From assembly GCF_037094685.1 (NCBI RefSeq), contig NZ_CP146614.1, positions 1,550,001 through 1,614,000 on the forward strand: 64,000 bases of DNA. The letters are read 5' to 3'. Below the pieces are notes generated by a model. The model saw nothing but the letters and a program-made list of their open reading frames with translations, was not told the origin of the DNA and did no database searches. The number at the start of each line of letters is the position of its first letter. The stretch's first letter is position 1. Source of the DNA: Massilia sp. METH4. Its GTDB lineage: Bacteria; Pseudomonadota; Gammaproteobacteria; Burkholderiales; Burkholderiaceae_D. Shown one piece after another: positions 1 to 64,000 of this stretch. The position numbers and the translations under genes are program-made.

Positions 1-851
1 TCGATGCCGGCCAGGTCCAGGCGCAATGCCTGCACGTTCGGGGCGCGCCCGATCGCCGCCAGCACGTAGTCGTAACGCTCCTGCCGCTCGTTGCCGGCGC
101 CGTCGCGCGTGGTCAGCACCACCCCGTCGCCGTCCGGCTGTACCGACACCACCTGGGTCTGGAAGCGCACGTCCAGCTCCTGCCGCAATACCTTGGCCGC
201 TTCCGCGAGCACCGCGGGGTCGCTCAGTTGCGCGATGCTGTTGCCGCGCGCGTACAGGGCCACGCGCACGCCGAGGCGGTGCAGCGCCTGGCCCAGCTCC
301 AGGCCGATCACGCCGGTGCCGATCACCGCTACCGAGCCGGGCAGGTCGGTCCATTCGAACACGGCGTCGCTGTGGATCACGCGCGGGCCGGCCTTGGCCC
401 ACTCCTCGGGCACGATCGGCGTGGAACCCGTGGCGATGACGATCCGCTCGGCCTGCACCTCGGTGTGGTCGTCCACCACCAGGCGGTCCGGTGCCGCGAA
501 GCGGGCATAGCCGCGGATTTTGTCCGCGGCCGGCAAGCCTTCGACATTCTCGACGACGAAGCCGGCAAACCGGTCGCGCTCGCGCCGCACGCGGTCCATC
601 ACGGCCGGGCCGTCGATCCGCACCGTTCCCGCATGCACGCCGAACCCGGCCGCCGCATGCAGCGCGTGCGCCGCCTCGGCAGCGGAAATGAGCAGCTTGC
701 TGGGCATGCAGCCGACGCGCGCGCAGGTCGTGCCGTAGGGACCGCCTTCGATCAGTACCGCATGCTTGCCGGCGGCACGCGCGGCGCGGTAGGCGGACAG
801 GCCGGCGGTACCGGCACCAATGACCGCCACGTCGCAACGAATCAGGTTCAT
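1..851 (-). CDS. Dihydrolipoyl dehydrogenase-like flavin disulfide oxidoreductase (3' end outside window)
   Basis: The first 283 residues of a class I pyridine nucleotide-disulfide oxidoreductase are visible; the family is usually about 460 residues, so the C-terminal dimerisation domain lies outside the window. A Rossmann GAGTAG motif near residues 12-17 binds FAD. CARVGCMPSK holds the redox-active cysteine pair Cys43/Cys48. A second nucleotide-binding motif, GTGVIGLELG (about 178-187), fits NAD(P)H. The ATG at 851 follows a strong ribosome site (GGAGGAAC). Members include dihydrolipoyl, mercuric and soluble pyridine dehydrogenases. No 2-oxoacid dehydrogenase genes are adjacent, so the electron acceptor cannot be assigned and I give no symbol. 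Confidence 0.85.
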   Translation of the reverse strand, partial: MNLIRCDVAVIGAGTAGLSAYRAARAAGKHAVLIEGGPYGTTCARVGCMPSKLLISAAEAAHALHAAAGFGVHAGTVRIDGPAVMDRVRRERDRFAGFVVENVEGLPAADKIRGYARFAAPDRLVVDDHTEVQAERIVIATGSTPIVPEEWAKAGPRVIHSDAVFEWTDLPGSVAVIGTGVIGLELGQALHRLGVRVALYARGNSIAQLSDPAVLAEAAKVLRQELDVRFQTQVVSVQPDGDGVVLTTRDGAGNERQERYDYVLAAIGRAPNVQALRLDLAGI

Positions 852-984
852 TGTTCCTCCAGGAATTTCCCGCATCGTACACCACCACGCCGCACTGCGA
901 GCGGGGCAATGGTTCGGCCGCGCAGCGCCTATCGCCACGGCTGTGCGCCCGCTCGTGCCGGGGAGGCAGGCCTCCATCGAATGG

Positions 985-3018
985 TCAGATATCGACCGGA
1001 TCGACTTCCAGCGACCATTTCACGCGCGACTTCATGTCGCGCAGCCTTGCCATCCACTCCTTCAGGAAGGCCTGCAAGGCCGGCCGCGACGGCGATTCCA
1101 CCAGCAATTGTGCGCGGTCGACGTTGTGCACCCGGGTCATGCTCATTGGGATCGGGTCGTTGACCGTGATGCCTTCGGCGATCCCTTCCCCATGGGCGCA
1201 GTCGCGCGCGGCCTGCAGGAAATCCAGCGCCTTCGCCAATTCACCCGCCTCGGCCCGCAGCATGGCCTGGTACAGGAAAGGCGGCAGTCCGGCCTGTTCG
1301 CGCTCTTCCAGCAGCGCGCCGGCAAAACGGTCGTAGTCATGATTGACGACGGCACCGTACAGCGGGTGTTCCGGATAGCGCGTCTGCACCAGCACCTCGC
1401 TGGGGCTGCCGCCATCGGCCTGTGCGGTGCGGCCGGCGCGGCCGGCCACCTGCATCAGTTGCGCGAACAGCCGTTCGCTGGCGCGGTAATCCTGCGAGAA
1501 CAGCGCCGTGTCCGGGTTCAGGATGCCGACCAGCGTGAGCTTCTTGAAGTCGTGACCCTTGGCGACCATCTGCGTGCCGACCAGGATGTCGACATCGCCC
1601 CGGTGCACCGTCTCGAACGCTTCCTGCGCGCTGCCCTTGCGGCGCGTGGAATCGGCGTCGATGCGCAGGATGCGCGCCTCGGGGAACATCGCCTGCAAGC
1701 CTTCCTCGATGCGCTGCGTGCCGCGGCCCAGCGGTTGCAGGTCGATATTGCCGCAGGTGGGGCAATGGCGGGGGATGCGCATTTCCAGGCTGCAGTGGTG
1801 GCAGCGCAGCTTGAACTCCCCCTTGTGCAGCACCATGAATGCCGTGCAGCGCTGGCAATCGCTGACCCAGCCGCAGGAATCGCAGCAGATCACGGGGGCG
1901 TAGCCGCGCCGGTTCAGGAACAGCAGCGATTGCTCGCCCCGCTCCAGCCGCAGCTTCAGGGCCGCCACGAGCGGCGCCGTCAAGCCATCCTTCGGCTTGT
2001 CGTGCTCCATGTTCACGAGCTTCACGGCCGGCAGCGTGGCTTGCTTCACGGCGCGCTCGCGCAACTCCAGCTTGCGGTAGCGCCCCACCTGGGCGTGGTG
2101 CCACGTTTCCAGCGACGGTGTCGCCGAGCCGAGCACGACGGGAATCTTCAGTTGCCAGGCACGCCATACGGCGAGGTCGCGCGCCGAATAGCGCAAGCCT
2201 TCCTGCTGCTTGTACGAAGGATCGTGTTCCTCGTCGATCACGATCAGCTTCAGGTGCGGCAGCGAGGCCAGGATCGCGAGCCGGGTGCCGAGCACGATGC
2301 GGGCCTGCCCCTGATGCGCGGCCAGCCAATGCAGCATGCGCTCGCCTTCCGAGAGGCTGCTGTGCAGCGTGGCCAGCATCACGCCCGGGAAGCGGGCGCG
2401 GATATTCGCTTCCAGCTGCGGCGTCAGGTTGATCTCGGGAACGAGCACGAGGATTTGCGCGTCCGGCTCGCGCGCCAGCACCTGGGCACAGGCTTGCAGG
2501 TAGACCTCGGTCTTGCCGCTGCCCGTCACGCCATACAGCAGCATGGGCGCGAAACCCTGGGCACCGCCGATCGCATCGGCCGCGCGCTGCTGGGCAGCAT
2601 TGAGTTCCGGCATGCCGACGGGCGCGGGATCGTGGCCGATCGTGGACTTGGCCAGCTTCTTGACCGCCCGGTCCAGGTTGACTGTGGTGGGCAGGCGCAG
2701 GTTCTTCGGCAGGCCCGGCAGCGCCACCTCGCCCAGCGGGCGCTGATAGTACTCGGCGGCGAAACCGGCCAGCGCCAGCCATTGCGGCGGCAACGGCGCC
2801 AGCTGGGAGCGCACGGCCAGTGCATCCTTGAGCTTTTCCGCCGGCACGTCGGTCTCGTCGGCAACCGCGACGATGATGCCCACCACTTCGCGCGGGCCGA
2901 ACGGAACAAGTGCCAATTGCCCGACCTGGGGTCGCTCCGTGGGCGCGCAGGGCCAGCGGTAGTCGAACACGGCATGGAGCGGCGTATCCAGCGCGATCCT
3001 GAGTATGCAATGGGGCAT
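985..3018 (-). CDS. priA: Primosomal protein N' (replication restart helicase PriA)
   Basis: PriA recognises stalled or collapsed forks and reloads the replisome through PriB/DnaT/DnaC. The 677-residue product is a little shorter than E. coli PriA. It shows an N-terminal DNA-binding region (about 1-110), Walker A GVTGSGKT (163-170), DEEH box (262-265), and the PriA-specific zinc-binding insertion with eight cysteines (379, 382, 388, 391, 406, 409, 419, 422). The start MPHCILRIALDTPL matches the usual PriA N-terminus. Upstream is a 617-bp gap with DnaA-box-like sequences, an unusual setting that may link restart-helicase expression to initiation. hemE lies further upstream on the same strand. 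Confidence 0.97.
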   Translation of the reverse strand: MPHCILRIALDTPLHAVFDYRWPCAPTERPQVGQLALVPFGPREVVGIIVAVADETDVPAEKLKDALAVRSQLAPLPPQWLALAGFAAEYYQRPLGEVALPGLPKNLRLPTTVNLDRAVKKLAKSTIGHDPAPVGMPELNAAQQRAADAIGGAQGFAPMLLYGVTGSGKTEVYLQACAQVLAREPDAQILVLVPEINLTPQLEANIRARFPGVMLATLHSSLSEGERMLHWLAAHQGQARIVLGTRLAILASLPHLKLIVIDEEHDPSYKQQEGLRYSARDLAVWRAWQLKIPVVLGSATPSLETWHHAQVGRYRKLELRERAVKQATLPAVKLVNMEHDKPKDGLTAPLVAALKLRLERGEQSLLFLNRRGYAPVICCDSCGWVSDCQRCTAFMVLHKGEFKLRCHHCSLEMRIPRHCPTCGNIDLQPLGRGTQRIEEGLQAMFPEARILRIDADSTRRKGSAQEAFETVHRGDVDILVGTQMVAKGHDFKKLTLVGILNPDTALFSQDYRASERLFAQLMQVAGRAGRTAQADGGSPSEVLVQTRYPEHPLYGAVVNHDYDRFAGALLEEREQAGLPPFLYQAMLRAEAGELAKALDFLQAARDCAHGEGIAEGITVNDPIPMSMTRVHNVDRAQLLVESPSRPALQAFLKEWMARLRDMKSRVKWSLEVDPVDI

Positions 3019-3033
3019 CAGCTCACCCGTGAA

Positions 3034-3065
3034 CTATCCACAAATTCTGGGGATAACTTTGTGGA
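3034..3065. promoter_or_regulatory. DnaA-box-like pair just upstream of priA
   Basis: CTATCCACA (3034-3042) and TGGGGATAA (3048-3056) each differ from the DnaA box at one position and face each other. TCCACAAA (3037-3044) and TTTGTGGA (3058-3065) form a perfect inverted repeat. The pair lies 16-47 bp upstream of the priA start codon, so bound protein could affect priA transcription. Confidence 0.45.
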
Positions 3066-3390
3066 CATTAGACCCGTAATTCCCGGCAAGCAGCATTTCC
3101 GAGGCAATAATGAGGCCTGGAAACACCGGAGTTCACAATTTTTTCCCTTGTAAATCAAAGTGTTAAAAAACGCTCGCCAGAGAGGCGAAAACAAGGGATT
3201 TTTTAATCTTGCTGTGTATAAGTCGCCTCCGCTCACCGTCGTGATCGATACGCGATCACGGAAAACCGCGGGGCGGAACCCGCTATTCTACCAAGCGAAC
3301 TCGACCTTAGCGAGTACTATTCCCTGCCCAATAGTTGTGCAATGCCGCAGGAAATGGGGTAAGTCGCGGTTTACTAAGCGCTTTTGACAT

Positions 3391-3425
3391 TTTTCCACAG
3401 TTTTTGTGGATAACTTTGTGGAGAA
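3391..3425. promoter_or_regulatory. Triplet of DnaA-box-like sites
   Basis: TTTTCCACA (3391-3399), exact TGTGGATAA (3405-3413, the reverse of TTATCCACA) and TGTGGAGAA (3417-3425) follow each other within 35 bp. The first is opposed to the other two, and a T-run lies between. Whether DnaA binds here is inference. Confidence 0.55.
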
Positions 3426-3635
3426 TGGCTCCACAACATTTCCCGGAGTGGGGAAGAAGGTTTACTTACCGCCAAGAACAGATGCACGGCTGAGCAAAAT
3501 TACCCAGCAAAATCAAGCACTTGAATTTATTGCCGTCCTAAAACTTTCCTGGTTGCCTTTTGCTTTGGCAACCAGAAAAATTGTGCATAAGTCGGGTTTG
3601 GCTGTGGGTTTGACAGGCTCGGCGCCGCGTACCGC

Positions 3636-4724
3636 TCAAGCGCCGAAGCGCAGGTTCCGGCTATGGGCGTGGACGGTATCGACCATGACGGCCACGGATT
3701 CCGGCGGCGTGAATTGCGAAATACCATGGCCCAGGTTGAACACGTGGCCAGTGGTGTGGGGGCCGTAGGCATCCAACACGCGGCATACTTCGGCCTGGAT
3801 CTGCTCGGCGCCCGCGAACAGGATCGCCGGGTCGAGATTGCCCTGCAACGCGACCTTGTCGCCGACCGCCGCGCGCACCTTGCCGATATTGGCGGTCCAG
3901 TCCAGGCCGATCGCATCGGCGCCGATCGCGGCGATTTCCTCCGCCCAGTGCGCGCCGCCTTTCGTGAACACGATGGCGGGAATGCGTTCGCCTTCGTGCT
4001 CGCGCTTCAGTTGCGCCACCACGCGCTGCATGTACTGCAGCGAAAACTGCTGGTAGGCCCCGTCGGCCAGCGCACCGCCCCACGAGTCGAAGATCATCAC
4101 CGCCTGGGCACCCGCCTCGATCTGGGCATTCAGGTACTCGGCCACGGCGCGCGCGTTCACATCCAGGATGTGGTGCATCAGGTCCGGCCGGCTGTACAGC
4201 ATCTTCTTGATCGTATGAAACTCGCGCGAACCCTGGCCTTCGACCATGTAGCACGCCAGCGTCCATGGGCTGCCGGAGAAGCCGATCAGCGGCACGCGGC
4301 CGTTCAGCGTCGTGCGGATCTGCGTGACGGCCTTGAACACATAATCGAGCGAGCCGGGTTCGGGCAGGCGCAGCGCCTGTACGTCTGCTTCCGTTTTCAG
4401 GGGGCGCTCGAACTTCGGTCCCTCGCCCTCGACGAAATGCAGCCCAAGACCCATGGCATCGGGCACCGTGAGGATGTCCGAAAACAGGATGGCCGCATCG
4501 AGCGGATAGCGGTCGATCGGCTGTAGCGTGACCTCGGTGGCCAGGTCGGGATTCGTGGCCAGCCCCATGAACGAGCCGGCCTTTTCGCGCGTGGCGCGGT
4601 ATTCGGGCAGGTAGCGGCCCGCCTGGCGCATCAGCCACACGGGGGTGTAATCGGTCGGCTGGCGCAGCAGCGCACGCAGGAAGGTGTCGTTCTGAAGCGG
4701 GGCGAATTGTGGCATGGATGGCAA
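3636..4724 (-). CDS. hemE: Uroporphyrinogen decarboxylase
   Basis: HemE removes the four acetate carboxyls of uroporphyrinogen III to give coproporphyrinogen III, in cytosolic haem synthesis. The product is 362 residues, the normal length. The signature [11 protein letters not shown] is at residues 33-43. The catalytic aspartate lies in [13 protein letters not shown] (Asp83), and GFSGSPWT near the middle is also typical. The start at 4724 is separated by about 60 bp from the divergent S9 peptidase start, so the two share a short bidirectional promoter region. Downstream is the DnaA-box-rich gap before priA. Confidence 0.97.
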
Positions 4725-4785
4725 TGAAAAGCGGGACGAAAGCAGGTATTATCGCATCCCCCCGTTCTTTTCACGCGTCCTTGAA

Positions 4786-6747
4786 ATGACCGCTCCGACC
4801 GCCTTGCAAAGCGCATCCTTCGGCACCTGGCCCTCCCCCATTTCGGCTGCCATGGTGGCCGCCGGCGCCACCCCGCTGTCCTCGCTGGCCATCGCCGGCA
4901 CGGACGTTCTCTGGCTGGCCGGCCGTGCCAGCGAGGGCGGCCGCAACACGCTGCTGCGGTTCCATGGGGAAAGGACCGATGAGCTGACGCCGCTGCCCCT
5001 GAACGTGCGCAGCCGCGTGCACGAATATGGTGGCGGTGCCTATGCAGTGGACGGCGAGACGGTGTTCTTTTCCAACGCGGCCGACAACCGCCTGTATCGC
5101 ATGGAAGGCGACGAGGAAGCACGGCCGTTCACGGCCGAAGGCCGGCAGCGCTTTGCCGATTTCGTCGTCGACCGGGCCCGAAATCGCCTGATCGCCGTGC
5201 GCGAACTGCACCCTGACGATCCCGCCTCGCACGCGCAACCGGAGAACGCCCTGTGCGCGGTAGACTTCGACGGCGCCGAGACCGTGATCGCGCGGGGCCA
5301 CGACTTTTATTCGTCGCCCCGGCTCGCGCCGGATGGGCGCCGGCTGGCCTGGCTGACATGGGACCACCCGCGCATGCCCTGGCAAGGTACCGAGCTGTGG
5401 GTGGCCGATATCGGCCAAGACGGCAGCCTCGCAACGCCCGCGCTGGTGGCGGGCGGGCCTGAAGAATCGATCTGCCAGCCCGAATGGTCGCCGGACGGAC
5501 GGCTGTACTTCGTGTCGGACCGCAGCGGCTGGTGGAACCTGTATCGCCATGGCGACGGCTTGGAGGCAATCTGCCCGCTGGAGGCGGAATTCGCCGGCCC
5601 GCACTGGGCGTTCGGGAACTCGATGTACGGTTTCCTCAATGCGAACGAGATCGCCTGCACGTATATCGACCAGGGGGTGAGCAGGCTGGCGCGCCTGGTG
5701 ATCGGCAGCGCAGGAAGTGGCACACGCGTGGAGCCGATCGCCAATCCATACCAGGAGATCCGCGAGCTGCGCACTGGCGACGGCTTCATCGCCCTGCTGG
5801 GCGGCAGCCCGACGATTCCGGCCGAGATTGCGCGCATCGACCTGGCCAACGGCGAACTCGAGGTGCTGGCCCGGTCCATCGACACGCTGCCCGACGTGGG
5901 CTACCTGTCGGTACCGGAGAGCATCCGCTATCCCAGCGCCAATGGCCGCACCGCCTACGCCTTCTTCTACCCGCCGCATAACCGCGACGCCGCCGCACCG
6001 GCCGGCGAAAAACCGCCCGTGATCGTGATCGGCCACGGCGGCCCGACCGGCATGGCCGCCAGCACGCTCAAGCTGACCACGCAATTCTGGACCAGCCGCG
6101 GCTTTGGCGTGCTGGACGTGAACTACGGCGGCAGCACCGGCTTCGGCCGCGCCTACCGCGACGCGCTGAAGGGGCAATGGGGCGTGGTCGACGTGGAGGA
6201 TTGCGTGGCCGGCGCGCGCTGGCTCGTCGAACAGGGGCGCGCCGATGGCGAACGCCTCATCATCCGCGGCAGCAGCGCGGGTGGCTACACCACGCTGTGC
6301 GCGCTGGCCTTCCACGACGTATTCAAGCTGGGCGCCAGCTACTATGGCGTGGCCGACCTGCAGGGGCTGGACGACGATTCGCACAAATTCGAATCGCACT
6401 ACAACGAATACCTGATCGCCCCGCAGCCTCAGGCGCGGCAGGTGTACCTGGAACGCTCCCCCAGCCACCACGTGGACAAGCTGGGCTGCCCGATGATCTT
6501 CTTCCAGGGCCTGGATGACAAGGTGGTGCCGCCCCAGCAATCGGAAACGATGGTGAAGGCCTTGCGCCAGCGCGGCGTGCCGGTCGCCTACGTGGAACTG
6601 GAAGGCGAGGGACACGGCTTCAGGAAAGCCGAGACGATCGTTCGAACGCTGGAGGCGGAGCTGTATTTCTATCGGCGCATGTTCGGCCTGCACGACACCG
6701 CCGCGCCGGCGCCCGTGCATATCGATAACCTCGACGGGGCGGCATGA
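4786..6747 (+). CDS. S9 family serine peptidase (acylaminoacyl / dipeptidyl peptidase type)
   Basis: A prolyl-oligopeptidase-family peptidase that probably cleaves short or N-blocked peptides in the cytosol; no signal peptide is seen. From the ATG at 4786 it is 653 residues: an N-terminal beta-propeller (about 1-380) and a C-terminal alpha/beta hydrolase domain. The catalytic triad is Ser497 (GSSAGG), Asp577 or 578 (GLDDKVVPP) and His610 (GEGHGF). An in-frame ATG at 4714 would overlap hemE and add a peptide with no family resemblance, so the inner start is preferred. The stop overlaps the next gene as ATGA, implying translational coupling to a SNF2 ATPase. Confidence 0.88.
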   Translation: MTAPTALQSASFGTWPSPISAAMVAAGATPLSSLAIAGTDVLWLAGRASEGGRNTLLRFHGERTDELTPLPLNVRSRVHEYGGGAYAVDGETVFFSNAADNRLYRMEGDEEARPFTAEGRQRFADFVVDRARNRLIAVRELHPDDPASHAQPENALCAVDFDGAETVIARGHDFYSSPRLAPDGRRLAWLTWDHPRMPWQGTELWVADIGQDGSLATPALVAGGPEESICQPEWSPDGRLYFVSDRSGWWNLYRHGDGLEAICPLEAEFAGPHWAFGNSMYGFLNANEIACTYIDQGVSRLARLVIGSAGSGTRVEPIANPYQEIRELRTGDGFIALLGGSPTIPAEIARIDLANGELEVLARSIDTLPDVGYLSVPESIRYPSANGRTAYAFFYPPHNRDAAAPAGEKPPVIVIGHGGPTGMAASTLKLTTQFWTSRGFGVLDVNYGGSTGFGRAYRDALKGQWGVVDVEDCVAGARWLVEQGRADGERLIIRGSSAGGYTTLCALAFHDVFKLGASYYGVADLQGLDDDSHKFESHYNEYLIAPQPQARQVYLERSPSHHVDKLGCPMIFFQGLDDKVVPPQQSETMVKALRQRGVPVAYVELEGEGHGFRKAETIVRTLEAELYFYRRMFGLHDTAAPAPVHIDNLDGAA

Positions 6748-9700
6748 GCGACAGTTCCCTGCAGGACCAATTCGACGCGCTGCACCCGAACGAGAAAACG
6801 GTGCTGGCGCTGCTGGCGCTGGTGGGCGAGCCGATGGGCAAGTCGGCCGTGCTGGATCACATCGTGAAGATGGGCCTGCGCGACGACAAGGGCTACGCCT
6901 TCAACCAGACGAAAAGCAACGAGATCGTCGAACACCTGGAACGCCTGGCGTTCACCAGCCTCGTGGTTGGCCGGGGCTACCTCTGCAACGCCAGGCTGCG
7001 CTGGCCGGCCATCCGCGCCGCCATCGGCGCCCACATGCTGGACGATATCTGCAAGGCCTACGAGGCGGTCAACCCGATGCGCAGCAGCTGGAACGGCACG
7101 CCGGAACCCCGCAGCTACCGGCACGGCGTGGCGCGGCTGCGCATGGCGCTGTTGCGCGGGCAGCCGCCGCAGGACGTGACCCCGCTGCTGGCCGCCTGCC
7201 TGCGCTCCTATGAAGCGGCGCAGCTGCACCCGATCGTCGACATCTTCGCGCGGCCCTTCGAGGCCGGCATGCTGCTGCTGGTGCACCCGTCGATGCAGGA
7301 CGATATCCTGATGCTGCTGCTCCAGCATGCGCAGCGCGAACCGGCGCTGGCGCCGGACGTGCGCGGCGCCGCCCAGCGGCACTTCGACCGCCGCGAGAAG
7401 GCGGGCGACGATGTCTCCGAAGGGTTGCGGCTGGCGCTGGGCGAGGATGCGATCCTGGCCGGCAACCTGCCGCAGGCCTTCACCTATCTGGAAGTGGCCA
7501 GGAGCCCGCTGGCCCTGTTCTACGCCAGCGTCCTGATGCTGTTGCGCGGTCACGTGAATGACGCGGTCGCCGGCTTCGAGAACGCCCTGAAATCGGTCCG
7601 CCGGGAGACCGGCAAGCGCAAGCAGGTGTTTGCCGGCTTCGGCGGCTACCTGTACGTGCTGGCGCTGCTGCGCGCCGGCGATGCCAAGGCGCTGAAGTCG
7701 GCCGAGAGCTACCTCGACCTCGCCGTGCATGCGCAGCAGAACCCGGACAGCGGCACCTACGCCATGCTGTCGATGCTGCGCCAGGTGCGCGCCGGCACGA
7801 TGCAGGCGGAGGTGGTTGTGGCGCGCGCGTGGGAAACGCCGCTGCAGGCGCAATTGTTCCAGGCACTCGTGTACTGGTGGCTCGGCCTGCCGCAGCTGGA
7901 AAAGCGCCGCGCCGAATTGCAGGACCTCGCACAGGACGCGGGCGCCAACGGTTACATCCTGATCGCCGCGCAGGCCGAAAGCCTGCTGGGGCACCTGGGC
8001 GACGACAAGGCGGCGGCGCGCGCCAATGACATGCTGTCGAAGCTGGGACTGCCCGACATGGCGACGTGGTTCGAGCGCCAGGAAGGCTGGAAGCGCCAGC
8101 TCGATGCGCTGATCAACCTGCACCAGGGCGCGCCTGCCGCCGTCAGCGAAACGCGGCTGGCCTGGATGATCCTGTGGAGCGACCGCACGGGGATCACGGA
8201 GCTGGAGCCGCGCGAACAGAAGCGCAGCGCGAAGGGCCAGTGGAGCAATGGCCGCCCGATCGCCCTGAAGCGCCTGGCCGAGGATGCCGCGCAATGGGAC
8301 TTCGCGACGCCGCAGGATATCCGCCTGGCCACGTTCATCAGCCCTTCACGGCAGCCGTATTCGTCCGGCCTGCGCTACGACATCGATCCGGCCGCCGCGG
8401 CGCCGGCGCTGGTGGGGCATCCGCTGGTGTTCTGGTACGACGCGCCGGAAACGCGCGTGGAAATCGTGGGCGGCGAGCCGGAGCTGCTGGTGCAGGAGCG
8501 CAAGGGCAAGCTGCACCTGTCGCTGCATCCGGCGCCTTCGGCCACCGACACGACGATCGTGCAGCGCGAAGCGCCGAACCGCCTGCGCGTGACGACCATC
8601 AACGACGAGCACCGTCGCATCGCCGCCATCGTGGGCGACGGCCTGACGGTGCCGATGCACGCGAAGGAACAGGTACTCAAGGCGATCGGCACGGTGGCCG
8701 CCAGCGTCACCGTGCAGTCGGACATCGGCGGCGGCACGGCCGACGGCAACCAGGTCGATGCCGATACCCGCCTGCACGTGCACCTGCTGCCTTACCAGCA
8801 AGGCTTGCGCATGCAGGTGCAGGTGCGCCCGCTGCCGGACGCCGGACCGTACTACGCGCCGGGCACCGGAGCCGAGACCGTGATCACCGACGTGGGCGGC
8901 AGGCAGGTTCAGGTGCGCCGCAGCCTGGCCGGCGAGCGCGATGCGGAACGCCAGCTGGTGCTGCGCTGCACCGCCCTGGAGGGCGCCGAGCAGGAACACG
9001 GCGAATGGCTGATCGGCCAGCCGGCCCTGTGCCTGCAATTGCTCACCGAATTGCAGGAGCTGGGGCCGGAGCGCGTGGTGATCGGCTGGCCGGAAGGCGA
9101 GAAGTTCAGCGTGACCAAGCCCGTGTACACCAAGCAGCTGAAACTGTCGATCAAGAGCAAGAAGGACTGGTTTGCCGCCAGCGGCCAGTTGCAGGTGGAC
9201 GAGGACCGCGTGATGGACCTGCGTTCGCTGCTGGACCTGATCCGGGCCAGCAAGAGCCGCTTCATCGAATTGAAGGACAAGCAGTTCCTGGCCCTCTCCG
9301 AGGAGCTGTACCGCCGCCTGTCTGAACTCGATGCCTATGGCGAGGACGACGATGCCGGCGTGAAGGTGCACCAGCTGGCCGCCTTCGTGCTGGAGGAGCT
9401 GGCCGGCGAAGTGGGCGGCCTGGAAGCGGATCGGCTGTGGCGCGAACATATCGCCCGCATCGCCGCGCAGGCGGAATACCGGCCGCAGGTGCCGTCCACC
9501 CTGCAGGCCGAGCTGCGCGATTACCAGCGCGAAGGCTTCGAATGGCTGGCGCGGCTGGCCCACTGGGGCGTGGGCGCCTGCCTGGCCGACGACATGGGGC
9601 TCGGCAAGACGATCCAGTCCCTCGCCCTGCTGCTGCTGCGCGCGCCACAGGGCCCGGCGCTGGTGGTGGCGCCCACCTCCGTGTGCCTGAACTGGGCCAG

Positions 9701-10904
9701 CGAGGCGGCGCGCTTTGCCCCCACGCTGAACGTAAAACTGTTCGGTGCCGGCGACCGGGCCGAAATGATCGACAGCGCCGGGCCTTTCGACCTGGTGATC
9801 GTCAGCTACGGCCTGCTGCAACTGGAGTCGGAACGCTTTACGAAGCAGCGCTGGCACACCATCGTGCTGGACGAGGCGCAGGCGATCAAGAACGCCGCCA
9901 CGAAGCGCTCGCAGGCCGTGATGGCGCTGTCGGGCGACTTCCGCATGGCGTGCACGGGCACGCCGCTGGAAAACCACCTGGGCGAGTTGTGGAACCTGTT
10001 CCGCTTCATCAATCCTGGCTTGCTGGGATCGCTGGACCAGTTCAACCTGCGCTTTGCCGGCCCGATCGAGCGGCAGCAGGACCGCAAGGCCGAAGTGGGC
10101 GCGCGCAACCGGCTGCGCCGGCTGATCGGTCCCTTCATCCTGCGCCGCACGAAGTCCCAGGTGCTGACGGAACTGCCGGCGCGCACCGAGATCGTGCTGG
10201 AAGTGGACCTGTCGCCCGAGGAAACGGCGCTGTACGAATCACTGCGCCGCGAGGCGCTGGACAAGCTGGACGCCATCGACGCGCCGGTCGACAGGAAGTC
10301 GATGCAGATCCTGGCCGAGATCATGAAGCTGCGCCGCGCCTGCTGCAACCCGAATCTCGTCGCGCCCGAGCTGAAGCTCGACAGCAGCAAGCTGGCCGCG
10401 TTCGCAGAACTGCTGGCCGGCTTGCTGGAAAACAGGCACAAGGTGCTCGTGTTCAGCCAGTTCGTCGACCACCTGGCGCTGATCCGCGAACACCTGGACC
10501 GCGGCGGCGTGACTTACCAGTACCTGGACGGCGCCACGCCGCCGGCCGCGCGCAAGCAGCGCGTGGATGCGTTCCAGGCGGGCGACGGCGATGTCTTCCT
10601 GATCAGCCTGAAGGCGGGCGGCGTGGGCATCAATCTCACCGCGGCCGACTACGTGATCCACATGGACCCGTGGTGGAACCCGGCCGTGGAAGACCAGGCG
10701 TCGGACCGCGCCCACCGCATGGGCCAGCAGCGCCCGGTGACGATCTACCGGCTGGTGGCGCGGCACACGATCGAGGAAGGCATCGTCGACCTGCATGCGC
10801 ACAAGCGCGAACTGGCCGACAGCCTGCTGGACGGCAGCGAGATGGCGGCGCGCATGAATGCGGCGGACATGCTGGCGATGCTGGAGGAAGGGCTCCGGCG
10901 CTGA
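6744..10904 (+). CDS. Large SNF2-family DEAD/DEAH-box helicase
   Basis: A 1386-residue superfamily 2 ATPase of the bacterial SNF2/RapA-like group, expected to translocate on double-stranded DNA and displace bound proteins. The last 500 residues hold the motor: Walker A DDMGLGKT (949-956), Walker B DEAQ (1043-1046), the SNF2 block TGTPLENHLGELW, and the helicase C lobe ending with DPWWNPAVEDQASDRAHRMGQ. The first 880 residues carry no motif I can name; the N-terminus looks like a winged-helix segment and the middle is rich in alpha-helical, Ala/Leu-heavy sequence. It starts inside the S9 peptidase stop (ATGA). Cellular role unknown. Confidence 0.9.
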   Translation: MSDSSLQDQFDALHPNEKTVLALLALVGEPMGKSAVLDHIVKMGLRDDKGYAFNQTKSNEIVEHLERLAFTSLVVGRGYLCNARLRWPAIRAAIGAHMLDDICKAYEAVNPMRSSWNGTPEPRSYRHGVARLRMALLRGQPPQDVTPLLAACLRSYEAAQLHPIVDIFARPFEAGMLLLVHPSMQDDILMLLLQHAQREPALAPDVRGAAQRHFDRREKAGDDVSEGLRLALGEDAILAGNLPQAFTYLEVARSPLALFYASVLMLLRGHVNDAVAGFENALKSVRRETGKRKQVFAGFGGYLYVLALLRAGDAKALKSAESYLDLAVHAQQNPDSGTYAMLSMLRQVRAGTMQAEVVVARAWETPLQAQLFQALVYWWLGLPQLEKRRAELQDLAQDAGANGYILIAAQAESLLGHLGDDKAAARANDMLSKLGLPDMATWFERQEGWKRQLDALINLHQGAPAAVSETRLAWMILWSDRTGITELEPREQKRSAKGQWSNGRPIALKRLAEDAAQWDFATPQDIRLATFISPSRQPYSSGLRYDIDPAAAAPALVGHPLVFWYDAPETRVEIVGGEPELLVQERKGKLHLSLHPAPSATDTTIVQREAPNRLRVTTINDEHRRIAAIVGDGLTVPMHAKEQVLKAIGTVAASVTVQSDIGGGTADGNQVDADTRLHVHLLPYQQGLRMQVQVRPLPDAGPYYAPGTGAETVITDVGGRQVQVRRSLAGERDAERQLVLRCTALEGAEQEHGEWLIGQPALCLQLLTELQELGPERVVIGWPEGEKFSVTKPVYTKQLKLSIKSKKDWFAASGQLQVDEDRVMDLRSLLDLIRASKSRFIELKDKQFLALSEELYRRLSELDAYGEDDDAGVKVHQLAAFVLEELAGEVGGLEADRLWREHIARIAAQAEYRPQVPSTLQAELRDYQREGFEWLARLAHWGVGACLADDMGLGKTIQSLALLLLRAPQGPALVVAPTSVCLNWASEAARFAPTLNVKLFGAGDRAEMIDSAGPFDLVIVSYGLLQLESERFTKQRWHTIVLDEAQAIKNAATKRSQAVMALSGDFRMACTGTPLENHLGELWNLFRFINPGLLGSLDQFNLRFAGPIERQQDRKAEVGARNRLRRLIGPFILRRTKSQVLTELPARTEIVLEVDLSPEETALYESLRREALDKLDAIDAPVDRKSMQILAEIMKLRRACCNPNLVAPELKLDSSKLAAFAELLAGLLENRHKVLVFSQFVDHLALIREHLDRGGVTYQYLDGATPPAARKQRVDAFQAGDGDVFLISLKAGGVGINLTAADYVIHMDPWWNPAVEDQASDRAHRMGQQRPVTIYRLVARHTIEEGIVDLHAHKRELADSLLDGSEMAARMNAADMLAMLEEGLRR

Positions 10905-11001
10905 TCCGGGTCTGAATTTTTCCTGATGCTAACGGGACGCGGCCGTCAAGCCGCCTTCGCTATCATGGCCGTAATGACAAATGCCATCTCAGGAGCACAC
11001 C

Positions 11002-11361
11002 ATGGCCGATACCCTGCTGCGAGTCTTCGACAGCTTCGCCCTGGCGGAACATGCGCGCGAAGCGCTGATCGCCTCCGGCATCCCCGCTGCCGCCATCACC
11101 CTCGATTCCCGCAATGACGAAGCCGGCCCCGTCGAGGGCAACTTCGTGGTCGATCTCACCGAAAAGCCCACGCCGTCGATGGACAATCCGAACCGCGCCG
11201 GCCAGAACTCGGAAATCCGCGCCGCCGTGCAGCGCAGCACCTGCATCCTGCAAGTCGAAGTGGAAAACGACCGCGACGGCGCGCGCGTCAACAATATCCT
11301 CGACCGGCTGGCCGTGCACGACCAGGCGGAACGGATGACCAGCCGCCAGGATCCCGCCTGA
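11002..11361 (+). CDS. Small conserved hypothetical protein
   Basis: A 119-residue soluble protein of unknown function. I start it at MADTLLRVFDSF because AGGAG lies seven bases upstream; an earlier in-frame ATG (10981) lacks a ribosome site. The N-terminal half (residues 1-50) has the alternating pattern of a small alpha/beta fold in which a helix follows DSFALAEHAREAL. This loosely resembles YflT-type general-stress domains, but I cannot confirm it. The C-terminus is polar. It is probably monocistronic, between the SNF2 ATPase and a small membrane protein. Confidence 0.7.
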   Translation: MADTLLRVFDSFALAEHAREALIASGIPAAAITLDSRNDEAGPVEGNFVVDLTEKPTPSMDNPNRAGQNSEIRAAVQRSTCILQVEVENDRDGARVNNILDRLAVHDQAERMTSRQDPA

Positions 11362-11400
11362 CCCTTTCGCCGAACGGTCATTCCGTGCCATGATCCGGGG

Positions 11401-11886
11401 ATGGATCTCAAGGAAAACGAACTCTCCCCCGCCGGGCACGGCATCCCGCTCTGCCATAAGGCCTGGACGGCTTATGGCGGCTGCTTCCTGCTGGCCGTGG
11501 TCATGGTCTTCGTGCTGCGGCTCGCCTTCCGCCATTCGGAACTGGCCGCCGCCGCCGTGCTGGCCGCCTCCGCCCTGCTGATCGGCTACCGGGTGCTGCT
11601 GATCCGCAGTTTCCAGCTGTATTACGACGACGTGGGCGTGTGGCTGTATTCGGGCGTGCTGCCCTGGCAGCGCGGCGTGCGGGGCATCAAGTGGCGCGAC
11701 CTGGACCAGGCGTTCTATGTGCAATCGTTCCGCAGCTGGCTGACGCGCTCCTGGTCGATCCGGGTGACCCACCGTTTCACCGATGCCAGCGCCATCATGC
11801 TCTCGCACATGGCGCGCGGGCGCGAAGCGGTGGCGATCATCAACGAGCGGCACCAGCAGATGCTGCGCGACGACCGCCTGGCGTGA
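11401..11886 (+). CDS. Small membrane protein with PH-like cytoplasmic domain
   Basis: A 161-residue hypothetical protein. Two hydrophobic segments (about 24-42 and 47-66) form a membrane hairpin. The rest (FQLYYDDVGVWLYSG... through IKWRDLDQAFY) reads like a bacterial PH-like fold, in which a beta-rich cytoplasmic domain follows a membrane hairpin. The ATG at 11401 is 39 bases after the previous gene. No clear partner or pathway is indicated by the neighbours. Confidence 0.65.
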   Translation: MDLKENELSPAGHGIPLCHKAWTAYGGCFLLAVVMVFVLRLAFRHSELAAAAVLAASALLIGYRVLLIRSFQLYYDDVGVWLYSGVLPWQRGVRGIKWRDLDQAFYVQSFRSWLTRSWSIRVTHRFTDASAIMLSHMARGREAVAIINERHQQMLRDDRLA

Positions 11887-11994
11887 TTCCAGGAAGCTGT
11901 CGTGTAACATGCCGGGTTACGGCGAGCTGATCGATGACCAGTGTCAGGCGATCCGCCCGCTCCCTGCCTGACCCCGGTAAGAGAAAGTTACACG

Positions 11995-13860
11995 ATGATC
12001 AAGACCAAACTCGCGCTGGCCGCCATGATGCTGGCGCTGGCGTTCTCGCCTGCCGAAGCCGCCAAGAAGCCGACGAAGGCCAAGGTGACCAAGACCGCGT
12101 CCTCGAAGAAAACCTCGAAATCCTCGAAATCCCGATCCACCGTCAAGAAAGCCGCGGCCGCCACCGCGGTCGCCGCCGCGGCCCTGCCCCTCGAGAGCCG
12201 CGCCGACCGTGCGTTCAACAACCTTTCCGGCCAGTTCCTCACCGCCCTGTGGCGGATGGACCCGGAAACGGCGATTACGGTGGGCAAGTACGACACAGCC
12301 TTCACGCTGACGGTGCCCGACCTCGCCACCCGGCAGTTGCAGATCGCCTTCATCGACGACTGGCTGGGCCGCTTCGCCAGGCTCGATGCGCGCCAGCTGT
12401 CGCCGAGCCAGCGCACCGACCTGGCCCTGCTGGTCAACAAGCTGAACTCGGATCGCTGGTACCTGACCACGTTCCGCGAATTCGAGTGGAACCCGGCCAT
12501 GTACAACATCGCCGGCCCGATCGACTACATCCTGCACACCGAATACGCGGCCAAGTCGCAGCGCCTGCGCACGCTGCTGCGGCGCCTCGCCAACGTGCCG
12601 GCCTATTACGAGGCGGCGCGCAACAACATCACGACGCCGACGCGCGAGCACACGCAGCTGGCGATCGCCCAGGCGCCCGGCGTGATCGCCCTGCTCGAGG
12701 AATTGGACAAGGAAGCCCAGGCTTCTTCCCTGGCCGCCAACGAGAAAGGCTTGTTCGCGCAGCGCGTTGCCGAGTCGAAGACCGCCGTGCAAGCCTACGC
12801 CGCCTGGCTGGGCGAGCTGGACAAGATGCTGGCCGTGCAGGGAGCGCGCTCGTTCCGCATCGGCCGCGACCTGTATGAACAGAAGTTCGCCTTCGACATC
12901 CAGTCCGCCAGCACCGCCGAGCAGACGTACCGCAAGGCGCTGGTGGCGCGCGACGAGCTGCTGGCGAACATGGACCGCATCAGCGACGAGCTGTGGCCGA
13001 AGTACCTGCCCGACGTGGCCAAGCCGGCGGACCGCTACGCCAAGATCGGCATGATGATCGACAAGCTCTCGGCCAACCACGTGGCGCCGGAGCGCTTCGT
13101 GGACGAGATCAAGGCGCAGATCCCGAAGCTGCAGGAATGGGTGACGAAGAACGACCTGCTCGAGCTGGATGCGAACAAGCCGCTGGTCGTGCGCGAAACG
13201 CCCGCCTACCAGCGCGGCGTGGCCGGCGCCAGCATCGAGGCGCCCGGCCCCTACCGCCCGCAGGACCGCACCTACTACAACGTGACGCCGCTGACCGGTG
13301 CCACGCCGGAGCAGGCCGAAAGCAGCCTGCGCGAGTACAACCACTGGATCCTGCAGATCCTGAACATGCACGAAGCCATCCCCGGCCACTATGCGCAGCT
13401 GGTGTACGCGAACAAGTCGCCTTCCCTGGTGAAGTCGATCTTCGGCAACGGCGCGATGGTCGAGGGCTGGGCCGTGTTCAGCGAGCGCATGATGCTCGAA
13501 TCGGGCTACGACAACTCGCCCGAGATGTGGCTGATGTACTCGAAGTGGAACCTGCGCAGCGTGACGAACACGATCCTCGACTACAGTGTGCACGTGCTGG
13601 ACATGACGCAGGAACAGGCGCTCGACCTGCTGACCCGTCAGGCGTTCCAGACGAAGCAGGAAGCGGCCGAGAAATGGCGCCGCGCCACGCTCACCTCGGT
13701 GCAGCTCACGTCCTACTTCAGCGGCTACAGCGAAATCATGGAATTGCGCGAGCAGCGCCGCAATGCGCTGGGCGCGCGGTTCTCGCAGAAGGCCTTCAAC
13801 GAGGAGTTCCTTGGCTACGGCAGCGCGCCGGTGAAGGTGATCCGGGAATTGATGCAGTAA
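11995..13860 (+). CDS. Exported DUF885 family protein (putative metallopeptidase)
   Basis: A 621-residue protein beginning with a cleavable signal peptide (MIKTKLALAAMMLALAFSPA), followed by a very Lys/Ser/Ala-rich linker (about 22-60). The rest is a DUF885 domain. The family's HExxxxH-type motif, HEAIPGH, is at residues 459-465 and is the main reason to suspect a zinc-dependent peptidase. The ATG at 11995 is chosen because it starts the signal peptide; an upstream GTG would hide it. The gene ends convergently with tatC, with two strong hairpins between them. Substrate unknown. Confidence 0.85.
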   Translation: MIKTKLALAAMMLALAFSPAEAAKKPTKAKVTKTASSKKTSKSSKSRSTVKKAAAATAVAAAALPLESRADRAFNNLSGQFLTALWRMDPETAITVGKYDTAFTLTVPDLATRQLQIAFIDDWLGRFARLDARQLSPSQRTDLALLVNKLNSDRWYLTTFREFEWNPAMYNIAGPIDYILHTEYAAKSQRLRTLLRRLANVPAYYEAARNNITTPTREHTQLAIAQAPGVIALLEELDKEAQASSLAANEKGLFAQRVAESKTAVQAYAAWLGELDKMLAVQGARSFRIGRDLYEQKFAFDIQSASTAEQTYRKALVARDELLANMDRISDELWPKYLPDVAKPADRYAKIGMMIDKLSANHVAPERFVDEIKAQIPKLQEWVTKNDLLELDANKPLVVRETPAYQRGVAGASIEAPGPYRPQDRTYYNVTPLTGATPEQAESSLREYNHWILQILNMHEAIPGHYAQLVYANKSPSLVKSIFGNGAMVEGWAVFSERMMLESGYDNSPEMWLMYSKWNLRSVTNTILDYSVHVLDMTQEQALDLLTRQAFQTKQEAAEKWRRATLTSVQLTSYFSGYSEIMELREQRRNALGARFSQKAFNEEFLGYGSAPVKVIRELMQ

Positions 13861-13888
13861 CCCCGGCCGCCGGGCAGTTGCTGTCGCT

Positions 13889-13929
13889 GGTGTCGCACAC
13901 CATTTCCAGAGGAAATGGTGTGCGACACC
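13889..13929. terminator. Perfect 19-bp-stem hairpin, probable bidirectional terminator
   Basis: Arms 13889-13907 and 13911-13929 pair perfectly around the loop AGA. The outer part is GGTGTCGCACACC, itself a palindrome, so this is a nested repeat. Lying between convergent genes, it can terminate both. It belongs to the GGTGTCGnACACC hairpin family also seen at 13997-14030 and 60121-60165. Confidence 0.75.
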
Positions 13930-13996
13930 GGTTTTCCCGAGAGCTCGCCGACTTCAGCAGGCAAAACCGGGTGTTGTGACTTCGGCAGGAAAAACC

Positions 13997-14030
13997 GGTG
14001 TCGTACACCGGCTCGCCGGTGTACGACACC
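13997..14030. terminator. Perfect 15-bp-stem hairpin of the same repeat family
   Basis: Arms 13997-14011 and 16 to 30 of the same block (14016-14030) pair perfectly around CTCG. It is preceded by GGAAAAACC, the same flank seen beside the GGGGTCAGACCCC palindromes. It lies 19 bp beyond the tatC stop codon, so it may end the his-tat transcript. Confidence 0.7.
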
Positions 14031-14048
14031 AATGCATCCAGCGCCAGC

Positions 14049-14804
14049 TCAGGTCTGGTTCTCGGGCGCCTGCGTCATCTTGACGAACATCGGCGACACG
14101 AGCAGCCCCAGTTCGAAGAGCATCCACATCGGGATGGCGAGGGCGAACTGGCTGACCACGTCCGGCGGCGTGACGATCGCGGCGATGACGAAGGCGCCCA
14201 CGATCACGTAGGGCCGCCATTCCTTCAGCTTGGCCAGCGAGACGATGCCCATGCGCACGAGGATCACGACCACGACGGGCACTTCGAACGCGGCGCCGAA
14301 GGCCAGGCACATTGACATCACGAAATCGAGGTAATTCTCGATATCGGGCGTGACGGCGATCGAGCTGGGCGCGAAAGTGGCGATGAAGTGGAACACACGG
14401 CCGAACACGAAGAAGTAGCAGAACGCCACGCCGGCCACGAACAGCAGCGAGGACGAGATGACGAGCGGCGCCACTAGGCGCTTTTCGTGCGTGTACAAGC
14501 CGGGGGCGACGAAGGCCCACGCCTGGTATAGCACCCACGGCAGCGCGAGGATGACGCCCAGCATCAGCGTGACCTTCATCGGCACCAGGAAGGGTGCCGT
14601 GACGCCGGTAGCGATGATCTTCGATCCCTGCGGCAATGCGTCGATCATCGGCTGGGCAAGGAAGTCGTACAGCACGGTGGGCCCCGGCCAGGCCATCAGC
14701 AGGGCCGTGACGATCAGGACACCGATGGAAGCTTTCAGCAGCCGGTCGCGCAGTTCTACCAGGTGGCTGATGAAGGTTTCTTCAGCCGGTTGTTCAGTAC
14801 TCAT
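14049..14804 (-). CDS. tatC: Sec-independent protein translocase TatC
   Basis: TatC is the polytopic receptor of the twin-arginine pathway, binding RR signal peptides and assembling with TatB and TatA in the inner membrane. The 251 residues show six hydrophobic segments, the conserved N-terminal FISHLVELRDRL motif, FLVPMKVTL, and the TPPD motif (IVTPPDVVSQ) before the last helices. The start overlaps the tatB stop by one base (TGATG), so the two are translationally coupled. It is the last gene of a long leftward block that also carries the his genes. Confidence 0.97.
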   Translation of the reverse strand: MSTEQPAEETFISHLVELRDRLLKASIGVLIVTALLMAWPGPTVLYDFLAQPMIDALPQGSKIIATGVTAPFLVPMKVTLMLGVILALPWVLYQAWAFVAPGLYTHEKRLVAPLVISSSLLFVAGVAFCYFFVFGRVFHFIATFAPSSIAVTPDIENYLDFVMSMCLAFGAAFEVPVVVVILVRMGIVSLAKLKEWRPYVIVGAFVIAAIVTPPDVVSQFALAIPMWMLFELGLLVSPMFVKMTQAPENQT

Positions 14805-15331
14805 CAGTAAAAGGAGGCGGGAGGTTTACCGTTGCGCGGGCGGAAGCGGGCCACGCGCGCCGCGCCGGATACCACGTGCAAGCGGGCGCCGTTGCGCTGC
14901 TTGTACCACAGCGGCACGGCCGAGGTACGCACCAGGCGCTTGCGGCGGAATTCCTTGGCCTTGCGGGCCTGGTCTTCCGTGGCTACCGCGTGGTAAGTAC
15001 TTGTGTGATCGCCGGCCGTGTCGTGCGTGGCGTCGTGCGACGCTTCGTCGAAGTTGAACGCGCCCTCGACTTCCGACACGTTCTTCTGGATCGAGTTCTC
15101 AACGTCGGCCTTGATGTTCTGCGCCTGTTCCTGCACGTTCTTTTGCAGGTTGCGCAATTCCTCCAGCTCGATTTCGCGGCTCACCTCGCTCTTCACATCG
15201 TGCAGGTAGCGTTGCGCGCGGCCATACAGCGTGCCCGCCATTCTTGCCACTTTCGGCAATTTTTCGGGACCGATGACGATCAGCGCCACGACGCCGATGA
15301 TGGCCAGCTTGGAAAGACCGAGATCGATCAT
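14804..15331 (-). CDS. tatB: Twin-arginine translocase subunit TatB
   Basis: A single-span TatA/B family protein of 175 residues. The N-terminal helix (MIDLGLSKLAIIGVVALIVIG) ends in the PEKLP hinge, followed by an amphipathic helix and a long charged coiled-coil-like region (about 45-100). The extended C-terminus is poorly conserved and very basic. Length and the Glu in the N-terminal segment separate it from TatA. It lies between tatA (20-bp gap) and tatC (one-base overlap). Confidence 0.95.
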   Translation of the reverse strand: MIDLGLSKLAIIGVVALIVIGPEKLPKVARMAGTLYGRAQRYLHDVKSEVSREIELEELRNLQKNVQEQAQNIKADVENSIQKNVSEVEGAFNFDEASHDATHDTAGDHTSTYHAVATEDQARKAKEFRRKRLVRTSAVPLWYKQRNGARLHVVSGAARVARFRPRNGKPPASFY

Positions 15332-15351
15332 GTATCAGCGACAGGCGGGAA

Positions 15352-15585
15352 TCAGTGCTTGGTCTTTTCCTTGGCGTCGACCTCGATCGTGCCCTTGTCG
15401 GTCACGTGCGCGGGCGGCGGGGCGGGCTGGTCGGCCGTTTCCTTCTCGTCAGTCTTCACGCCATCCTTGAAGCCCTTGACGGCCTTGCCCAGGTCCGAGC
15501 CGATATTGCCCAGTTTTTTCGTGCCGAAAACCAGCATGACGACGACCAGGACGATCAGCCAGTGCCAGATGCTCATGGAACCCAT
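15352..15585 (-). CDS. tatA: Twin-arginine translocase subunit TatA
   Basis: A 77-residue pore-forming subunit. The short transmembrane helix (about residues 6-20) is followed by the [14 protein letters not shown] hinge and amphipathic helix, and then a polar Lys/Glu tail. [19 protein letters not shown] is the standard TatA start. It precedes tatB, and the 167-bp gap upstream to hinT is large enough to hold a promoter, so tatABC may be expressed apart from the his genes. Confidence 0.96.
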
Positions 15586-15752
15586 AATATTTCTCCTTGG
15601 ACGATAACGCCCGAATTCGGTAAGAACGAACAGTTTACACGACTCTCAGCTTGTCATGTGCTTGTCACAGTAACGGCCGGAAATAACTCTTCCGGCTGCT
15701 CGCTTGGCTGCAACAAGGCGCGCCTCGCTGGCCGCTCAGCCGTATGCGGCGA

Positions 15753-16124
15753 TCAATGCATGCCGCGCCACGGGCGCGGGCCGCCGTAGATGTGCATGTG
15801 CAGGTGGTAGATCACCTGCCCGCCATCCGGACCGCTGTTGATCAGGGTCTTGTAGCCGCGCGTGGGGCTGCCGTCGTTACCGTAAACCACGGAAACGCCA
15901 TGTTCCTCGGCCAGCTTCGGCGCCAGCGCCAGCATCTTGCCCAGCACCGCGGTATCTTCGGGCTGCGCCTCGCTGAGCGTGGCGATGTGCTTCTTCGGGA
16001 TCACCAGCAGGTGCACGGGCGCGGCCGGATTGATGTCCTTGAAGGCCAGCAGCTCGTCGTCCTCATACACGACGGAGGCAGGAATTTGTTTGGCAGCAAT
16101 CTTGCAGAACAGGCAGTTATCCAC
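15753..16124 (-). CDS. hinT: HIT family purine nucleoside phosphoramidase
   Basis: A 123-residue histidine triad hydrolase that cleaves adenosine phosphoramidates such as lysyl-AMP. The triad HLHMHIYGG is near the C-terminus, and the N-terminal CLFCKI is typical. The start is a GTG at 16124 giving (M)DNCLFCKIAAKQ, supported by AAGGAAA eleven bases upstream; no ATG is available nearby. It lies 19 bp after hisE, the position seen in many betaproteobacterial his clusters. Confidence 0.93.
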   Translation of the reverse strand: MDNCLFCKIAAKQIPASVVYEDDELLAFKDINPAAPVHLLVIPKKHIATLSEAQPEDTAVLGKMLALAPKLAEEHGVSVVYGNDGSPTRGYKTLINSGPDGGQVIYHLHMHIYGGPRPWRGMH

Positions 16125-16143
16125 GTGTCGGTTTCCTTTGCTA

Positions 16144-16479
16144 TCAGTTGTCCTGGCGGGCGGCTTTTTCGGCGATGCCGGACACGCCTTCGCGGCGCGC
16201 CAGCTCTTCGAGCACCTGCTGGGGCGTAAGGCCGAACTGGGCCAGCAGCACGAGCGAGTGGAACCACAGGTCGGCCACCTCGTACAGCACCTTGCTGCCG
16301 TCGCCGGACACGCGGGCATCCTTGGCGGCCATCACGGTCTCGGTGGCTTCCTCGCCGATCTTCTTCAGGATCGCATCGTCGCCCTTGGCGAACAGCTTGG
16401 CCACATAGGAGGCGGCCGGGTCGCCGCCCTTGCGCGATTCAATCGTGGCCGCCACGCGGTCCAGGATGGTGTCCGTCAT
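16144..16479 (-). CDS. hisE: Phosphoribosyl-ATP pyrophosphatase
   Basis: HisE hydrolyses PR-ATP to PR-AMP, step two of histidine synthesis. It is 111 residues with the all-alpha MazG-like fold and the metal-binding KIGEEATE motif (about residues 40-47). HisE and HisI are separate proteins here, not fused as in enterobacteria. The ATG at 16479 overlaps the hisI stop by four bases (ATGA). Confidence 0.96.
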
Positions 16480-16916
16480 TTCTTCTTGTCCGTATAAATG
16501 GTTTCCGGGTCCTTCAGCACGGGTTCCACGTCGCGCCAGTCGCCATCCCTGGCGTCGCCGTCGAATTGCTGGAAGAAGCAGGAATGGCGCCCCGTGTGGC
16601 AGGCGATGCCGCCGGCCTGTTCGACCTTCAGCAGCACCACGTCCTCGTCGCAGTCGAGGCGTATGTCCAGCACCTTCTGCACGTGGCCGGATTCCTCGCC
16701 CTTGTGCCACAGCTTCTTGCGCGAACGGCTCCAGTACACGGCTTCGCGCAGTTCCACGGTCTTGTACAGCGCGTCGCGGTTCATCCAGGCGAACATCAGC
16801 ACGTCGTTGCTGCCGCGCTCCTGCACGATCACCGGCACGAGGCCATGCTCGTCCCAGCGGACACGATTCAGCCATTTTGCCTTGGCTACGCTAGGCGTCG
16901 TCGTCGGGATACTCAT
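16476..16916 (-). CDS. hisI: Phosphoribosyl-AMP cyclohydrolase
   Basis: HisI opens the purine ring of PR-AMP, step three of the pathway, using a zinc ion. The 146-residue protein carries [13 protein letters not shown], the metal-binding [11 protein letters not shown] and the zinc motif [10 protein letters not shown] choose the ATG at 16916 ([22 protein letters not shown]), ten bases after hisF ends; a longer frame would run into hisF. The stop overlaps hisE. Confidence 0.96.
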
Positions 16917-16926
16917 CTTTGTTCTC

Positions 16927-17688
16927 TCAGACCAGGCGCATCGGAATGTTTTGCCGCGCCATGAACTGCTTGGCTTCCTGTACCGTGTGCTGGCCGTAGT
17001 GGAAAATGCTGGCGGCCAGCACCGCGTCGGCATGCCCTTTCGTCACGCCGTCGGCCAGGTCCTGCAGGCTGCCCACGCCGCCCGAGGCGATCACGGGAAT
17101 GCCCACCGCGTCCGACACGGCGCGGGTCAGCGCCAGGTCGAAGCCGCTCTTGGTGCCGTCGCGGTCCATGCTGGTCAGCAGCAGCTCGCCGGCGCCCAGC
17201 GATGCCATCTTGACGGCCCACTCCACCGCATCGAGCCCCGTGGCGTTGCGGCCGCCGTGCGTGAACACTTCCCATTTGCCGGGGGCGACCTGCTTGGCGT
17301 CGATCGCCACCACGATGCACTGCGAGCCGTGCTTCAGGGCCGCGTCGTGTACCAGCTGGGGATTGCTGACGGCGGAGGTGTTCAGGCTGATCTTGTCAGC
17401 GCCGGCGTTCAGCAGGCGCTGCACGTCTTCGACCTTGCGCACGCCGCCGCCCACGGTCAGCGGAATGAACACCTGCGCGGCGACCCGCTCGATGATGTCC
17501 AGGATCAGCCCGCGGTTGTCGGACGAAGCCGTGATGTCGAGGAACGTCAGCTCATCGGCGCCCTGCTCGTCGTAGCGGCGCGCGATCTCGACGGGGTCGC
17601 CGGCATCGCGCAGCTCGGTGAAATTGACGCCCTTGACGACGCGGCCGTCGGTCACGTCCAGGCAGGGGATGATGCGTTTGGCCAGCAT
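16927..17688 (-). CDS. hisF: Imidazole glycerol phosphate synthase cyclase subunit
   Basis: HisF uses ammonia from HisH to convert PRFAR into imidazole glycerol phosphate and AICAR. This is a 253-residue (beta/alpha)8 barrel. The two catalytic aspartates lie in [12 protein letters not shown] near the N-terminus and in VVAIDAK at mid-length. The ATG at 17688 gives the conserved start [12 protein letters not shown] and is one base beyond the hisA stop. An upstream ATG (17745) would lie inside hisA. Confidence 0.97.
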
Positions 17689-17689
17689 A

Positions 17690-18487
17690 TTATTCTTCGC
17701 TCGACGGTACTTCGCCGCGGGTTTCGCCACTGAGTTCGTCGGCACGCAGCTGTGCCTCGTTCAGGTTGATGGTGCCTTCGTAGATCGAACGGCCGCAGAT
17801 CACGCCTTCGATGCCTTCGTCCTGCACCGCGCACAACGCTTCCACGTCGGCCAGGTTGTGCAGGCCGCCGGAGGCGATGATCGGGATGCGCACGGCCTGG
17901 GCCAGGCGCACCGTCGCTTCGATGTTCACGCCGCCCATCATGCCGTCGCGGCCGATGTCGGTGTAGACGATCGATTCCACGCCGTATTGCTCGAATTTCT
18001 GCGCCAGGTCGATCACTTCATGGCCGGACATCTTGCTCCAGCCATCCGTCGCCACCTTGCCGTCCTTGGCGTCCAGGCCCACGATGATGTGGCCCGGGAA
18101 GGCGCCGCAGGCGTCGTGCAGGAAGCCCGGGCTCTTCACGGCGGCGGTGCCGATGATGATGTAGCTGATGCCGTCGTCCAGGTAGCGCTCGATCGTGTCC
18201 AGGTCGCGGATACCGCCGCCCAGCTGCACGGGAATCTCGTCGATGTCATTCTCGGCCGCGAAATCCTGCACCGTCTTCAGGATGGCCTTCACGGCTCCTT
18301 CGTTCTTGGGCTTGCCGGCGAAGGCCCCGTTCAGGTCCACCAGGTGCAGGCGGCGCGCGCCCTGCTCCAGCCAATGGCGGGCCATCGCGGCGGGATCGTC
18401 GGAAAACACGGTGGCAAGTTCCATGTCGCCTTGCTTGAGGCGAACGCAGTGACCGTCCTTGAGGTCGATGGCGGGAATGAGCAGCAT
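17690..18487 (-). CDS. hisA: ProFAR isomerase
   Basis: HisA performs the Amadori isomerisation of ProFAR to PRFAR. The 265-residue barrel has catalytic Asp in [16 protein letters not shown] and a second Asp in [10 protein letters not shown] polar C-terminal extension (after about residue 245) is a little longer than usual. It follows hisH after 42 bases and is immediately followed by hisF. Confidence 0.97.
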
Positions 18488-18529
18488 GGTTATAAAGGTC
18501 GTTTAGGTAATTGGTTGGCTCGGTAGGGC

Positions 18530-19168
18530 TCAGGGATTCCAGTGGACGAAATTCTTGTACAGCTGCAGGCCGGCGGCCGCGCTCTTCTCCGGGTGGAACT
18601 GGGTGGCGAAGATATTGTCCCGCGCGATCACGCAGCAGAACGGCGCGCCGTAGACGGTCTCGCCCACGCTGTGCGCCGGATTTTCCGGCCGCGCGTAATA
18701 GCTGTGGACGAAATAGAAGTAGGCGTCGTCGGGAATATTCGCCCACATCGCGTGCGGGGCGGTCTGCTTCACCTTGTTCCAGCCGATCTGCGGCACTTTG
18801 AAGCGGGAGCCGTCTTCCTGCAATTGCCCGTCGAGCTGGAAGCGCACCACCTTGCCGGGGAACAGGCCCAGGCCTTCGGCATCGCGCTCCTCGCTGCGCT
18901 CGAGCAGCATCTGCTCGCCCACGCATACGCCCATCATGGGCTTGCTGGCGGCCGCGCGCATGAGCGCGTCGTGCACGCCCGATTCGCGCAGGTGGGTCAT
19001 ACAGTCGAGCATCGATCCCTGGCCGGGCAGGACGATGCGGTCGGCCGCGTCGATCTCGGCGGGCACGCCGGAGATCGACACGTCCGCTTCCGGCGCGACG
19101 GCACGCAGGGCCTGCGCAACGGAGCGCACGTTACCCATGCCGTAGTCAACTACAACGATTTTTTTCAT
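18530..19168 (-). CDS. hisH: Imidazole glycerol phosphate synthase glutaminase subunit
   Basis: HisH is the class I glutamine amidotransferase that supplies ammonia to HisF. It is 212 residues, starting [17 protein letters not shown]. The nucleophile lies in GVCVGEQML, a variant of the usual G-[IV]-C-L-G-x-Q motif, and [10 protein letters not shown] supplies the catalytic His and Glu. The ATG at 19168 is 20 bases after hisB; a longer frame overlaps hisB and is rejected. Confidence 0.96.
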
Positions 19169-19188
19169 GGTCTGAAAGCCGATGGTTT

Positions 19189-19791
19189 TTACAGGCTTCC
19201 TTTGGTGGAGGGAATCGTGCCGGCCGCGCGCTCGTCGAGCTCGGCGGCCATGCGCAGCGCGCGCCCAAATGCTTTGAATACTGTCTCGCACTGGTGGTGG
19301 GCATTGGTGCCGCGCAGGTTGTCGATATGCAGCGTGATGCCGGCATGGTTGACGAAGCCGCGGAAGAATTCCAGCGTCAGGTCGACGTCGAACGTGCCGA
19401 TCATCGCGCGCGTAAATGGAATGTGGTATTCGATGCCCGGGCGGCCCGAGAAATCGATGACGACGCGCGACAGCGCTTCGTCCAGCGGCACATAGGCGTG
19501 GCCGTAGCGGCGGATGCCCTTGCGGTCGCCGATCGCCTTCGCCACCGCCATGCCCAGGGTGATGCCCACGTCTTCGACGGTGTGGTGGTTGTCGATATGC
19601 GTGTCGCCGACGGCCTTGACGTCCAGGTCGATCAGGCCGTGGCGGGCGATCTGGTCCAGCATGTGGTCCAGGAAGGGCACGCCGGTATCGAGCTTTTGCA
19701 CGCCGGTACCGTCCAGGTTCAGGGCGACGCGGATCTGCGTCTCGTTGGTGTTGCGGATTACTTCTGCAATGCGGGCTGCGGGCAAATTCAT
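19189..19791 (-). CDS. hisB: Imidazoleglycerol-phosphate dehydratase
   Basis: HisB dehydrates imidazole glycerol phosphate to imidazole acetol phosphate using a Mn cluster. It is the monofunctional 200-residue form, without the N-terminal histidinol-phosphatase domain of enterobacteria. Both metal motifs are present: HHTVEDVGI near residue 70 and [11 protein letters not shown] near residue 165. A separate histidinol phosphatase must be elsewhere, since none lies in this window. Confidence 0.97.
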
Positions 19792-19849
19792 GGGGGAACT
19801 CAGGGTTAGGTGGGCGCCAACGGGGCTCGATGAGCGGTCAATACGGTTA

Positions 19850-20938
19850 TCAGCTCAGCGATGCTTTCAACGCTTCCAGGAAAGCGGCGTTCTCGTCCGG
19901 CGTGCTGACGGTCACGCGAAGACAGTTCGCCAGCACACTGTGCATTTTACTCAAATTTTTAATCAGAATTTTACGACTTACCAGTTTGGCATGGACGCTG
20001 TCGGCATCCGGCACGCGGATCGTGATGAAATTGGCCGCCGACGGGAACACCTGCACGCTTGGCAAGGCCGCCAGCGCCTCGGCCAGCGCGGCACGCTGCT
20101 CGCGCAGCAGCCGCGCCTGCTCGTTCAGGATCTCCACGTGGTCGAGCACGAACTCGGCCGCCGCCTGCGTCATCACGTTGACGTTGTAGGGCGGGCGCAC
20201 CTTCTCGAACTGCTCCAGCAGGGCCGGGTGCGCGCTCATGTAGCCGAGGCGGATGCCCGCCAGGCCCAGCTTGGACAGGGTGCGCATCACGATCAGGTTG
20301 TCGAACTCCGGCAGGCGCGGCATGAAGCTCTGCTGGGCGAACGGCTCATAGGCTTCGTCGACCACGACCAGGCCGCGCTCGCCCTGCGCGCGCAGGATCG
20401 CCTCGATGTCGGCCGCGTCGAACAGGTTGCCGGTCGGGTTGTTCGGGTAAGCCAGAAAGATCAGCGCCGGGCGGTGCGCCTCGATGGCCGCCAGCATGGC
20501 CGGCAGGTCGAGCGCCAGGTCCGTTTTCAGGGGCACGCCCACGAAATCCATGCCGGCCACCTGGGCCGAGCGCTGGAACATCACGAAGGCTGGCACCGGC
20601 GCCAGCATGACGGCGCGCCGGTCCTGCCATGCGCAGGTGGCGGCCATGATGGCGATCAGTTCGTCGGAACCGTTGCCCAGCAGGACATCGTAGCCGGCCG
20701 GGATGCCCAGCGTGGCGCGGATGCGCTCCTTCAGCGGGCCGTACGAGGCAGCCGGGTAACGGTTCAGCGCCACTTCGGCCAGGCGGTTGCCCAGCTCGCG
20801 GCGCAGGTCCTCCGGCAGCTGGTACGGGTTTTCCATCGCATCGAGCTTCACGAAGCCGCTCGCGTCCGGCACGTGGTAGCTCTTGTCGCTGCGCACGTCC
20901 GGGCGGATGGTGTTGCTGATCAGGCTGTCGAGGGACAT
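19850..20938 (-). CDS. hisC: Histidinol-phosphate aminotransferase
   Basis: A PLP-dependent class I/II aminotransferase (362 residues) converting imidazole acetol phosphate to histidinol phosphate. The PLP lysine is in [16 protein letters not shown]. Other hallmarks are [10 protein letters not shown] at the N-terminus, [10 protein letters not shown] for phosphate binding and YPNNPTGN. It follows the methyltransferase after only 20 bases, so it is probably on the same transcript even though that gene interrupts the pathway genes. Confidence 0.97.
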
Positions 20939-20958
20939 CTTTTTAACACTCCAATGCG

Positions 20959-22065
20959 TTATTCGGGGCTGTCGATTGCGGCAACAGCCTTTACTAAGGG
21001 TTTCCTGGCGGCACGCTTCCTGGGCGGCGCTGCTGGAAAACCGGGGTCAGACCCCTGCGGATCCAGGGCCGTGGGCTGTATCGCCGGAAAACCGGGGTCA
21101 GACCCCGGGATCGCGGCGCGGACCTTGGCGCGGCGGCGGGCCTTGGGGTCGGACCCCTGCGGATCCACCGCCGCTGGCTGCATCGCCGGAAAACCGGGGT
21201 CAGACCCCAGAACCACGGCGCGGACCTTGGCACGGCGGCGGGCCTTGGGGCCAGACCCCTGCGGATCGGCGGCCGCGGGCTGCGGATCCGCGGCCGCCGG
21301 CTCCGGGTCGGCGTCCAGTTGCTCCAGGCGTTCAGCCAGGATCCTGCAATAGTCGGGATTCAGTTCAAAGCCGGTGAAGTGGCGGCCCGTGTTGCGCGCC
21401 GCGACGGCGGTGGTGCCGCTGCCCATGAACAGGTCCAGCACCACGCCACCGGGCGGACACGATGCCTTGACCATCCGTTCGATGATCTCGAGCGGCTTTT
21501 GCGTGGGGTGATCGACCCGCTCCGCATGTTGCCTGTGCAGCCGCGATACGCTCCACAGGTCTTTCGGGTTGTAGCCCTGCTCCAGCCATTTGGCGCCCAC
21601 GAAGATGGAACGCGACCTGGCCTTCTTGGTCTCGGCGTCGTACGGGATGCGCACGGCGTCGAGGTCGAAATAGTAATCCTTGCGGCGCACGAAAAAGCCG
21701 ATGGTGTCGTGCACCGACGTGAAACTGCGCACCGTGCCGCCCATCGAGGGCACCCGGCGGTCCCAGATGATCTCGTTGATCATCGTCATCCGCCGTTTCA
21801 GCATCACGAAGATTTCCGGCGCCGAGCGCCACGTCGTGAACACATACAGGCTGCCGTTTTCCTTCAGCTTCGGCAGCGCGGCATCGACCCACTGTTCGGT
21901 CCACGCCAGGAATTCGTCCACCGATTTCTGGTCGGACGCATTGCCGTAATCCTTGCCCAGGTTGTACGGCGGGTCGGTCAGGATCAGGTCGATGGAACCG
22001 TCGGGGATGCGGTGCAGGCCTTCCAGCGCATCCTCGCAGAACACCCGATCTAGCCAGTCGCTCAT
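20959..22065 (-). CDS. Orphan DNA adenine/cytosine-N4 methyltransferase with 17-residue repeat tail
   Basis: A 368-residue site-specific DNA methyltransferase. DPPY (31-34) comes before the SAM-binding FMGSGTT (213-219), with about 180 residues between for target recognition; this order is the beta class, like CcrM or M.HinfI. The core ends near residue 250. Residues 269-345 are four to five in-frame 17-residue repeats, alternating [15 protein letters not shown] and GSDPGFPA, very basic and low in complexity, encoded by DNA palindromes. No restriction endonuclease is adjacent, so it is orphan. It starts inside the hisD stop (ATGA), so it is coupled to histidine genes. Target sequence cannot be read from the protein. 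Confidence 0.9.
21043..21259. repeat. Five GGGGTCnGACCCC-type palindromes at exact 51-bp spacing inside a gene
   Basis: 13-bp palindromes begin at 21043, 21094, 21145, 21196 and 21247, each exactly 51 bp (17 codons) apart. The core is GGGGTCAGACCCC, with GGGGTCGGACCCC at 21145 and GGGGCCAGACCCC at 21247. Two sorts of 51-bp unit alternate, so the whole is a 102-bp tandem repeat. One unit has a GGAAAACC flank; the other has CTGCGGATC. The array encodes the tail of the his-operon methyltransferase without breaking its frame. Confidence 0.9.
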
Positions 22066-23378
22066 GATTTCAACCGCAGCTCCGCGCTGCGCGCATGCGC
22101 CTGCAAGCCTTCGCCGTACGCCAGCTCGGCCGCGATTTTACCAAGCGTCTGGGCGCCGGCTTCGCTGACCTGGATGACCGACGAGCGTTTCTGGAAGTCG
22201 TACACGCCCAAGGGCGACGAGAAGCGCGCCGTGCGCGACGTGGGCAGCACGTGATTCGGGCCGCAGCAGTAGTCGCCCAGCGATTCGGACGAGAAACGGC
22301 CCAGGAACATCGCGCCGGCGTGGCGGATCTTGTCGGCCCACTGCTGCGGCTCCTCGGCGGAGATCTCCAGGTGTTCGGCGGCGATGGCGTTGGCGATTTC
22401 GCACGCTTCTTCCATGTCGCGCACCTTGACCAGCGCGCCGCGGTCCGTCAGCGAAGTGCGGATGGTTTCCTGGCGCGGCATCGTCGGCAGCAGCTTCTGG
22501 ATGGATGCTTCCACTTTCGCGATGTACTCCGCGTCGGGGCACAGCAGGATCGCCTGCGCCAGCTCGTCGTGCTCGGCCTGCGAGAACAGGTCCATCGCCA
22601 CCCAGTCCGGGTCCGTGGTGCCGTCGCACACGACGAGGATCTCGGAAGGGCCGGCGATCATGTCGATGCCGACGGCGCCGAACACGCGGCGCTTGGCGGC
22701 GGCCACGTAGGCATTGCCGGGGCCGACGATTTTGTCGACCGGCTGGATCGTCTCGGTGCCGTAGGCCAGCGCGGCCACGGCTTGCGCGCCGCCGATGCCG
22801 ATCACGCGGTCCACGCCGGCGATCGCCGCGGCGGCCAGCACCATCTGGTTCTTCACGCCATCCGGTGTCGGCACCACCATCACGATCTCGCCCACGCCGG
22901 CCACCTTGGCCGGAATGGCGTTCATCAGCACGGAGGATGGGTATGCCGCCTTGCCACCCGGTACATAGATGCCCACGCGGTCCAGCGGCGTGATGCGCTG
23001 GCCGAGGATCGTGCCATCGGCCTCGGTGTACGTGAAGCCTTGCAGTTCCTGCTTCTGGCGCTCGTGGAACACACGGATGCGCTCGGCTGCCGTCTGCAGG
23101 GCGGCACGCTGCGCATCGGGCAGCGCGGCCAGCGCGGCGTCCAGCTCCTGCTGGCCGATCTCGAAGGCGCCAATGCCGGCCGCGCCGCCATGCGGGATGC
23201 GGTCGAACTTGTTGGTGTACTCGACCACCGCTTCGTCGCCGCGGGCACGCACCTGGGCGATGATCTCGGTGACGGCTTTTTCGATGGCGAAGTCGGTTTC
23301 CGCTTCGAACGCGAGCAGCGCGTCGAGCGTTTCCTGGAAATCGATGGCGGTGGAGTCGAGCTTGCGGATCTGGATCAT
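22062..23378 (-). CDS. hisD: Histidinol dehydrogenase
   Basis: HisD catalyses the last two NAD-dependent oxidations from histidinol to histidine. The 438-residue protein shows VYVPGG, VVPTPDG, the family signature stretch around [23 protein letters not shown], and GPNHVLPTS near the zinc site. It follows hisG after 23 bases. Its stop codon is shared with the start of a DNA methyltransferase instead of hisC, which is the oddity of this operon. Confidence 0.97.
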
Positions 23379-23401
23379 GATGGCTGGCCTTACTTTCCTT
23401 G

Positions 23402-24079
23402 CTATGCTTTTTGCGAGGCCTTTTCGAACGCCTCGAGAATCGGTTGCAGGCGGGCGCGCTTCAGTTTCAGCGCGGCCTGGTTGACGACCAGGCGGGACGA
23501 GATATCCATGATCTCTTCGACTTCCACCAGGTTGTTGGCGCGCAGCGTGCTGCCGGTGCTGACCAGGTCGACGATCGCGTCGGACAGGCCGACCAGCGGC
23601 GCCAGCTCCATCGAGCCGTACAGCTTGATCAGGTCCACGTGCACGCCCTTGCTGGCAAAGTGCTGGCGCGCCATCTCGGTGAACTTGGTGGCCACGCGCA
23701 GGCGCGCGCCCTGGCGCACCGCGGTCTCGTAATCGAAGCCGGCCTTCACTGCCACCGACATGCGGCAGCGCGCGATGTTCAGGTCGATCGGCTGGTACAG
23801 GCCCTCGCCGCCGTGCTCGAACAGCACGTCCTTGCCGGCCACGCCGAAGTCGGCCGCGCCATGCTGCACATAAGTGGGCACATCGCTGGCGCGCACGATC
23901 AGCACGCGCACGCCGGGGTCGTTGGTCGGCAGGATCAGCTTGCGCGAGGTTTCCGGATTTTCCGTGACGGTGATGCCGGCCGCGGCCAGGAGGGGCAGCG
24001 TATCCTCGAAGATGCGGCCCTTGGACAGCGCGAGGATCAGTTGCGAGCGGTCGGTGGCCTGGGTTGGGAGCGTACTCAT
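23402..24079 (-). CDS. hisG: ATP phosphoribosyltransferase, short form
   Basis: HisG joins ATP and PRPP, the first committed step. At 225 residues it is the short form, which lacks the C-terminal regulatory domain and needs HisZ as partner in an octameric complex; hisZ is not in this window. [14 protein letters not shown] and the PRPP-binding region [14 protein letters not shown] are clear. It is the first histidine gene in transcription order, 16 bases after murA. Confidence 0.96.
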
Positions 24080-24095
24080 GATAGTTGATGCGCGC

Positions 24096-25346
24096 TTATT
24101 TGACGCGGGTGATATTGGCGCCGACGGCGGAAAGCTTCACTTCCATGCGGTCGTAGCCACGGTCCAGATGGTAGATGCGATCGACCAGCGTTTCGCCCTT
24201 GGCGGCCAGGCCGGCAATCACCAGCGAGGCCGAGGCACGCAGGTCGGTGGCCATCACGGGCGCGCCGATCAGCTGCTGCACGCCGTCGATCCACGCGGTA
24301 TTGCCGTCGATGCGGATCTGCGCGCCCAGGCGGTTCATCTCCTGCACGTGCATGAAGCGGTTCTCGAAAATCGTCTCCGTCACGCTGGAATGCCCGCTGG
24401 CGATCGTGTTGACGGCCATGAACTGCGCCTGCATGTCGGTCGGGAAGCCCGGGTACTCGGTGGTGCGGAACGACACGGGCGCCGGGCGGCCATCCATCTG
24501 CGCGCGGATCCAGTCGTCGCCCACGGTCAGGCGCACGCCCATCTCGCGCAGCTTTTCCAGCGCCGCGTCGAGGATGTCGGTGCGCGTGTTGCGGATCGTG
24601 ATGTCGCCGCCGGCGGCCGCCACGGCGCACAGGAAGGTGGCCGCTTCGATGCGGTCCGAGATCACGGCGTGCGAGGCGCCGTTCAGCGCCGGCACTCCCT
24701 GGATCACCAGACGGCTCGTGCCGATACCGTCGATCTTCGCGCCCATGGAAACCAGGAGGTTGGCCAGGTCGGTCACTTCCGGCTCGCAGGCGGCGTTTTC
24801 CAGTACCGTTTCGCCTTCGGCCAGCGTGGCGGCCATCAGCAGGTTTTCCGTGCCCGTCACCGTGATCATGTCGGTGGTGATGCTGGTGCCCTTCAGTTTC
24901 TTCGCCTTGGCGTAGATGTAGCCGGCATCGATCGAGATCTCGGCGCCCAGCGCCTGCAAGCCCTTGATGTGCTGGTCGACTGGGCGCGAACCGATCGCGC
25001 AGCCGCCCGGCAAGGACACCTTGGCCTGGCCGAAGCGGGCCACCAGGGGACCCAGCACGAGGATCGAGGCGCGCATCGTCTTCACCAGGTCGTACGGCGC
25101 TTCGAGCTTGTTGATGGCCGCGCCGTTCAGCGTGACCTTGTCGCCATCCTGCTCGATTGCCAGGCCGGTCTGGCGCAGGAGCTTCAGCATCGTCGCCACG
25201 TCGTGCAGGTTCGGCACGTTCGACAGGCGCAGGTCGCCGGCCGTCAGCAGGCCCGCGCACAGGATGGGCAGCGCGGCATTCTTGGCGCCCGAGATCTGGA
25301 TGTCGCCGACCAGGCGCTTGCCACCGGTGATGAGCAGTTTATCCAT
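24096..25346 (-). CDS. murA: UDP-N-acetylglucosamine 1-carboxyvinyltransferase
   Basis: MurA transfers enolpyruvate from PEP to UDP-GlcNAc, the first step of peptidoglycan synthesis, and is the fosfomycin target. It is 416 residues with the start [27 protein letters not shown] (first residues given in part as typical), and the active-site cysteine is in [13 protein letters not shown]. It lies ten bases after bolA and 16 bases before hisG. Cell-wall and histidine genes therefore probably share a transcript. Confidence 0.97.
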
Positions 25347-25355
25347 CGATGTTCC

Positions 25356-25595
25356 TTATTTCGCCGCGAATTCTTCAGGGGTCAGCGTCTTCATCGACAG
25401 CGCGTGGATTTCCTCGCGCATGCGGTCGCCCAGCGCCGCGTAGACGATCTGGTGGCGCTGGATCGGGCGCTTGCCGGCGAATGCCTGCGAAACGATGACG
25501 GCGGTGAAGTGCTGGCCGTCGCCCTCCACTTCCAGGTGGGAGCATTCGAGGCCGGCGGCGATGTAGCCGTGGATTGCTTCGGGAGTCGTGGTCAT
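25356..25595 (-). CDS. BolA family protein
   Basis: A 79-residue BolA-fold protein. These proteins usually pair with monothiol glutaredoxins (one is encoded here at 49764-50087) through a bridging 2Fe-2S cluster. The conserved helix-turn segment reads FAGKRPIQRHQIVYAALGDRM, with the invariant histidine. It sits between the ABC-2 permease and murA, the usual place of the IbaG/YrbA type in proteobacteria, which suggests that subtype over BolA itself. Confidence 0.92.
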   Translation of the reverse strand: MTTTPEAIHGYIAAGLECSHLEVEGDGQHFTAVIVSQAFAGKRPIQRHQIVYAALGDRMREEIHALSMKTLTPEEFAAK

Positions 25596-25619
25596 GATCG
25601 GTACCTCTTTAGTGTCGGC

Positions 25620-26381
25620 TTAGTGTCGGAGCCTGTAGCCGCTCTTGAGCAGGCGGATGGCCAGCAGGGCAAGCACCACCAGGAAGGCGGAGACGATGCC
25701 CAGGCTGGTCCAGGGATTGATGTCGGACTGGCCGAAGAAGCCGTAGCGGAAGCCGTCGATCATGTAGAAGAACGGGTTCAGGTGCGACACGGTCAGCCAG
25801 AACGGCGGCAACGAGTGGATCGAATAGAACACGCCGGACAGGAAGGTGAGCGGCATGATCAGGAAGTTCTGGAAGGCGGCCAGCTGGTCGAATTTCTCGG
25901 CCCAGATGCCGGCGATGAGGCCCATCGTACCCAGGATCGCGGCGCCCAGCAGGGCGAACACGGCGATCCACAGCGGCCACGCGAACGACATGTGCGCGAA
26001 CCACGCGGTGGCGATGAATACGCCCAGGCCCACGACCAGGCCGCGCACCATGGCGGCGATCGTGTAGGCGGAGAAGATTTCCCAGTGCGACAGGGGTGTC
26101 AGCAGCACGAACACGAGGTTGCCGGTGATCTTCGACTGGATCAGCGACGACGACGAGTTGGCGAAGGCGTTCTGCAGCACGCTCATCATCACCAGGCCGG
26201 GAATCAGGAACGCGGTGTACGACACGCCTTCGTACACCTGCACGCGGCCTTCCAGCACGTGGCCGAAGATCAGCAGGTACAGCATGGCCGTGAGGATCGG
26301 CGCGGCGATCGTTTGCGTGGCCACCTTGTAGAAGCGCAGCGTTTCCTTGTACACCAGGGTGCGGAAGCCCGTCGAGATCAT
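25620..26381 (-). CDS. ABC-2 type transporter permease
   Basis: A 253-residue permease with about six hydrophobic segments and the ABC-2 signature around LNPFFYMIDGFRYGFFG. It is similar to YadH. With the ATPase encoded just upstream (four-base ATGA overlap) it forms an exporter; the substrate is unknown. The ATG at 26381 (MISTGFRTLVYKE) is chosen over a much longer frame that would run back through the ATPase gene. Confidence 0.92.
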   Translation of the reverse strand: MISTGFRTLVYKETLRFYKVATQTIAAPILTAMLYLLIFGHVLEGRVQVYEGVSYTAFLIPGLVMMSVLQNAFANSSSSLIQSKITGNLVFVLLTPLSHWEIFSAYTIAAMVRGLVVGLGVFIATAWFAHMSFAWPLWIAVFALLGAAILGTMGLIAGIWAEKFDQLAAFQNFLIMPLTFLSGVFYSIHSLPPFWLTVSHLNPFFYMIDGFRYGFFGQSDINPWTSLGIVSAFLVVLALLAIRLLKSGYRLRH

Positions 26382-27307
26382 TGCGGCGCACCTCCGCCGG
26401 TGATTTCGATGAAGATATCTTCCAGGTCGGCCTGCTGCAGCTGCATCTCGTCGATGACGGCGCCGCTCTCGCGCAGGCGGGCCAGGATGGTTTCCACTTC
26501 CATGTATTCGTTCACCTTCAGGGTGTACTTGCGCCCGGAATTTGGCAACTGAGCAACGGTTTCGGCGTGCAATACCAGGTGGCGCAGGTCCTGCGGCAGG
26601 TCGCCCTGCTTCAGGTGCAGGTTCAGCTGCGAGCCGGAGATGCGACGGATCAGCGAGGACATCGTGTCCAGCGCCACGACCTTGCCGAGCTTCATCATGG
26701 CGACGCGCTTGCACATGGCCTGCGCTTCTTCCAGGTAATGGGTGGTCAGCACGATGGTGTGGCCCTCGCGGTTCAGGCGCGAGATGAACTTCCACAGCGT
26801 CTGGCGCAGTTCCACGTCCACGCCGGCGGTCGGTTCGTCGAGCACGATGACGGGCGGCTTGTGCACCAGCGCCTGCGCCACCAGCACGCGGCGCTTCATG
26901 CCGCCGGACAGCGCGCGCATATTCGTGTCGGCCTTGTTCGTCAGGTCGAGGTTTTCCATCACCTCGTCGATCCACTTGTCGTTGTTCGGCAAGCCGAAGT
27001 AGCCCGATTGCAGCCGCAGCGTCTCGCGCACCGTGAAGAACGGGTCGAACACCAGTTCCTGCGGCACCACGCCCAGCTTCTTGCGGGCCTCGCGGAAGTC
27101 GGACACGACATCATGGCCGTGGATCGCCACACTCCCCGCATCGGCGCGGATCAGGCCGGCGATGATGGAAATGAGCGTGGTCTTGCCCGCGCCGTTGGGC
27201 CCGAGCAGCCCGAAAAACTCGCCTTCCTCGATCGAGAGCGACACGCCTCCCAGCGCCTGCAGCGATTGGTAGCGCTTTTGGACATTGCTGATGTGGATTG
27301 CTGTCAT
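26378..27307 (-). CDS. ABC transporter ATP-binding protein (YadG-like)
   Basis: A 309-residue ATPase. Walker A is GPNGAGKTT (about 35-43), the ABC signature is LSGGMKRR and Walker B is VIVLDEPTAGVD. After the nucleotide-binding domain is a C-terminal extension of about 80 residues, common in exporters that pair with a single ABC-2 permease. It is adjacent to the mla genes but separated from mlaB by 201 bases, so it may have its own promoter. Confidence 0.93.
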   Translation of the reverse strand: MTAIHISNVQKRYQSLQALGGVSLSIEEGEFFGLLGPNGAGKTTLISIIAGLIRADAGSVAIHGHDVVSDFREARKKLGVVPQELVFDPFFTVRETLRLQSGYFGLPNNDKWIDEVMENLDLTNKADTNMRALSGGMKRRVLVAQALVHKPPVIVLDEPTAGVDVELRQTLWKFISRLNREGHTIVLTTHYLEEAQAMCKRVAMMKLGKVVALDTMSSLIRRISGSQLNLHLKQGDLPQDLRHLVLHAETVAQLPNSGRKYTLKVNEYMEVETILARLRESGAVIDEMQLQQADLEDIFIEITGGGAPQ

Positions 27308-27508
27308 GCTTGGCTTGTTTGTTTTCTGTGCAACGGTGGCCGCTGCGCTGGCGATCCGGAACGCATGCCGGATGCGCGTGGTACCCCGCCTGGATCCGCT
27401 CCTGCGGGAGCTCGCGCCAATTTGGCAAGAGCAACGGTCAATTATATTGGAATTTCGACCCGATCATGCCCGGGCCGGCGGAAATACAGCGGAGGGGGGA
27501 GGCGGGGG

Positions 27509-27814
27509 TCAATGGTGATGCAGTTCGGCATCGGCGCCCTGGGGGGCGACGAGCGAGCAGACACCATACAGCTTCGTCAGGCTTTGCAGCATCGGCGGCA
27601 GGTTCACGAGGCGCAGCGTGACGCCGGCCGAGTGGGCGGCGCGCTGCCATGCCAGCATGACGGACACGGCGGCCGAATCCACCGCCACCACATTGCGCAT
27701 GTCGAATTCGGTCTGCCCCGCGCGCAGCGCGGCCAGGCCGTGTTCCAGCGCCGCCGTGGCGTTATCGACGGTCAGGGCGGTCAGGGACAGCATGTTGTTT
27801 GCGGAATTGGACAT
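27509..27814 (-). CDS. mlaB: STAS-domain lipid asymmetry protein MlaB
   Basis: A 101-residue STAS-domain protein. MlaB binds the MlaF ATPase and is needed for assembly and activity of the MlaFEDB inner-membrane complex. The conserved helix-loop DMRNVVAVDSAAVSVMLAW contains the STAS Asp-Ser region. It is the last mla gene, 47 bases after mlaC. The His-rich C-terminus (ELHHH) is a small curiosity. Confidence 0.88.
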   Translation of the reverse strand: MSNSANNMLSLTALTVDNATAALEHGLAALRAGQTEFDMRNVVAVDSAAVSVMLAWQRAAHSAGVTLRLVNLPPMLQSLTKLYGVCSLVAPQGADAELHHH

Positions 27815-27861
27815 GATGGGAGTCGAAAAGCGGGCCGGATGGATTCCCGGCCCCGTGGAGA

Positions 27862-28503
27862 TTACTTCTTGGCCGTTGCCAGCGGCTTGCTGGCCAGCTG
27901 CTTGTTCTTCGCGGCCAGCGTCTTGATCAGGCCATCGATGCCGCCCTTGCTGATCTCGGTGTTGAAGGTACCCTTGTAGGTTTCCACCAGCCAGGCGCCC
28001 AGCACGTTGATGTCGTAGATCTTCCAGCCGGCCGGGGTCTTGGCCACGCGGTAGTTCAGCAGGATCGGCTCGCGCGAGGTGTTCACCTGCGAGCGCACTT
28101 CGACTTCGGTGTCCGTGGCGTCGGCACGCAGCGGCTTGAACTCGATCGTTTCGTTACGCACCTGCGACAGGGCGCCCGAGTACGTGTAGATCAGCAGCGT
28201 GCGGAATTCGGCCGACAGCGCGCGCTTCTGCTCCGGCGTGGCCTCGCGCCAGTAACGGCCGGCGGCCAGCGCGGTCATGCGCTCGAAGTCCACGTAGGGC
28301 AGGATCTTCGTTTCCACCAGGTCCATCACCTTGCGGGTGTTGCCGGCCTGGATATCCTTGTCGGTCTTGGCGATTGTCAGCACGTCGGTGCTGATGCGCT
28401 TGACCAGCTGGTCCGGCGCTTCGTTCGCGTTTTGCGCCGCGGCGAAGCCGGTGGCGGCGAACGCGATCGTGGCGGTGGCGAGCAGTTGCTTGAGCAGTTT
28501 CAT
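27862..28503 (-). CDS. mlaC: Periplasmic phospholipid-binding protein MlaC
   Basis: MlaC ferries phospholipid between the outer-membrane MlaA complex and the inner-membrane MlaFEDB. The 213-residue protein has a cleavable signal peptide (about residues 1-23, ending AAQ) and the family pattern KVMDLVETKILPYVDFERMTALAAGRYW (in part). It lies 122 bases after mlaA. Confidence 0.95.
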   Translation of the reverse strand: MKLLKQLLATATIAFAATGFAAAQNANEAPDQLVKRISTDVLTIAKTDKDIQAGNTRKVMDLVETKILPYVDFERMTALAAGRYWREATPEQKRALSAEFRTLLIYTYSGALSQVRNETIEFKPLRADATDTEVEVRSQVNTSREPILLNYRVAKTPAGWKIYDINVLGAWLVETYKGTFNTEISKGGIDGLIKTLAAKNKQLASKPLATAKK

Positions 28504-28625
28504 GTGGTTTTGCCTATCTGGTTATACCGATGTTCGTTACAGGGTACGGCTGGCGGCGTTGCGCAGCCGGTCGGGGCATTATACCCACGGCCGGCCAGGC
28601 CCGCGCCGCGCTGGCCGCGGCCCTG

Positions 28626-29387
28626 TCAGGTCGCCGGCTGCGTGGCGCCTTCGCCGGTGGGCTTCACGGCCGGCTGCTCCGGCACGTTTTCCTCTTCCTT
28701 CGTTTCCGGTACCTCGCCGTCATACACCTGGCTCTGGCGGCGCTGCAGGAAACCGTCGCGAATGAATTCGTAACGGTCCAACGCGGCATCTTCCAGCAGG
28801 GTTGACGCGTCGAGCAGCGCGGCGCGCTGGTCGATCACGCGCACGCCGGCGCCGATATTGCGCACATTGACGGGGTCCTTGTAGCTCCACGCGTCGCCCG
28901 CGAAGTCGAGCGGCAGGCCGACGGTGTCGCGCAAGGTGGACGGGCCCAGCAGCGGCAGCATCACGTAGGGGCCCGATTGCACGCCCCAGCGGCCCAGCGT
29001 CTGGCCGAAATCTTCCTTGTGCTTGGAGAGCCCCGCTTCGGAAGCGATGTCGAACAGGCCGAGCATGCCGAACGTGGAGTTCAGGGCGAAACGGCCGAAG
29101 TCGGACACGGCATCGCCCGGCTTGCCTTGCAGCAGGTTGTTACCGCCGGTCCAGAGGTCCTGCAGGTTGCCGAAGAAATTGTTCACGCCCGTCTGCACGA
29201 AGTCGGGGGTGACGTTCTTGTAGCCGGTGGCCACCGGCTTGAGCGCATACGTATCGACGGTATCGTTGAACTTGAAGACCGCGCGGTTCCAGTTTTCCAT
29301 GGGATCGCGCTTGTCCGGGCCCACGGCGCAACCGGAGAGGGTCACTGCGGCTGCCACGGCCAGCAAAACGGAGGGGTTACGGCGCAT
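28626..29387 (-). CDS. mlaA: Outer-membrane lipoprotein MlaA (VacJ)
   Basis: MlaA removes mislocalised phospholipid from the outer leaflet, with porins as partners. The 253-residue product has a lipobox at the end of its signal peptide (TLSGCAVGPDKRDP) and the domain hallmarks DPMENWNRAVFKFND and NFFGNLQDLW. A Pro/Glu-rich C-terminal tail follows the fold. Here mlaA is inside the mlaFED...CB operon; in E. coli it is a separate locus. Confidence 0.95.
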   Translation of the reverse strand: MRRNPSVLLAVAAAVTLSGCAVGPDKRDPMENWNRAVFKFNDTVDTYALKPVATGYKNVTPDFVQTGVNNFFGNLQDLWTGGNNLLQGKPGDAVSDFGRFALNSTFGMLGLFDIASEAGLSKHKEDFGQTLGRWGVQSGPYVMLPLLGPSTLRDTVGLPLDFAGDAWSYKDPVNVRNIGAGVRVIDQRAALLDASTLLEDAALDRYEFIRDGFLQRRQSQVYDGEVPETKEEENVPEQPAVKPTGEGATQPAT

Positions 29388-29392
29388 CGATT

Positions 29393-29857
29393 TCAGTCCT
29401 TTCCTTCAGCGGCCTTGCTGTAGATGAATTGGTTGATCAGGTCTTCCAGCACCGCGGCGGACTGCGTGCGGGCGATCCTGTCGCCCTGCGCCAGGTTCTG
29501 CTCTTCGCCGCCGGCTTCGATACCGATGTATTGCTCGCCCAGCAAGCCCGACGTCAGGATCTTGGCCGAGCTATCCTTGGGGAACTTGTAGGTCGCGTCC
29601 ATCTCCAGCGTCACGGCCGCCTTGTACGACTTGTCGTCGAAGGCGATGCGCGCCACGCGCCCCACCACCACGCCCGACGCCTTCACGGCGGCCTGCGGGC
29701 GCAGGCTGCCGATATTGTCGAACTTGGCGGTGATTTCATACGTCTTCGCGAGCGAGAACGTGCTGTTGTTGCCGGCCTTCAGGGCCAGGAACATCAGCGC
29801 CGCCACGCCGATCACGACGAACAGGCCGACCCACACATCCAGAGATTTGCGTTGCAT
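29393..29857 (-). CDS. mlaD: MCE-domain substrate-binding protein MlaD
   Basis: A 154-residue protein with one N-terminal transmembrane helix (about 9-26) and a single MCE domain (about 38-115, including VKASGVVVGRVARIAFD). It forms the hexameric lipid channel on the periplasmic face of MlaFEDB. It lies 54 bases after mlaE and five bases before mlaA. Confidence 0.96.
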   Translation of the reverse strand: MQRKSLDVWVGLFVVIGVAALMFLALKAGNNSTFSLAKTYEITAKFDNIGSLRPQAAVKASGVVVGRVARIAFDDKSYKAAVTLEMDATYKFPKDSSAKILTSGLLGEQYIGIEAGGEEQNLAQGDRIARTQSAAVLEDLINQFIYSKAAEGKD

Positions 29858-29911
29858 TTTTACTTATCCTATCTGTTTTTCTTAAACTACGCTGAGCGTT
29901 GCCGCAAGGAA

Positions 29912-30697
29912 TCACTTGCTGAACATCAGCGCCGTCAGCATGAAGTCGAGCCACCAGATCATCAGCGACGACACGACCACCGTGCGGGTGGTGGCGCCGG
30001 CCACGTCTTCCGGCGTCGGCCGCGTCTCGTAACCCTGGTACAGGGCGATGAACGTGATGGCCACGCCGAACACGACGCTCTTCACGAAACCGTTGAACAC
30101 GTCCTTCCACAGGTCCACGCCGGCCTGCATCTGCGACCAGAACGCGCCGGCATCGACGCCGATCAGGCCCACGCCGACCAGGTAGCCACCCAGGATGCCG
30201 ACGGCGGAAAAGATCGACGCCAGCAGGGGCACGGCGATCACGCCGGCCCAGAACCGCGGTGCCAGCACACGCTGGATCGGGTTCACGGCCATCATCTCCA
30301 TGGCCGACAACTGTTCACCGGCCTTCATCAGGCCGATCTCGGCTGTCAATGACGTGCCGGCGCGGCCCGCGAACAGCAGGCCGGTGATGACGGGGCCCAG
30401 TTCACGGGTCAAGCCCAGCGCCACCAGCAAGCCCAGCGATTCAGACGCGCCGTATTTGTTCAGCGTGTAATAGCCCTGCAGGCCGAGCACCATGCCGACG
30501 AAGAGGCCGGACAGCGTGATGATCAGCAGCGAGTAATTGCCGATGAAGTGCAGTTGTTCGACGACGAGGTGCGGCCGGCGCATCATGCCCGGCGACAGGC
30601 CCAGCATCGTGAAGAACGTGCGCGTGGCGTAGCCGACACTCTCGACATAGTCGCGCACCGTGTTGCCGACACCGGCGAGGACGCGGCGGGCGATCAT
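29912..30697 (-). CDS. mlaE: Lipid-transport permease MlaE
   Basis: The 261-residue permease of the Mla ABC system, with several hydrophobic helices. The family motif is GRAGTSLTAEIGLMKAGEQLSAMEMM (residues around 125-150, first part shown as GRAGTSLTAEIG). The start overlaps the mlaF stop by four bases, giving coupled synthesis of ATPase and permease. Confidence 0.96.
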   Translation of the reverse strand: MIARRVLAGVGNTVRDYVESVGYATRTFFTMLGLSPGMMRRPHLVVEQLHFIGNYSLLIITLSGLFVGMVLGLQGYYTLNKYGASESLGLLVALGLTRELGPVITGLLFAGRAGTSLTAEIGLMKAGEQLSAMEMMAVNPIQRVLAPRFWAGVIAVPLLASIFSAVGILGGYLVGVGLIGVDAGAFWSQMQAGVDLWKDVFNGFVKSVVFGVAITFIALYQGYETRPTPEDVAGATTRTVVVSSLMIWWLDFMLTALMFSK

Positions 30698-31497
30698 CGG
30701 CGCGCTCCCAGGCCCAGGTCCTCGGCCAGCGACTTGCCCGGGTAGTGGAAGGGCACGGGGCCGTCCGCCTCGGCATGGACGAATTGTTTTACGTAAGGAT
30801 CGGTCGATACCATCATTTCAGCAGGCGTGCCGTGGGCGACAATCTTGCCCTGCGACAGGAAATACACGTAGTCCGCGATCTGGAACGATTCCTTCACGTC
30901 GTGCGACACGAGGATGCTGGTGGAACCGAGCGCATCGTTCAGGTTGCGGATCAGGTTCGCCGTCACGCCCATCGAAATCGGGTCGAGGCCGGCGAAGGGC
31001 TCGTCGTACATGATCAGTTGCGGGTCCAGGGCGATCGAACGGGCCAGCGCCACGCGCCGTGCCATGCCGCCGGAAATCTCGCCCGGCTTCAGGGGCGCCG
31101 CGTTGCGCAGGCCGACGGCGTTCAGCTTCATCAGCACCAGGTCGCGGATCAACTCTTCGGGCAAGTCCGTGTGCTCGCGCAGCGGGAATGCCACGTTTTC
31201 GAACACGGTCAGGTCGGTGAACAGCGCGCCGTGCTGGAACAGCATGCCCATCTTGCGGCGCAACAAATACAGTTCGCGGGTCTTCAGCTTGTGGACGATC
31301 TGGCCGTCGACAATGGCCTGGCCCTTGTTTGGCCGCAGCTGGCCGCCGATCAGGCGCAATACCGTGGTCTTGCCGCTGCCGGAACCACCCATGACCGCCA
31401 CCACCTTTCCTTTCGGAAAGTCCATGTTAAGCCCCGCCAGGATGGGGCGCTTCCCATACGAGAAGTGCAAGTCACGGATTTCAACGAGGTTTGCCAC
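30694..31497 (-). CDS. mlaF: Lipid-transport ATP-binding protein MlaF
   Basis: The 267-residue ATPase of the Mla system: Walker A GGSGSGKTT, signature EISGGMARR and Walker B LIMYDEPFAGLD. It is the first gene of mlaFEDACB and very likely of the longer leftward block. The A/T-rich gap upstream (31500-31690) is the natural place for the operon promoter. Confidence 0.96.
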   Translation of the reverse strand: MANLVEIRDLHFSYGKRPILAGLNMDFPKGKVVAVMGGSGSGKTTVLRLIGGQLRPNKGQAIVDGQIVHKLKTRELYLLRRKMGMLFQHGALFTDLTVFENVAFPLREHTDLPEELIRDLVLMKLNAVGLRNAAPLKPGEISGGMARRVALARSIALDPQLIMYDEPFAGLDPISMGVTANLIRNLNDALGSTSILVSHDVKESFQIADYVYFLSQGKIVAHGTPAEMMVSTDPYVKQFVHAEADGPVPFHYPGKSLAEDLGLGARR

Positions 31498-31954
31498 GGC
31501 AGACTGTCTTTATTTTTAATGCGATATTGTAATGCAGAAAGCTCATAGTCTGCTGACGCTGCCTTGAGCCCGGCTTATATTGCAAAGGATAAGTTTGAAA
31601 TAATACAACACTAATAACCGCTGAGTCAGTAACTTACAATCGGCAAAGCGTGTTAAATTGTTGCACTGCAAGATTGGCAAAAATTGGGGACTGCGCCGCC
31701 GTCATGGATGTGCACCGATGCTGAAGAAACGCGTGCTTTGACCCGAACGGCGAAAATGCTCGACTCGGCCCCCTCGTGCCATCGCGGGCGCTCGAGGAGC
31801 ACTGCCCTCGTCTGCATCGCGGTGCCGGCGTGCTGACACGGGTCGTTCAGCTGCAGTCGGGCTTGTCCGAGGCGCGCGCGGCAGCCCCATCCTTGGAGTC
31901 GGCGGCGAAAAAAAACGCCGGCATCGCGCCGGCGTTTCCGCCCGGCTTGCCGGA
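31498..31954. other. Intergenic region upstream of mlaF, downstream of the CsgG-like gene
   Basis: These 457 bases hold no credible gene. The part next to mlaF (31500-31690) is strongly A/T-rich and probably contains the mla promoter; on the minus strand TTGTAA and TTATTA lie 16 bp apart (about 31609-31636). The right part is GC-rich, without a pattern I recognise apart from the terminator at 31913-31937. Confidence 0.5.
31913..31937 (-). terminator. Rho-independent terminator of the CsgG-like gene
   Basis: Arms 31913-31922 and 31928-31937 form a 10-bp GC-rich stem with loop ATCGC. Read on the minus strand, the stem is followed by eight T residues (A-run at 31908-31915 on the plus strand). 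It lies 18 bases beyond the stop codon. Confidence 0.85.
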
Positions 31955-32869
31955 TTATTTCTTCTTCGCGGTTTTTTTCGCCGTGGCCGGTGCCGGAGCT
32001 GGCGCCAATGCCGCCGCAGCCGGTGGCGTGATGCCGCCCTGGACGCCCAGCGCACCGCCGGTCCCCAGGCCGCCCGCCACTTCCTGCGCCTTGTAGTTGC
32101 GCACCGCCTGCACCAGCTGGTTATACGAATCCATGAAGGCGGCGATCAGGATCTTGCCCTCCGGCGTATTCGAATAGCCGCCGGCGGTACCGAACGCGCC
32201 GCCACCGAACAGCCCGCCGAACATATTGAAGTCGAAGTTCTTGGCGCTGCCCTCGGCTGCCGCCAGCTGCACGCCGGAGCGGTTGTCGACCATCAGCAGC
32301 GTCGTCGACGCTTCGTTGGCCTTGATGCCCCCGGCCACCATGCCGGCGACGCTGCCGATCAGGCCAAAGCCGCCCAGCGCGCCGCCCACGCCTTGCGTGC
32401 CCTTCTGGCTGAAGTTGATGGTCGGGCTCATCGTATAGTCGGCCGCCACCATCTGGCCCTTGCCGAACTGGCTGCCGGCGCGCATTTCGCCGGAGGCGGC
32501 CAGGTCGCGCTCGGCCATCAGATTGTTCATCGCCGCGCCGCGCTCGACGACGACGAAGCAGTTCGACTGCTGGATCAGCTTGCGCAGCACCGGCACGGTC
32601 GAGCCGAGCTTGTATTGCGACAGCTGGATGTACCACGACGAAGCCTGGTCTTCGACGACGCTCAGCGTGCCCAGCGGACGCTCGCATTTTTCCAGCGCCG
32701 CATTGGCGTTATTCGCGTTGGCGCCGCCGGCCGAGCCGGTAGCCACCGTGGGGGCACCGCCCAGTTGCGGGGCCGTGCCGGCGCAGCCCGCCAGGGTCAA
32801 CAGTACGCCCAATGCCAGCGCTTGGCCGGCGATCTTCGAGGTTTTCGGGGAATGGACAGTGGTTTTCAT
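31955..32869 (-). CDS. CsgG/HfaB-like outer-membrane lipoprotein
   Basis: A 304-residue exported lipoprotein with lipobox LTLAGC near residues 25-30. The middle resembles the CsgG fold: VLRKLIQQSNCFVVVERGAAMNNLMAERDLA, then the Gly-rich transmembrane-like stretch GVGGALGGFGLIGSVAGMV, and STTLLMVDNRSGVQLAAAEG. CsgG proteins form secretion channels for curli or anchor holdfasts. No csgA/B/E/F genes are nearby, so it may serve another role. The C-terminus is Ala/Pro-rich and ends TAKKTAKKK. Confidence 0.8.
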   Translation of the reverse strand: MKTTVHSPKTSKIAGQALALGVLLTLAGCAGTAPQLGGAPTVATGSAGGANANNANAALEKCERPLGTLSVVEDQASSWYIQLSQYKLGSTVPVLRKLIQQSNCFVVVERGAAMNNLMAERDLAASGEMRAGSQFGKGQMVAADYTMSPTINFSQKGTQGVGGALGGFGLIGSVAGMVAGGIKANEASTTLLMVDNRSGVQLAAAEGSAKNFDFNMFGGLFGGGAFGTAGGYSNTPEGKILIAAFMDSYNQLVQAVRNYKAQEVAGGLGTGGALGVQGGITPPAAAALAPAPAPATAKKTAKKK

Positions 32870-33049
32870 GGAAAGTAGGTGCCGGCGCTGGGTTGTGAAA
32901 ACAAAGCTACTATCTTAATACGCATGCAACTATTAAATTCTCACCAATTGTCGCAATTACAATTTTTCTACACTATAGGAATTGCGGTTACAAAGTGCTG
33001 TACTGCGCTTTGGGGCAACAGGTCACCTTCAAAGTCGTGACGCGGATTT

Positions 33050-33166
33050 ACAACAGGGACAGTCCCCGCTGTGGAATAACAACAGGGACAATCCCTGGTG
33101 CGGCCTTACAACAGGGGACTGTCCCCAGTGTGGATTTACAACAGGGGACTGTCCCGGTGTGCAGTT
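33050..33166. repeat. Tandem array of 29-30 bp units with GGGACWGTCCC palindrome cores
   Basis: ACAACAGGG begins at 33050, 33079, 33108 and 33138, and a fifth, truncated copy ACAACA begins at 33167. Units are 29, 29, 30 and 29 bp. Each carries a palindromic core, GGGGACTGTCCCC or a variant such as GGGACAGTCCCC or GGGACAATCCC, followed by a diverged 10-12 bp ending in TT. There are no unique spacers. The same core is at 39717-39729. Confidence 0.9.
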
Positions 33167-33177
33167 ACAACAAAAAG

Positions 33178-33209
33178 AAAGCCCGCCGCGGCGGGGCCGG
33201 ACGGGCTTT
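33178..33209 (-). terminator. Probable gltBD terminator
   Basis: AAAGCCCG (33178-33185) and CGGGCTTT (33202-33209) form a stem 18 bases beyond the gltD stop. On the minus strand the stem is followed by TTTCTTTTTG. The position and T-rich tail fit intrinsic termination. Confidence 0.8.
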
Positions 33210-33226
33210 CCAGGGGTAAGGCAGGA

Positions 33227-34690
33227 TCAGCGCGGCAGGACGGAGTGGCCCATCAGGTACTCGTCCACCGCGCGGGCGCACTGGCGGCCTTCGCGGATCG
33301 CCCATACGACCAGCGACTGGCCGCGACGAATGTCGCCAGCGGCGAAGATGCCCGGCTTGCTCGTCTTGTAGCTGTTCTCGCCTTCGGTCGCGGCGCGGGC
33401 GTTGCCGCGGCCATCCTTCTCGACGCCGAAGGCATCCAGCACCTGTTGTACTGGCGACACAAAGCCCATCGCCAGCAGCACCAGGTCGGCCTTCACTTCG
33501 AACTCGGTGTTCGGCACCTCGACCATCTTGCCGTCTTTCCACTCGACGCGGCAGGCGATCAGCTTCTCGACCTTGCCGTTCTTGCCTTCCAGGCGCTTGG
33601 TCGCAACGGCCCAGTCACGCTCGCAGCCTTCCTCGTGCGACGAGGAGGTGCGCAGCTTCGTCGGCCAGTACGGCCACACCAGCGGCTTGTTTTCCTGTTC
33701 CGGCGGCATCGGCATCAGTTCGAACTGCGTGATGGCCGCGGCGCCGTGGCGGTTGGACGTGCCCACGCAGTCGGAACCCGTGTCGCCGCCGCCGATCACG
33801 ACCACGTGCTTGCTGGTGGCCTTGATCTGGTCCTTCACCTTGTCGCCGGCGTTCACCTTGTTCTGCTGCGGCAGGAAGTCCATCGCAAAATGAACGCCCT
33901 TCAGTTCGCGGCCCGGCACCGGCAGGTCGCGCGGCTGTTCCGCGCCGCCGGCGATCACCACGGCGTCGAATTCCTTCTCCAGGTCTTCGGGGAAGATGGT
34001 TTCCTTGGCCCAGTTGTTCACGTTGGCCGGGAAATCCTTGCCGACCAGCGTGTTCATGCGGAACTTCACGCCTTCCGCTTCCATCTGTTCGATGCGGCGG
34101 TCGATGTGGAACTTTTCCAGCTTGAAGTCGGGGATGCCGTAGCGCAGCAGGCCGCCGGCGCGGTCCGATTTCTCGAACACCGTCACGTCGTGGCCGGCGC
34201 GCGCCAGCTGCTGTGCAGCCGCCAGGCCGGCGGGGCCGGAACCGATGATCGCCACTTTCTTGCCCGTCTTGTGGTCGGCCGGCTGCGGCTTGACCCAGCC
34301 GTGTTCCCAGCCTTCGTCGATGATCTTGTGCTCGATCGACTTGATGCCCACCGGGTCGTCGTTGATGCCCAGCGTGCAGGCGCTTTCGCACGGCGCCGGG
34401 CAGATGCGGCCGGTGAACTCGGGGAAGTTGTTCGTCTGGTGCAGCACGTCCAGCGCCTGGCGGTAGTGCTGGCGGTACACCAGGTCGTTCCAGTCCGGAA
34501 TGATGTTGTTGACCGGGCAGCCCGTGTTGCAGAACGGGATGCCGCAATCCATGCAGCGGGCGCCCTGCACCTTGGCCTGCTCGTCCGTCAGCTTGAGGAC
34601 GAACTCTTTATAGTTCTTCAGGCGCGCTTCCGGGGCCAGGTAGCTTTCGTCCTGGCGCTGGAATTCCATGAAACCGGTGATTTTTCCCAT
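33227..34690 (-). CDS. gltD: Glutamate synthase small subunit
   Basis: GltD oxidises NADPH and passes electrons to GltB for glutamate formation from glutamine and 2-oxoglutarate. It is 487 residues. The N-terminal cysteine region ([20 protein letters not shown] and [12 protein letters not shown]) binds 4Fe-4S clusters. The FAD motif is [18 protein letters not shown] and the NADPH motif is [12 protein letters not shown]. It follows gltB after 20 bases. Confidence 0.97.
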
Positions 34691-34710
34691 TTTCTCTTAT
34701 TCCTAACTAA

Positions 34711-37700
34711 TTACGCGGCGATGGCCTGGGTTTCCGCTTCGATCGCGGCGTTGTCCGCCAGCTCGACCAGTGCGCGCTTGTACTCGTTCGGGAAGACCTT
34801 GACGAACTTGCCACGGCTTTCCGCCCAGTTGTCCAGCAACAGGCGGGCGCGGGTGCTGCCCGTGTGCTTGAAGTGGCGTTCGATCAGGCGCTTCAGGATC
34901 GCTTCGTCCGACTCCGGCGTGCCGTTGCGGTGCTGCGCGTGCCAGGTGGCCTTGTCCGCGTGCTCCGAGGCCGGCAGCACTTCCTCCAGGCTCACCATCG
35001 ACAGGTTGCACTTCTTCTCGAATTCGCCGTCCGGGTCGTACACGTAGGCGATACCGCCCGACATGCCCGCCGCGAAGTTTCGGCCAGTCGCGCCCAGCAC
35101 GACCACGGTGCCGCCGGTCATGTATTCGCAACCGTGGTCGCCCGTGCCTTCCACGACCGCCGTGGCGCCCGAGTTACGCACCGCGAAACGCTCGCCGGCC
35201 ACGCCGTTGAAGAACGCTTCGCCGGCGATCGCGCCGTACAGCACCGTGTTACCCACGATGATGTTGTTGACGGCCCAGCCGCGGAACTCGGTATTCGGGC
35301 GCACGATGATGCGGCCGCCCGACAAACCTTTACCCACGTAGTCGTTGCCTTCACCCACCAGGTCGATCGTGATGCCGTGCGCCAGGAATGCGCAGGCGGA
35401 CTGGCCGGCGGTACCTTGCAGCTGGATGTGGATCGTGTCGTCCGGCAGGCCGGCATGGCCGTAGCGTGCCGCCACTTCACCGGACAACATCGCGCCCACG
35501 GTACGGTTCAGGTTCTTCACCGGCGAGATGAACGACACGCGTTCGCCCTTCTCCAGCGCGGCCTTGGCTTGCGCGATCAGCTTGTGATCCAGCGCTTTTT
35601 CCAGGCCGTGTTCCTGCTCTTCGTTGTGGTACATGCACAGGCCGGTGTCGACCTTCGGCTGGAAGAAGATGGCCGAGAAGTCCAGGCCCTGCGCCTTCCA
35701 GTGCGTGATCGCCTTCGACTTGTCCAGCAGGTCCGAACGGCCGATCAGCTCGTCATAAGTACGAATACCCAGCTGCGCCATCAGTTGACGCGCTTCTTCG
35801 GCGACGAAGAAGAAGTAGTTCACCACGTGTTCCGGCTTGCCCTGGAACTTGGCGCGCAGCACCGGGTCCTGCGTGGCCACGCCCACCGGGCAGGTGTTCA
35901 GGTGGCACTTGCGCATCATGATGCAGCCTTCGACCACCAGCGGTGCGGTCGCGAAGCCGATTTCGTCGGCGCCCAGCATGGCGGCGATGACGACGTCGCG
36001 GCCGGTACGCATCTGGCCGTCGGCCTGCACGCGGATCCGGTTGCGCAGGCCGTTCAGCACCAGCGTCTGCTGCGTCTCGGCCAGGCCCAGCTCCCAAGGC
36101 GTGCCGGCATGCTTCACCGACGACAGCGGGGAGGCACCGGTACCGCCGTCATGGCCGGCCACCACCACGTGATCCGCTTTTGCCTTGGAAACGCCGGCGG
36201 CCACGGTGCCGATACCCACTTCCGACACCAGCTTCACCGAGATCGACGCGCGCGGGTTCACGTTCTTCAGGTCGTGGATCAGCTGCGCCAGGTCTTCGAT
36301 CGAGTAGATGTCGTGGTGCGGCGGCGGCGAGATCAGGCCCACGCCCGGCACGGCAAAGCGCAGCGTGGCGATATAGCCCGACACCTTGTGGCCCGGCAGC
36401 TGGCCGCCCTCGCCCGGCTTGGCGCCCTGCGCCATCTTGATCTGGATCTGGTCCGCGGAGTTCAGGTACTCCGCCGTCACGCCGAAGCGGCCGGAAGCGA
36501 CCTGCTTGATCTTCGAGCGCAGCGAGTCGCCTTCCTGCAGCGGGATGTCGACGACAACCTGTTCCTTGCCGATGACGTCCGCCATCGTGGCGCCCTGCTT
36601 GATCGGAATGCCTTTCAGCTCGGCCTTGAAGCGGTTCGGATCTTCGCCGCCCTCGCCCGTGTTCGACTTGCCGCCGATGCGGTTCATGGCGATCGCCAGC
36701 GTGGCGTGCGCTTCGGTCGAGATCGAGCCCATCGACATCGCGCCGGTCGCGAAACGCTTCACGATTTCCTTGGCCGGTTCCACTTCGTCCAGCGGGATCG
36801 CTTTGCTCGGATCGATCTTGAACTCGAACAGGCCGCGCAAGGTCAGGTGGCGGCGGCTCTGGTCGTTGATGATCTGCGCGTACTCTTTATAGGTGCTGAA
36901 GTTGTTGGCGCGGGTCGAGTGCTGCAGCTTGGCGATCGCGTCCGGCGTCCACAGGTGGTCTTCGCCGCGCACGCGGTAGGCGTACTCGCCGCCGGCATCC
37001 AGCGACTCGGCCAGCACCGGGTCGTTGCCGAAAGCGAGGTTGTGCAGGCGCAGGCCTTCCTCGGCGATCTCGAACAGGCCGATGCCTTCGATGTTCGAAG
37101 CGGTGCCCTTGAAGTACTTCTGCACGACGGATTTGTTCAGGCCCACCGCTTCGAAGATCTGCGCGCCGCAGTAGGACATGTAGGTGGAGATGCCCATCTT
37201 CGACATCACCTTCATCAGGCCCTTGCCGACGGCCTTCGTGTAGTTGTAGAGCGCCTGTTCCGGCGTCAGGTTGCCCGGCATGGCGTGGGCCATCTCGGCC
37301 AGCGTTTCCATCGCCAGGTACGGGTGCACGGCTTCGGCGCCGTAGCCCGCCAGCAGCGCGAAGTGGTGCGTTTCGCGGGCCGAACCCGTTTCGACCACCA
37401 GGCCGGTGGAGGCGCGCAGGCCCTTGCTCACCAGATGCTGGTGGATCGCGGAGGTGGCCAAGAGGGCCGGGATCGCCACGCGGTCCGCGCACACGGCGCG
37501 GTCGGAGACGATCAGGATGTTGTGGCCGGACTTGATCGCATCGACAGCTTCGGCGCACAGCGATGCCAGCGAGGCTTCCACGCCTTCCTTGCCCCATGCC
37601 AGCGGGTAGCAGATCGACAGTTCATACGACTTGAACTTGCCGCCCGTGTGCTGACTGATGTGGCGCAGGCGCGCCATGTCGTCGAACGACAGCACCGGCT

Positions 37701-39426
37701 GCGACACTTCGAGTCGCATCGGCGGGTTCACGTTGTTCGTGTCCAGCAGGTTCGGTTTCGGGCCGATGAACGACACCAGCGACATCACCATCGCTTCGCG
37801 GATCGGGTCGATCGGCGGGTTCGTCACTTGGGCGAACAGCTGCTTGAAGTAGTTATACAGCGGCTTCAGTTTGTTGGACATGACGGCCAGCGGCGAGTCA
37901 TTGCCCATCGAGCCTACGGCTTCTTCGCCGGCGGTGGCCATCGGCGCCAGCAGGAAGCGCAGGTCTTCCTGGGTATAGCCGAACGCCTGCTGGCGGTCCA
38001 GCAGCGATGCCGGCAGCTTTTCACCTTGCGCGGTGTACTTGGCGACGTTGTGCGACAGCTGGCTTTCGGCCAGTTTCAGGCTATTGAGTTTGATCCGGAC
38101 AGCGTTGATCCAGGCCTTGTACGGCTTGGCGTTGGCGTACGTGTCCTTCAGTTCCTTGTCGTCGATGATGCGGCCCGCTTCCAGGTCGATCAGGAACATC
38201 TTGCCCGGCTGCAGGCGCCATTTCTGGATGATCTTCGACTCGGGGATCGGCAGCACGCCCGATTCGGAGGCCATCACGACCAGGTCGTCGTCCGTGACGA
38301 TGTAGCGGGCGGGGCGCAAGCCATTGCGGTCCAGCGTGCCGCCGATATAGCGGCCGTCGGTGAAGGCCATGGCGGCCGGGCCGTCCCACGGTTCCATCAT
38401 CGCGGCGTGGTATTCGTAGAACGCCTTGCGGTTCTCGTCCATCAGCGTGTGGTTTTCCCACGCTTCCGGGATCATCATCATCATCGCCTGCGCCAGCGGA
38501 TAGCCTGCCATCAGCAGCAGTTCCAGCGCGTTGTCGAAGCAGGCCGTGTCGGACTGGCCTTCATAGATCAGCGGGAAGAGCTTTTGCAGGTCTTCGCCCA
38601 GCACGGCGGATTTCATCACGCCTTCGCGGGCGCGCATCCAGTTAAAGTTGCCCTTCACCGTGTTGATCTCGCCGTTGTGGGCGATCAGGCGGTACGGGTG
38701 GGCCAGCGGCCATTCCGGGAACGTGTTGGTGGAGAAGCGCTGGTGCACCAGGGCCAGCGCGGAAATGCAGCGCGGGTCCTGCAGGTCTCGGTAGTACACG
38801 CCCACCTGGTCGGCCAGCAGCAGACCCTTGTAGACGACGGTACGGGCCGACATCGACGGCACGAAGAATTCGTGGCCGTGCTGCAGTTTCAGCGCCTGGA
38901 TGGCGTGGCCGGACGACTTGCGGATGACGTACAGCTTACGCTCCAGGGCGTCGGTCACCATGATGTCCGGGCCGCGGCCGATGAAGATCTGGCGAATCAC
39001 CGGCTCTTTCGCGCGCACCAGCGGCGACATCGGCATTTCCGTGTCGACCGGCACGTTGCGCCAGCCCAGCACGACCTGGCCTTCGATGCGCACGGCGCGC
39101 TCGATTTCCTGTTCGCAGGCGATGCGCGACGCGTTTTCCTTCGGCAGGAAGACCATGCCCACACCGTACTCACCCGGCGGCGGCAGTTCCACGCCCTGCT
39201 TGGCCATCTCGTCCCGGTAGAACTGGTCGGGGATCTGGATCAGGATGCCGGCACCGTCACCCATCAGTTTGTCGGCACCAACGGCGCCCCGGTGATCGAG
39301 GTTCTTCAGGATCAGCAGACCCTGCTCGACGATGGAATGGCTCTTCTGGCCTTTGATATGGGCGACGAAACCGACACCGCAGGCGTCGTGTTCGTTGGCT
39401 GGGTCGTACAAACCTTGCGCGTTCAT
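34711..39426 (-). CDS. gltB: Glutamate synthase large subunit
   Basis: A 1571-residue protein with N-terminal class II glutaminase, central FMN barrel and C-terminal GltB beta-helix domain. The mature N-terminal nucleophile is Cys15 in HDACGVGF, so a 14-residue propeptide is removed. The 3Fe-4S cysteines are in CHLNTCPVG with an earlier CIMMRKC. The ATG at 39426 follows GGAGAAAG and gives the normal short propeptide; a start at 39480 would lengthen it without homology. With gltD it forms the main ammonia-assimilation enzyme. Confidence 0.97.
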
Positions 39427-39716
39427 GGCACTTTCTCCGAAGCATAAGAGCCGTGAACACCTACCGTGGCGGGTACGCATGGCTCCGGTTTTGCAAATTG
39501 AGAATTGAGGTTAGTGCATCGCACAAGAAAACTCAACAAATTTAAATGGGGTCGGAGTCGAATTAATTCGGCCGTTTTCCCGTAAAAATTTAAATAGGGA
39601 CAGAGTAAACTACACGAACAAAGATTGCTCACGCCGGGAAATCCACGTAGCCAAGCAGCAAAAGTTACCCCCAACCCGGGTCGCGCCCCGGTTCTTGGGA
39701 ACATTGCCTCGGAGAA

Positions 39717-39729
39717 GGGGACTGTCCCC
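39717..39729. repeat. GGGGACTGTCCCC palindrome
   Basis: A single copy of the core found in the 29-bp array at 33050-33166, followed, as there, by TTTACAACA. It lies inside the putative RAYT element. Confidence 0.8.
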
Positions 39730-39814
39730 GAATTTTTACAACAGCCTTGAAAATCAATCAGTTGGGGCACGAGGCAATGGCTGAGCTGGTTGTATTACGA
39801 CAGAGTTGCGTGAA

Positions 39815-39833
39815 ACCGGGGTCAGACCCCGGT
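39815..39833. repeat. 19-bp ACCGGGGTC-A-GACCCCGGT palindrome
   Basis: A perfect palindrome around a central A, 25 bases beyond the RAYT stop codon. The 13-bp core is the same as the repeats inside the his-operon methyltransferase. The position resembles REP sequences that flank their RAYT gene. Confidence 0.85.
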
Positions 39834-39857
39834 CTGGGGAATATGGCGGTGGTGTAC

Positions 39858-40556
39858 TCAGATAGACTGCGGCTGCTTGAAGGGGCGGCCGCGCTTGGCG
39901 GGGAGGACTTGGCGCTTGGCTTTCTGTTCCAGGTCTTTCTTGTATTTGTCGGTGCCCAGCGGCCAGCCCTTCAGCACGGCCGCTTCGACCGTGGCGATCT
40001 CGGCGGCGGAAAGGTATTGGGCGGACAGTTCGATGTAGGCCGCTTCGCGCTGGAATGGCGTATTGCCGAGCGACCAATAAGCCGGGTGGTCGGTGACGGC
40101 CGGGTCGTTGCGGATGCCCGCGTGATGGGCATAGCTGGACCAAGGATACGTTTCGGCGGCCGCGGCCGGCGCCGCGCGCACGGGGACGTATTCGATGTAG
40201 CGGCAGCAGGTCAGCAGGAAATGGTCGGCGTCGACGACCGACGTCTTGTAGCGCCCGTGCCACAGCGTGCCGGCGCGGCCGTATTTCTGGTTGTAGTAAG
40301 GCACATAGCAGCGGCCCAGCCATTGCATCATCTGCCCCAGCCCATCCTCGTCGGCGGGTGTAGCGAGCAGGTGGAACTGGTCCGGCAACAGCGCGTATGC
40401 ATGGATCGCCACCTTGTACGTGCGGGCCGCCGCGCGCAGCCAGCCGAGGAAGATCGTGTAATCGTCCGTATCCTGGAACACCGGCTGGCCGTTCAGGCCG
40501 CGCTGGATGATATAGTGGGGCTGCGAGGGAACGATGAAGCGGGGCAGGCGGGCCAT
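39858..40556 (-). CDS. REP-associated tyrosine transposase (RAYT, IS200/Y1-like)
   Basis: A 232-residue single-strand DNA transposase-like protein. RAYTs are thought to mobilise short palindromic repeats. The family frame is clear: PHYIIQRGLNGQPVF (13-27), HAYALLPDQFHLLATP (52-67), GTLWHGRYK (96-104) and RYIEYVPVRA (119-128), which holds candidate catalytic tyrosines Y120 and Y123, then TYPWSSY. The HUH position reads Gln60-Phe-His62, so the first metal-binding His is replaced, which is unusual. The C-terminus is Lys/Arg-rich. The ATG at 40556 begins the conserved MARLPRFIVP; an upstream start lacks support. Confidence 0.88.
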   Translation of the reverse strand: MARLPRFIVPSQPHYIIQRGLNGQPVFQDTDDYTIFLGWLRAAARTYKVAIHAYALLPDQFHLLATPADEDGLGQMMQWLGRCYVPYYNQKYGRAGTLWHGRYKTSVVDADHFLLTCCRYIEYVPVRAAPAAAAETYPWSSYAHHAGIRNDPAVTDHPAYWSLGNTPFQREAAYIELSAQYLSAAEIATVEAAVLKGWPLGTDKYKKDLEQKAKRQVLPAKRGRPFKQPQSI

Positions 40557-40657
40557 GGCGATGCGAATCGAACGAAAGCCGCATGATACCGCGGCCGCGA
40601 GCACCCTGTCCCCGATTATTATGGAAAATTAAAATTTCCCTGTGACTCTGTCCCTGA

Positions 40658-41338
40658 TCAGGACAAATTGAAGCTGGTGGACAGGCTGTACCCCTCGCCG
40701 TACGCGCTGCGCAGCGGCAAGTCCTGCCCCAGGCCCGTTCTGGCCTTCTTGCGCAGCCGGTAAACCAGCATGTCGACGCGGCGGCCGGCATCCGGATCGT
40801 CGCCGCCAATGCCGGCGACGATTACCTGCCGCGGCACGGGGCGCGTATTGATCGTCAGCAGGTGCAGGAAGTTGCACTCCTTTTCCGTCAGCGTGATCGC
40901 CTGCCCTTGCAGCTCCAGCTGGCGGGCGGCCAGGCGCAGCGTCCACTTGCTCGGCGCGGGAGCGGCTTCCTGCGGGCCCACGCGGCGGTCCAGCGCCTCG
41001 ATATGGGCAGCCAGCTCCGGGAACTTGATCGGCTTGGTCAGGTAATGGTCCGCGCCCAGGCGCAGCCCGAGGATGCGGCTGTCGAAATTCACGCGTCCCG
41101 TCAGCACCAGCAAGCCGATCTGTGGGTACAATTGACGCATCCTCGGTATCACATTGATACCATCCTCGTCGGGAAGGCCGAGGTCCAGTACGACGACGCC
41201 AACATTACCCTGGCTTAGCGCGGACCACATTTCGCCGGCGTTATTGGTAATGCTGACGACGTGTCCCATTTCCCCAAGGTAATCCGCCATTTCTTCGGCG
41301 TATTCCAGGTTGTCTTCCACGATCAGTATTTGCGTCAT
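40658..41338 (-). CDS. OmpR-family response regulator
   Basis: A 226-residue regulator: receiver domain with phosphoacceptor Asp52 (VVVLDLGLPDEDG), Thr79 and Lys101, then a winged-helix DNA-binding domain (about 128-220, ending GEGYSLSTSFNLS). It is preceded by the cognate kinase gene and a SNF2 ATPase on the same strand. A 10-bp inverted repeat lies in the 69-bp gap upstream. The stop codon is two bases from the end of the RAYT element, so the last residues may have been changed by insertion. Confidence 0.92.
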   Translation of the reverse strand: MTQILIVEDNLEYAEEMADYLGEMGHVVSITNNAGEMWSALSQGNVGVVVLDLGLPDEDGINVIPRMRQLYPQIGLLVLTGRVNFDSRILGLRLGADHYLTKPIKFPELAAHIEALDRRVGPQEAAPAPSKWTLRLAARQLELQGQAITLTEKECNFLHLLTINTRPVPRQVIVAGIGGDDPDAGRRVDMLVYRLRKKARTGLGQDLPLRSAYGEGYSLSTSFNLS

Positions 41339-41360
41339 CGATGGCCATTTTTTATGTTGT

Positions 41361-41395
41361 TTCGTTACTCAAAGAATTATCACGGGAGTAACGAA
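41361..41395. promoter_or_regulatory. 10-bp inverted repeat between kinase and regulator genes
   Basis: TTCGTTACTC (41361-41370) and GAGTAACGAA (41386-41395) are exact inverted repeats with a 15-base A/T-rich spacer. They lie between the kinase stop and the regulator start codon. It could be an operator for autoregulation or an mRNA stem that sets regulator levels. Confidence 0.5.
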
Positions 41396-41407
41396 GAGGT
41401 GCAAGCT

Positions 41408-42418
41408 TTACACAGTGACTGGAAGCCAAATCCGGAACTTCTTGCCGCTTTCCGGCAAGTTTTGGACGCCCAGCGTGCCGCCATGCACCTCAATGACGGC
41501 TTTTGCCATATACAAACCGATTCCAGACCCGGGCACTGCCGCGGCGGCGCTGCCACGGTAACCCTTGTCGAATACCCGGGCCAGTTCGGCGTCGGGAATC
41601 GCCGGGCCGCCATCGGCCACGGTAAATTCGATACCGCCTTCGGCGGCCTTGCCCGTCTGAAGGACGATCGGTGAATCGGGCGGCGTGTACTTGATTGCAT
41701 TGTCGAGCAGCACGTCGAGGCACATCCGCATGCCTTCCGGATCGGCACGCACCCAGGCCGGCGCATTGCCCGCCTCAACGCGGATGGCCGGGCGCCGCGG
41801 GCGCGCATGCGCCGCCGCCGCTTCCAGCAGGGCGGCCGGCGCGATGCCGTTCTCGCGCGGCCGCCGGCCGATCGCCGCCAGCCGTTCGGGCGACAGGTAT
41901 TCGTCGACCATGGCCAGCAGCCGGTCCACTGCGCCCTGGATCTTGTGATAGCGCTTCGTCGTGCCTTCGTCGTGGCCGCGATCGGTCATCACGAGGCGCT
42001 GGATGGCGCCATCGATCGTGGCCAGCGGCGCACGGAATTCATGCGACAGCATCGAGGCGAACTTTTTCTGCTGGCGCTCCAGTTCGCGGCGCGCCGTGAT
42101 GTCGCGCACCACGCCGACCAGGCGCCCATCCGGCACCACCGTCGATTCGATCTCGAAGGCGGCACCTTCCAGCTCCACCTCGCGCAATACGGTGCGGCGC
42201 GTCTCGTCCCCCTGGCGCAGACGCTCCAGCCGCGCCGGCAGATCGGCCAACAACGGTTCGGCGAGCGCCTGGGCTTGGGCCAGCACTGCCTCCGCCGCCC
42301 AGCCGAACCGCCGCGCCGCGGCCGGGCTCACGTACAGCAAGCGCCCGGAGTCACAGTCGAGCATCCAGTGGATATCGGTGCCATGCTCCAGCAGCAGTTG
42401 ATAGTCCGCCCCGTTCAT
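41408..42418 (-). CDS. Soluble PAS-domain sensor histidine kinase
   Basis: A 336-residue kinase without any transmembrane segment, so the signal is probably cytosolic. An N-terminal PAS domain (about 4-110, ending GVVRDITARRELERQQKK) precedes the HisKA helix with phosphoaccepting His126 (SMLSHEFRAP) and an HATPase domain with N-box LLDNAIKYTPPD and glycine box GSGIGLYMAKAV. The ATG at 42418 shares one base with the SNF2 stop (TGATG); a TTG one codon earlier is less likely. The regulator is encoded next. Confidence 0.92.
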   Translation of the reverse strand: MNGADYQLLLEHGTDIHWMLDCDSGRLLYVSPAAARRFGWAAEAVLAQAQALAEPLLADLPARLERLRQGDETRRTVLREVELEGAAFEIESTVVPDGRLVGVVRDITARRELERQQKKFASMLSHEFRAPLATIDGAIQRLVMTDRGHDEGTTKRYHKIQGAVDRLLAMVDEYLSPERLAAIGRRPRENGIAPAALLEAAAAHARPRRPAIRVEAGNAPAWVRADPEGMRMCLDVLLDNAIKYTPPDSPIVLQTGKAAEGGIEFTVADGGPAIPDAELARVFDKGYRGSAAAAVPGSGIGLYMAKAVIEVHGGTLGVQNLPESGKKFRIWLPVTV

Positions 42419-45400
42419 CAATCCACCAGCGGCGCGAAGATCTGCTGCAGGTCTTCCTGCGTCAGCGCCATCTTCTGCGATTCGCCCTCGGCCAGCACGG
42501 ATTGCGCCAGGTCGGCCTTCTTCTGTTGCAGGACCTGGATCTTTTCTTCCAGCGTGCCCTTGGCGATCAATTTATAGACGAACACCGGCTTGTCCTGCCC
42601 GATGCGCCAGGCACGGTCGGTGGCCTGCTGCTCGGCGGCCGGGTTCCACCACGGGTCGTAGTGGATCACCGTGTCGGCGGCCGTCAGGTTCAGGCCCACG
42701 CCGCCCGCTTTCAGGCTGATCAGGAAGATCGGCACGGCCCCCTGCTGGAACGCCGCCACCTGGGCGCCGCGGTCGCGCGTTTCGCCCGTCAGTAGCGCGT
42801 ACGGGATGTCGCGTGAATCGAGCTCTTCCTGGATCAGTTCCAGCATCGACGTGAACTGCGAGAACACGAGAATCTTGCGTTTTTCTTCCAGCAAGTCTTC
42901 CAGCATCTGCATCAGGTCGGCCAGCTTGGCCGAGCCGGCCGCCTGTTGCTTGCGGGTCGACAGCGACTTGACCAGCCGCGGATCGCAGCAGACCTGGCGC
43001 AGTTTCAGCAGGGCTTCCAGGATCACGATCTGGCTGCGCGCCACGCCCTTGCGGTCGATTTCCTCGCGCACTTTCTGATCCATGGCCAGCCGCACGGTTT
43101 CGTAGAGGTCGCGCTGGGCGCCCGTCAACTCCACCTTGCGCACCATTTCCGTCTTCGGCGGCAATTCTTTCGCCACGCAGTCCTTGGTACGGCGCAGCAG
43201 GAATGGCTTGATGCGGCGGTTCAGCAAGGTCCTGCGCTGCGGGTCGTCCTGCCGCTCGATCGGATGGCGGAATTGCGAATTGAACGATTTTTCGTCGCCC
43301 AACAAGCCCGGGAGCAGGAAGTGGAATTGCGACCACAGCTCGCCCAGGTGGTTTTCCAGCGGCGTGCCGGACAGGCACAGCCGGTGCTTCGCGCGCAGCA
43401 GGCTGGCACTTTGGGCCGCCTTCGAGCGGGTGTTCTTGATGTAGTGCGATTCGTCCAGGATCACGAGGTGGAAATCGTGCTCGCGCAGCTTTTCCTCGTC
43501 GCGCGGCAGCAGCGCATACGTCGTCAGCACCAGGTCCGCTTCCGGGATCTTGTCGAACAGCTCGGCGCGGTCCTTGCCTTGCAGCAGCAGCGTCTTCAGG
43601 CTGGGGGCGAAGCGGGCCGCCTCGTCCTGCCAGTTGCCCATCAGCGAGGTAGGGGCGATGACGAGCGTGGGGTGTGTCATCCGGCCCGATTCCTTCTCGA
43701 CCAGGATGTGCGCCAGCGTCTGCACCGTCTTGCCCAGGCCCATGTCGTCGGCCAGAATGCCGGCCAGGCCGTATTCGCGCAGGAACTGCATCCACGACAA
43801 GCCTTCGGTCTGGTAGTCGCGCAGCGTGGCTTGCAGCCCGGCGGGCGTGGCGACGCGTTTCACCGACGAGAACTGGTTCAGCCGGCGGCCCATCTCGCGC
43901 AGCTCCTCGCCACCCGTCCAGTGGAAATTGCCCGTGCGCGCCAGTTCATCCAGCCGCGCCGCGTCCAGCGTGCTCATGCGGACGCTATGTCGGATCTTGT
44001 CGTTGAAGTACAGCTCGCCCAGGGTGGCCAGGATGGGTTTGACCCGTGCCCAGGGCAGCGCCACGCGGGTGCCGCCGGGCAGCGTGGCCAGCATCTGGTC
44101 CGTTTCGCCGTGCGCCGACAAGGCCCTGGAGGAAAAATCGTTCGGCATGGTGCGGATCATCTGCACGAGCACCGGCAGCAGCGGCACGCGCTCCTCGCCC
44201 ACCGTGATGCCCAGTTCCAGCTCGAACCAGGCGTTGCCCGTCTCCGCGCCCTCTTCCTCGATCTCGGCATACCACTCGTCGACCGCCGCCATGTCGTAGC
44301 GGTATTTCGACGTTTTCTCGACTTGCCAGCCTTCCGCCTTCAGGGCATCGATGCCCGATTCGGCGAAGCGGATCCAGTCGGCCTGGCTGGCCAGCAGCAA
44401 GCCGCCGCGCACCGACGACAGCGGCAGCGCCGTGGGCTTGCGGAAGCCCAGCTGCGTCAGCGTTTCCAGCGCCGCAGTCTCGGCCGCCTCGTTGCGCACG
44501 ATGATCTCGGTGACTTCGCCGCGCTGGCGCACCACGCGCTGCGACGGGTCGAACGACACCCGCTCGCCGTCGTAGTCGTACGACAGCACCGCGTAGTCAT
44601 GCCATTTCTGCGCCGTGCCATCGGACAGTTGCGCCGCATCGAGCACGAGGATGGGCCGCGGCTTGACGTCTTCGCGCAGGCGCTGCGGCAGCGGCTGCGG
44701 CAGCGGCATCAGTTGCTGCAAGCCGTGCGCCAGCAGCAGCTGCGACACCCTCATTTTGTCGTTCGGCATCAGCAATGGAGCCTGAGCAACGAGGGCCTGC
44801 AATTCGGCCAGCGGAATGTCGGCGCCGCCCTGGTTCAGGTGCAGCACGCCGCACGACAGATTGTCGATATACCATGGCGGTTCCGTCGGCAGCATGTAGT
44901 CGATCTGGTCCGCACCCGCGTGGCGGGTATCTTCGGGGGCCTCGACTTTCCAGCCCAGCCGCAGGCCCTTGCCCTCCTCGCGCCAGGCGAGGTTCGCGGT
45001 GCGTTGCTGGCCGGCCTTCATCGGGTAGACGAGGCCGTTGCCGACGTCGGCCCACGAGTTCGCCCACAGCAGTTTTTCCTGTTCGGACAGCATCTGCAGC
45101 AGCGCCGCGCCGATCTTGCCCCGCGGTTCCGTGGCGCTGCCCGTTGGCGAATTCGGCCCGGTGCGCATGGCAACGAAGAAGCGCACCAGGTCTTCGTCTC
45201 CCGGCTCGAGGAAAGGCGGCGGGGCGGACAGCAGTGAAAACACTTCATTGACGGGGCTGGCGGCGGCCACGTCGCCGTTCGGGCGCAGGCGTGCCTTGTA
45301 CAGTGCCAGCGCCACGTGGCGTCCACCGGACGTGGGCGCAAGAACGTAGATCAGCTTGTAGCTCGTTTGCTTCGGATCGGGATCGACCGGTGCCAGTTTC

Positions 45401-45546
45401 GCCTTCGGGTGCGCCGCCGCGTCGACGCGCTGCAACCAGATGGCGACCGCGTACGGCAGCTGGGTGGCCGGCGGGCTGGCAGGAGCGGTGGCGGGGGCGG
45501 CGGGAGTTGCGGGAGCTTCGTCGCGGGTCAAATCCATTGGTCGCAT
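42418..45546 (-). CDS. SNF2-family DEAD/DEAH-box helicase
   Basis: A 1042-residue SF2 ATPase, the second SNF2 protein of the window. The motor is C-terminal: Walker A DDMGLGKT (600-607), DESH box (698-701), SGTPLENHLGELWSQF, and the C lobe with DPWWNPAAEQQATDRAWRIGQ (in part). The N-terminal 560 residues begin with an Ala/Pro-rich stretch and include no named domain I can place. It is the first gene of a coupled trio with a PAS kinase and response regulator, an uncommon partner set. A second ATG three codons in (45537) is an alternative start. Confidence 0.92.
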   Translation of the reverse strand: MRPMDLTRDEAPATPAAPATAPASPPATQLPYAVAIWLQRVDAAAHPKAKLAPVDPDPKQTSYKLIYVLAPTSGGRHVALALYKARLRPNGDVAAASPVNEVFSLLSAPPPFLEPGDEDLVRFFVAMRTGPNSPTGSATEPRGKIGAALLQMLSEQEKLLWANSWADVGNGLVYPMKAGQQRTANLAWREEGKGLRLGWKVEAPEDTRHAGADQIDYMLPTEPPWYIDNLSCGVLHLNQGGADIPLAELQALVAQAPLLMPNDKMRVSQLLLAHGLQQLMPLPQPLPQRLREDVKPRPILVLDAAQLSDGTAQKWHDYAVLSYDYDGERVSFDPSQRVVRQRGEVTEIIVRNEAAETAALETLTQLGFRKPTALPLSSVRGGLLLASQADWIRFAESGIDALKAEGWQVEKTSKYRYDMAAVDEWYAEIEEEGAETGNAWFELELGITVGEERVPLLPVLVQMIRTMPNDFSSRALSAHGETDQMLATLPGGTRVALPWARVKPILATLGELYFNDKIRHSVRMSTLDAARLDELARTGNFHWTGGEELREMGRRLNQFSSVKRVATPAGLQATLRDYQTEGLSWMQFLREYGLAGILADDMGLGKTVQTLAHILVEKESGRMTHPTLVIAPTSLMGNWQDEAARFAPSLKTLLLQGKDRAELFDKIPEADLVLTTYALLPRDEEKLREHDFHLVILDESHYIKNTRSKAAQSASLLRAKHRLCLSGTPLENHLGELWSQFHFLLPGLLGDEKSFNSQFRHPIERQDDPQRRTLLNRRIKPFLLRRTKDCVAKELPPKTEMVRKVELTGAQRDLYETVRLAMDQKVREEIDRKGVARSQIVILEALLKLRQVCCDPRLVKSLSTRKQQAAGSAKLADLMQMLEDLLEEKRKILVFSQFTSMLELIQEELDSRDIPYALLTGETRDRGAQVAAFQQGAVPIFLISLKAGGVGLNLTAADTVIHYDPWWNPAAEQQATDRAWRIGQDKPVFVYKLIAKGTLEEKIQVLQQKKADLAQSVLAEGESQKMALTQEDLQQIFAPLVD

Positions 45547-45701
45547 CGTTGTAATCAGGACGGTTCAAAAACAGCAACATGCAATATTATCCGCCAACGG
45601 CCTTCCTGTGTTTGCTCATCTTCTAACTTATGTTCCAACTTATCGGCATCCATGCCATGACGGGGTGAGCTCCTGTATGATGGAAGGCTTGTCTGTTGAG
45701 A

Positions 45702-48059
<2,358 letters not shown>

Positions 48060-48114
48060 GGGACAACCGGATCCTGGCCGTGGCGCGAGGCGCTGCCCGC
48101 GCGCGGCAGCGCTA

Positions 48115-48657
48115 TCAGGAATCCTTCAGGCTCAACAGGCGGCCCGCCACGCGGGCCAGCGCGTAGAGCGCCAGCGACATCACGGCCGACGACAGGATCA
48201 GCACGCTGGCCCAGGCCAGCTCGTCGTGCCGTTGCAGCGCCAGCGTGCCGCTCACCAGCGTCGGCACCTGGATGGCGGCAATGATCAGCATCGCCACGGC
48301 TTGCCGCCGGTAAGTCGTTACGCGGGCCGGGGCGTGCGTGAAAATGTCGCGCGCCTCCCCTTTCGGTGCGCGCCACAGCATCCAGCTCATCGAGTGGCCA
48401 GCCAGTTTCCAGCCGGCGGCGGTGGGCGCTTCCGCATAGTGCGGGTCTTCGATCTCCCGGGTGGAAGCGAAGTCGATCCGGTAATCATGGGGTTCCGGCA
48501 AGTCGCGGCAAAACGTGTAGATGCCGAACGGCGCCACCGACTCCAGGTGCAGGCCCTGGGCCGACTGGGCTTCCAGCCACCGTTCGATGCGCTCGGGATG
48601 CCACGCGGCGCCCAGCTTGAACTTCCTGACCCGCGTCGTGCACTGGTCCCCTTTCAT
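48115..48657 (-). CDS. DUF2812 membrane protein
   Basis: A 180-residue protein with a DUF2812-type soluble domain (KFKLGAAWHPERIERWLEAQ, then a Gly-Leu-His-Leu motif) and two C-terminal transmembrane helices (about residues 118-140 and 145-170). The function is unknown. I start at the ATG 48657 because AGGAG is eight bases upstream; another ATG two codons earlier is too close to it. It is paralogous to the next gene and the last of a padR-led operon. Confidence 0.8.
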   Translation of the reverse strand: MKGDQCTTRVRKFKLGAAWHPERIERWLEAQSAQGLHLESVAPFGIYTFCRDLPEPHDYRIDFASTREIEDPHYAEAPTAAGWKLAGHSMSWMLWRAPKGEARDIFTHAPARVTTYRRQAVAMLIIAAIQVPTLVSGTLALQRHDELAWASVLILSSAVMSLALYALARVAGRLLSLKDS

Positions 48658-48742
48658 CCGCATATCTCCTGTGCCAATTTCAGAGAGCGCTACCAGCGAA
48701 TCATGGTAGCACGGAGGCAACTATGCATTGCAGCACAAACGG

Positions 48743-49282
48743 CTACTGTGCGGGGTCGCGCAAAGCGCGGATGCGCGCCCTCAGCCGTGCAAAAGCATAT
48801 GCACTGTAGACGGCGACGGCGAGGCATACCGGTGCGGTGACTTTGTCGAGCCCGGAGAGCGGCTCACCGGTGATCAGGTTGGTGACGGGTTTGGACAGCG
48901 CCAGCGCCAGCGCGACCAGAATCAGCGCGGTGGTCTTGGCAAGCCGTTCGTACTTGAGCGCGCGCGATGGTGCATCGGTGAACAACTCTGCCGCATCGGC
49001 CCGCTCATTGCACCAGAAATAGGTATTGGCACGCTGGGCCGCCATGCGCCAGCCGGCATCGGTCAGCAGTTGCAGATAGTCGACATCGACTCGCGGCCCG
49101 GCCGCCACGTCGAGTCGATAGCTGATGCGCAGGGGAGCGCCGCGCCGGAACACATAGCGGCCGAACGGCTTCGCGGAGACGAGATGCAGGCCTTCGGTCG
49201 CCATCCGCTCCAGCCAGCGTTCGATCCGCTCGTCGTTCCACCCACCCGTGAAATTCCATTTAGTCACCAATTCCGTGCCCAT
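48743..49282 (-). CDS. DUF2812 membrane protein, paralogue
   Basis: A 179-residue paralogue of the neighbouring protein: WNFTGGWNDERIERWLERMATEGLHL parallels its N-terminus (in part), then FWCNERADAAELF and two C-terminal transmembrane segments (about 110-128 and 135-160). The start at 49282 has GGGAG at a good distance. It lies 13 bases after padR, so the two are cotranscribed. DUF2812 genes are often found beside PadR regulators, which supports a regulator/effector pair. Confidence 0.82.
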   Translation of the reverse strand: MGTELVTKWNFTGGWNDERIERWLERMATEGLHLVSAKPFGRYVFRRGAPLRISYRLDVAAGPRVDVDYLQLLTDAGWRMAAQRANTYFWCNERADAAELFTDAPSRALKYERLAKTTALILVALALALSKPVTNLITGEPLSGLDKVTAPVCLAVAVYSAYAFARLRARIRALRDPAQ

Positions 49283-49295
49283 ATGTCTCCCTATT

Positions 49296-49610
49296 TCACT
49301 TGTTTTCCAGGACATGCCGGCCGTGGCGCACCATCGCTTCCAGCCGGTCCAGTTGCGCCGCCGCGGCTGCGCGCCCCTGCGCCGTGATCCGGTAGTACTT
49401 GCGCCGCTCTTCCTCGCCCGCCTTTTCGATCAAGCCCTGCTTTTCCAGCGCGGCAAAGGCGCCATACAGCGTGCCCGGCCCGATCCGGACCCTTCCGCCG
49501 CTCGCCTGCTCGACCTGCTGCATCACGGCATAGCCGTGCGACGGCTGGTCGAGTGCGAGCAACAGGTAATAACTCGCTTCCGACAACGGCAGCAGCCTGG
49601 CAATATCCAT
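49296..49610 (-). CDS. PadR family transcriptional regulator
   Basis: A 104-residue PadR repressor. The winged helix reads SEASYYLLLALDQPSHGYAVMQQVEQ, then RIGPGTLYGAFAALEKQGLIEK, and YYRITAQGR. The short C-terminal helix is for dimerisation. PadR proteins usually repress their own operon and are released by ligand. A palindrome that could be the operator lies 14 bases upstream of its start. It leads the two DUF2812 genes. Confidence 0.92.
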   Translation of the reverse strand: MDIARLLPLSEASYYLLLALDQPSHGYAVMQQVEQASGGRVRIGPGTLYGAFAALEKQGLIEKAGEEERRKYYRITAQGRAAAAAQLDRLEAMVRHGRHVLENK

Positions 49611-49624
49611 CGCTTCTCCTTCAC

Positions 49625-49643
49625 TATATCGTGACCCGATATA
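49625..49643. promoter_or_regulatory. Candidate PadR operator
   Basis: TATATCG (49625-49631) and CGATATA (49637-49643) form a perfect inverted repeat with a 5-base spacer, within 35 bases of the padR start codon. Size and symmetry fit a PadR dimer site and autorepression; binding is inferred. Confidence 0.6.
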
Positions 49644-49763
49644 TCGGCAGCCATAATAGCACCCAGCCGGGGAGGATCGTCACGCCCCGGCCCTGTCCTG
49701 CAGCGGGCGCTGGAATGCCTGTAAAATGCCGCTATCCGACATTTTTCTTTTTTCGAGGCAGCT

Positions 49764-50087
49764 ATGAGCGACGTACAACAGTGGATCAAGGAAACCGTGA
49801 CCAGTACCCCGGTGGTGCTGTTCATGAAAGGTACCGCGCAATTCCCGCAATGCGGCTTCTCCGGCCGTGCGATCCAGATCCTGAAGGCGTGCGGCGTCGA
49901 GAACATCGCCACCGTGAACGTGCTGGAAGACGCGGAAGTGCGCCAGGGCATCAAGGAATACTCGAACTGGCCGACCATCCCTCAGCTGTATGTGCGCGGC
50001 GAGTTCATCGGCGGTTCCGACATCATGAGCGAGATGTATGAATCGGGCGAGCTGAAGGCGCTGCTGGCCAATAACGGTCAACAGTAA
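49764..50087 (+). CDS. grxD: Monothiol glutaredoxin Grx4 family
   Basis: A 107-residue CGFS-type glutaredoxin (Cys30 in PQCGFSGRA) that carries and delivers 2Fe-2S clusters, often with a BolA-family partner (compare 25356-25595). [19 protein letters not shown] is the glutathione-binding part. It is divergent from padR, with a ribosome site GAGG upstream. The stop shares a base with the ubiX start (TAATG). Confidence 0.95.
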
Positions 50088-50674
50088 TGACCGCGCGGGC
50101 GCGGCGGATCGTCGTCGCCATCACGGGGGCCACCGGCGCCGTGTATGGCGTGCGGCTGCTGCAAACGCTGCAAACCCTGCCCGGCGTCGAGACTCACCTG
50201 GTGATTTCCGACGCCGCGGTCCTCACCCTGCACGAGGAAACGGGCCTGGCCCGGCGCGAAGTGGAAGCGCTCGCGCACGTCGTGCACAAGGCCCACAACG
50301 TGGGCGCCTCGATCGCCAGCGGGTCGTACCAAGCCGATGCGATGGTGATCGCTCCCTGTTCGATGAAAACGCTGGCCGCCGTGGCGCATGGCCTGGCGGA
50401 CAACCTGGTCGCGCGCGCTGCCGATGTGATGCTGAAGGAGCGCCGCCGGCTGGTGCTGATGGTGCGCGAAACACCGTTCAACCTGGCGCACCTGCGCAAT
50501 ATGACCGCCGTGACGGAAATGGGGGGGATCGTGTTCCCGCCGCTGCCGGCGTTCTACCACCGGCCGCAAACCATCGACGACCTGGTGGATCATACGGTGG
50601 CGCGGGTACTCGACCTGATCGGCCTGGAACAGGTCAGCAGCGCCGCCCCGCGCTGGAACGGCCTCACCGGCTAA
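50087..50674 (+). CDS. ubiX: Flavin prenyltransferase UbiX
   Basis: UbiX makes the prenylated FMN cofactor used by the UbiD decarboxylase in ubiquinone synthesis. The 195-residue protein shows the FMN-binding AITGATGAVYGVRLLQ at the N-terminus, APCSMKTLAAVAHGLADNL and RETPFNLAHLRNM, all standard. It is translationally coupled to grxD by a one-base overlap and is convergent with the next gene. Confidence 0.96.
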   Translation: MTARARRIVVAITGATGAVYGVRLLQTLQTLPGVETHLVISDAAVLTLHEETGLARREVEALAHVVHKAHNVGASIASGSYQADAMVIAPCSMKTLAAVAHGLADNLVARAADVMLKERRRLVLMVRETPFNLAHLRNMTAVTEMGGIVFPPLPAFYHRPQTIDDLVDHTVARVLDLIGLEQVSSAAPRWNGLTG

Positions 50675-50696
50675 TAGCCGGCCAGGCCGGGCAAGC

Positions 50697-51104
50697 TTAT
50701 TTCGTGTAGTTGACCCGCACGAGCATGCGGATGAACTCCCGCGCGATCTGCTTGTGGTGCTCGTCGAGGCGCTGCAGGTCGGCAATCAGTTTCACATCGG
50801 CCGATTCGAAACGGGACAAACCGTTCGTCCCGTCCCCCGCCGGTGCCGCCGATTCCGGCCCGCCGAAACGCAGCCATTCCGCCGGCACACCCAGCCACTG
50901 GGCAATCATCCGCAGCTTCTCTTGCGTGGGAATCGCCTCGCCTACCAGCCACTTGCGCGCCGCGTGTACCGTGATCGGCCGCCCCTCGAACCGGATATTG
51001 AATTCCCGCGCCAGCCGGGTCGGGCTGTCCGGAGAATAGTGAGCATTTTTTAAAGCCTGTTGCAGCCGCTGGCTAAAGCTTTCGCGTTCATTCGAAGAAT
51101 TCAT
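50697..51104 (-). CDS. Helix-turn-helix (XRE/CI-like) regulator
   Basis: A 135-residue DNA-binding protein. The helix-turn-helix occupies about residues 24-70 (SPTRLAREFN...VTVHAARKWLVGEAIPTQEKLRMIAQWLGV, in part), a variant of the XRE fold in which the recognition helix follows ITVHAARKW. The C-terminal half is an alpha-helical segment of unknown use. Such genes occur singly in betaproteobacteria and are not proof of a prophage. A palindrome covers its start codon. Confidence 0.82.
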   Translation of the reverse strand: MNSSNERESFSQRLQQALKNAHYSPDSPTRLAREFNIRFEGRPITVHAARKWLVGEAIPTQEKLRMIAQWLGVPAEWLRFGGPESAAPAGDGTNGLSRFESADVKLIADLQRLDEHHKQIAREFIRMLVRVNYTK

Positions 51105-51394
51105 AGTTGCACTATTTCACGTCACGATCTGAAAGTCAGTCTCAAGCGTGCTCAGACCAATTGTGACAGATTTGGGGAGGCCAAAATTAACATTGTAACC
51201 TCCAATCAATCACCCCCGCCAGTCCCCAGAGCAACTTTTTTGCATATTTTTCGGGCAATGGGGCCGGTGCGATTGCCAGTCGTGACAGCCACAACTGTTG
51301 AAACCGGCACAACAATAGGGACGTCACGAGACAGAGGAGTGTTATCTTCACTTCCCCGGCTCGTGCATCCCTAAATGAATTCGTTGTGGGACCG
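51105..51394. other. Intergenic region with repeated GTCACG / CGTGAC motifs
   Basis: A 290-bp A/T-richer stretch upstream of the HTH regulator and downstream of the hydrolase gene. The palindrome ATAGT-TGC-ACTAT (51103-51115) overlaps the regulator start codon. GTCACGA occurs at 51121 and 51323 and its inverse TCGTGAC at 51280; TTGTGAC is at 51161. No gene is seen. Confidence 0.5.
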
Positions 51395-52459
51395 CTACTT
51401 AGCCCGTGCGGTCGTGGGTTTCATCTTGAAACGTATGATGCCGCCACTATCCGTTTCACGGCGCACGATACCGTCACGCCATAATTTATGGAGATGCGCG
51501 AGTGCTTCGCCGAGCGCGAAGCTGAGCATGTGGGCATCGAGCGGGCGCCGGAACATCAGCGGCACGATGTCGGCCGCCGAACAGGGTTGGGCGCAGGCGG
51601 CCACCACTTCTTCCAGCCGCGCACTGTGGTGATCTCGCAACTGTTGTATGCGCGTATGCACGCCGCGGAAGGGCTTGCCGTGGGCGGGCAGCACCAGCAC
51701 ATCGTCCGGCAGGCCGGCGAAGCGTTCGAGGGAGTCGAGGTACTGCTGCAAGGGATTGCCTTCCGGCTCGACCGCGAATACGGACACATTCGTGGAAATA
51801 CGCGGCAACACCATGTCGCCGGCGATCAGCACGTTCAGCCGGGGGCAGTAGAGCGAGGCATGCTCGGGCGAATGGCCGAAGCCGGTGATAACGCGCCACC
51901 CGTGCCCGCCGATATCGACGTGCTGGCCATCCTGGAGGCGGAAATACGACGCCGGCACGGCGGGCACCAGCGAAGGATAGTAGTTCTTCCGGCTTTGCAT
52001 CTTTTCCAGCATGTCCGGATCGGTCAGGCCGTGGCGGCGGAAATGTTCGACGGCACCGGTGCCGTCGACGCCCGGCAGCGCGGCCGCCATCATGCGGGTA
52101 AAGCCATATTCTCCCGCCGTCATCGCCAGCGGCGCGTTCCAGCGGCGGCACAGCCAGTCGGCCAGGCCCACGTGGTCGGGGTGGCAGTGGGTGACGAGCA
52201 CGCGGGCCAGTGTCTTGCCGTTGAAGTGCGCCGCCATCACCCGTTCCCAGCCGGCGCGGCTGGCATCGGTGGACGCGCCGCAGTCGACGACCGTATACGT
52301 GCCGTCCAGGTCGTCGAGTAGCCACAGGTTGATGTGGTCCAGCGCGAACGGCAGGGGCAGCCGCAGCCAGCGGATGCCCGGCCCCACATCGATGGCGTCG
52401 CCAGGCGCGGGCACGGTGTCGCCGAACGGATAATGGAGCTGGGCTTCGAGCGGGTTCAT
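51395..52459 (-). CDS. Metallo-beta-lactamase-fold hydrolase
   Basis: A 354-residue MBL-fold enzyme. The metal motif is THCHPDHVG (His91, His93, Asp95, His96), with further ligands in FGHSPEH, IAGD and LPAHG. The C-terminal part (about 280-350) is a winged-helix-like domain. The start at 52459 has GGAGG eight bases upstream; longer frames extend into liuR. It is divergent from liuR and shares its operator, so it may belong to the leucine/acyl-CoA regulon, perhaps as a thioesterase-like hydrolase. Confidence 0.85.
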   Translation of the reverse strand: MNPLEAQLHYPFGDTVPAPGDAIDVGPGIRWLRLPLPFALDHINLWLLDDLDGTYTVVDCGASTDASRAGWERVMAAHFNGKTLARVLVTHCHPDHVGLADWLCRRWNAPLAMTAGEYGFTRMMAAALPGVDGTGAVEHFRRHGLTDPDMLEKMQSRKNYYPSLVPAVPASYFRLQDGQHVDIGGHGWRVITGFGHSPEHASLYCPRLNVLIAGDMVLPRISTNVSVFAVEPEGNPLQQYLDSLERFAGLPDDVLVLPAHGKPFRGVHTRIQQLRDHHSARLEEVVAACAQPCSAADIVPLMFRRPLDAHMLSFALGEALAHLHKLWRDGIVRRETDSGGIIRFKMKPTTARAK

Positions 52460-52500
52460 CGATCCTCCGGGGGTGCGGTGCGCTACAATGTGCTGTCGTA

Positions 52501-52520
52501 TTGACGTTACGTAAACGTTA
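52501..52520. promoter_or_regulatory. Candidate LiuR operator, divergent promoter
   Basis: TTGACGTTACGTAAACGTTA lies between the divergent hydrolase and liuR genes. It fits the known LiuR consensus, which resembles TTTACGTAAACGTMAA, from other proteobacteria. It could control both directions. Confidence 0.65.
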
Positions 52521-52537
52521 GCAACCCATTGTAAGCC

Positions 52538-52945
52538 ATGCCGACCTATACCATCACCGAGCTGGCGCGCGAGTTCGATATCACGCCGCGCGCCATCCGC
52601 TTCTATGAAGACCAGGGCATCCTGGCGCCCTCGCGCGAAGGCGCCGGCGGCCGCAACCGCGTCTACACGCCGCGCGACCGCACCCGCCTGAAACTGACCT
52701 TGCGCGGCAAGCGGCTGGGCTTGTCGCTCTCCGAAATCAAGAGCCTGGTCGACATGTATGAAACGCCGAAGGATACGGCGGCGCAGATGCACCGCTTCCT
52801 GGCCGTGCTGGCCCAGCACCGTGAAACGCTGGAGCAGCAGCGCGAGGATATCGAAATGTCGCTGGCCGAGATCGCCGCGCACGAGGAAGAGTGCCGCCGG
52901 CTGCTCGCCGCCCAGGAGAATGGCGAACGGCTGGCCAACGGCTGA
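52538..52945 (+). CDS. liuR: MerR-family regulator of leucine catabolism (LiuR-like)
   Basis: A 135-residue MerR regulator. The N-terminal winged helix reads YTITELAREFDITPRAIRFYEDQGIL, then NRVYTPRDRTRLKLTLRGKRLGLSL (both given in part). The C-terminal helix (about 78-125) is a coiled coil for dimerisation. It has no metal-binding cysteines near the C-terminus, unlike MerR or CueR. It precedes isovaleryl-CoA dehydrogenase, and matching palindromes stand before both genes, which supports LiuR over other MerR types. Confidence 0.88.
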   Translation: MPTYTITELAREFDITPRAIRFYEDQGILAPSREGAGGRNRVYTPRDRTRLKLTLRGKRLGLSLSEIKSLVDMYETPKDTAAQMHRFLAVLAQHRETLEQQREDIEMSLAEIAAHEEECRRLLAAQENGERLANG

Positions 52946-52982
52946 GCGCATGAGGGTCATCCGGCCCTTGCCTGCGCGGCAC

Positions 52983-53003
52983 TTTACGTTTACGTTAACG
53001 TCA
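52983..53003. promoter_or_regulatory. Candidate LiuR operator upstream of isovaleryl-CoA dehydrogenase
   Basis: The segment TTTACGTTTACGTTAACGTC begins at 52983, 64 bases upstream of the dehydrogenase start. It has the same ACGTTWACGT core as the site at 52501-52520. Confidence 0.65.
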
Positions 53004-53046
53004 TTCGAAACGCATCGACAACATTTAACGAGAAGACGAGGAAGAC

Positions 53047-54231
53047 ATGCTGCATCTCCCAGGCCTGACCTTTGACCACGGCGAGGACATCGCCGCGCTG
53101 CGCGAAGCCGTGCAGCAGTTCGCCGCGGCGGAAATCGCTCCCCGCGCGGCCGACATCGACCGCACCGACCAGTTCCCGATGGACCTGTGGCGCAAGCTGG
53201 GCGAGCTGGGCTTGCTCGGCATTACCGTCGGCGAGGAATACGGCGGCGCCAACATGGGCTACCTGGCTCACATCGTGGCAATGGAAGAGATTTCCCGCGC
53301 TTCCGCCTCCGTCGGCCTGTCGTACGGGGCGCATTCCAATCTGTGCGTCAACCAGATCAAGCGCAACGGCAATGAAGAACAGAAGCGCAAGTACCTTCCC
53401 AAGCTGATCTCGGGCGAGCACATCGGCGCACTGGCGATGTCCGAACCGAACGCGGGGTCCGACGTGGTGAGCATGAAGCTGCGCGCCGACCGCCGCGGCG
53501 ATCGCTACGTGCTGAACGGCACCAAGATGTGGATCACCAACGGGCCGGATGCGGACACGCTGGTCGTGTACGCCAAGACCGACCTGGAAGCGGGCCCGCG
53601 CGGCATCACGGCCTTCCTGATCGAAAAAGGCTTCAAGGGCTTCTCGGTCGCGCAAAAGCTCGACAAGCTGGGCATGCGCGGCTCGCACACGGGCGAACTC
53701 GTGTTCGAGGATTGCGAGGTGCCGGAAGAGAACGTGCTGGGCGGCGTGGGCAAGGGCGTGAACGTGCTGATGTCCGGCCTCGATTTCGAGCGCACCGTGC
53801 TGTCCGGCGGGCCGCTGGGGATCATGCAGGCGTGCATGGATGTCGTGGTGCCCTATGTCCACGACCGCAAGCAGTTCGGGCAGGCGATCGGCGAGTTCCA
53901 GCTGATGCAGGGCAAGCTGGCCGACATGTACTCGACCATGATGGCCTGCAAGGCCTATGTGTACGCAGTGGGCCAGGCCTGCGACCGCGCCGCCGTGCCG
54001 GAACAGGTGCGCGCGCTGCGCAAGGATGCCGCCGGCGCGATCCTGTACAGCGCCGAAAAGGCGACCTGGATGGCCGGCGAGGCGATCCAGGCGCTGGGCG
54101 GCAACGGCTACATCAACGAATACCCGGTCGGACGGTTGTGGCGCGACGCGAAGCTCTACGAAATCGGCGCGGGCACCAGCGAAATCCGCCGCATGCTGAT
54201 CGGCCGCGAATTGTTCGCGGAGACGATGTAA
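53047..54231 (+). CDS. liuA: Isovaleryl-CoA dehydrogenase
   Basis: This FAD enzyme oxidises isovaleryl-CoA to 3-methylcrotonyl-CoA in leucine degradation. It is 394 residues. The catalytic base is at the isovaleryl-type position, Glu248 in [11 protein letters not shown]. The position used by other acyl-CoA dehydrogenases is Ala375 ([12 protein letters not shown]), exactly the pattern that separates this subfamily. [10 protein letters not shown] and RKQFGQAIG are also present. liuBCDE are not adjacent; the next gene is aceK. Confidence 0.95.
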
Positions 54232-54280
54232 TTGCCTTCAAGCGGGCTGGACACGGGCTGGACAATACCAATACGCGACG

Positions 54281-56047
54281 ATGACCGAGCCCGCCTTCCC
54301 CAAACTGCTGTCCTCCCAGATCGCGTTCGACATCGCGCGCGCGATCCTCGACGGCTTCGACAAGCACTACCGCCTGTTCCGGCAGGCCAGCCGGAATGCG
54401 CGCGGCTATTTCGAACGCGGCGAGTGGGCGGTGGCGCAGGAAGCGGCGCGCGAGCGGATCGGCTACTACGACCGCCGCGTGCAGGAATGCGTGCATGCGC
54501 TGGAGGACGACTACGTGCCCGAGGACCTGACCGATGAAGTGTGGCGCGAGGCGAAGCTGCACTACATCGGCCTGCTGACGTGCCACAAGCGCCCCGAGCT
54601 GGCGGAAACGTTCTTCAATTCCGTCTGCTGCAACATCCTGCACCGCAGCTACTTCAACAACGAATTCATCTTCGTGCGGCCCGTGGTGTCGACCGAATAC
54701 ATCGAGACCGAGGAACTGGCGCCCACCTACCGGGTGTATTACCCGCAGGCGGACGGCATGCGCTTCACCTTGTCGCGCATCGTCACGAATTTCCAGTTCG
54801 CCACGCCGTTCGCCGACCTCGGCCGCGATATCGCCCGGGTCGAGGCACGGCTGGCCTCGTTCTTCGACGACATGGCGCCGAACGCGCAGTTCCAGGTGCT
54901 GTCCAGCCCGTTCTTCCGCAACAAGGGTGCCTACCTCGTGGGCAAGGCCGTCAATGGCGACCGGGAGCTGCCGTTCGCGCTGCCGATCCTGCATGGGCCG
55001 GCCGGCAAGCTCGCGCTCGATACCGTGCTGATGGGGGGAGAGCCGGTCGAAGCGCTGTTCTCGTTTACGCGCGCGTACTTCATGGTGGACATGGAAGTGC
55101 CGTCCGCCTACGTGCAATTCCTGCGCACGCTGTTGCCGCGCAAGCCGCGCAGCGAAATCTACACGGTGCTGGGCCTGCAAAAACAGGGCAAGACGGCGTT
55201 CTACCGCGACTTCCTGCAACACCTGAAGCATTCCTCGGACCTGTTCGAAACGGCGCCAGGCATTCGCGGCCTCGTGATGCTCGTGTTCGCCCTGCCCTCC
55301 TTCCCCTATGTGTTCAAGGTGATCAAGGATTTCTACCCACCGCCGAAGGACACCACGCGCGCCCAGGTGAAAGAGAAATACGTGCTGGTGAAGAACCACG
55401 ACCGCGTGGGCCGCATGGCCGATACGCTGGAATACTCGAACGTGGCCTTTCCGCGGTCGCGTTTTTCGGAAGCGCTGGTGGCGGAGCTGAAATACTACGC
55501 CCCGTCGCTGATCGAGGAAGAAGGCGATCAGCTCGTGATACGCCACCTGTATATCGAACGGCGCATGACGCCGCTGAACATCTGGCTCACGCAGGCCGAG
55601 CAGAGCGGCAACGACGCGGAACTGGAACACGGCGTCATCGAATACGGCAATGCGATCCGCGACCTGGTGGCGGCGAACATCTTCCCCGGCGACATGCTGT
55701 ACAAGAACTTCGGCGTGACGCGGCACCGCCGCGTGGTGTTCTACGACTACGACGAGATCGAGTACATCACCGACTGCAATTTCCGCGCGATTCCGCCGGC
55801 CCGCAACGAGGAAGACGAAATGGCTTCCGAGCCGTGGTATCCGGTGGCGAAGCACGACGTCTTCCCCGAACAGTTCGGGCAATTCTTACTCGGCAATCCG
55901 AACATTCGCCGCTGCTTCCTGCGCCACCATGCCGAACTGCTCACGCCCGAATGGTGGCAGGCCCGCAAGCAGCGCATCAAGGGCGGCATCGTCGAGGATG
56001 TCTTTCCGTATCCGCAAGCAATCCGATTCTGTAATTCCACGGCCTGA
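54281..56047 (+). CDS. aceK: Isocitrate dehydrogenase kinase/phosphatase
   Basis: AceK reversibly phosphorylates isocitrate dehydrogenase, directing isocitrate to the glyoxylate bypass when cells grow on acetate or fatty acids. The product is 588 residues, the full family length, with an N-terminal regulatory region, then the kinase-like part ([18 protein letters not shown]-binding loop) and the C-terminal [15 protein letters not shown] region. It lies 49 bases after the dehydrogenase and 24 before a thiolase, away from aceA/aceB. That context links it to acetyl-CoA-producing catabolism. Confidence 0.96.
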
Positions 56048-56071
56048 GGCCGTCCTCACTGGAGATAAAAC

Positions 56072-57271
56072 ATGAATGATCCGATCGTTATCGCCGGCGC
56101 CGCCCGCACCCCGATGGGTGCCTTCCAGGGCGATTTTTCCAGCCTCTCCGCGAACGACCTGGGCGCCGTGGCGATCCGCGCCGCCGTCGAGCGCGCGGGC
56201 ATCGCGCCGGAACTCGTCGAGCACGTGTATTTCGGCAATTGCCTGATGGCGGGGCAAGGCCAGGCACCGGCGCGCCAGGCGCTGCTGAAGGCGGGCCTGC
56301 CCACGTCCACGGGCGCCGTGACGCTGTCGAAGATGTGCGGCTCGGCCATGCAGGCGGCGATCTTCGCGCACGACCAGCTGGTTGCGGGCAGCGCCGATGT
56401 CGTGGTGGCCGGTGGCATGGAATCGATGACCAATGCTCCCTACCTCGTGCCGAAGGGCCGCGGCGGCTACCGCATCGGCCACGGCATGCTGTTCGACCAC
56501 ATGATGCTGGACGGCCTGGAAGACGCCTACAGCAAGGATGAAAAATCGGGCGGCGGCCGCTCGATGGGCACGTTCGCCGAGGAATGCGCGACGAAATACG
56601 GCTTTACGCGCGAGCAGCAGGACGCCTATGCGATCGAATCCGTGAAGCGTGCCCAGGCGGCCGCGACCGGCGGCAAGTTTGCCTGGGAAATCGCCCCGGT
56701 CACGGTTGCCGGGCGCGGCGGCGAAACCGTCATCGACAAGGACGAGGGCCCGGCCAAGGCGAAGCTGGAAAAGATCCCGAGCCTGAAGCCCGCGTTCAAG
56801 AAGGATGGCACGATCACGGCCGCTTCGTCGTCGTCGATCAACGACGGCGCCGCCGCGCTCGTGATGATGCGCGAATCCACGGCGAAGAAACTGGGTGCGC
56901 CCATCCTCGCGAAACTGGTCGGCCATGCCACCAATGCGCTGGCGCCCAATGAATTCACCACGGCGCCCGTGGGGGCGATCAAGAAGCTGCTGGACAAGAA
57001 CGGCTGGAAGGAGTCGGACGTGGACCTGTTCGAGATCAACGAGGCGTTCGCGGCCGTGCCGATGGCCGCCATGCACGAGCTCGACATTCCGCATGCAAAG
57101 GTGAATGTGCATGGCGGCGCCTGCGCGCTGGGCCACCCGATCGGCGCTTCCGGCGCGCGCATCATCGTGACCCTGCTGGGCGCGCTGAAGGAGCGCGGCG
57201 CCAGGCGGGGCGTGGCGGCGCTCTGCATCGGCGGCGGCGAGGCAACGGCCGTCGGCGTGGAGCTCGTGTAA
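56072..57271 (+). CDS. Acetyl-CoA C-acyltransferase (thiolase)
   Basis: A 399-residue thiolase that can condense or split acyl-CoAs. The nucleophile is Cys89 (KMCGSAMQ). The second half contains NVHGGACALGHPIGASGAR, with the active-site His, and CIGGGEATA with the second Cys. It may be acetoacetyl-CoA thiolase (phaA/atoB-type); the sequence cannot fix the chain length. A ribosome site GGAGA precedes it. The stop overlaps the SDR start by one base. Confidence 0.93.
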   Translation: MNDPIVIAGAARTPMGAFQGDFSSLSANDLGAVAIRAAVERAGIAPELVEHVYFGNCLMAGQGQAPARQALLKAGLPTSTGAVTLSKMCGSAMQAAIFAHDQLVAGSADVVVAGGMESMTNAPYLVPKGRGGYRIGHGMLFDHMMLDGLEDAYSKDEKSGGGRSMGTFAEECATKYGFTREQQDAYAIESVKRAQAAATGGKFAWEIAPVTVAGRGGETVIDKDEGPAKAKLEKIPSLKPAFKKDGTITAASSSSINDGAAALVMMRESTAKKLGAPILAKLVGHATNALAPNEFTTAPVGAIKKLLDKNGWKESDVDLFEINEAFAAVPMAAMHELDIPHAKVNVHGGACALGHPIGASGARIIVTLLGALKERGARRGVAALCIGGGEATAVGVELV

Positions 57272-57939
57272 TGGCGGTGGCGTTGATCATCGGCGCGTCG
57301 CGCGGCATCGGGCACGAGCTCGCGCGCCAGTACCTGCGCGACGGCTGGCGCGTGATCGCCACCGCCCGCAAGGCGGACGATAGCGCCGGACTGGCCGCGC
57401 TGGGGGCCGAAACGCATGTGCTGGACGTCAACAACGTGGAAGCCGTCGCCGGCCTGGGCTGGAAACTCGACGGCGAACACATCGACGTGGCAATCCTGAA
57501 CGCGGGCGTATACGGCCCGCGCCATGACGGCTTTCCCGTGCAGGCCGATTTCGACAACGTGATGCACACCAATGTGCTGGCGGCCATGCGGCTGCTGCCG
57601 ATCGTCGCCCCGCTGGTGGCCGCGGCGGGTGGCAAGCTGGCCGTGATGTCGTCGAAGATGGGTTCGCTCAGCGAGCGAAACAGCGCCAGCGGCTCGCTGT
57701 ACCGCGCCAGCAAGGCGGCATTGAATTCCGTGCTGATCGACACCGCCCTCACCTTCGGCGCACAGGGCGCCACTTGTGTGGCCCTGCATCCCGGCTGGGT
57801 GCGCACCGACATGGGCGGCACCGGCGCCGACCTGGCGCCGGAGGACAGCGCCAGCGGCATCCGGGCCACGCTGGCAGCCCTGCCCGCTTCCGCGACACCC
57901 GTGTTCGTCAACTACGACGGGCAGCGGATCGGGTGGTAG
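57271..57939 (+). CDS. Short-chain dehydrogenase/reductase
   Basis: A 222-residue Rossmann oxidoreductase. The NAD(P) motif is GASRGIGHELA (about 7-17), NAGVYG is at mid-length, and the active-site pair is Tyr144-x3-Lys148 with a Ser in MSSKMGS. It is translationally coupled to the thiolase, so a substrate from acyl-CoA metabolism is plausible. Cofactor and substrate are not clear. Confidence 0.9.
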   Translation: MAVALIIGASRGIGHELARQYLRDGWRVIATARKADDSAGLAALGAETHVLDVNNVEAVAGLGWKLDGEHIDVAILNAGVYGPRHDGFPVQADFDNVMHTNVLAAMRLLPIVAPLVAAAGGKLAVMSSKMGSLSERNSASGSLYRASKAALNSVLIDTALTFGAQGATCVALHPGWVRTDMGGTGADLAPEDSASGIRATLAALPASATPVFVNYDGQRIGW

Positions 57940-57988
57940 GCCGGTAAAAGGGCCGGGAGTGCATACTCGAACCCCAAAAGCAGGAACC

Positions 57989-58153
57989 GGGGTCAGGAAG
58001 GAGTGCTCGCTTGTAAGCGAGCACCGCTACGCCGGCAAGGAGCGATGCTCCTTGAAGATGCAGCCCTGCAGGGCTGCATCGTTCCGCAGGCGCGGAGCAT
58101 GCTCCGCGAAATCCCTGCTCCACCCCCGGCTACGCCCCAGTGGGCCTGACCCC
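57989..58153. repeat. Composite multi-hairpin element between GGGGTCAG inverted ends
   Basis: GGGGTCAG (57989-57996) and CTGACCCC (58146-58153) bound about 165 bp. Inside are four further palindromes: 58003-58024 (10-bp arms, AAGC/GCTT core), 58037-58053 (7-bp arms, loop GAT), 58057-58080 (24-bp perfect palindrome with CTGCAG centre) and 58091-58108 (18-bp perfect palindrome with GCATGC centre). It is not coding. It resembles a composite of REP-like units or a structured RNA. Confidence 0.8.
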
Positions 58154-58190
58154 AGGGTTACGCCTCTGGGTTAATAAAAATGGAGACACC

Positions 58191-59318
58191 ATGGTATTGA
58201 GCGAAGAACACGGCATGATCCGCGACGCGCTGCGCGACTATGCGCGCGAGCGCCTGGCGCCGCAGGCGGCACGCTGGGACAGGGAGCACCACTTCCCCCG
58301 GGAAGAGTTGAAGGAACTGGCGGCGCTGGGCGCATTTGGCGTAGCGGTGCCGGAGGAATATGGCGGTGCCGGCCTCGACTACGTGTCGCTGGCGCTGGTG
58401 CTGGAGGAAATCGCCGCGGGCGATGGCGGCACGTCGACGATCATTTCCGTCAACAACTGCCCCGTGTGCAGCATCGCGATGATGTATGCGAACCCGGCGC
58501 AGAAGGAGCAATGGCTGAAGCCGCTGGCGAGCGGCGCCATGCTGGGCGCCTTCTGCCTGACGGAACCGCACACGGGCAGCGACGCTGCCGCGCTGCGTAC
58601 TACCGCCACGCGCGATGGCGATCATTACGTGCTCAACGGCGTCAAGCAATTCATCACATCCGGCAAGTACGCGGACGTGGCGATCGTGCTGGCCGTGACG
58701 GACAAGGCGGCCGGCAAGAAAGGCATCAGTGCATTCTGGGTACCGACGTCCGCCCCAGGCTACATCGTAGCCGGCCTCGAGCAGAAGATGGGCCAGCATT
58801 CCTCCGATACCGCGCAGATCGTGTTCGACAATTGCCGCATCCCGGCGGAAAACCTGATCGGCGAGGAAGGCATGGGTTACAAGATCGCCCTCTCCGGACT
58901 GGAAGGCGGGCGCATCGGCATTGCCTCGCAGTCGGTCGGCATGGCGCGTGCCGCTTTCGAAGCCGCGCTCGCCTACGCGAAAGACCGTGAGACATTTGGG
59001 CAACCAATCTTCCAGCACCAGTCGGTACAATTCAAACTCTCCGAGATGGCAACGCAGATCGAGGCGGCGCGCCAGCTGATCCTGCACGCGGCGTCGATGA
59101 AGGATGCCGGACTGCCCTGCCTGAAGGAAGCGGCGATGGCGAAGCTGTTCGCCTCGGAAATGGCCGAGCGCGTGTGCTCCGATGCGATCCAGGTCCACGG
59201 CGGCTATGGCTATGTATCCGACTTCCCGGTGGAACGGATCTACCGCGACGTGCGCGTGTGCCAGATCTACGAGGGCACTTCCGACATCCAGAAACTGCTG
59301 ATCGCCCGGTCATTGTGA
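58191..59318 (+). CDS. Acyl-CoA dehydrogenase
   Basis: A 375-residue FAD dehydrogenase forming trans-2-enoyl-CoA. Unlike liuA above, its catalytic Glu is in the common place: Glu361 in IYEGTSDIQ. FCLTEPHTGSDA and RETFGQPIFQHQ are present, a pattern typical of short- to medium-chain enzymes. The ATG at 58191 has GGAGA upstream; an earlier start would lie in the repeat element. It stands just after the composite repeat, so it is probably transcribed apart from the thiolase/SDR pair. Confidence 0.93.
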   Translation: MVLSEEHGMIRDALRDYARERLAPQAARWDREHHFPREELKELAALGAFGVAVPEEYGGAGLDYVSLALVLEEIAAGDGGTSTIISVNNCPVCSIAMMYANPAQKEQWLKPLASGAMLGAFCLTEPHTGSDAAALRTTATRDGDHYVLNGVKQFITSGKYADVAIVLAVTDKAAGKKGISAFWVPTSAPGYIVAGLEQKMGQHSSDTAQIVFDNCRIPAENLIGEEGMGYKIALSGLEGGRIGIASQSVGMARAAFEAALAYAKDRETFGQPIFQHQSVQFKLSEMATQIEAARQLILHAASMKDAGLPCLKEAAMAKLFASEMAERVCSDAIQVHGGYGYVSDFPVERIYRDVRVCQIYEGTSDIQKLLIARSL

Positions 59319-59320
59319 GT

Positions 59321-59393
59321 TGTCGCGAAACTGTAGTGGTTTTGTCGCCCCACGTCGCCGGATGATCTATTTTTGCCATTGCTCTTATACAAT
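59321..59393 (+). promoter_or_regulatory. Promoter with 11-bp-phased TGTC repeats, response regulator gene
   Basis: TGTC, TGTA and TGTC begin at 59321, 59332 and 59343, exactly 11 bp apart, as in OmpR-type tandem sites. Downstream, TACAAT (59388-59393) within CTTATACAAT is a good -10 box with no clear -35 element, which would suit activation. The same layout is found before the kinase gene (62202-62262). Confidence 0.55.
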
Positions 59394-59412
59394 AGACAAA
59401 TAGGAGATTGCT

Positions 59413-60096
59413 ATGTATCGAGTGATGCTGGTGGAAGATGATGCCCGCCTGGCCGACCTGGTCACGGAGTATCTGGCGGGCTATGAATTCAAGGTGGAGG
59501 TGGTGTCGCGCGGCGACGAGGCGCTGGCGCGCTTCAAGGCGAATCCACCGGATATCGTGGTGCTGGACCTGATGTTGCCGGGCCTGGACGGCATGCTGGT
59601 GTGCCGCCAGTTGCGCGACATTACCAAGGTGCCGATCCTGATCATGACGGCCCGCGAAGATTCCTACGACGAGGTATCGCTGCTGGAACAGGGGGCGGAC
59701 GATTTCATCAACAAACCGGTGCAGCCGCGGGTGCTGCTCGCCCGCCTGCGCGCCCTGTTGCGCCGCGCCCAGGGCAAGCAGGCCACCGACATGCTGACCT
59801 TCGGCGCCCTGTCCATCGCCACCAGCGACCGCACGGTCACGTGGCGCGGCGAACCCTGCGTGCTGAGCAATACCGAATACAAGCTGCTGCTGGTGCTTGC
59901 CGAATCCGCTGGCACCGTGCTGTCGCGCGACGCCCTGCTGAAGAAGATGCGCGGCATCGAATTCGACGGCCTGGACCGCAGCATCGACAACAGCATCTCT
60001 AAACTGCGGCGCAAGTTCGACGATGCCGATTCCGAGAAGATCAAGACCGTGTGGGGCGAGGGGTACCTGTTCTCGCCGTCGGCCTGGTCGCAGTAA
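59413..60096 (+). CDS. OmpR/RstA-like response regulator
   Basis: A 227-residue regulator with phosphoacceptor Asp52 (IVVLDLMLPGLDG), Thr79 and Lys101, and a winged-helix output domain (about 128-224, ending VWGEGYLFSPSAW). AGGAG lies six bases before the ATG. It resembles RstA. Its likely partner kinase is at 62269-63573, on the same strand but beyond two leftward genes. It ends at a hairpin of the GGTGTC family. Confidence 0.92.
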   Translation: MYRVMLVEDDARLADLVTEYLAGYEFKVEVVSRGDEALARFKANPPDIVVLDLMLPGLDGMLVCRQLRDITKVPILIMTAREDSYDEVSLLEQGADDFINKPVQPRVLLARLRALLRRAQGKQATDMLTFGALSIATSDRTVTWRGEPCVLSNTEYKLLLVLAESAGTVLSRDALLKKMRGIEFDGLDRSIDNSISKLRRKFDDADSEKIKTVWGEGYLFSPSAWSQ

Positions 60097-60120
60097 ATCG
60101 CCGCCGACAGCGAACGAAGT

Positions 60121-60165
60121 CCGGTGTCGGACACTATTCCCGCAGGGAAAAGTGTCCGACACCGG
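60121..60165. terminator. 21-bp-stem hairpin, probable bidirectional terminator
   Basis: Arms 60121-60141 and 60145-60165 pair with one mismatch around GCA. The outer sequence CCGGTGTCGGACAC is the same family as 13889-13929. The sequence continues TTTTCC, as there. It lies between the convergent regulator and hypothetical genes. Confidence 0.75.
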
Positions 60166-60248
60166 TTTTCCGCGCTTCACCTCACTCGATCACCGGCGTT
60201 CAGCACGGCAACGCGTTGTAACGACGCCATGGCCGGTTTTAGCCAGCC

Positions 60249-60953
60249 TCACTCGATCACCGGTGCAATCGCGACCGGTGCATTCTGGCTGATCACCTGC
60301 ACCTTCTCCGGCCACTCGGCAAAGCGGTACACCATCACCCGGAAATTCGTGTTCGCATCGCCATCGAACGCGGCCCCCACCCCAACCGGCAAGGCCGATT
60401 CGCGCAACGGATCGCGCACGCGCACCGCGGCGTCGCTCTTCGGCAGGAAAGCAAAGCGCACGCCGGCGCAGTGGCGGTTGCCGTAGCCCGGGTCCGTATA
60501 ACGCATGTATTGCAGCGCCTGGTCGCAGGCGGCGCGCAGGTCGGCGCTTTCGTAGAGTCCGTCGACCCGCGGCACGATCGAGATCCGCGGGCCGAACGTG
60601 TAATCGCCGATCCGGCGGTTCAGCAGCAGCATTGCGTTCTCGTCGTACGCCGCTTTCAACAGCGGGAAGGTGGTGCGGCCGGTGGCATCGAGCGGCAGGT
60701 TCAATTGCGTGGTGCGGCCGGACAGCGTCAGGCGCAGGCCTTCCAGGGACTGGCTGCCATCCTTGGGCGCCACCTGGTAGTGATTCTGCAGCAAGTTCTT
60801 CGCCTTGCCGTATTTCGCGAACGTGACCATGGCCCGGTAGGCGTCGCGATAGCTGACCCATCCCGCTTCCTGCGCCTGTGCCGCGCCGCCGCCCGCGTAC
60901 AGGGCGAGCAGCAACGGGACAGAGGCGGCGAGGAAGCGGGGCGAGGCCATCAT
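60249..60953 (-). CDS. Exported hypothetical protein
   Basis: A 234-residue protein with a signal peptide (about 1-27, ending AQAQ). The mature part is mostly beta-like, with two cysteines (in AACDQALQYM and RHCAGVRF) that could form a disulfide. I do not recognise its domain. The start codon at 60953 overlaps the mipA stop by one base (TGATG), so it is synthesised with an outer-membrane protein and may act with it at the envelope. An ATG one codon later is equally possible. Confidence 0.8.
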   Translation of the reverse strand: MMASPRFLAASVPLLLALYAGGGAAQAQEAGWVSYRDAYRAMVTFAKYGKAKNLLQNHYQVAPKDGSQSLEGLRLTLSGRTTQLNLPLDATGRTTFPLLKAAYDENAMLLLNRRIGDYTFGPRISIVPRVDGLYESADLRAACDQALQYMRYTDPGYGNRHCAGVRFAFLPKSDAAVRVRDPLRESALPVGVGAAFDGDANTNFRVMVYRFAEWPEKVQVISQNAPVAIAPVIE

Positions 60954-61969
60954 CAGAACCGGTAGACCAGCGCCGTCGACAGGGAGACATTGGTCGGCCG
61001 CTCAACGAGCGGGCTCTTCTTCGCATCGCCCATCAAGCGGCTGAGCTGCAAGCCGCTGGTCAGCATCCAGGCCGGCGACAGCGCCCAATTCCAGCGCGCG
61101 CCCACCCGCACGTCCGCGATACCGCCATCGGGATGGTATTCCGGGTTGATCCAGTAGGACTCGGCCTCCTCGCGGCTCACGCCGAAATACGCCATGTTGT
61201 AGGCGCGGTTGACGAGCGTGAGGCCGGCCGACAGCGCCAGCGCGTGATGCGCCGCGATGTCCTGCTGCAGGTGCTGCAAGGCCACGTGCACGCGCAGGCC
61301 ATTCCTGCCGTTGCCGGCGCCGTACAGCGCATTGGTAGCCAGCCTGATCCGCGGCGTAAGGTAGAAATTGGCGAAGCCGCCGTACAGCACCCGGCGCTTC
61401 ATGTGGTGCATGCCTTCCAGGCGGTTGATGGTGTTGTCCGCCTCGATCCCCTCGCCTCCCACACCGGAATCGGACACGCCCTCGGCCGTGTCGCCGGGCG
61501 GAACTTCATCCACGGGTCCCGGCACCGAGGTATCGGGCGAGAATCCGTCGTCGGTCCCCGGCTGGGAGGTGGCCGGAGGGAATCCATCGACAGGAGCTGG
61601 CAGCGAAGTGGTCGGGCCGCCCGGATCGCCGGCACCGTCGCCCACCGTGCCCAGGCGGAGCATCCTCGTACCCGATGCATCACGCCCCGGCGCCAGTGCC
61701 AGCAGCGGGCCGTATTCGACGGAGGGGGAACCCGACAGATGCATGCCGATGCTCGTCCCCGAAATGAAGATGCCATTGCTCCATTCGATCTGGAGCATGG
61801 GCAACGCGGTCGTGCGCCGGTCCCGCGCTCCCTCGTAGCGGGGGGCGTACTGGGCACCAAGGCCTACATACATATCACGGCTACCGTCGGGCATGGGATT
61901 GGTGGCAGGGGTTTGCGCATGGGCCGCGCCGCATGCGCCTGCGAGCGCAAGTACGAGAAACTTGACCAT
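60953..61969 (-). CDS. MipA/OmpV family outer-membrane protein with Pro-rich insertion
   Basis: A 338-residue outer-membrane beta-barrel protein: signal peptide 1-19 (MVKFLVLALAGACGAAHA), then the family start YVGLGAQYAPRYEGARDRR and the C-terminal aromatic LVYRF. MipA proteins scaffold MltA and PBP1B, but function in this family varies. Residues about 109-175 are an acidic, Pro/Gly/Thr-rich insertion not typical of the family, with three 13-residue repeats. The ATG at 61969 begins the signal peptide. It is divergent from the kinase and cotranscribed with the hypothetical gene. Confidence 0.83.
   Translation of the reverse strand: MVKFLVLALAGACGAAHAQTPATNPMPDGSRDMYVGLGAQYAPRYEGARDRRTTALPMLQIEWSNGIFISGTSIGMHLSGSPSVEYGPLLALAPGRDASGTRMLRLGTVGDGAGDPGGPTTSLPAPVDGFPPATSQPGTDDGFSPDTSVPGPVDEVPPGDTAEGVSDSGVGGEGIEADNTINRLEGMHHMKRRVLYGGFANFYLTPRIRLATNALYGAGNGRNGLRVHVALQHLQQDIAAHHALALSAGLTLVNRAYNMAYFGVSREEAESYWINPEYHPDGGIADVRVGARWNWALSPAWMLTSGLQLSRLMGDAKKSPLVERPTNVSLSTALVYRF
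61493..61609 (-). repeat. Three 39-bp (13-codon) tandem repeats in the mipA-like gene
   Basis: The repeats encode TSLPAPVDGFPPA, TSQPGTDDGFSPD and TSVPGPVDEVPPG (residues 121-159). They lie in the extra loop of the barrel, probably surface-exposed or periplasmic. Confidence 0.75.
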
Positions 61970-62268
61970 GTGTGCATTCTCAAAAAGCAATGCCTCCCAT
62001 TTTATATGGCTTGGGGCCGAAGATTGAACACAGTCAAGTAAGAGTGTGTGACGACACTATTCCGCGCAAGCCGCTCCGCTCGAGCATGACCGACGGCGCC
62101 GCAGTGGCATGATCGGCGAAGAGGTATGGGCGCATCGCTAGCTCCTGGAAAACAAGTCTTGCCATCCTATCCAGCGTCACCCGAAACTGTCCGCACACAC
62201 ATGTCGGCTTTTTGTCATAAATTTGTCGGCACAGGTTTTCAAGGCATTGTTTCTTATACAATTGCAAC
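61970..62268. other. Divergent promoter region between mipA-like gene and kinase
   Basis: A 299-bp gap. On the minus strand TTCAAT and TATAAA, 16 bp apart (62001-62028), form a plausible mipA promoter. Around 62045-62075 there is a degraded copy of the GTGTCGnACACTATTCC hairpin. The right part holds the kinase promoter with phased TGTC sites. Confidence 0.5.
62202..62262 (+). promoter_or_regulatory. Promoter with 11-bp-phased TGTC repeats, histidine kinase gene
   Basis: TGTC begins at 62202, 62213 and 62224, exactly 11 bp apart. TACAAT (62257-62262), in the context TTCTTATACAATT, is the likely -10. A start of transcription seven bases later would fall on the kinase ATG at 62269, suggesting a leaderless mRNA. 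No ribosome site is visible. Confidence 0.55.
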
Positions 62269-63573
62269 ATGAACCGCCTGTTTCTACGCTTCTTCATCCT
62301 TGTGATGCTGTCGATCAGCGTGGCGGCCTTCATCGTGTACTTCACCATCGACCGGCTGTTCGGCGACCCGCTGGCGAACATCGCCCGCAACCAGGCGGCG
62401 GCACAGATCTTCCTGCTCGAGCAATACGTGGACCAGGCCCCGGCGGACGGCTGGCTCGACCGCCTGAACAAGGTGCGCGAAGTGTCGGAAGTGCGCTTCG
62501 ACCTGATCCCGAACACCAGCGCGCGCGAGCAACTGTCCACGGCCGAGCGCGAGGCCTTCGACCGGGGCGAGGTGGTGATCGACCTGGCCAGCCGCTCGCT
62601 GTACCGCCGCGTCGACCTGACCGGGGACAAGTACATCGGCAGCGACGAAGAAGCGATCCACGCGCAAAACCTCCCGATCGACATCAAGGTGGCCTTGCAG
62701 ATGGAGGCGGTGCGCTACCTGATCGTGGCGCTGGCCCTGCTGGTGCCGATCGGCTTCTGGTCGCGCGCGCACTGGCGGGGCTTGCAGCAACTGATGAAGG
62801 TGGCGGACGAGTTCGGCGCCGGCCAGCTGAAAGCGCGCGCGGAAATGAAGCACGGCGACAGCATCTACCCGCTGGCCGAGCGCATCAACCACATGGCGGG
62901 CCGCATCGAAACACTGCTCGAGTCGCAGCGCGGCCTGCTGCACTCCGTATCGCACGAAATCCGCACGCCGATCGCGCGCCTGGAATTCGCCTTCGAGCTG
63001 TTGCACGACACGGCCGAAGACACGCTGCTGCAAAAGCGCATCGGCAGCATGCAGGATGACCTGACGGAACTGAAGTCGCTCGTCAATGAGCTACTGGGCA
63101 TGGCGCGACTGGACAGCGACCAGCCGCTGCGCTACGAAACCTTCGACCTCACCGAGGCCTTGCGCAGCTGCGCCAACTCGCTGCCGCCCGCGACCGTATC
63201 GCTCGACGTTTCGGTGCCCGACGGCATGGGCACCTACTACGGCGATTGCCGCCTGCTGATGCGCGCCACCGGCAACCTGCTGCGCAATGCGCAGAAATAC
63301 GCGAACAGCAAAGTGGCGCTCTCCGCGATCAGCAAGCTGGGCGGCGTGACGATCACCGTGGATGACGACGGCCCCGGCATTCCCGAAGAAGAAAGGGAAA
63401 GGGTGTTCGAACCCTTCTACCGGCTCGACCGTTCACGCGACCGCAACACCGGCGGCTTCGGGCTGGGCCTGTCGATTGCCGGCAAGGCCGTGTCGCTGCA
63501 CGGCGGCAAGCTCACGATCGAAACCTCACCGCTGGGAGGCGCCCGTTTCACGATCAGTTTGCCCCCTGCCTAG
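62269..63573 (+). CDS. RstB-like membrane sensor histidine kinase
   Basis: A 434-residue kinase: transmembrane helix 1 (about 5-27), a periplasmic domain (about 28-148), helix 2 (about 149-165), HAMP (about 166-218), phosphoaccepting His229 (HSVSHEIRTPIARLEF) and an HATPase domain with NLLRNAQKYA, DDDGPGIPEE and GGFGLGLSIAGKAV. It probably phosphorylates the regulator at 59413-60096. The gene has no ribosome site. The C-terminus overlaps the convergent YihY gene by 20 bases. Confidence 0.93.
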   Translation: MNRLFLRFFILVMLSISVAAFIVYFTIDRLFGDPLANIARNQAAAQIFLLEQYVDQAPADGWLDRLNKVREVSEVRFDLIPNTSAREQLSTAEREAFDRGEVVIDLASRSLYRRVDLTGDKYIGSDEEAIHAQNLPIDIKVALQMEAVRYLIVALALLVPIGFWSRAHWRGLQQLMKVADEFGAGQLKARAEMKHGDSIYPLAERINHMAGRIETLLESQRGLLHSVSHEIRTPIARLEFAFELLHDTAEDTLLQKRIGSMQDDLTELKSLVNELLGMARLDSDQPLRYETFDLTEALRSCANSLPPATVSLDVSVPDGMGTYYGDCRLLMRATGNLLRNAQKYANSKVALSAISKLGGVTITVDDDGPGIPEEERERVFEPFYRLDRSRDRNTGGFGLGLSIAGKAVSLHGGKLTIETSPLGGARFTISLPPA

Positions 63574-64000
63574 GCGCCGTCAGCTGGGTGACGACGTCCG
63601 GCGCGCCGTGCACCACCTTCTCATATTCGGCAATCACCTGCGCGCCGAACAGCAGCAGCGTGGCGCCGATCTCCAGGCTGAACATCACCACGATCGCCGT
63701 CGTCATCGACCCGTACACCACGTTCACCTGCGACAGCGTGGAGAAATACCAGACGAGCACATGCCGCGCGATTTCCCACAGCACCGTGGCGGTGACGCCG
63801 CCGATCAGCGCATGCTGCCAGCTCAGCCGGCCGACCGGCATCACCATGTAGATCGACGACAGCAGCAGCACCTCGCCGGCCAGCCCCAGCATGTACAGCA
63901 GCGCGCCCGACAAGCCCTGCAAGGACCATTCGACACCGAACAGGCGCACGCTTTCCGCGCCGATGACTTGCAGGCTGCCCGCCACCAGCGTAACGATCAG
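63554..64000 (-). CDS. YihY/BrkB family membrane protein (5' end outside window)
   Basis: The C-terminal 148 residues of a polytopic inner-membrane protein. Three hydrophobic stretches and the family pattern LLLSSIYMVMPVGRLSWQHALIGG (in part), VLWEIARHVLVWYFSTLSQVNVVYGSM (in part) and MFSLEIGATLLLFGAQVIAEYE are clear. The frame stays open to the window edge, so the N-terminus is missing. The family function is not settled; it is often called BrkB or ribonuclease BN in error. Confidence 0.9.
   Translation of the reverse strand: MIVTLVAGSLQVIGAESVRLFGVEWSLQGLSGALLYMLGLAGEVLLLSSIYMVMPVGRLSWQHALIGGVTATVLWEIARHVLVWYFSTLSQVNVVYGSMTTAIVVMFSLEIGATLLLFGAQVIAEYEKVVHGAPDVVTQLTAPRQGAN

Follow-up and report, generated by a model that had tools for sequence, protein, structure and literature searches.

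It is very likely that the C-terminal tail of a DNA methyltransferase of Massilia sp. METH4 owes its repeats to REP palindromes that invaded a permissive, basic extension of the enzyme and were then multiplied by tandem duplication of a 102-bp unit, a change most likely tolerated rather than selected. The gene was examined in a stretch of 64,000 nucleotides (hereafter the window), and the features discussed are collected in Table 1.

Table 1. Features of the methyltransferase gene, its tail array and related loci (window coordinates unless a locus handle is given)
Feature	Position	Strand	Basis or remark
N6/N4-type DNA methyltransferase gene, 368 aa	20959..22065	-	PF01555 E 1.1e-56; PDB 8urk E 1.3e-118 over residues 12-252
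Enzyme core, residues 1-252	21310..22065	-	Pfam 25-244; last predicted helix 237-252 in a weak model; 8urk ends 4 residues past core match
C-terminal tail, residues 253-368 and stop, without predicted secondary structure	20959..21309	-	Sequence, weak predicted model
102-bp unit 1: K1 half (21209-21259) and F2 half (21158-21208)	21158..21259	-	Half-unit identities
102-bp unit 2: K3 half (21107-21157) and F4 half (21056-21106)	21056..21157	-	Half-unit identities
F5: palindrome, then old tail end (APPRKRA)	21005..21055	-	32 and 33 of 51 against F2 and F4
Palindrome 1 in protein order (GSGP)	21247..21259		One mismatch, GGGGCCAGACCCC on +
Palindrome 2 (GSDPGF)	21196..21208		Exact GGGGTCNGACCCC
Palindrome 3 (GSDPKA)	21145..21157		Exact GGGGTCNGACCCC
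Palindrome 4 (GSDPGF)	21094..21106		Exact GGGGTCNGACCCC; with flanks the 17-mer CCGGGGTCAGACCCCGG
Palindrome 5 (GSDPGF)	21043..21055		Exact GGGGTCNGACCCC
Intergenic alpha-class palindrome, AAACC-GGGGTCAGACCCC-GGT	39818..39830		Window
RAYT-like transposase gene (Y1_Tnp)	39858..40604	-	PF01797 25.8 bits, cut-off 23; NF047646 54 bits, cut-off 80
cobL-like gene with beta-class REP	L141:869-2041 (G000:C1:5866281-5867450)		Palindrome at L141:1005

Results

The methyltransferase and its tail

The profile match to PF01555 (192.7 bits against a cut-off of 26.7) places the protein in the N6_N4 methyltransferase family, and its TDPPY motif (T30-Y34) is invariant across 28 sequences; at 109 bits, it falls short of the NCBIfam equivalog cut-off of 830 for CcrM. 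The best solved relatives are 9c3u and 8urk (E about 1e-118), the latter of which we take to be M.BceJIV. The core ends near residue 252, as the original prediction of about 250 had it, since 8urk aligns up to that residue and terminates four residues beyond the match, and the tails that follow vary between lineages. An AlphaFold model (28 sequences, mean pLDDT 56) was used only to place helix ends; low confidence in the tail should not be read as proof of disorder, parts of the core (95-180) likewise falling below a pLDDT of 50.

The gene lies between hisD-like and hisC-like genes (window 19189-23378), presumably hisD and hisC themselves, the names being recognised from the translations, and the hisC-like gene starts about 20 bp downstream. 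A crude motif test over 110 loci found hisC-like motifs downstream of the methyltransferase in 105 and hisD-like motifs upstream in 84, some loci having little upstream DNA.

A 102-bp unit with regularly spaced palindromes

The tail carries four exact GGGGTCNGACCCC sites and a fifth with one mismatch, spaced exactly 51 bp apart between 21043 and 21259; by the frequency of the remaining 39 genomic sites, 0.007 would be expected in 1.3 kb. All five share one frame of the ORF, in which they encode GSDP four times and GSGP once. The 51-bp spacing had been recognised from the sequence beforehand and holds exactly; the 17-residue repeat unit deduced from it does not. The half-units designated K and F are conserved among themselves (K1 and K3 are identical at 44 of 51 positions, F2 and F4 at 46 of 51), whereas K and F halves agree with each other at merely 16-17 of 51, 12 of these inside the palindrome, and a 51-bp unit was rejected on account of this unlikeness outside the palindrome. 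Because the two kinds of half share only the palindrome, the true unit is one of 102 bp, and the 51-bp regularity of the palindromes follows from the length of each half-unit; Tandem Repeats Finder also places the 102-bp period on top (score 384, versus 156 for 51 bp). Copies differ by about 10-14%, so that the array cannot have grown very recently. The half-unit F5 may be a third unit that lacks its K half, or may reflect the gain of a half-unit.

Concerning the number of units, the tails of the first 24 proteins in a list of 120 were examined. P0002, with a core 99.6% identical to that of the window, has one unit, P0001 (core 98.8% identical) has two, and the window has two and a half; P0001 and P0002 are single metagenome contigs each, and their unit numbers require either parallel growth or a contraction. 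Judging by these sequences, unit number is labile, and the range from one to two and a half, together with the half-unit identities, agrees with the in-frame tandem growth that had been proposed. The tail of P0009 contains an independent-looking expansion of GSDPGF with a 14-residue period, seen at the protein level only.

A dispersed palindrome family and its RAYT-like genes

The whole genome contains 43 exact GGGGTCNGACCCC sites, compared with none for the reversed control, and 252 matches to the looser pattern GGGGNCNGNCCCC, compared with eight. A crude codon model, whose training set was 40 ORFs of the window and which scores the methyltransferase tail itself low, gives coding support to only five of the 43 exact sites (four in this tail and one in a cobL-like gene) and none to the other 38. 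The palindrome is thus short, present in many genomic copies and mainly extragenic, and the tail palindromes can be classed as REP-type, the class of the intergenic repeats to which they had originally been assigned. Mobility of these REPs is suggested by their presence and absence among relatives.

When sorted by eye according to their flanks, the palindromes include an alpha class (AAACC-palindrome-GGTTT with GGAAATATTTCC spacers), a beta class (of greater length, with GTGTCTCGT arms) and further subtypes such as GGGGACNGTCCCC; the second-type sites of the tail, GACCCCGGTTTTCC, match the alpha class. Elsewhere in the window (33044-33172) there is a tandem array of units of about 29 bp with GGGGACTGTCCCC-type palindromes.

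Four Y1_Tnp genes are present in the METH4 genome, two of which were tested against the NCBIfam RAYT cut-off: L082 passes and the gene of the window falls below it. An associated RAYT is found for the GGGGTCNGACCCC pattern, as the RAYT-like gene L171 of genome G003, to which the best match in the METH4 genome is 56%, has two such sites on either side, and METH4 genes L082 and L084 have one nearby site each. METH4 gene L081 and L174 of G028 are flanked by GGGGACNGTCCCC and L173 of G027 by a mixed type, while no palindrome sites were found beside METH4 gene L083 or L172. Of 16 genes orthologous to the RAYT-like gene of the window, just two have a GGGGTCNGACCCC site alongside, and nine are without a site of any subtype. 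The differing subtypes at L081, L171, L173 and L174 suggest matched pairs of gene and palindrome.

Distribution of the palindromes among orthologues

Tails were read in 110 loci, namely 80 named loci, those scoring best among 506 relatives, and 30 from 74 same-genus genomes, which represent 93 distinct orthologues; these are the best-scoring relatives, distant ones being represented only by 8urk. GGGGNCNGNCCCC occurs in the tails of seven of the 93, and the remaining tails differ in sequence. Over all 110 loci, duplicates included, the 16.0 kb of tail sequence contain 16 sites, five of which belong to the window, and the 561 kb of mostly coding sequence that surround the tails contain none.

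In a DNA tree of 24 cores, six bearers of the palindrome (L085-L090) form one clade (100/98) with Pseudoduganella flava (L091) as its sister (95/93), a position that a protein tree of 33 rows does not resolve. The six species of this clade, that of the window included, have two palindromes or decayed forms thereof 51 bp apart in the pattern GSDP-patch-GSDPG, one member of the pair having at least one mismatch in L087, L088, L089 and L090. The tail of P. flava contains the basic patch QPKARAKVRA without a palindrome, and the tails of 91 of the 93 orthologues have a net positive charge. For both of these reasons the basic patch is attributable to the host tail, the palindrome supplying GSDP(GF), and the earlier notion that the palindrome gave rise to the basic repeats finds no support; a basic tail is, judged by charge, the conserved trait.

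The seventh bearer, P. chitinolytica (L093), belongs to a separate branch and carries two palindromes that are likewise 51 bp apart; no palindrome is found in the tails of its sisters L092 and L095. The P. chitinolytica genome contains seven exact sites in total (control 1), two of them in the methyltransferase tail. Between the two tail palindromes of L093, 19 of 38 positions are shared with the corresponding stretch of L089 (shuffle p about 0.006), a likeness which hints at one older insertion followed by several losses, and because of this hint the state of P. flava could be a loss instead of the empty state. As far as the comparison of these sequences reaches, it shows a REP gain in an ancestor of the clade of P. 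lurida and P. umbonata, an older gain being possible; the whole distribution may reflect two gains, or one older gain and several losses.

Of the 74 genomes, 15 contain the flanked 17-mer CCGGGGTCNGACCCCGG. Counts of 11-28 copies are confined to the five closest bearers, the highest number elsewhere being three; in P. lurida (G027) the single copy is the one in the methyltransferase tail. Counts of the plain 13-mer in 16 genomes show it to be abundant even where the tail is palindrome-free (66 copies in G018, 70 in G010, 67 in G060 and 45 in G005), so its abundance alone does not predict invasion.

Codon use within the motifs

In 17 motifs from seven genomes, whose copies are related by descent and hence do not count as independent events, Gly is encoded by GGG in 16 of 16 cases (cores 1/113, rest of the tails 3/20) and Pro by CCC in 16 of 17 (cores 25/99, rest of the tails 28/87). 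Ser is encoded by TCT nine times, TCC five times and TCA once, while the cores use TCG (56), AGC (31), TCC (12) and AGT (5) and TCT appears in none of 104 core and none of 18 other tail Ser codons. These counts bear on the proposal that the tail is an old protein domain whose palindromes are a by-product of codon use. The GSDP-patch-GSDP arrangement is common to six species and resembled in a seventh, as such a domain might be, but the motif employs codons (GGG, TCT) that are rare elsewhere in the same genes, the palindrome recurs across the genome, mostly at sites without coding support, and no GSDPKAR repeats in ordinary codons were seen among the 93 orthologues. We regard an old domain as highly improbable. 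The non-coding origin put forward in the original prediction is retained, the same tail without palindromic DNA not having been seen in the 93 best-scoring orthologues, with distant ones covered via 8urk only.

The palindrome DNA itself gives no ground for a claim of selection: four of its arm sites do not vary among five sisters, yet 81 of 117 fourfold columns of the core are equally invariant (chance 0.23).

Other in-frame insertions

An unrelated repeat is found in frame in the same methyltransferase tail of five Massilia-group orthologues (L033, L038, L039, L044 and L052), where it encodes VIPAKAGI...SRLRGND or a similar peptide. Among the three examined with an inverted-repeat tool, L052 and L033 contain inverted repeats with arms of 36 and 31 bp that are 94% complementary, and none was found in L038. 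One or other element occurs in the tails of 12 of the 93 orthologues; over the 110 loci, duplicates included, the motif of this second element (TCCCGC...GCGGGA type) occurs six times in tails and ten times elsewhere. At locus L058 such a motif follows the methyltransferase tail at a distance of 15 bp and so falls just beyond the coding sequence. A beta-class REP also lies in frame near the end of the cobL-like (CbiE/CbiT) gene, and the inserted residues are absent from all five orthologues found in the eight genomes searched, the METH4 genome included. Two unrelated palindromic elements have entered the methyltransferase tail in different lineages. It is doubtful, if conceivable, that the tail serves as a recurrent landing pad for such elements, with REPs acting as recombination points that change its length and thereby affect DNA binding.

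Discussion

Based on these findings, we consider invasion by REPs and subsequent 102-bp duplication to be very probably the origin of the tail array. A permissive basic extension of the methyltransferase would have been the host for the insertion, and alpha-class REPs, read in the GSDP frame, would have come to flank its basic patch in an ancestor of the clade that includes P. lurida and P. umbonata. In the lineage of the window, the palindrome-patch-palindrome segment may then have undergone duplication as a unit of 102 bp, for which slippage or unequal recombination is the probable mechanism; a half-unit may also have been lost or gained via recombination between palindromes. The likely source of the elements is the RAYT/REP system of the group, an association partly borne out by the sites beside the RAYT-like genes, the movement itself being presumed. 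The change was most likely tolerated and not selected for.

A role for the array at the level of RNA, in which hairpins near the 3' end of the methyltransferase message would adjust either the decay or the translation of the neighbouring hisC-like gene and the coding location merely reflects a gap that is too short, strikes us as quite improbable. None of 100 shuffles folds as well as the 301-nt tail RNA (z -4.06), three tail doublets reach z values of -2.2 to -2.9 (an intergenic doublet reaches -5.9), and the linkage to hisC-like motifs described above would suit such a role. However, any palindrome array would fold in this manner, translating ribosomes would unwind the hairpins, 86 of the 93 orthologues are without such palindromes, and the mismatches in one member of the pair in four species of the clade likewise argue against it.

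The tail might otherwise be an adaptive DNA- or RNA-binding extension whose growth was selected as it doubles the basic patch. The prevalence of net positive tails and the recurrence of the basic positions of the patch across species would be in keeping with this, yet the charge of the window tail (+5) is below that of the one-patch tails of L086-L088 (+7 to +8). The GSDP motifs lower the charge of the tail, which would be +9 without them. Furthermore, the solved relative 8urk stops right past the core, and dN/dS of the tail unit (0.30-0.95, over a short sequence of 23 codons) exceeds that of the core (0.06-0.14) in ten of ten pairs. On balance we hold selected growth to be unlikely.

In the preferred account of REP invasion and tolerated duplication, part of a protein is now encoded by repeat DNA. 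For this intragenic REP, the sequences reveal the repeats it came from, a sister without palindromes and the subsequent changes in unit number. This makes the tail a concrete locus at which to ask whether REP-encoded protein is merely tolerated or gains a role. Literature searched by sequence gave no match to the repeat letters, and for the Massilia tail peptides returned only papers with unrelated titles; topic coverage of this search was incomplete and the case is not claimed to be unpublished.

Several known systems share features with the present one. The palindromic elements of Rickettsia (Ogata 2000/2002, via PMC10969869 and PMC3733652) are likewise mobile palindromes that have entered unrelated genes without disturbing the reading frame, and RPE-4 and RPE-6 are described there as REP-like; those elements, however, measure about 150 bp and have a conserved peptide (PMC10969869), whereas the shared element here is a REP of 13-17 bp that encodes GSDP(GF), and the host patch was amplified along with it. 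PARCEL (PMC2996958) also consists of variable-number coding tandem repeats with dyad symmetry, but its 25-residue amphipathic motif is associated with membrane proteins and has spread among distant taxa. The REPIN/RAYT system (PMC3116915) resembles ours in its dispersed palindromes, doublets and neighbouring tyrosine transposases with matching subtype; its REPs are mostly extragenic, 14 of 1,067 occurrences of the most abundant 16-mers overlapping genes.

The closest likeness is to the intragenic REPs of Di Nocera et al. (2013, PMC3733652), which lie within ORFs and are read in frame as in the present case, occur often in DNA-handling proteins and in some clusters encode 43-82 aa. Those REPs carry GTAG or CGTC tags, neither of which was recognised by eye in the flanks of the genomic palindromes here, and the text of that paper mentions neither Massilia, Janthinobacterium nor Burkholderia. 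The methyltransferase tail belongs with these intragenic REPs and, with its palindrome-free sister and varying unit number resolved, is a well-resolved variant of a known event.
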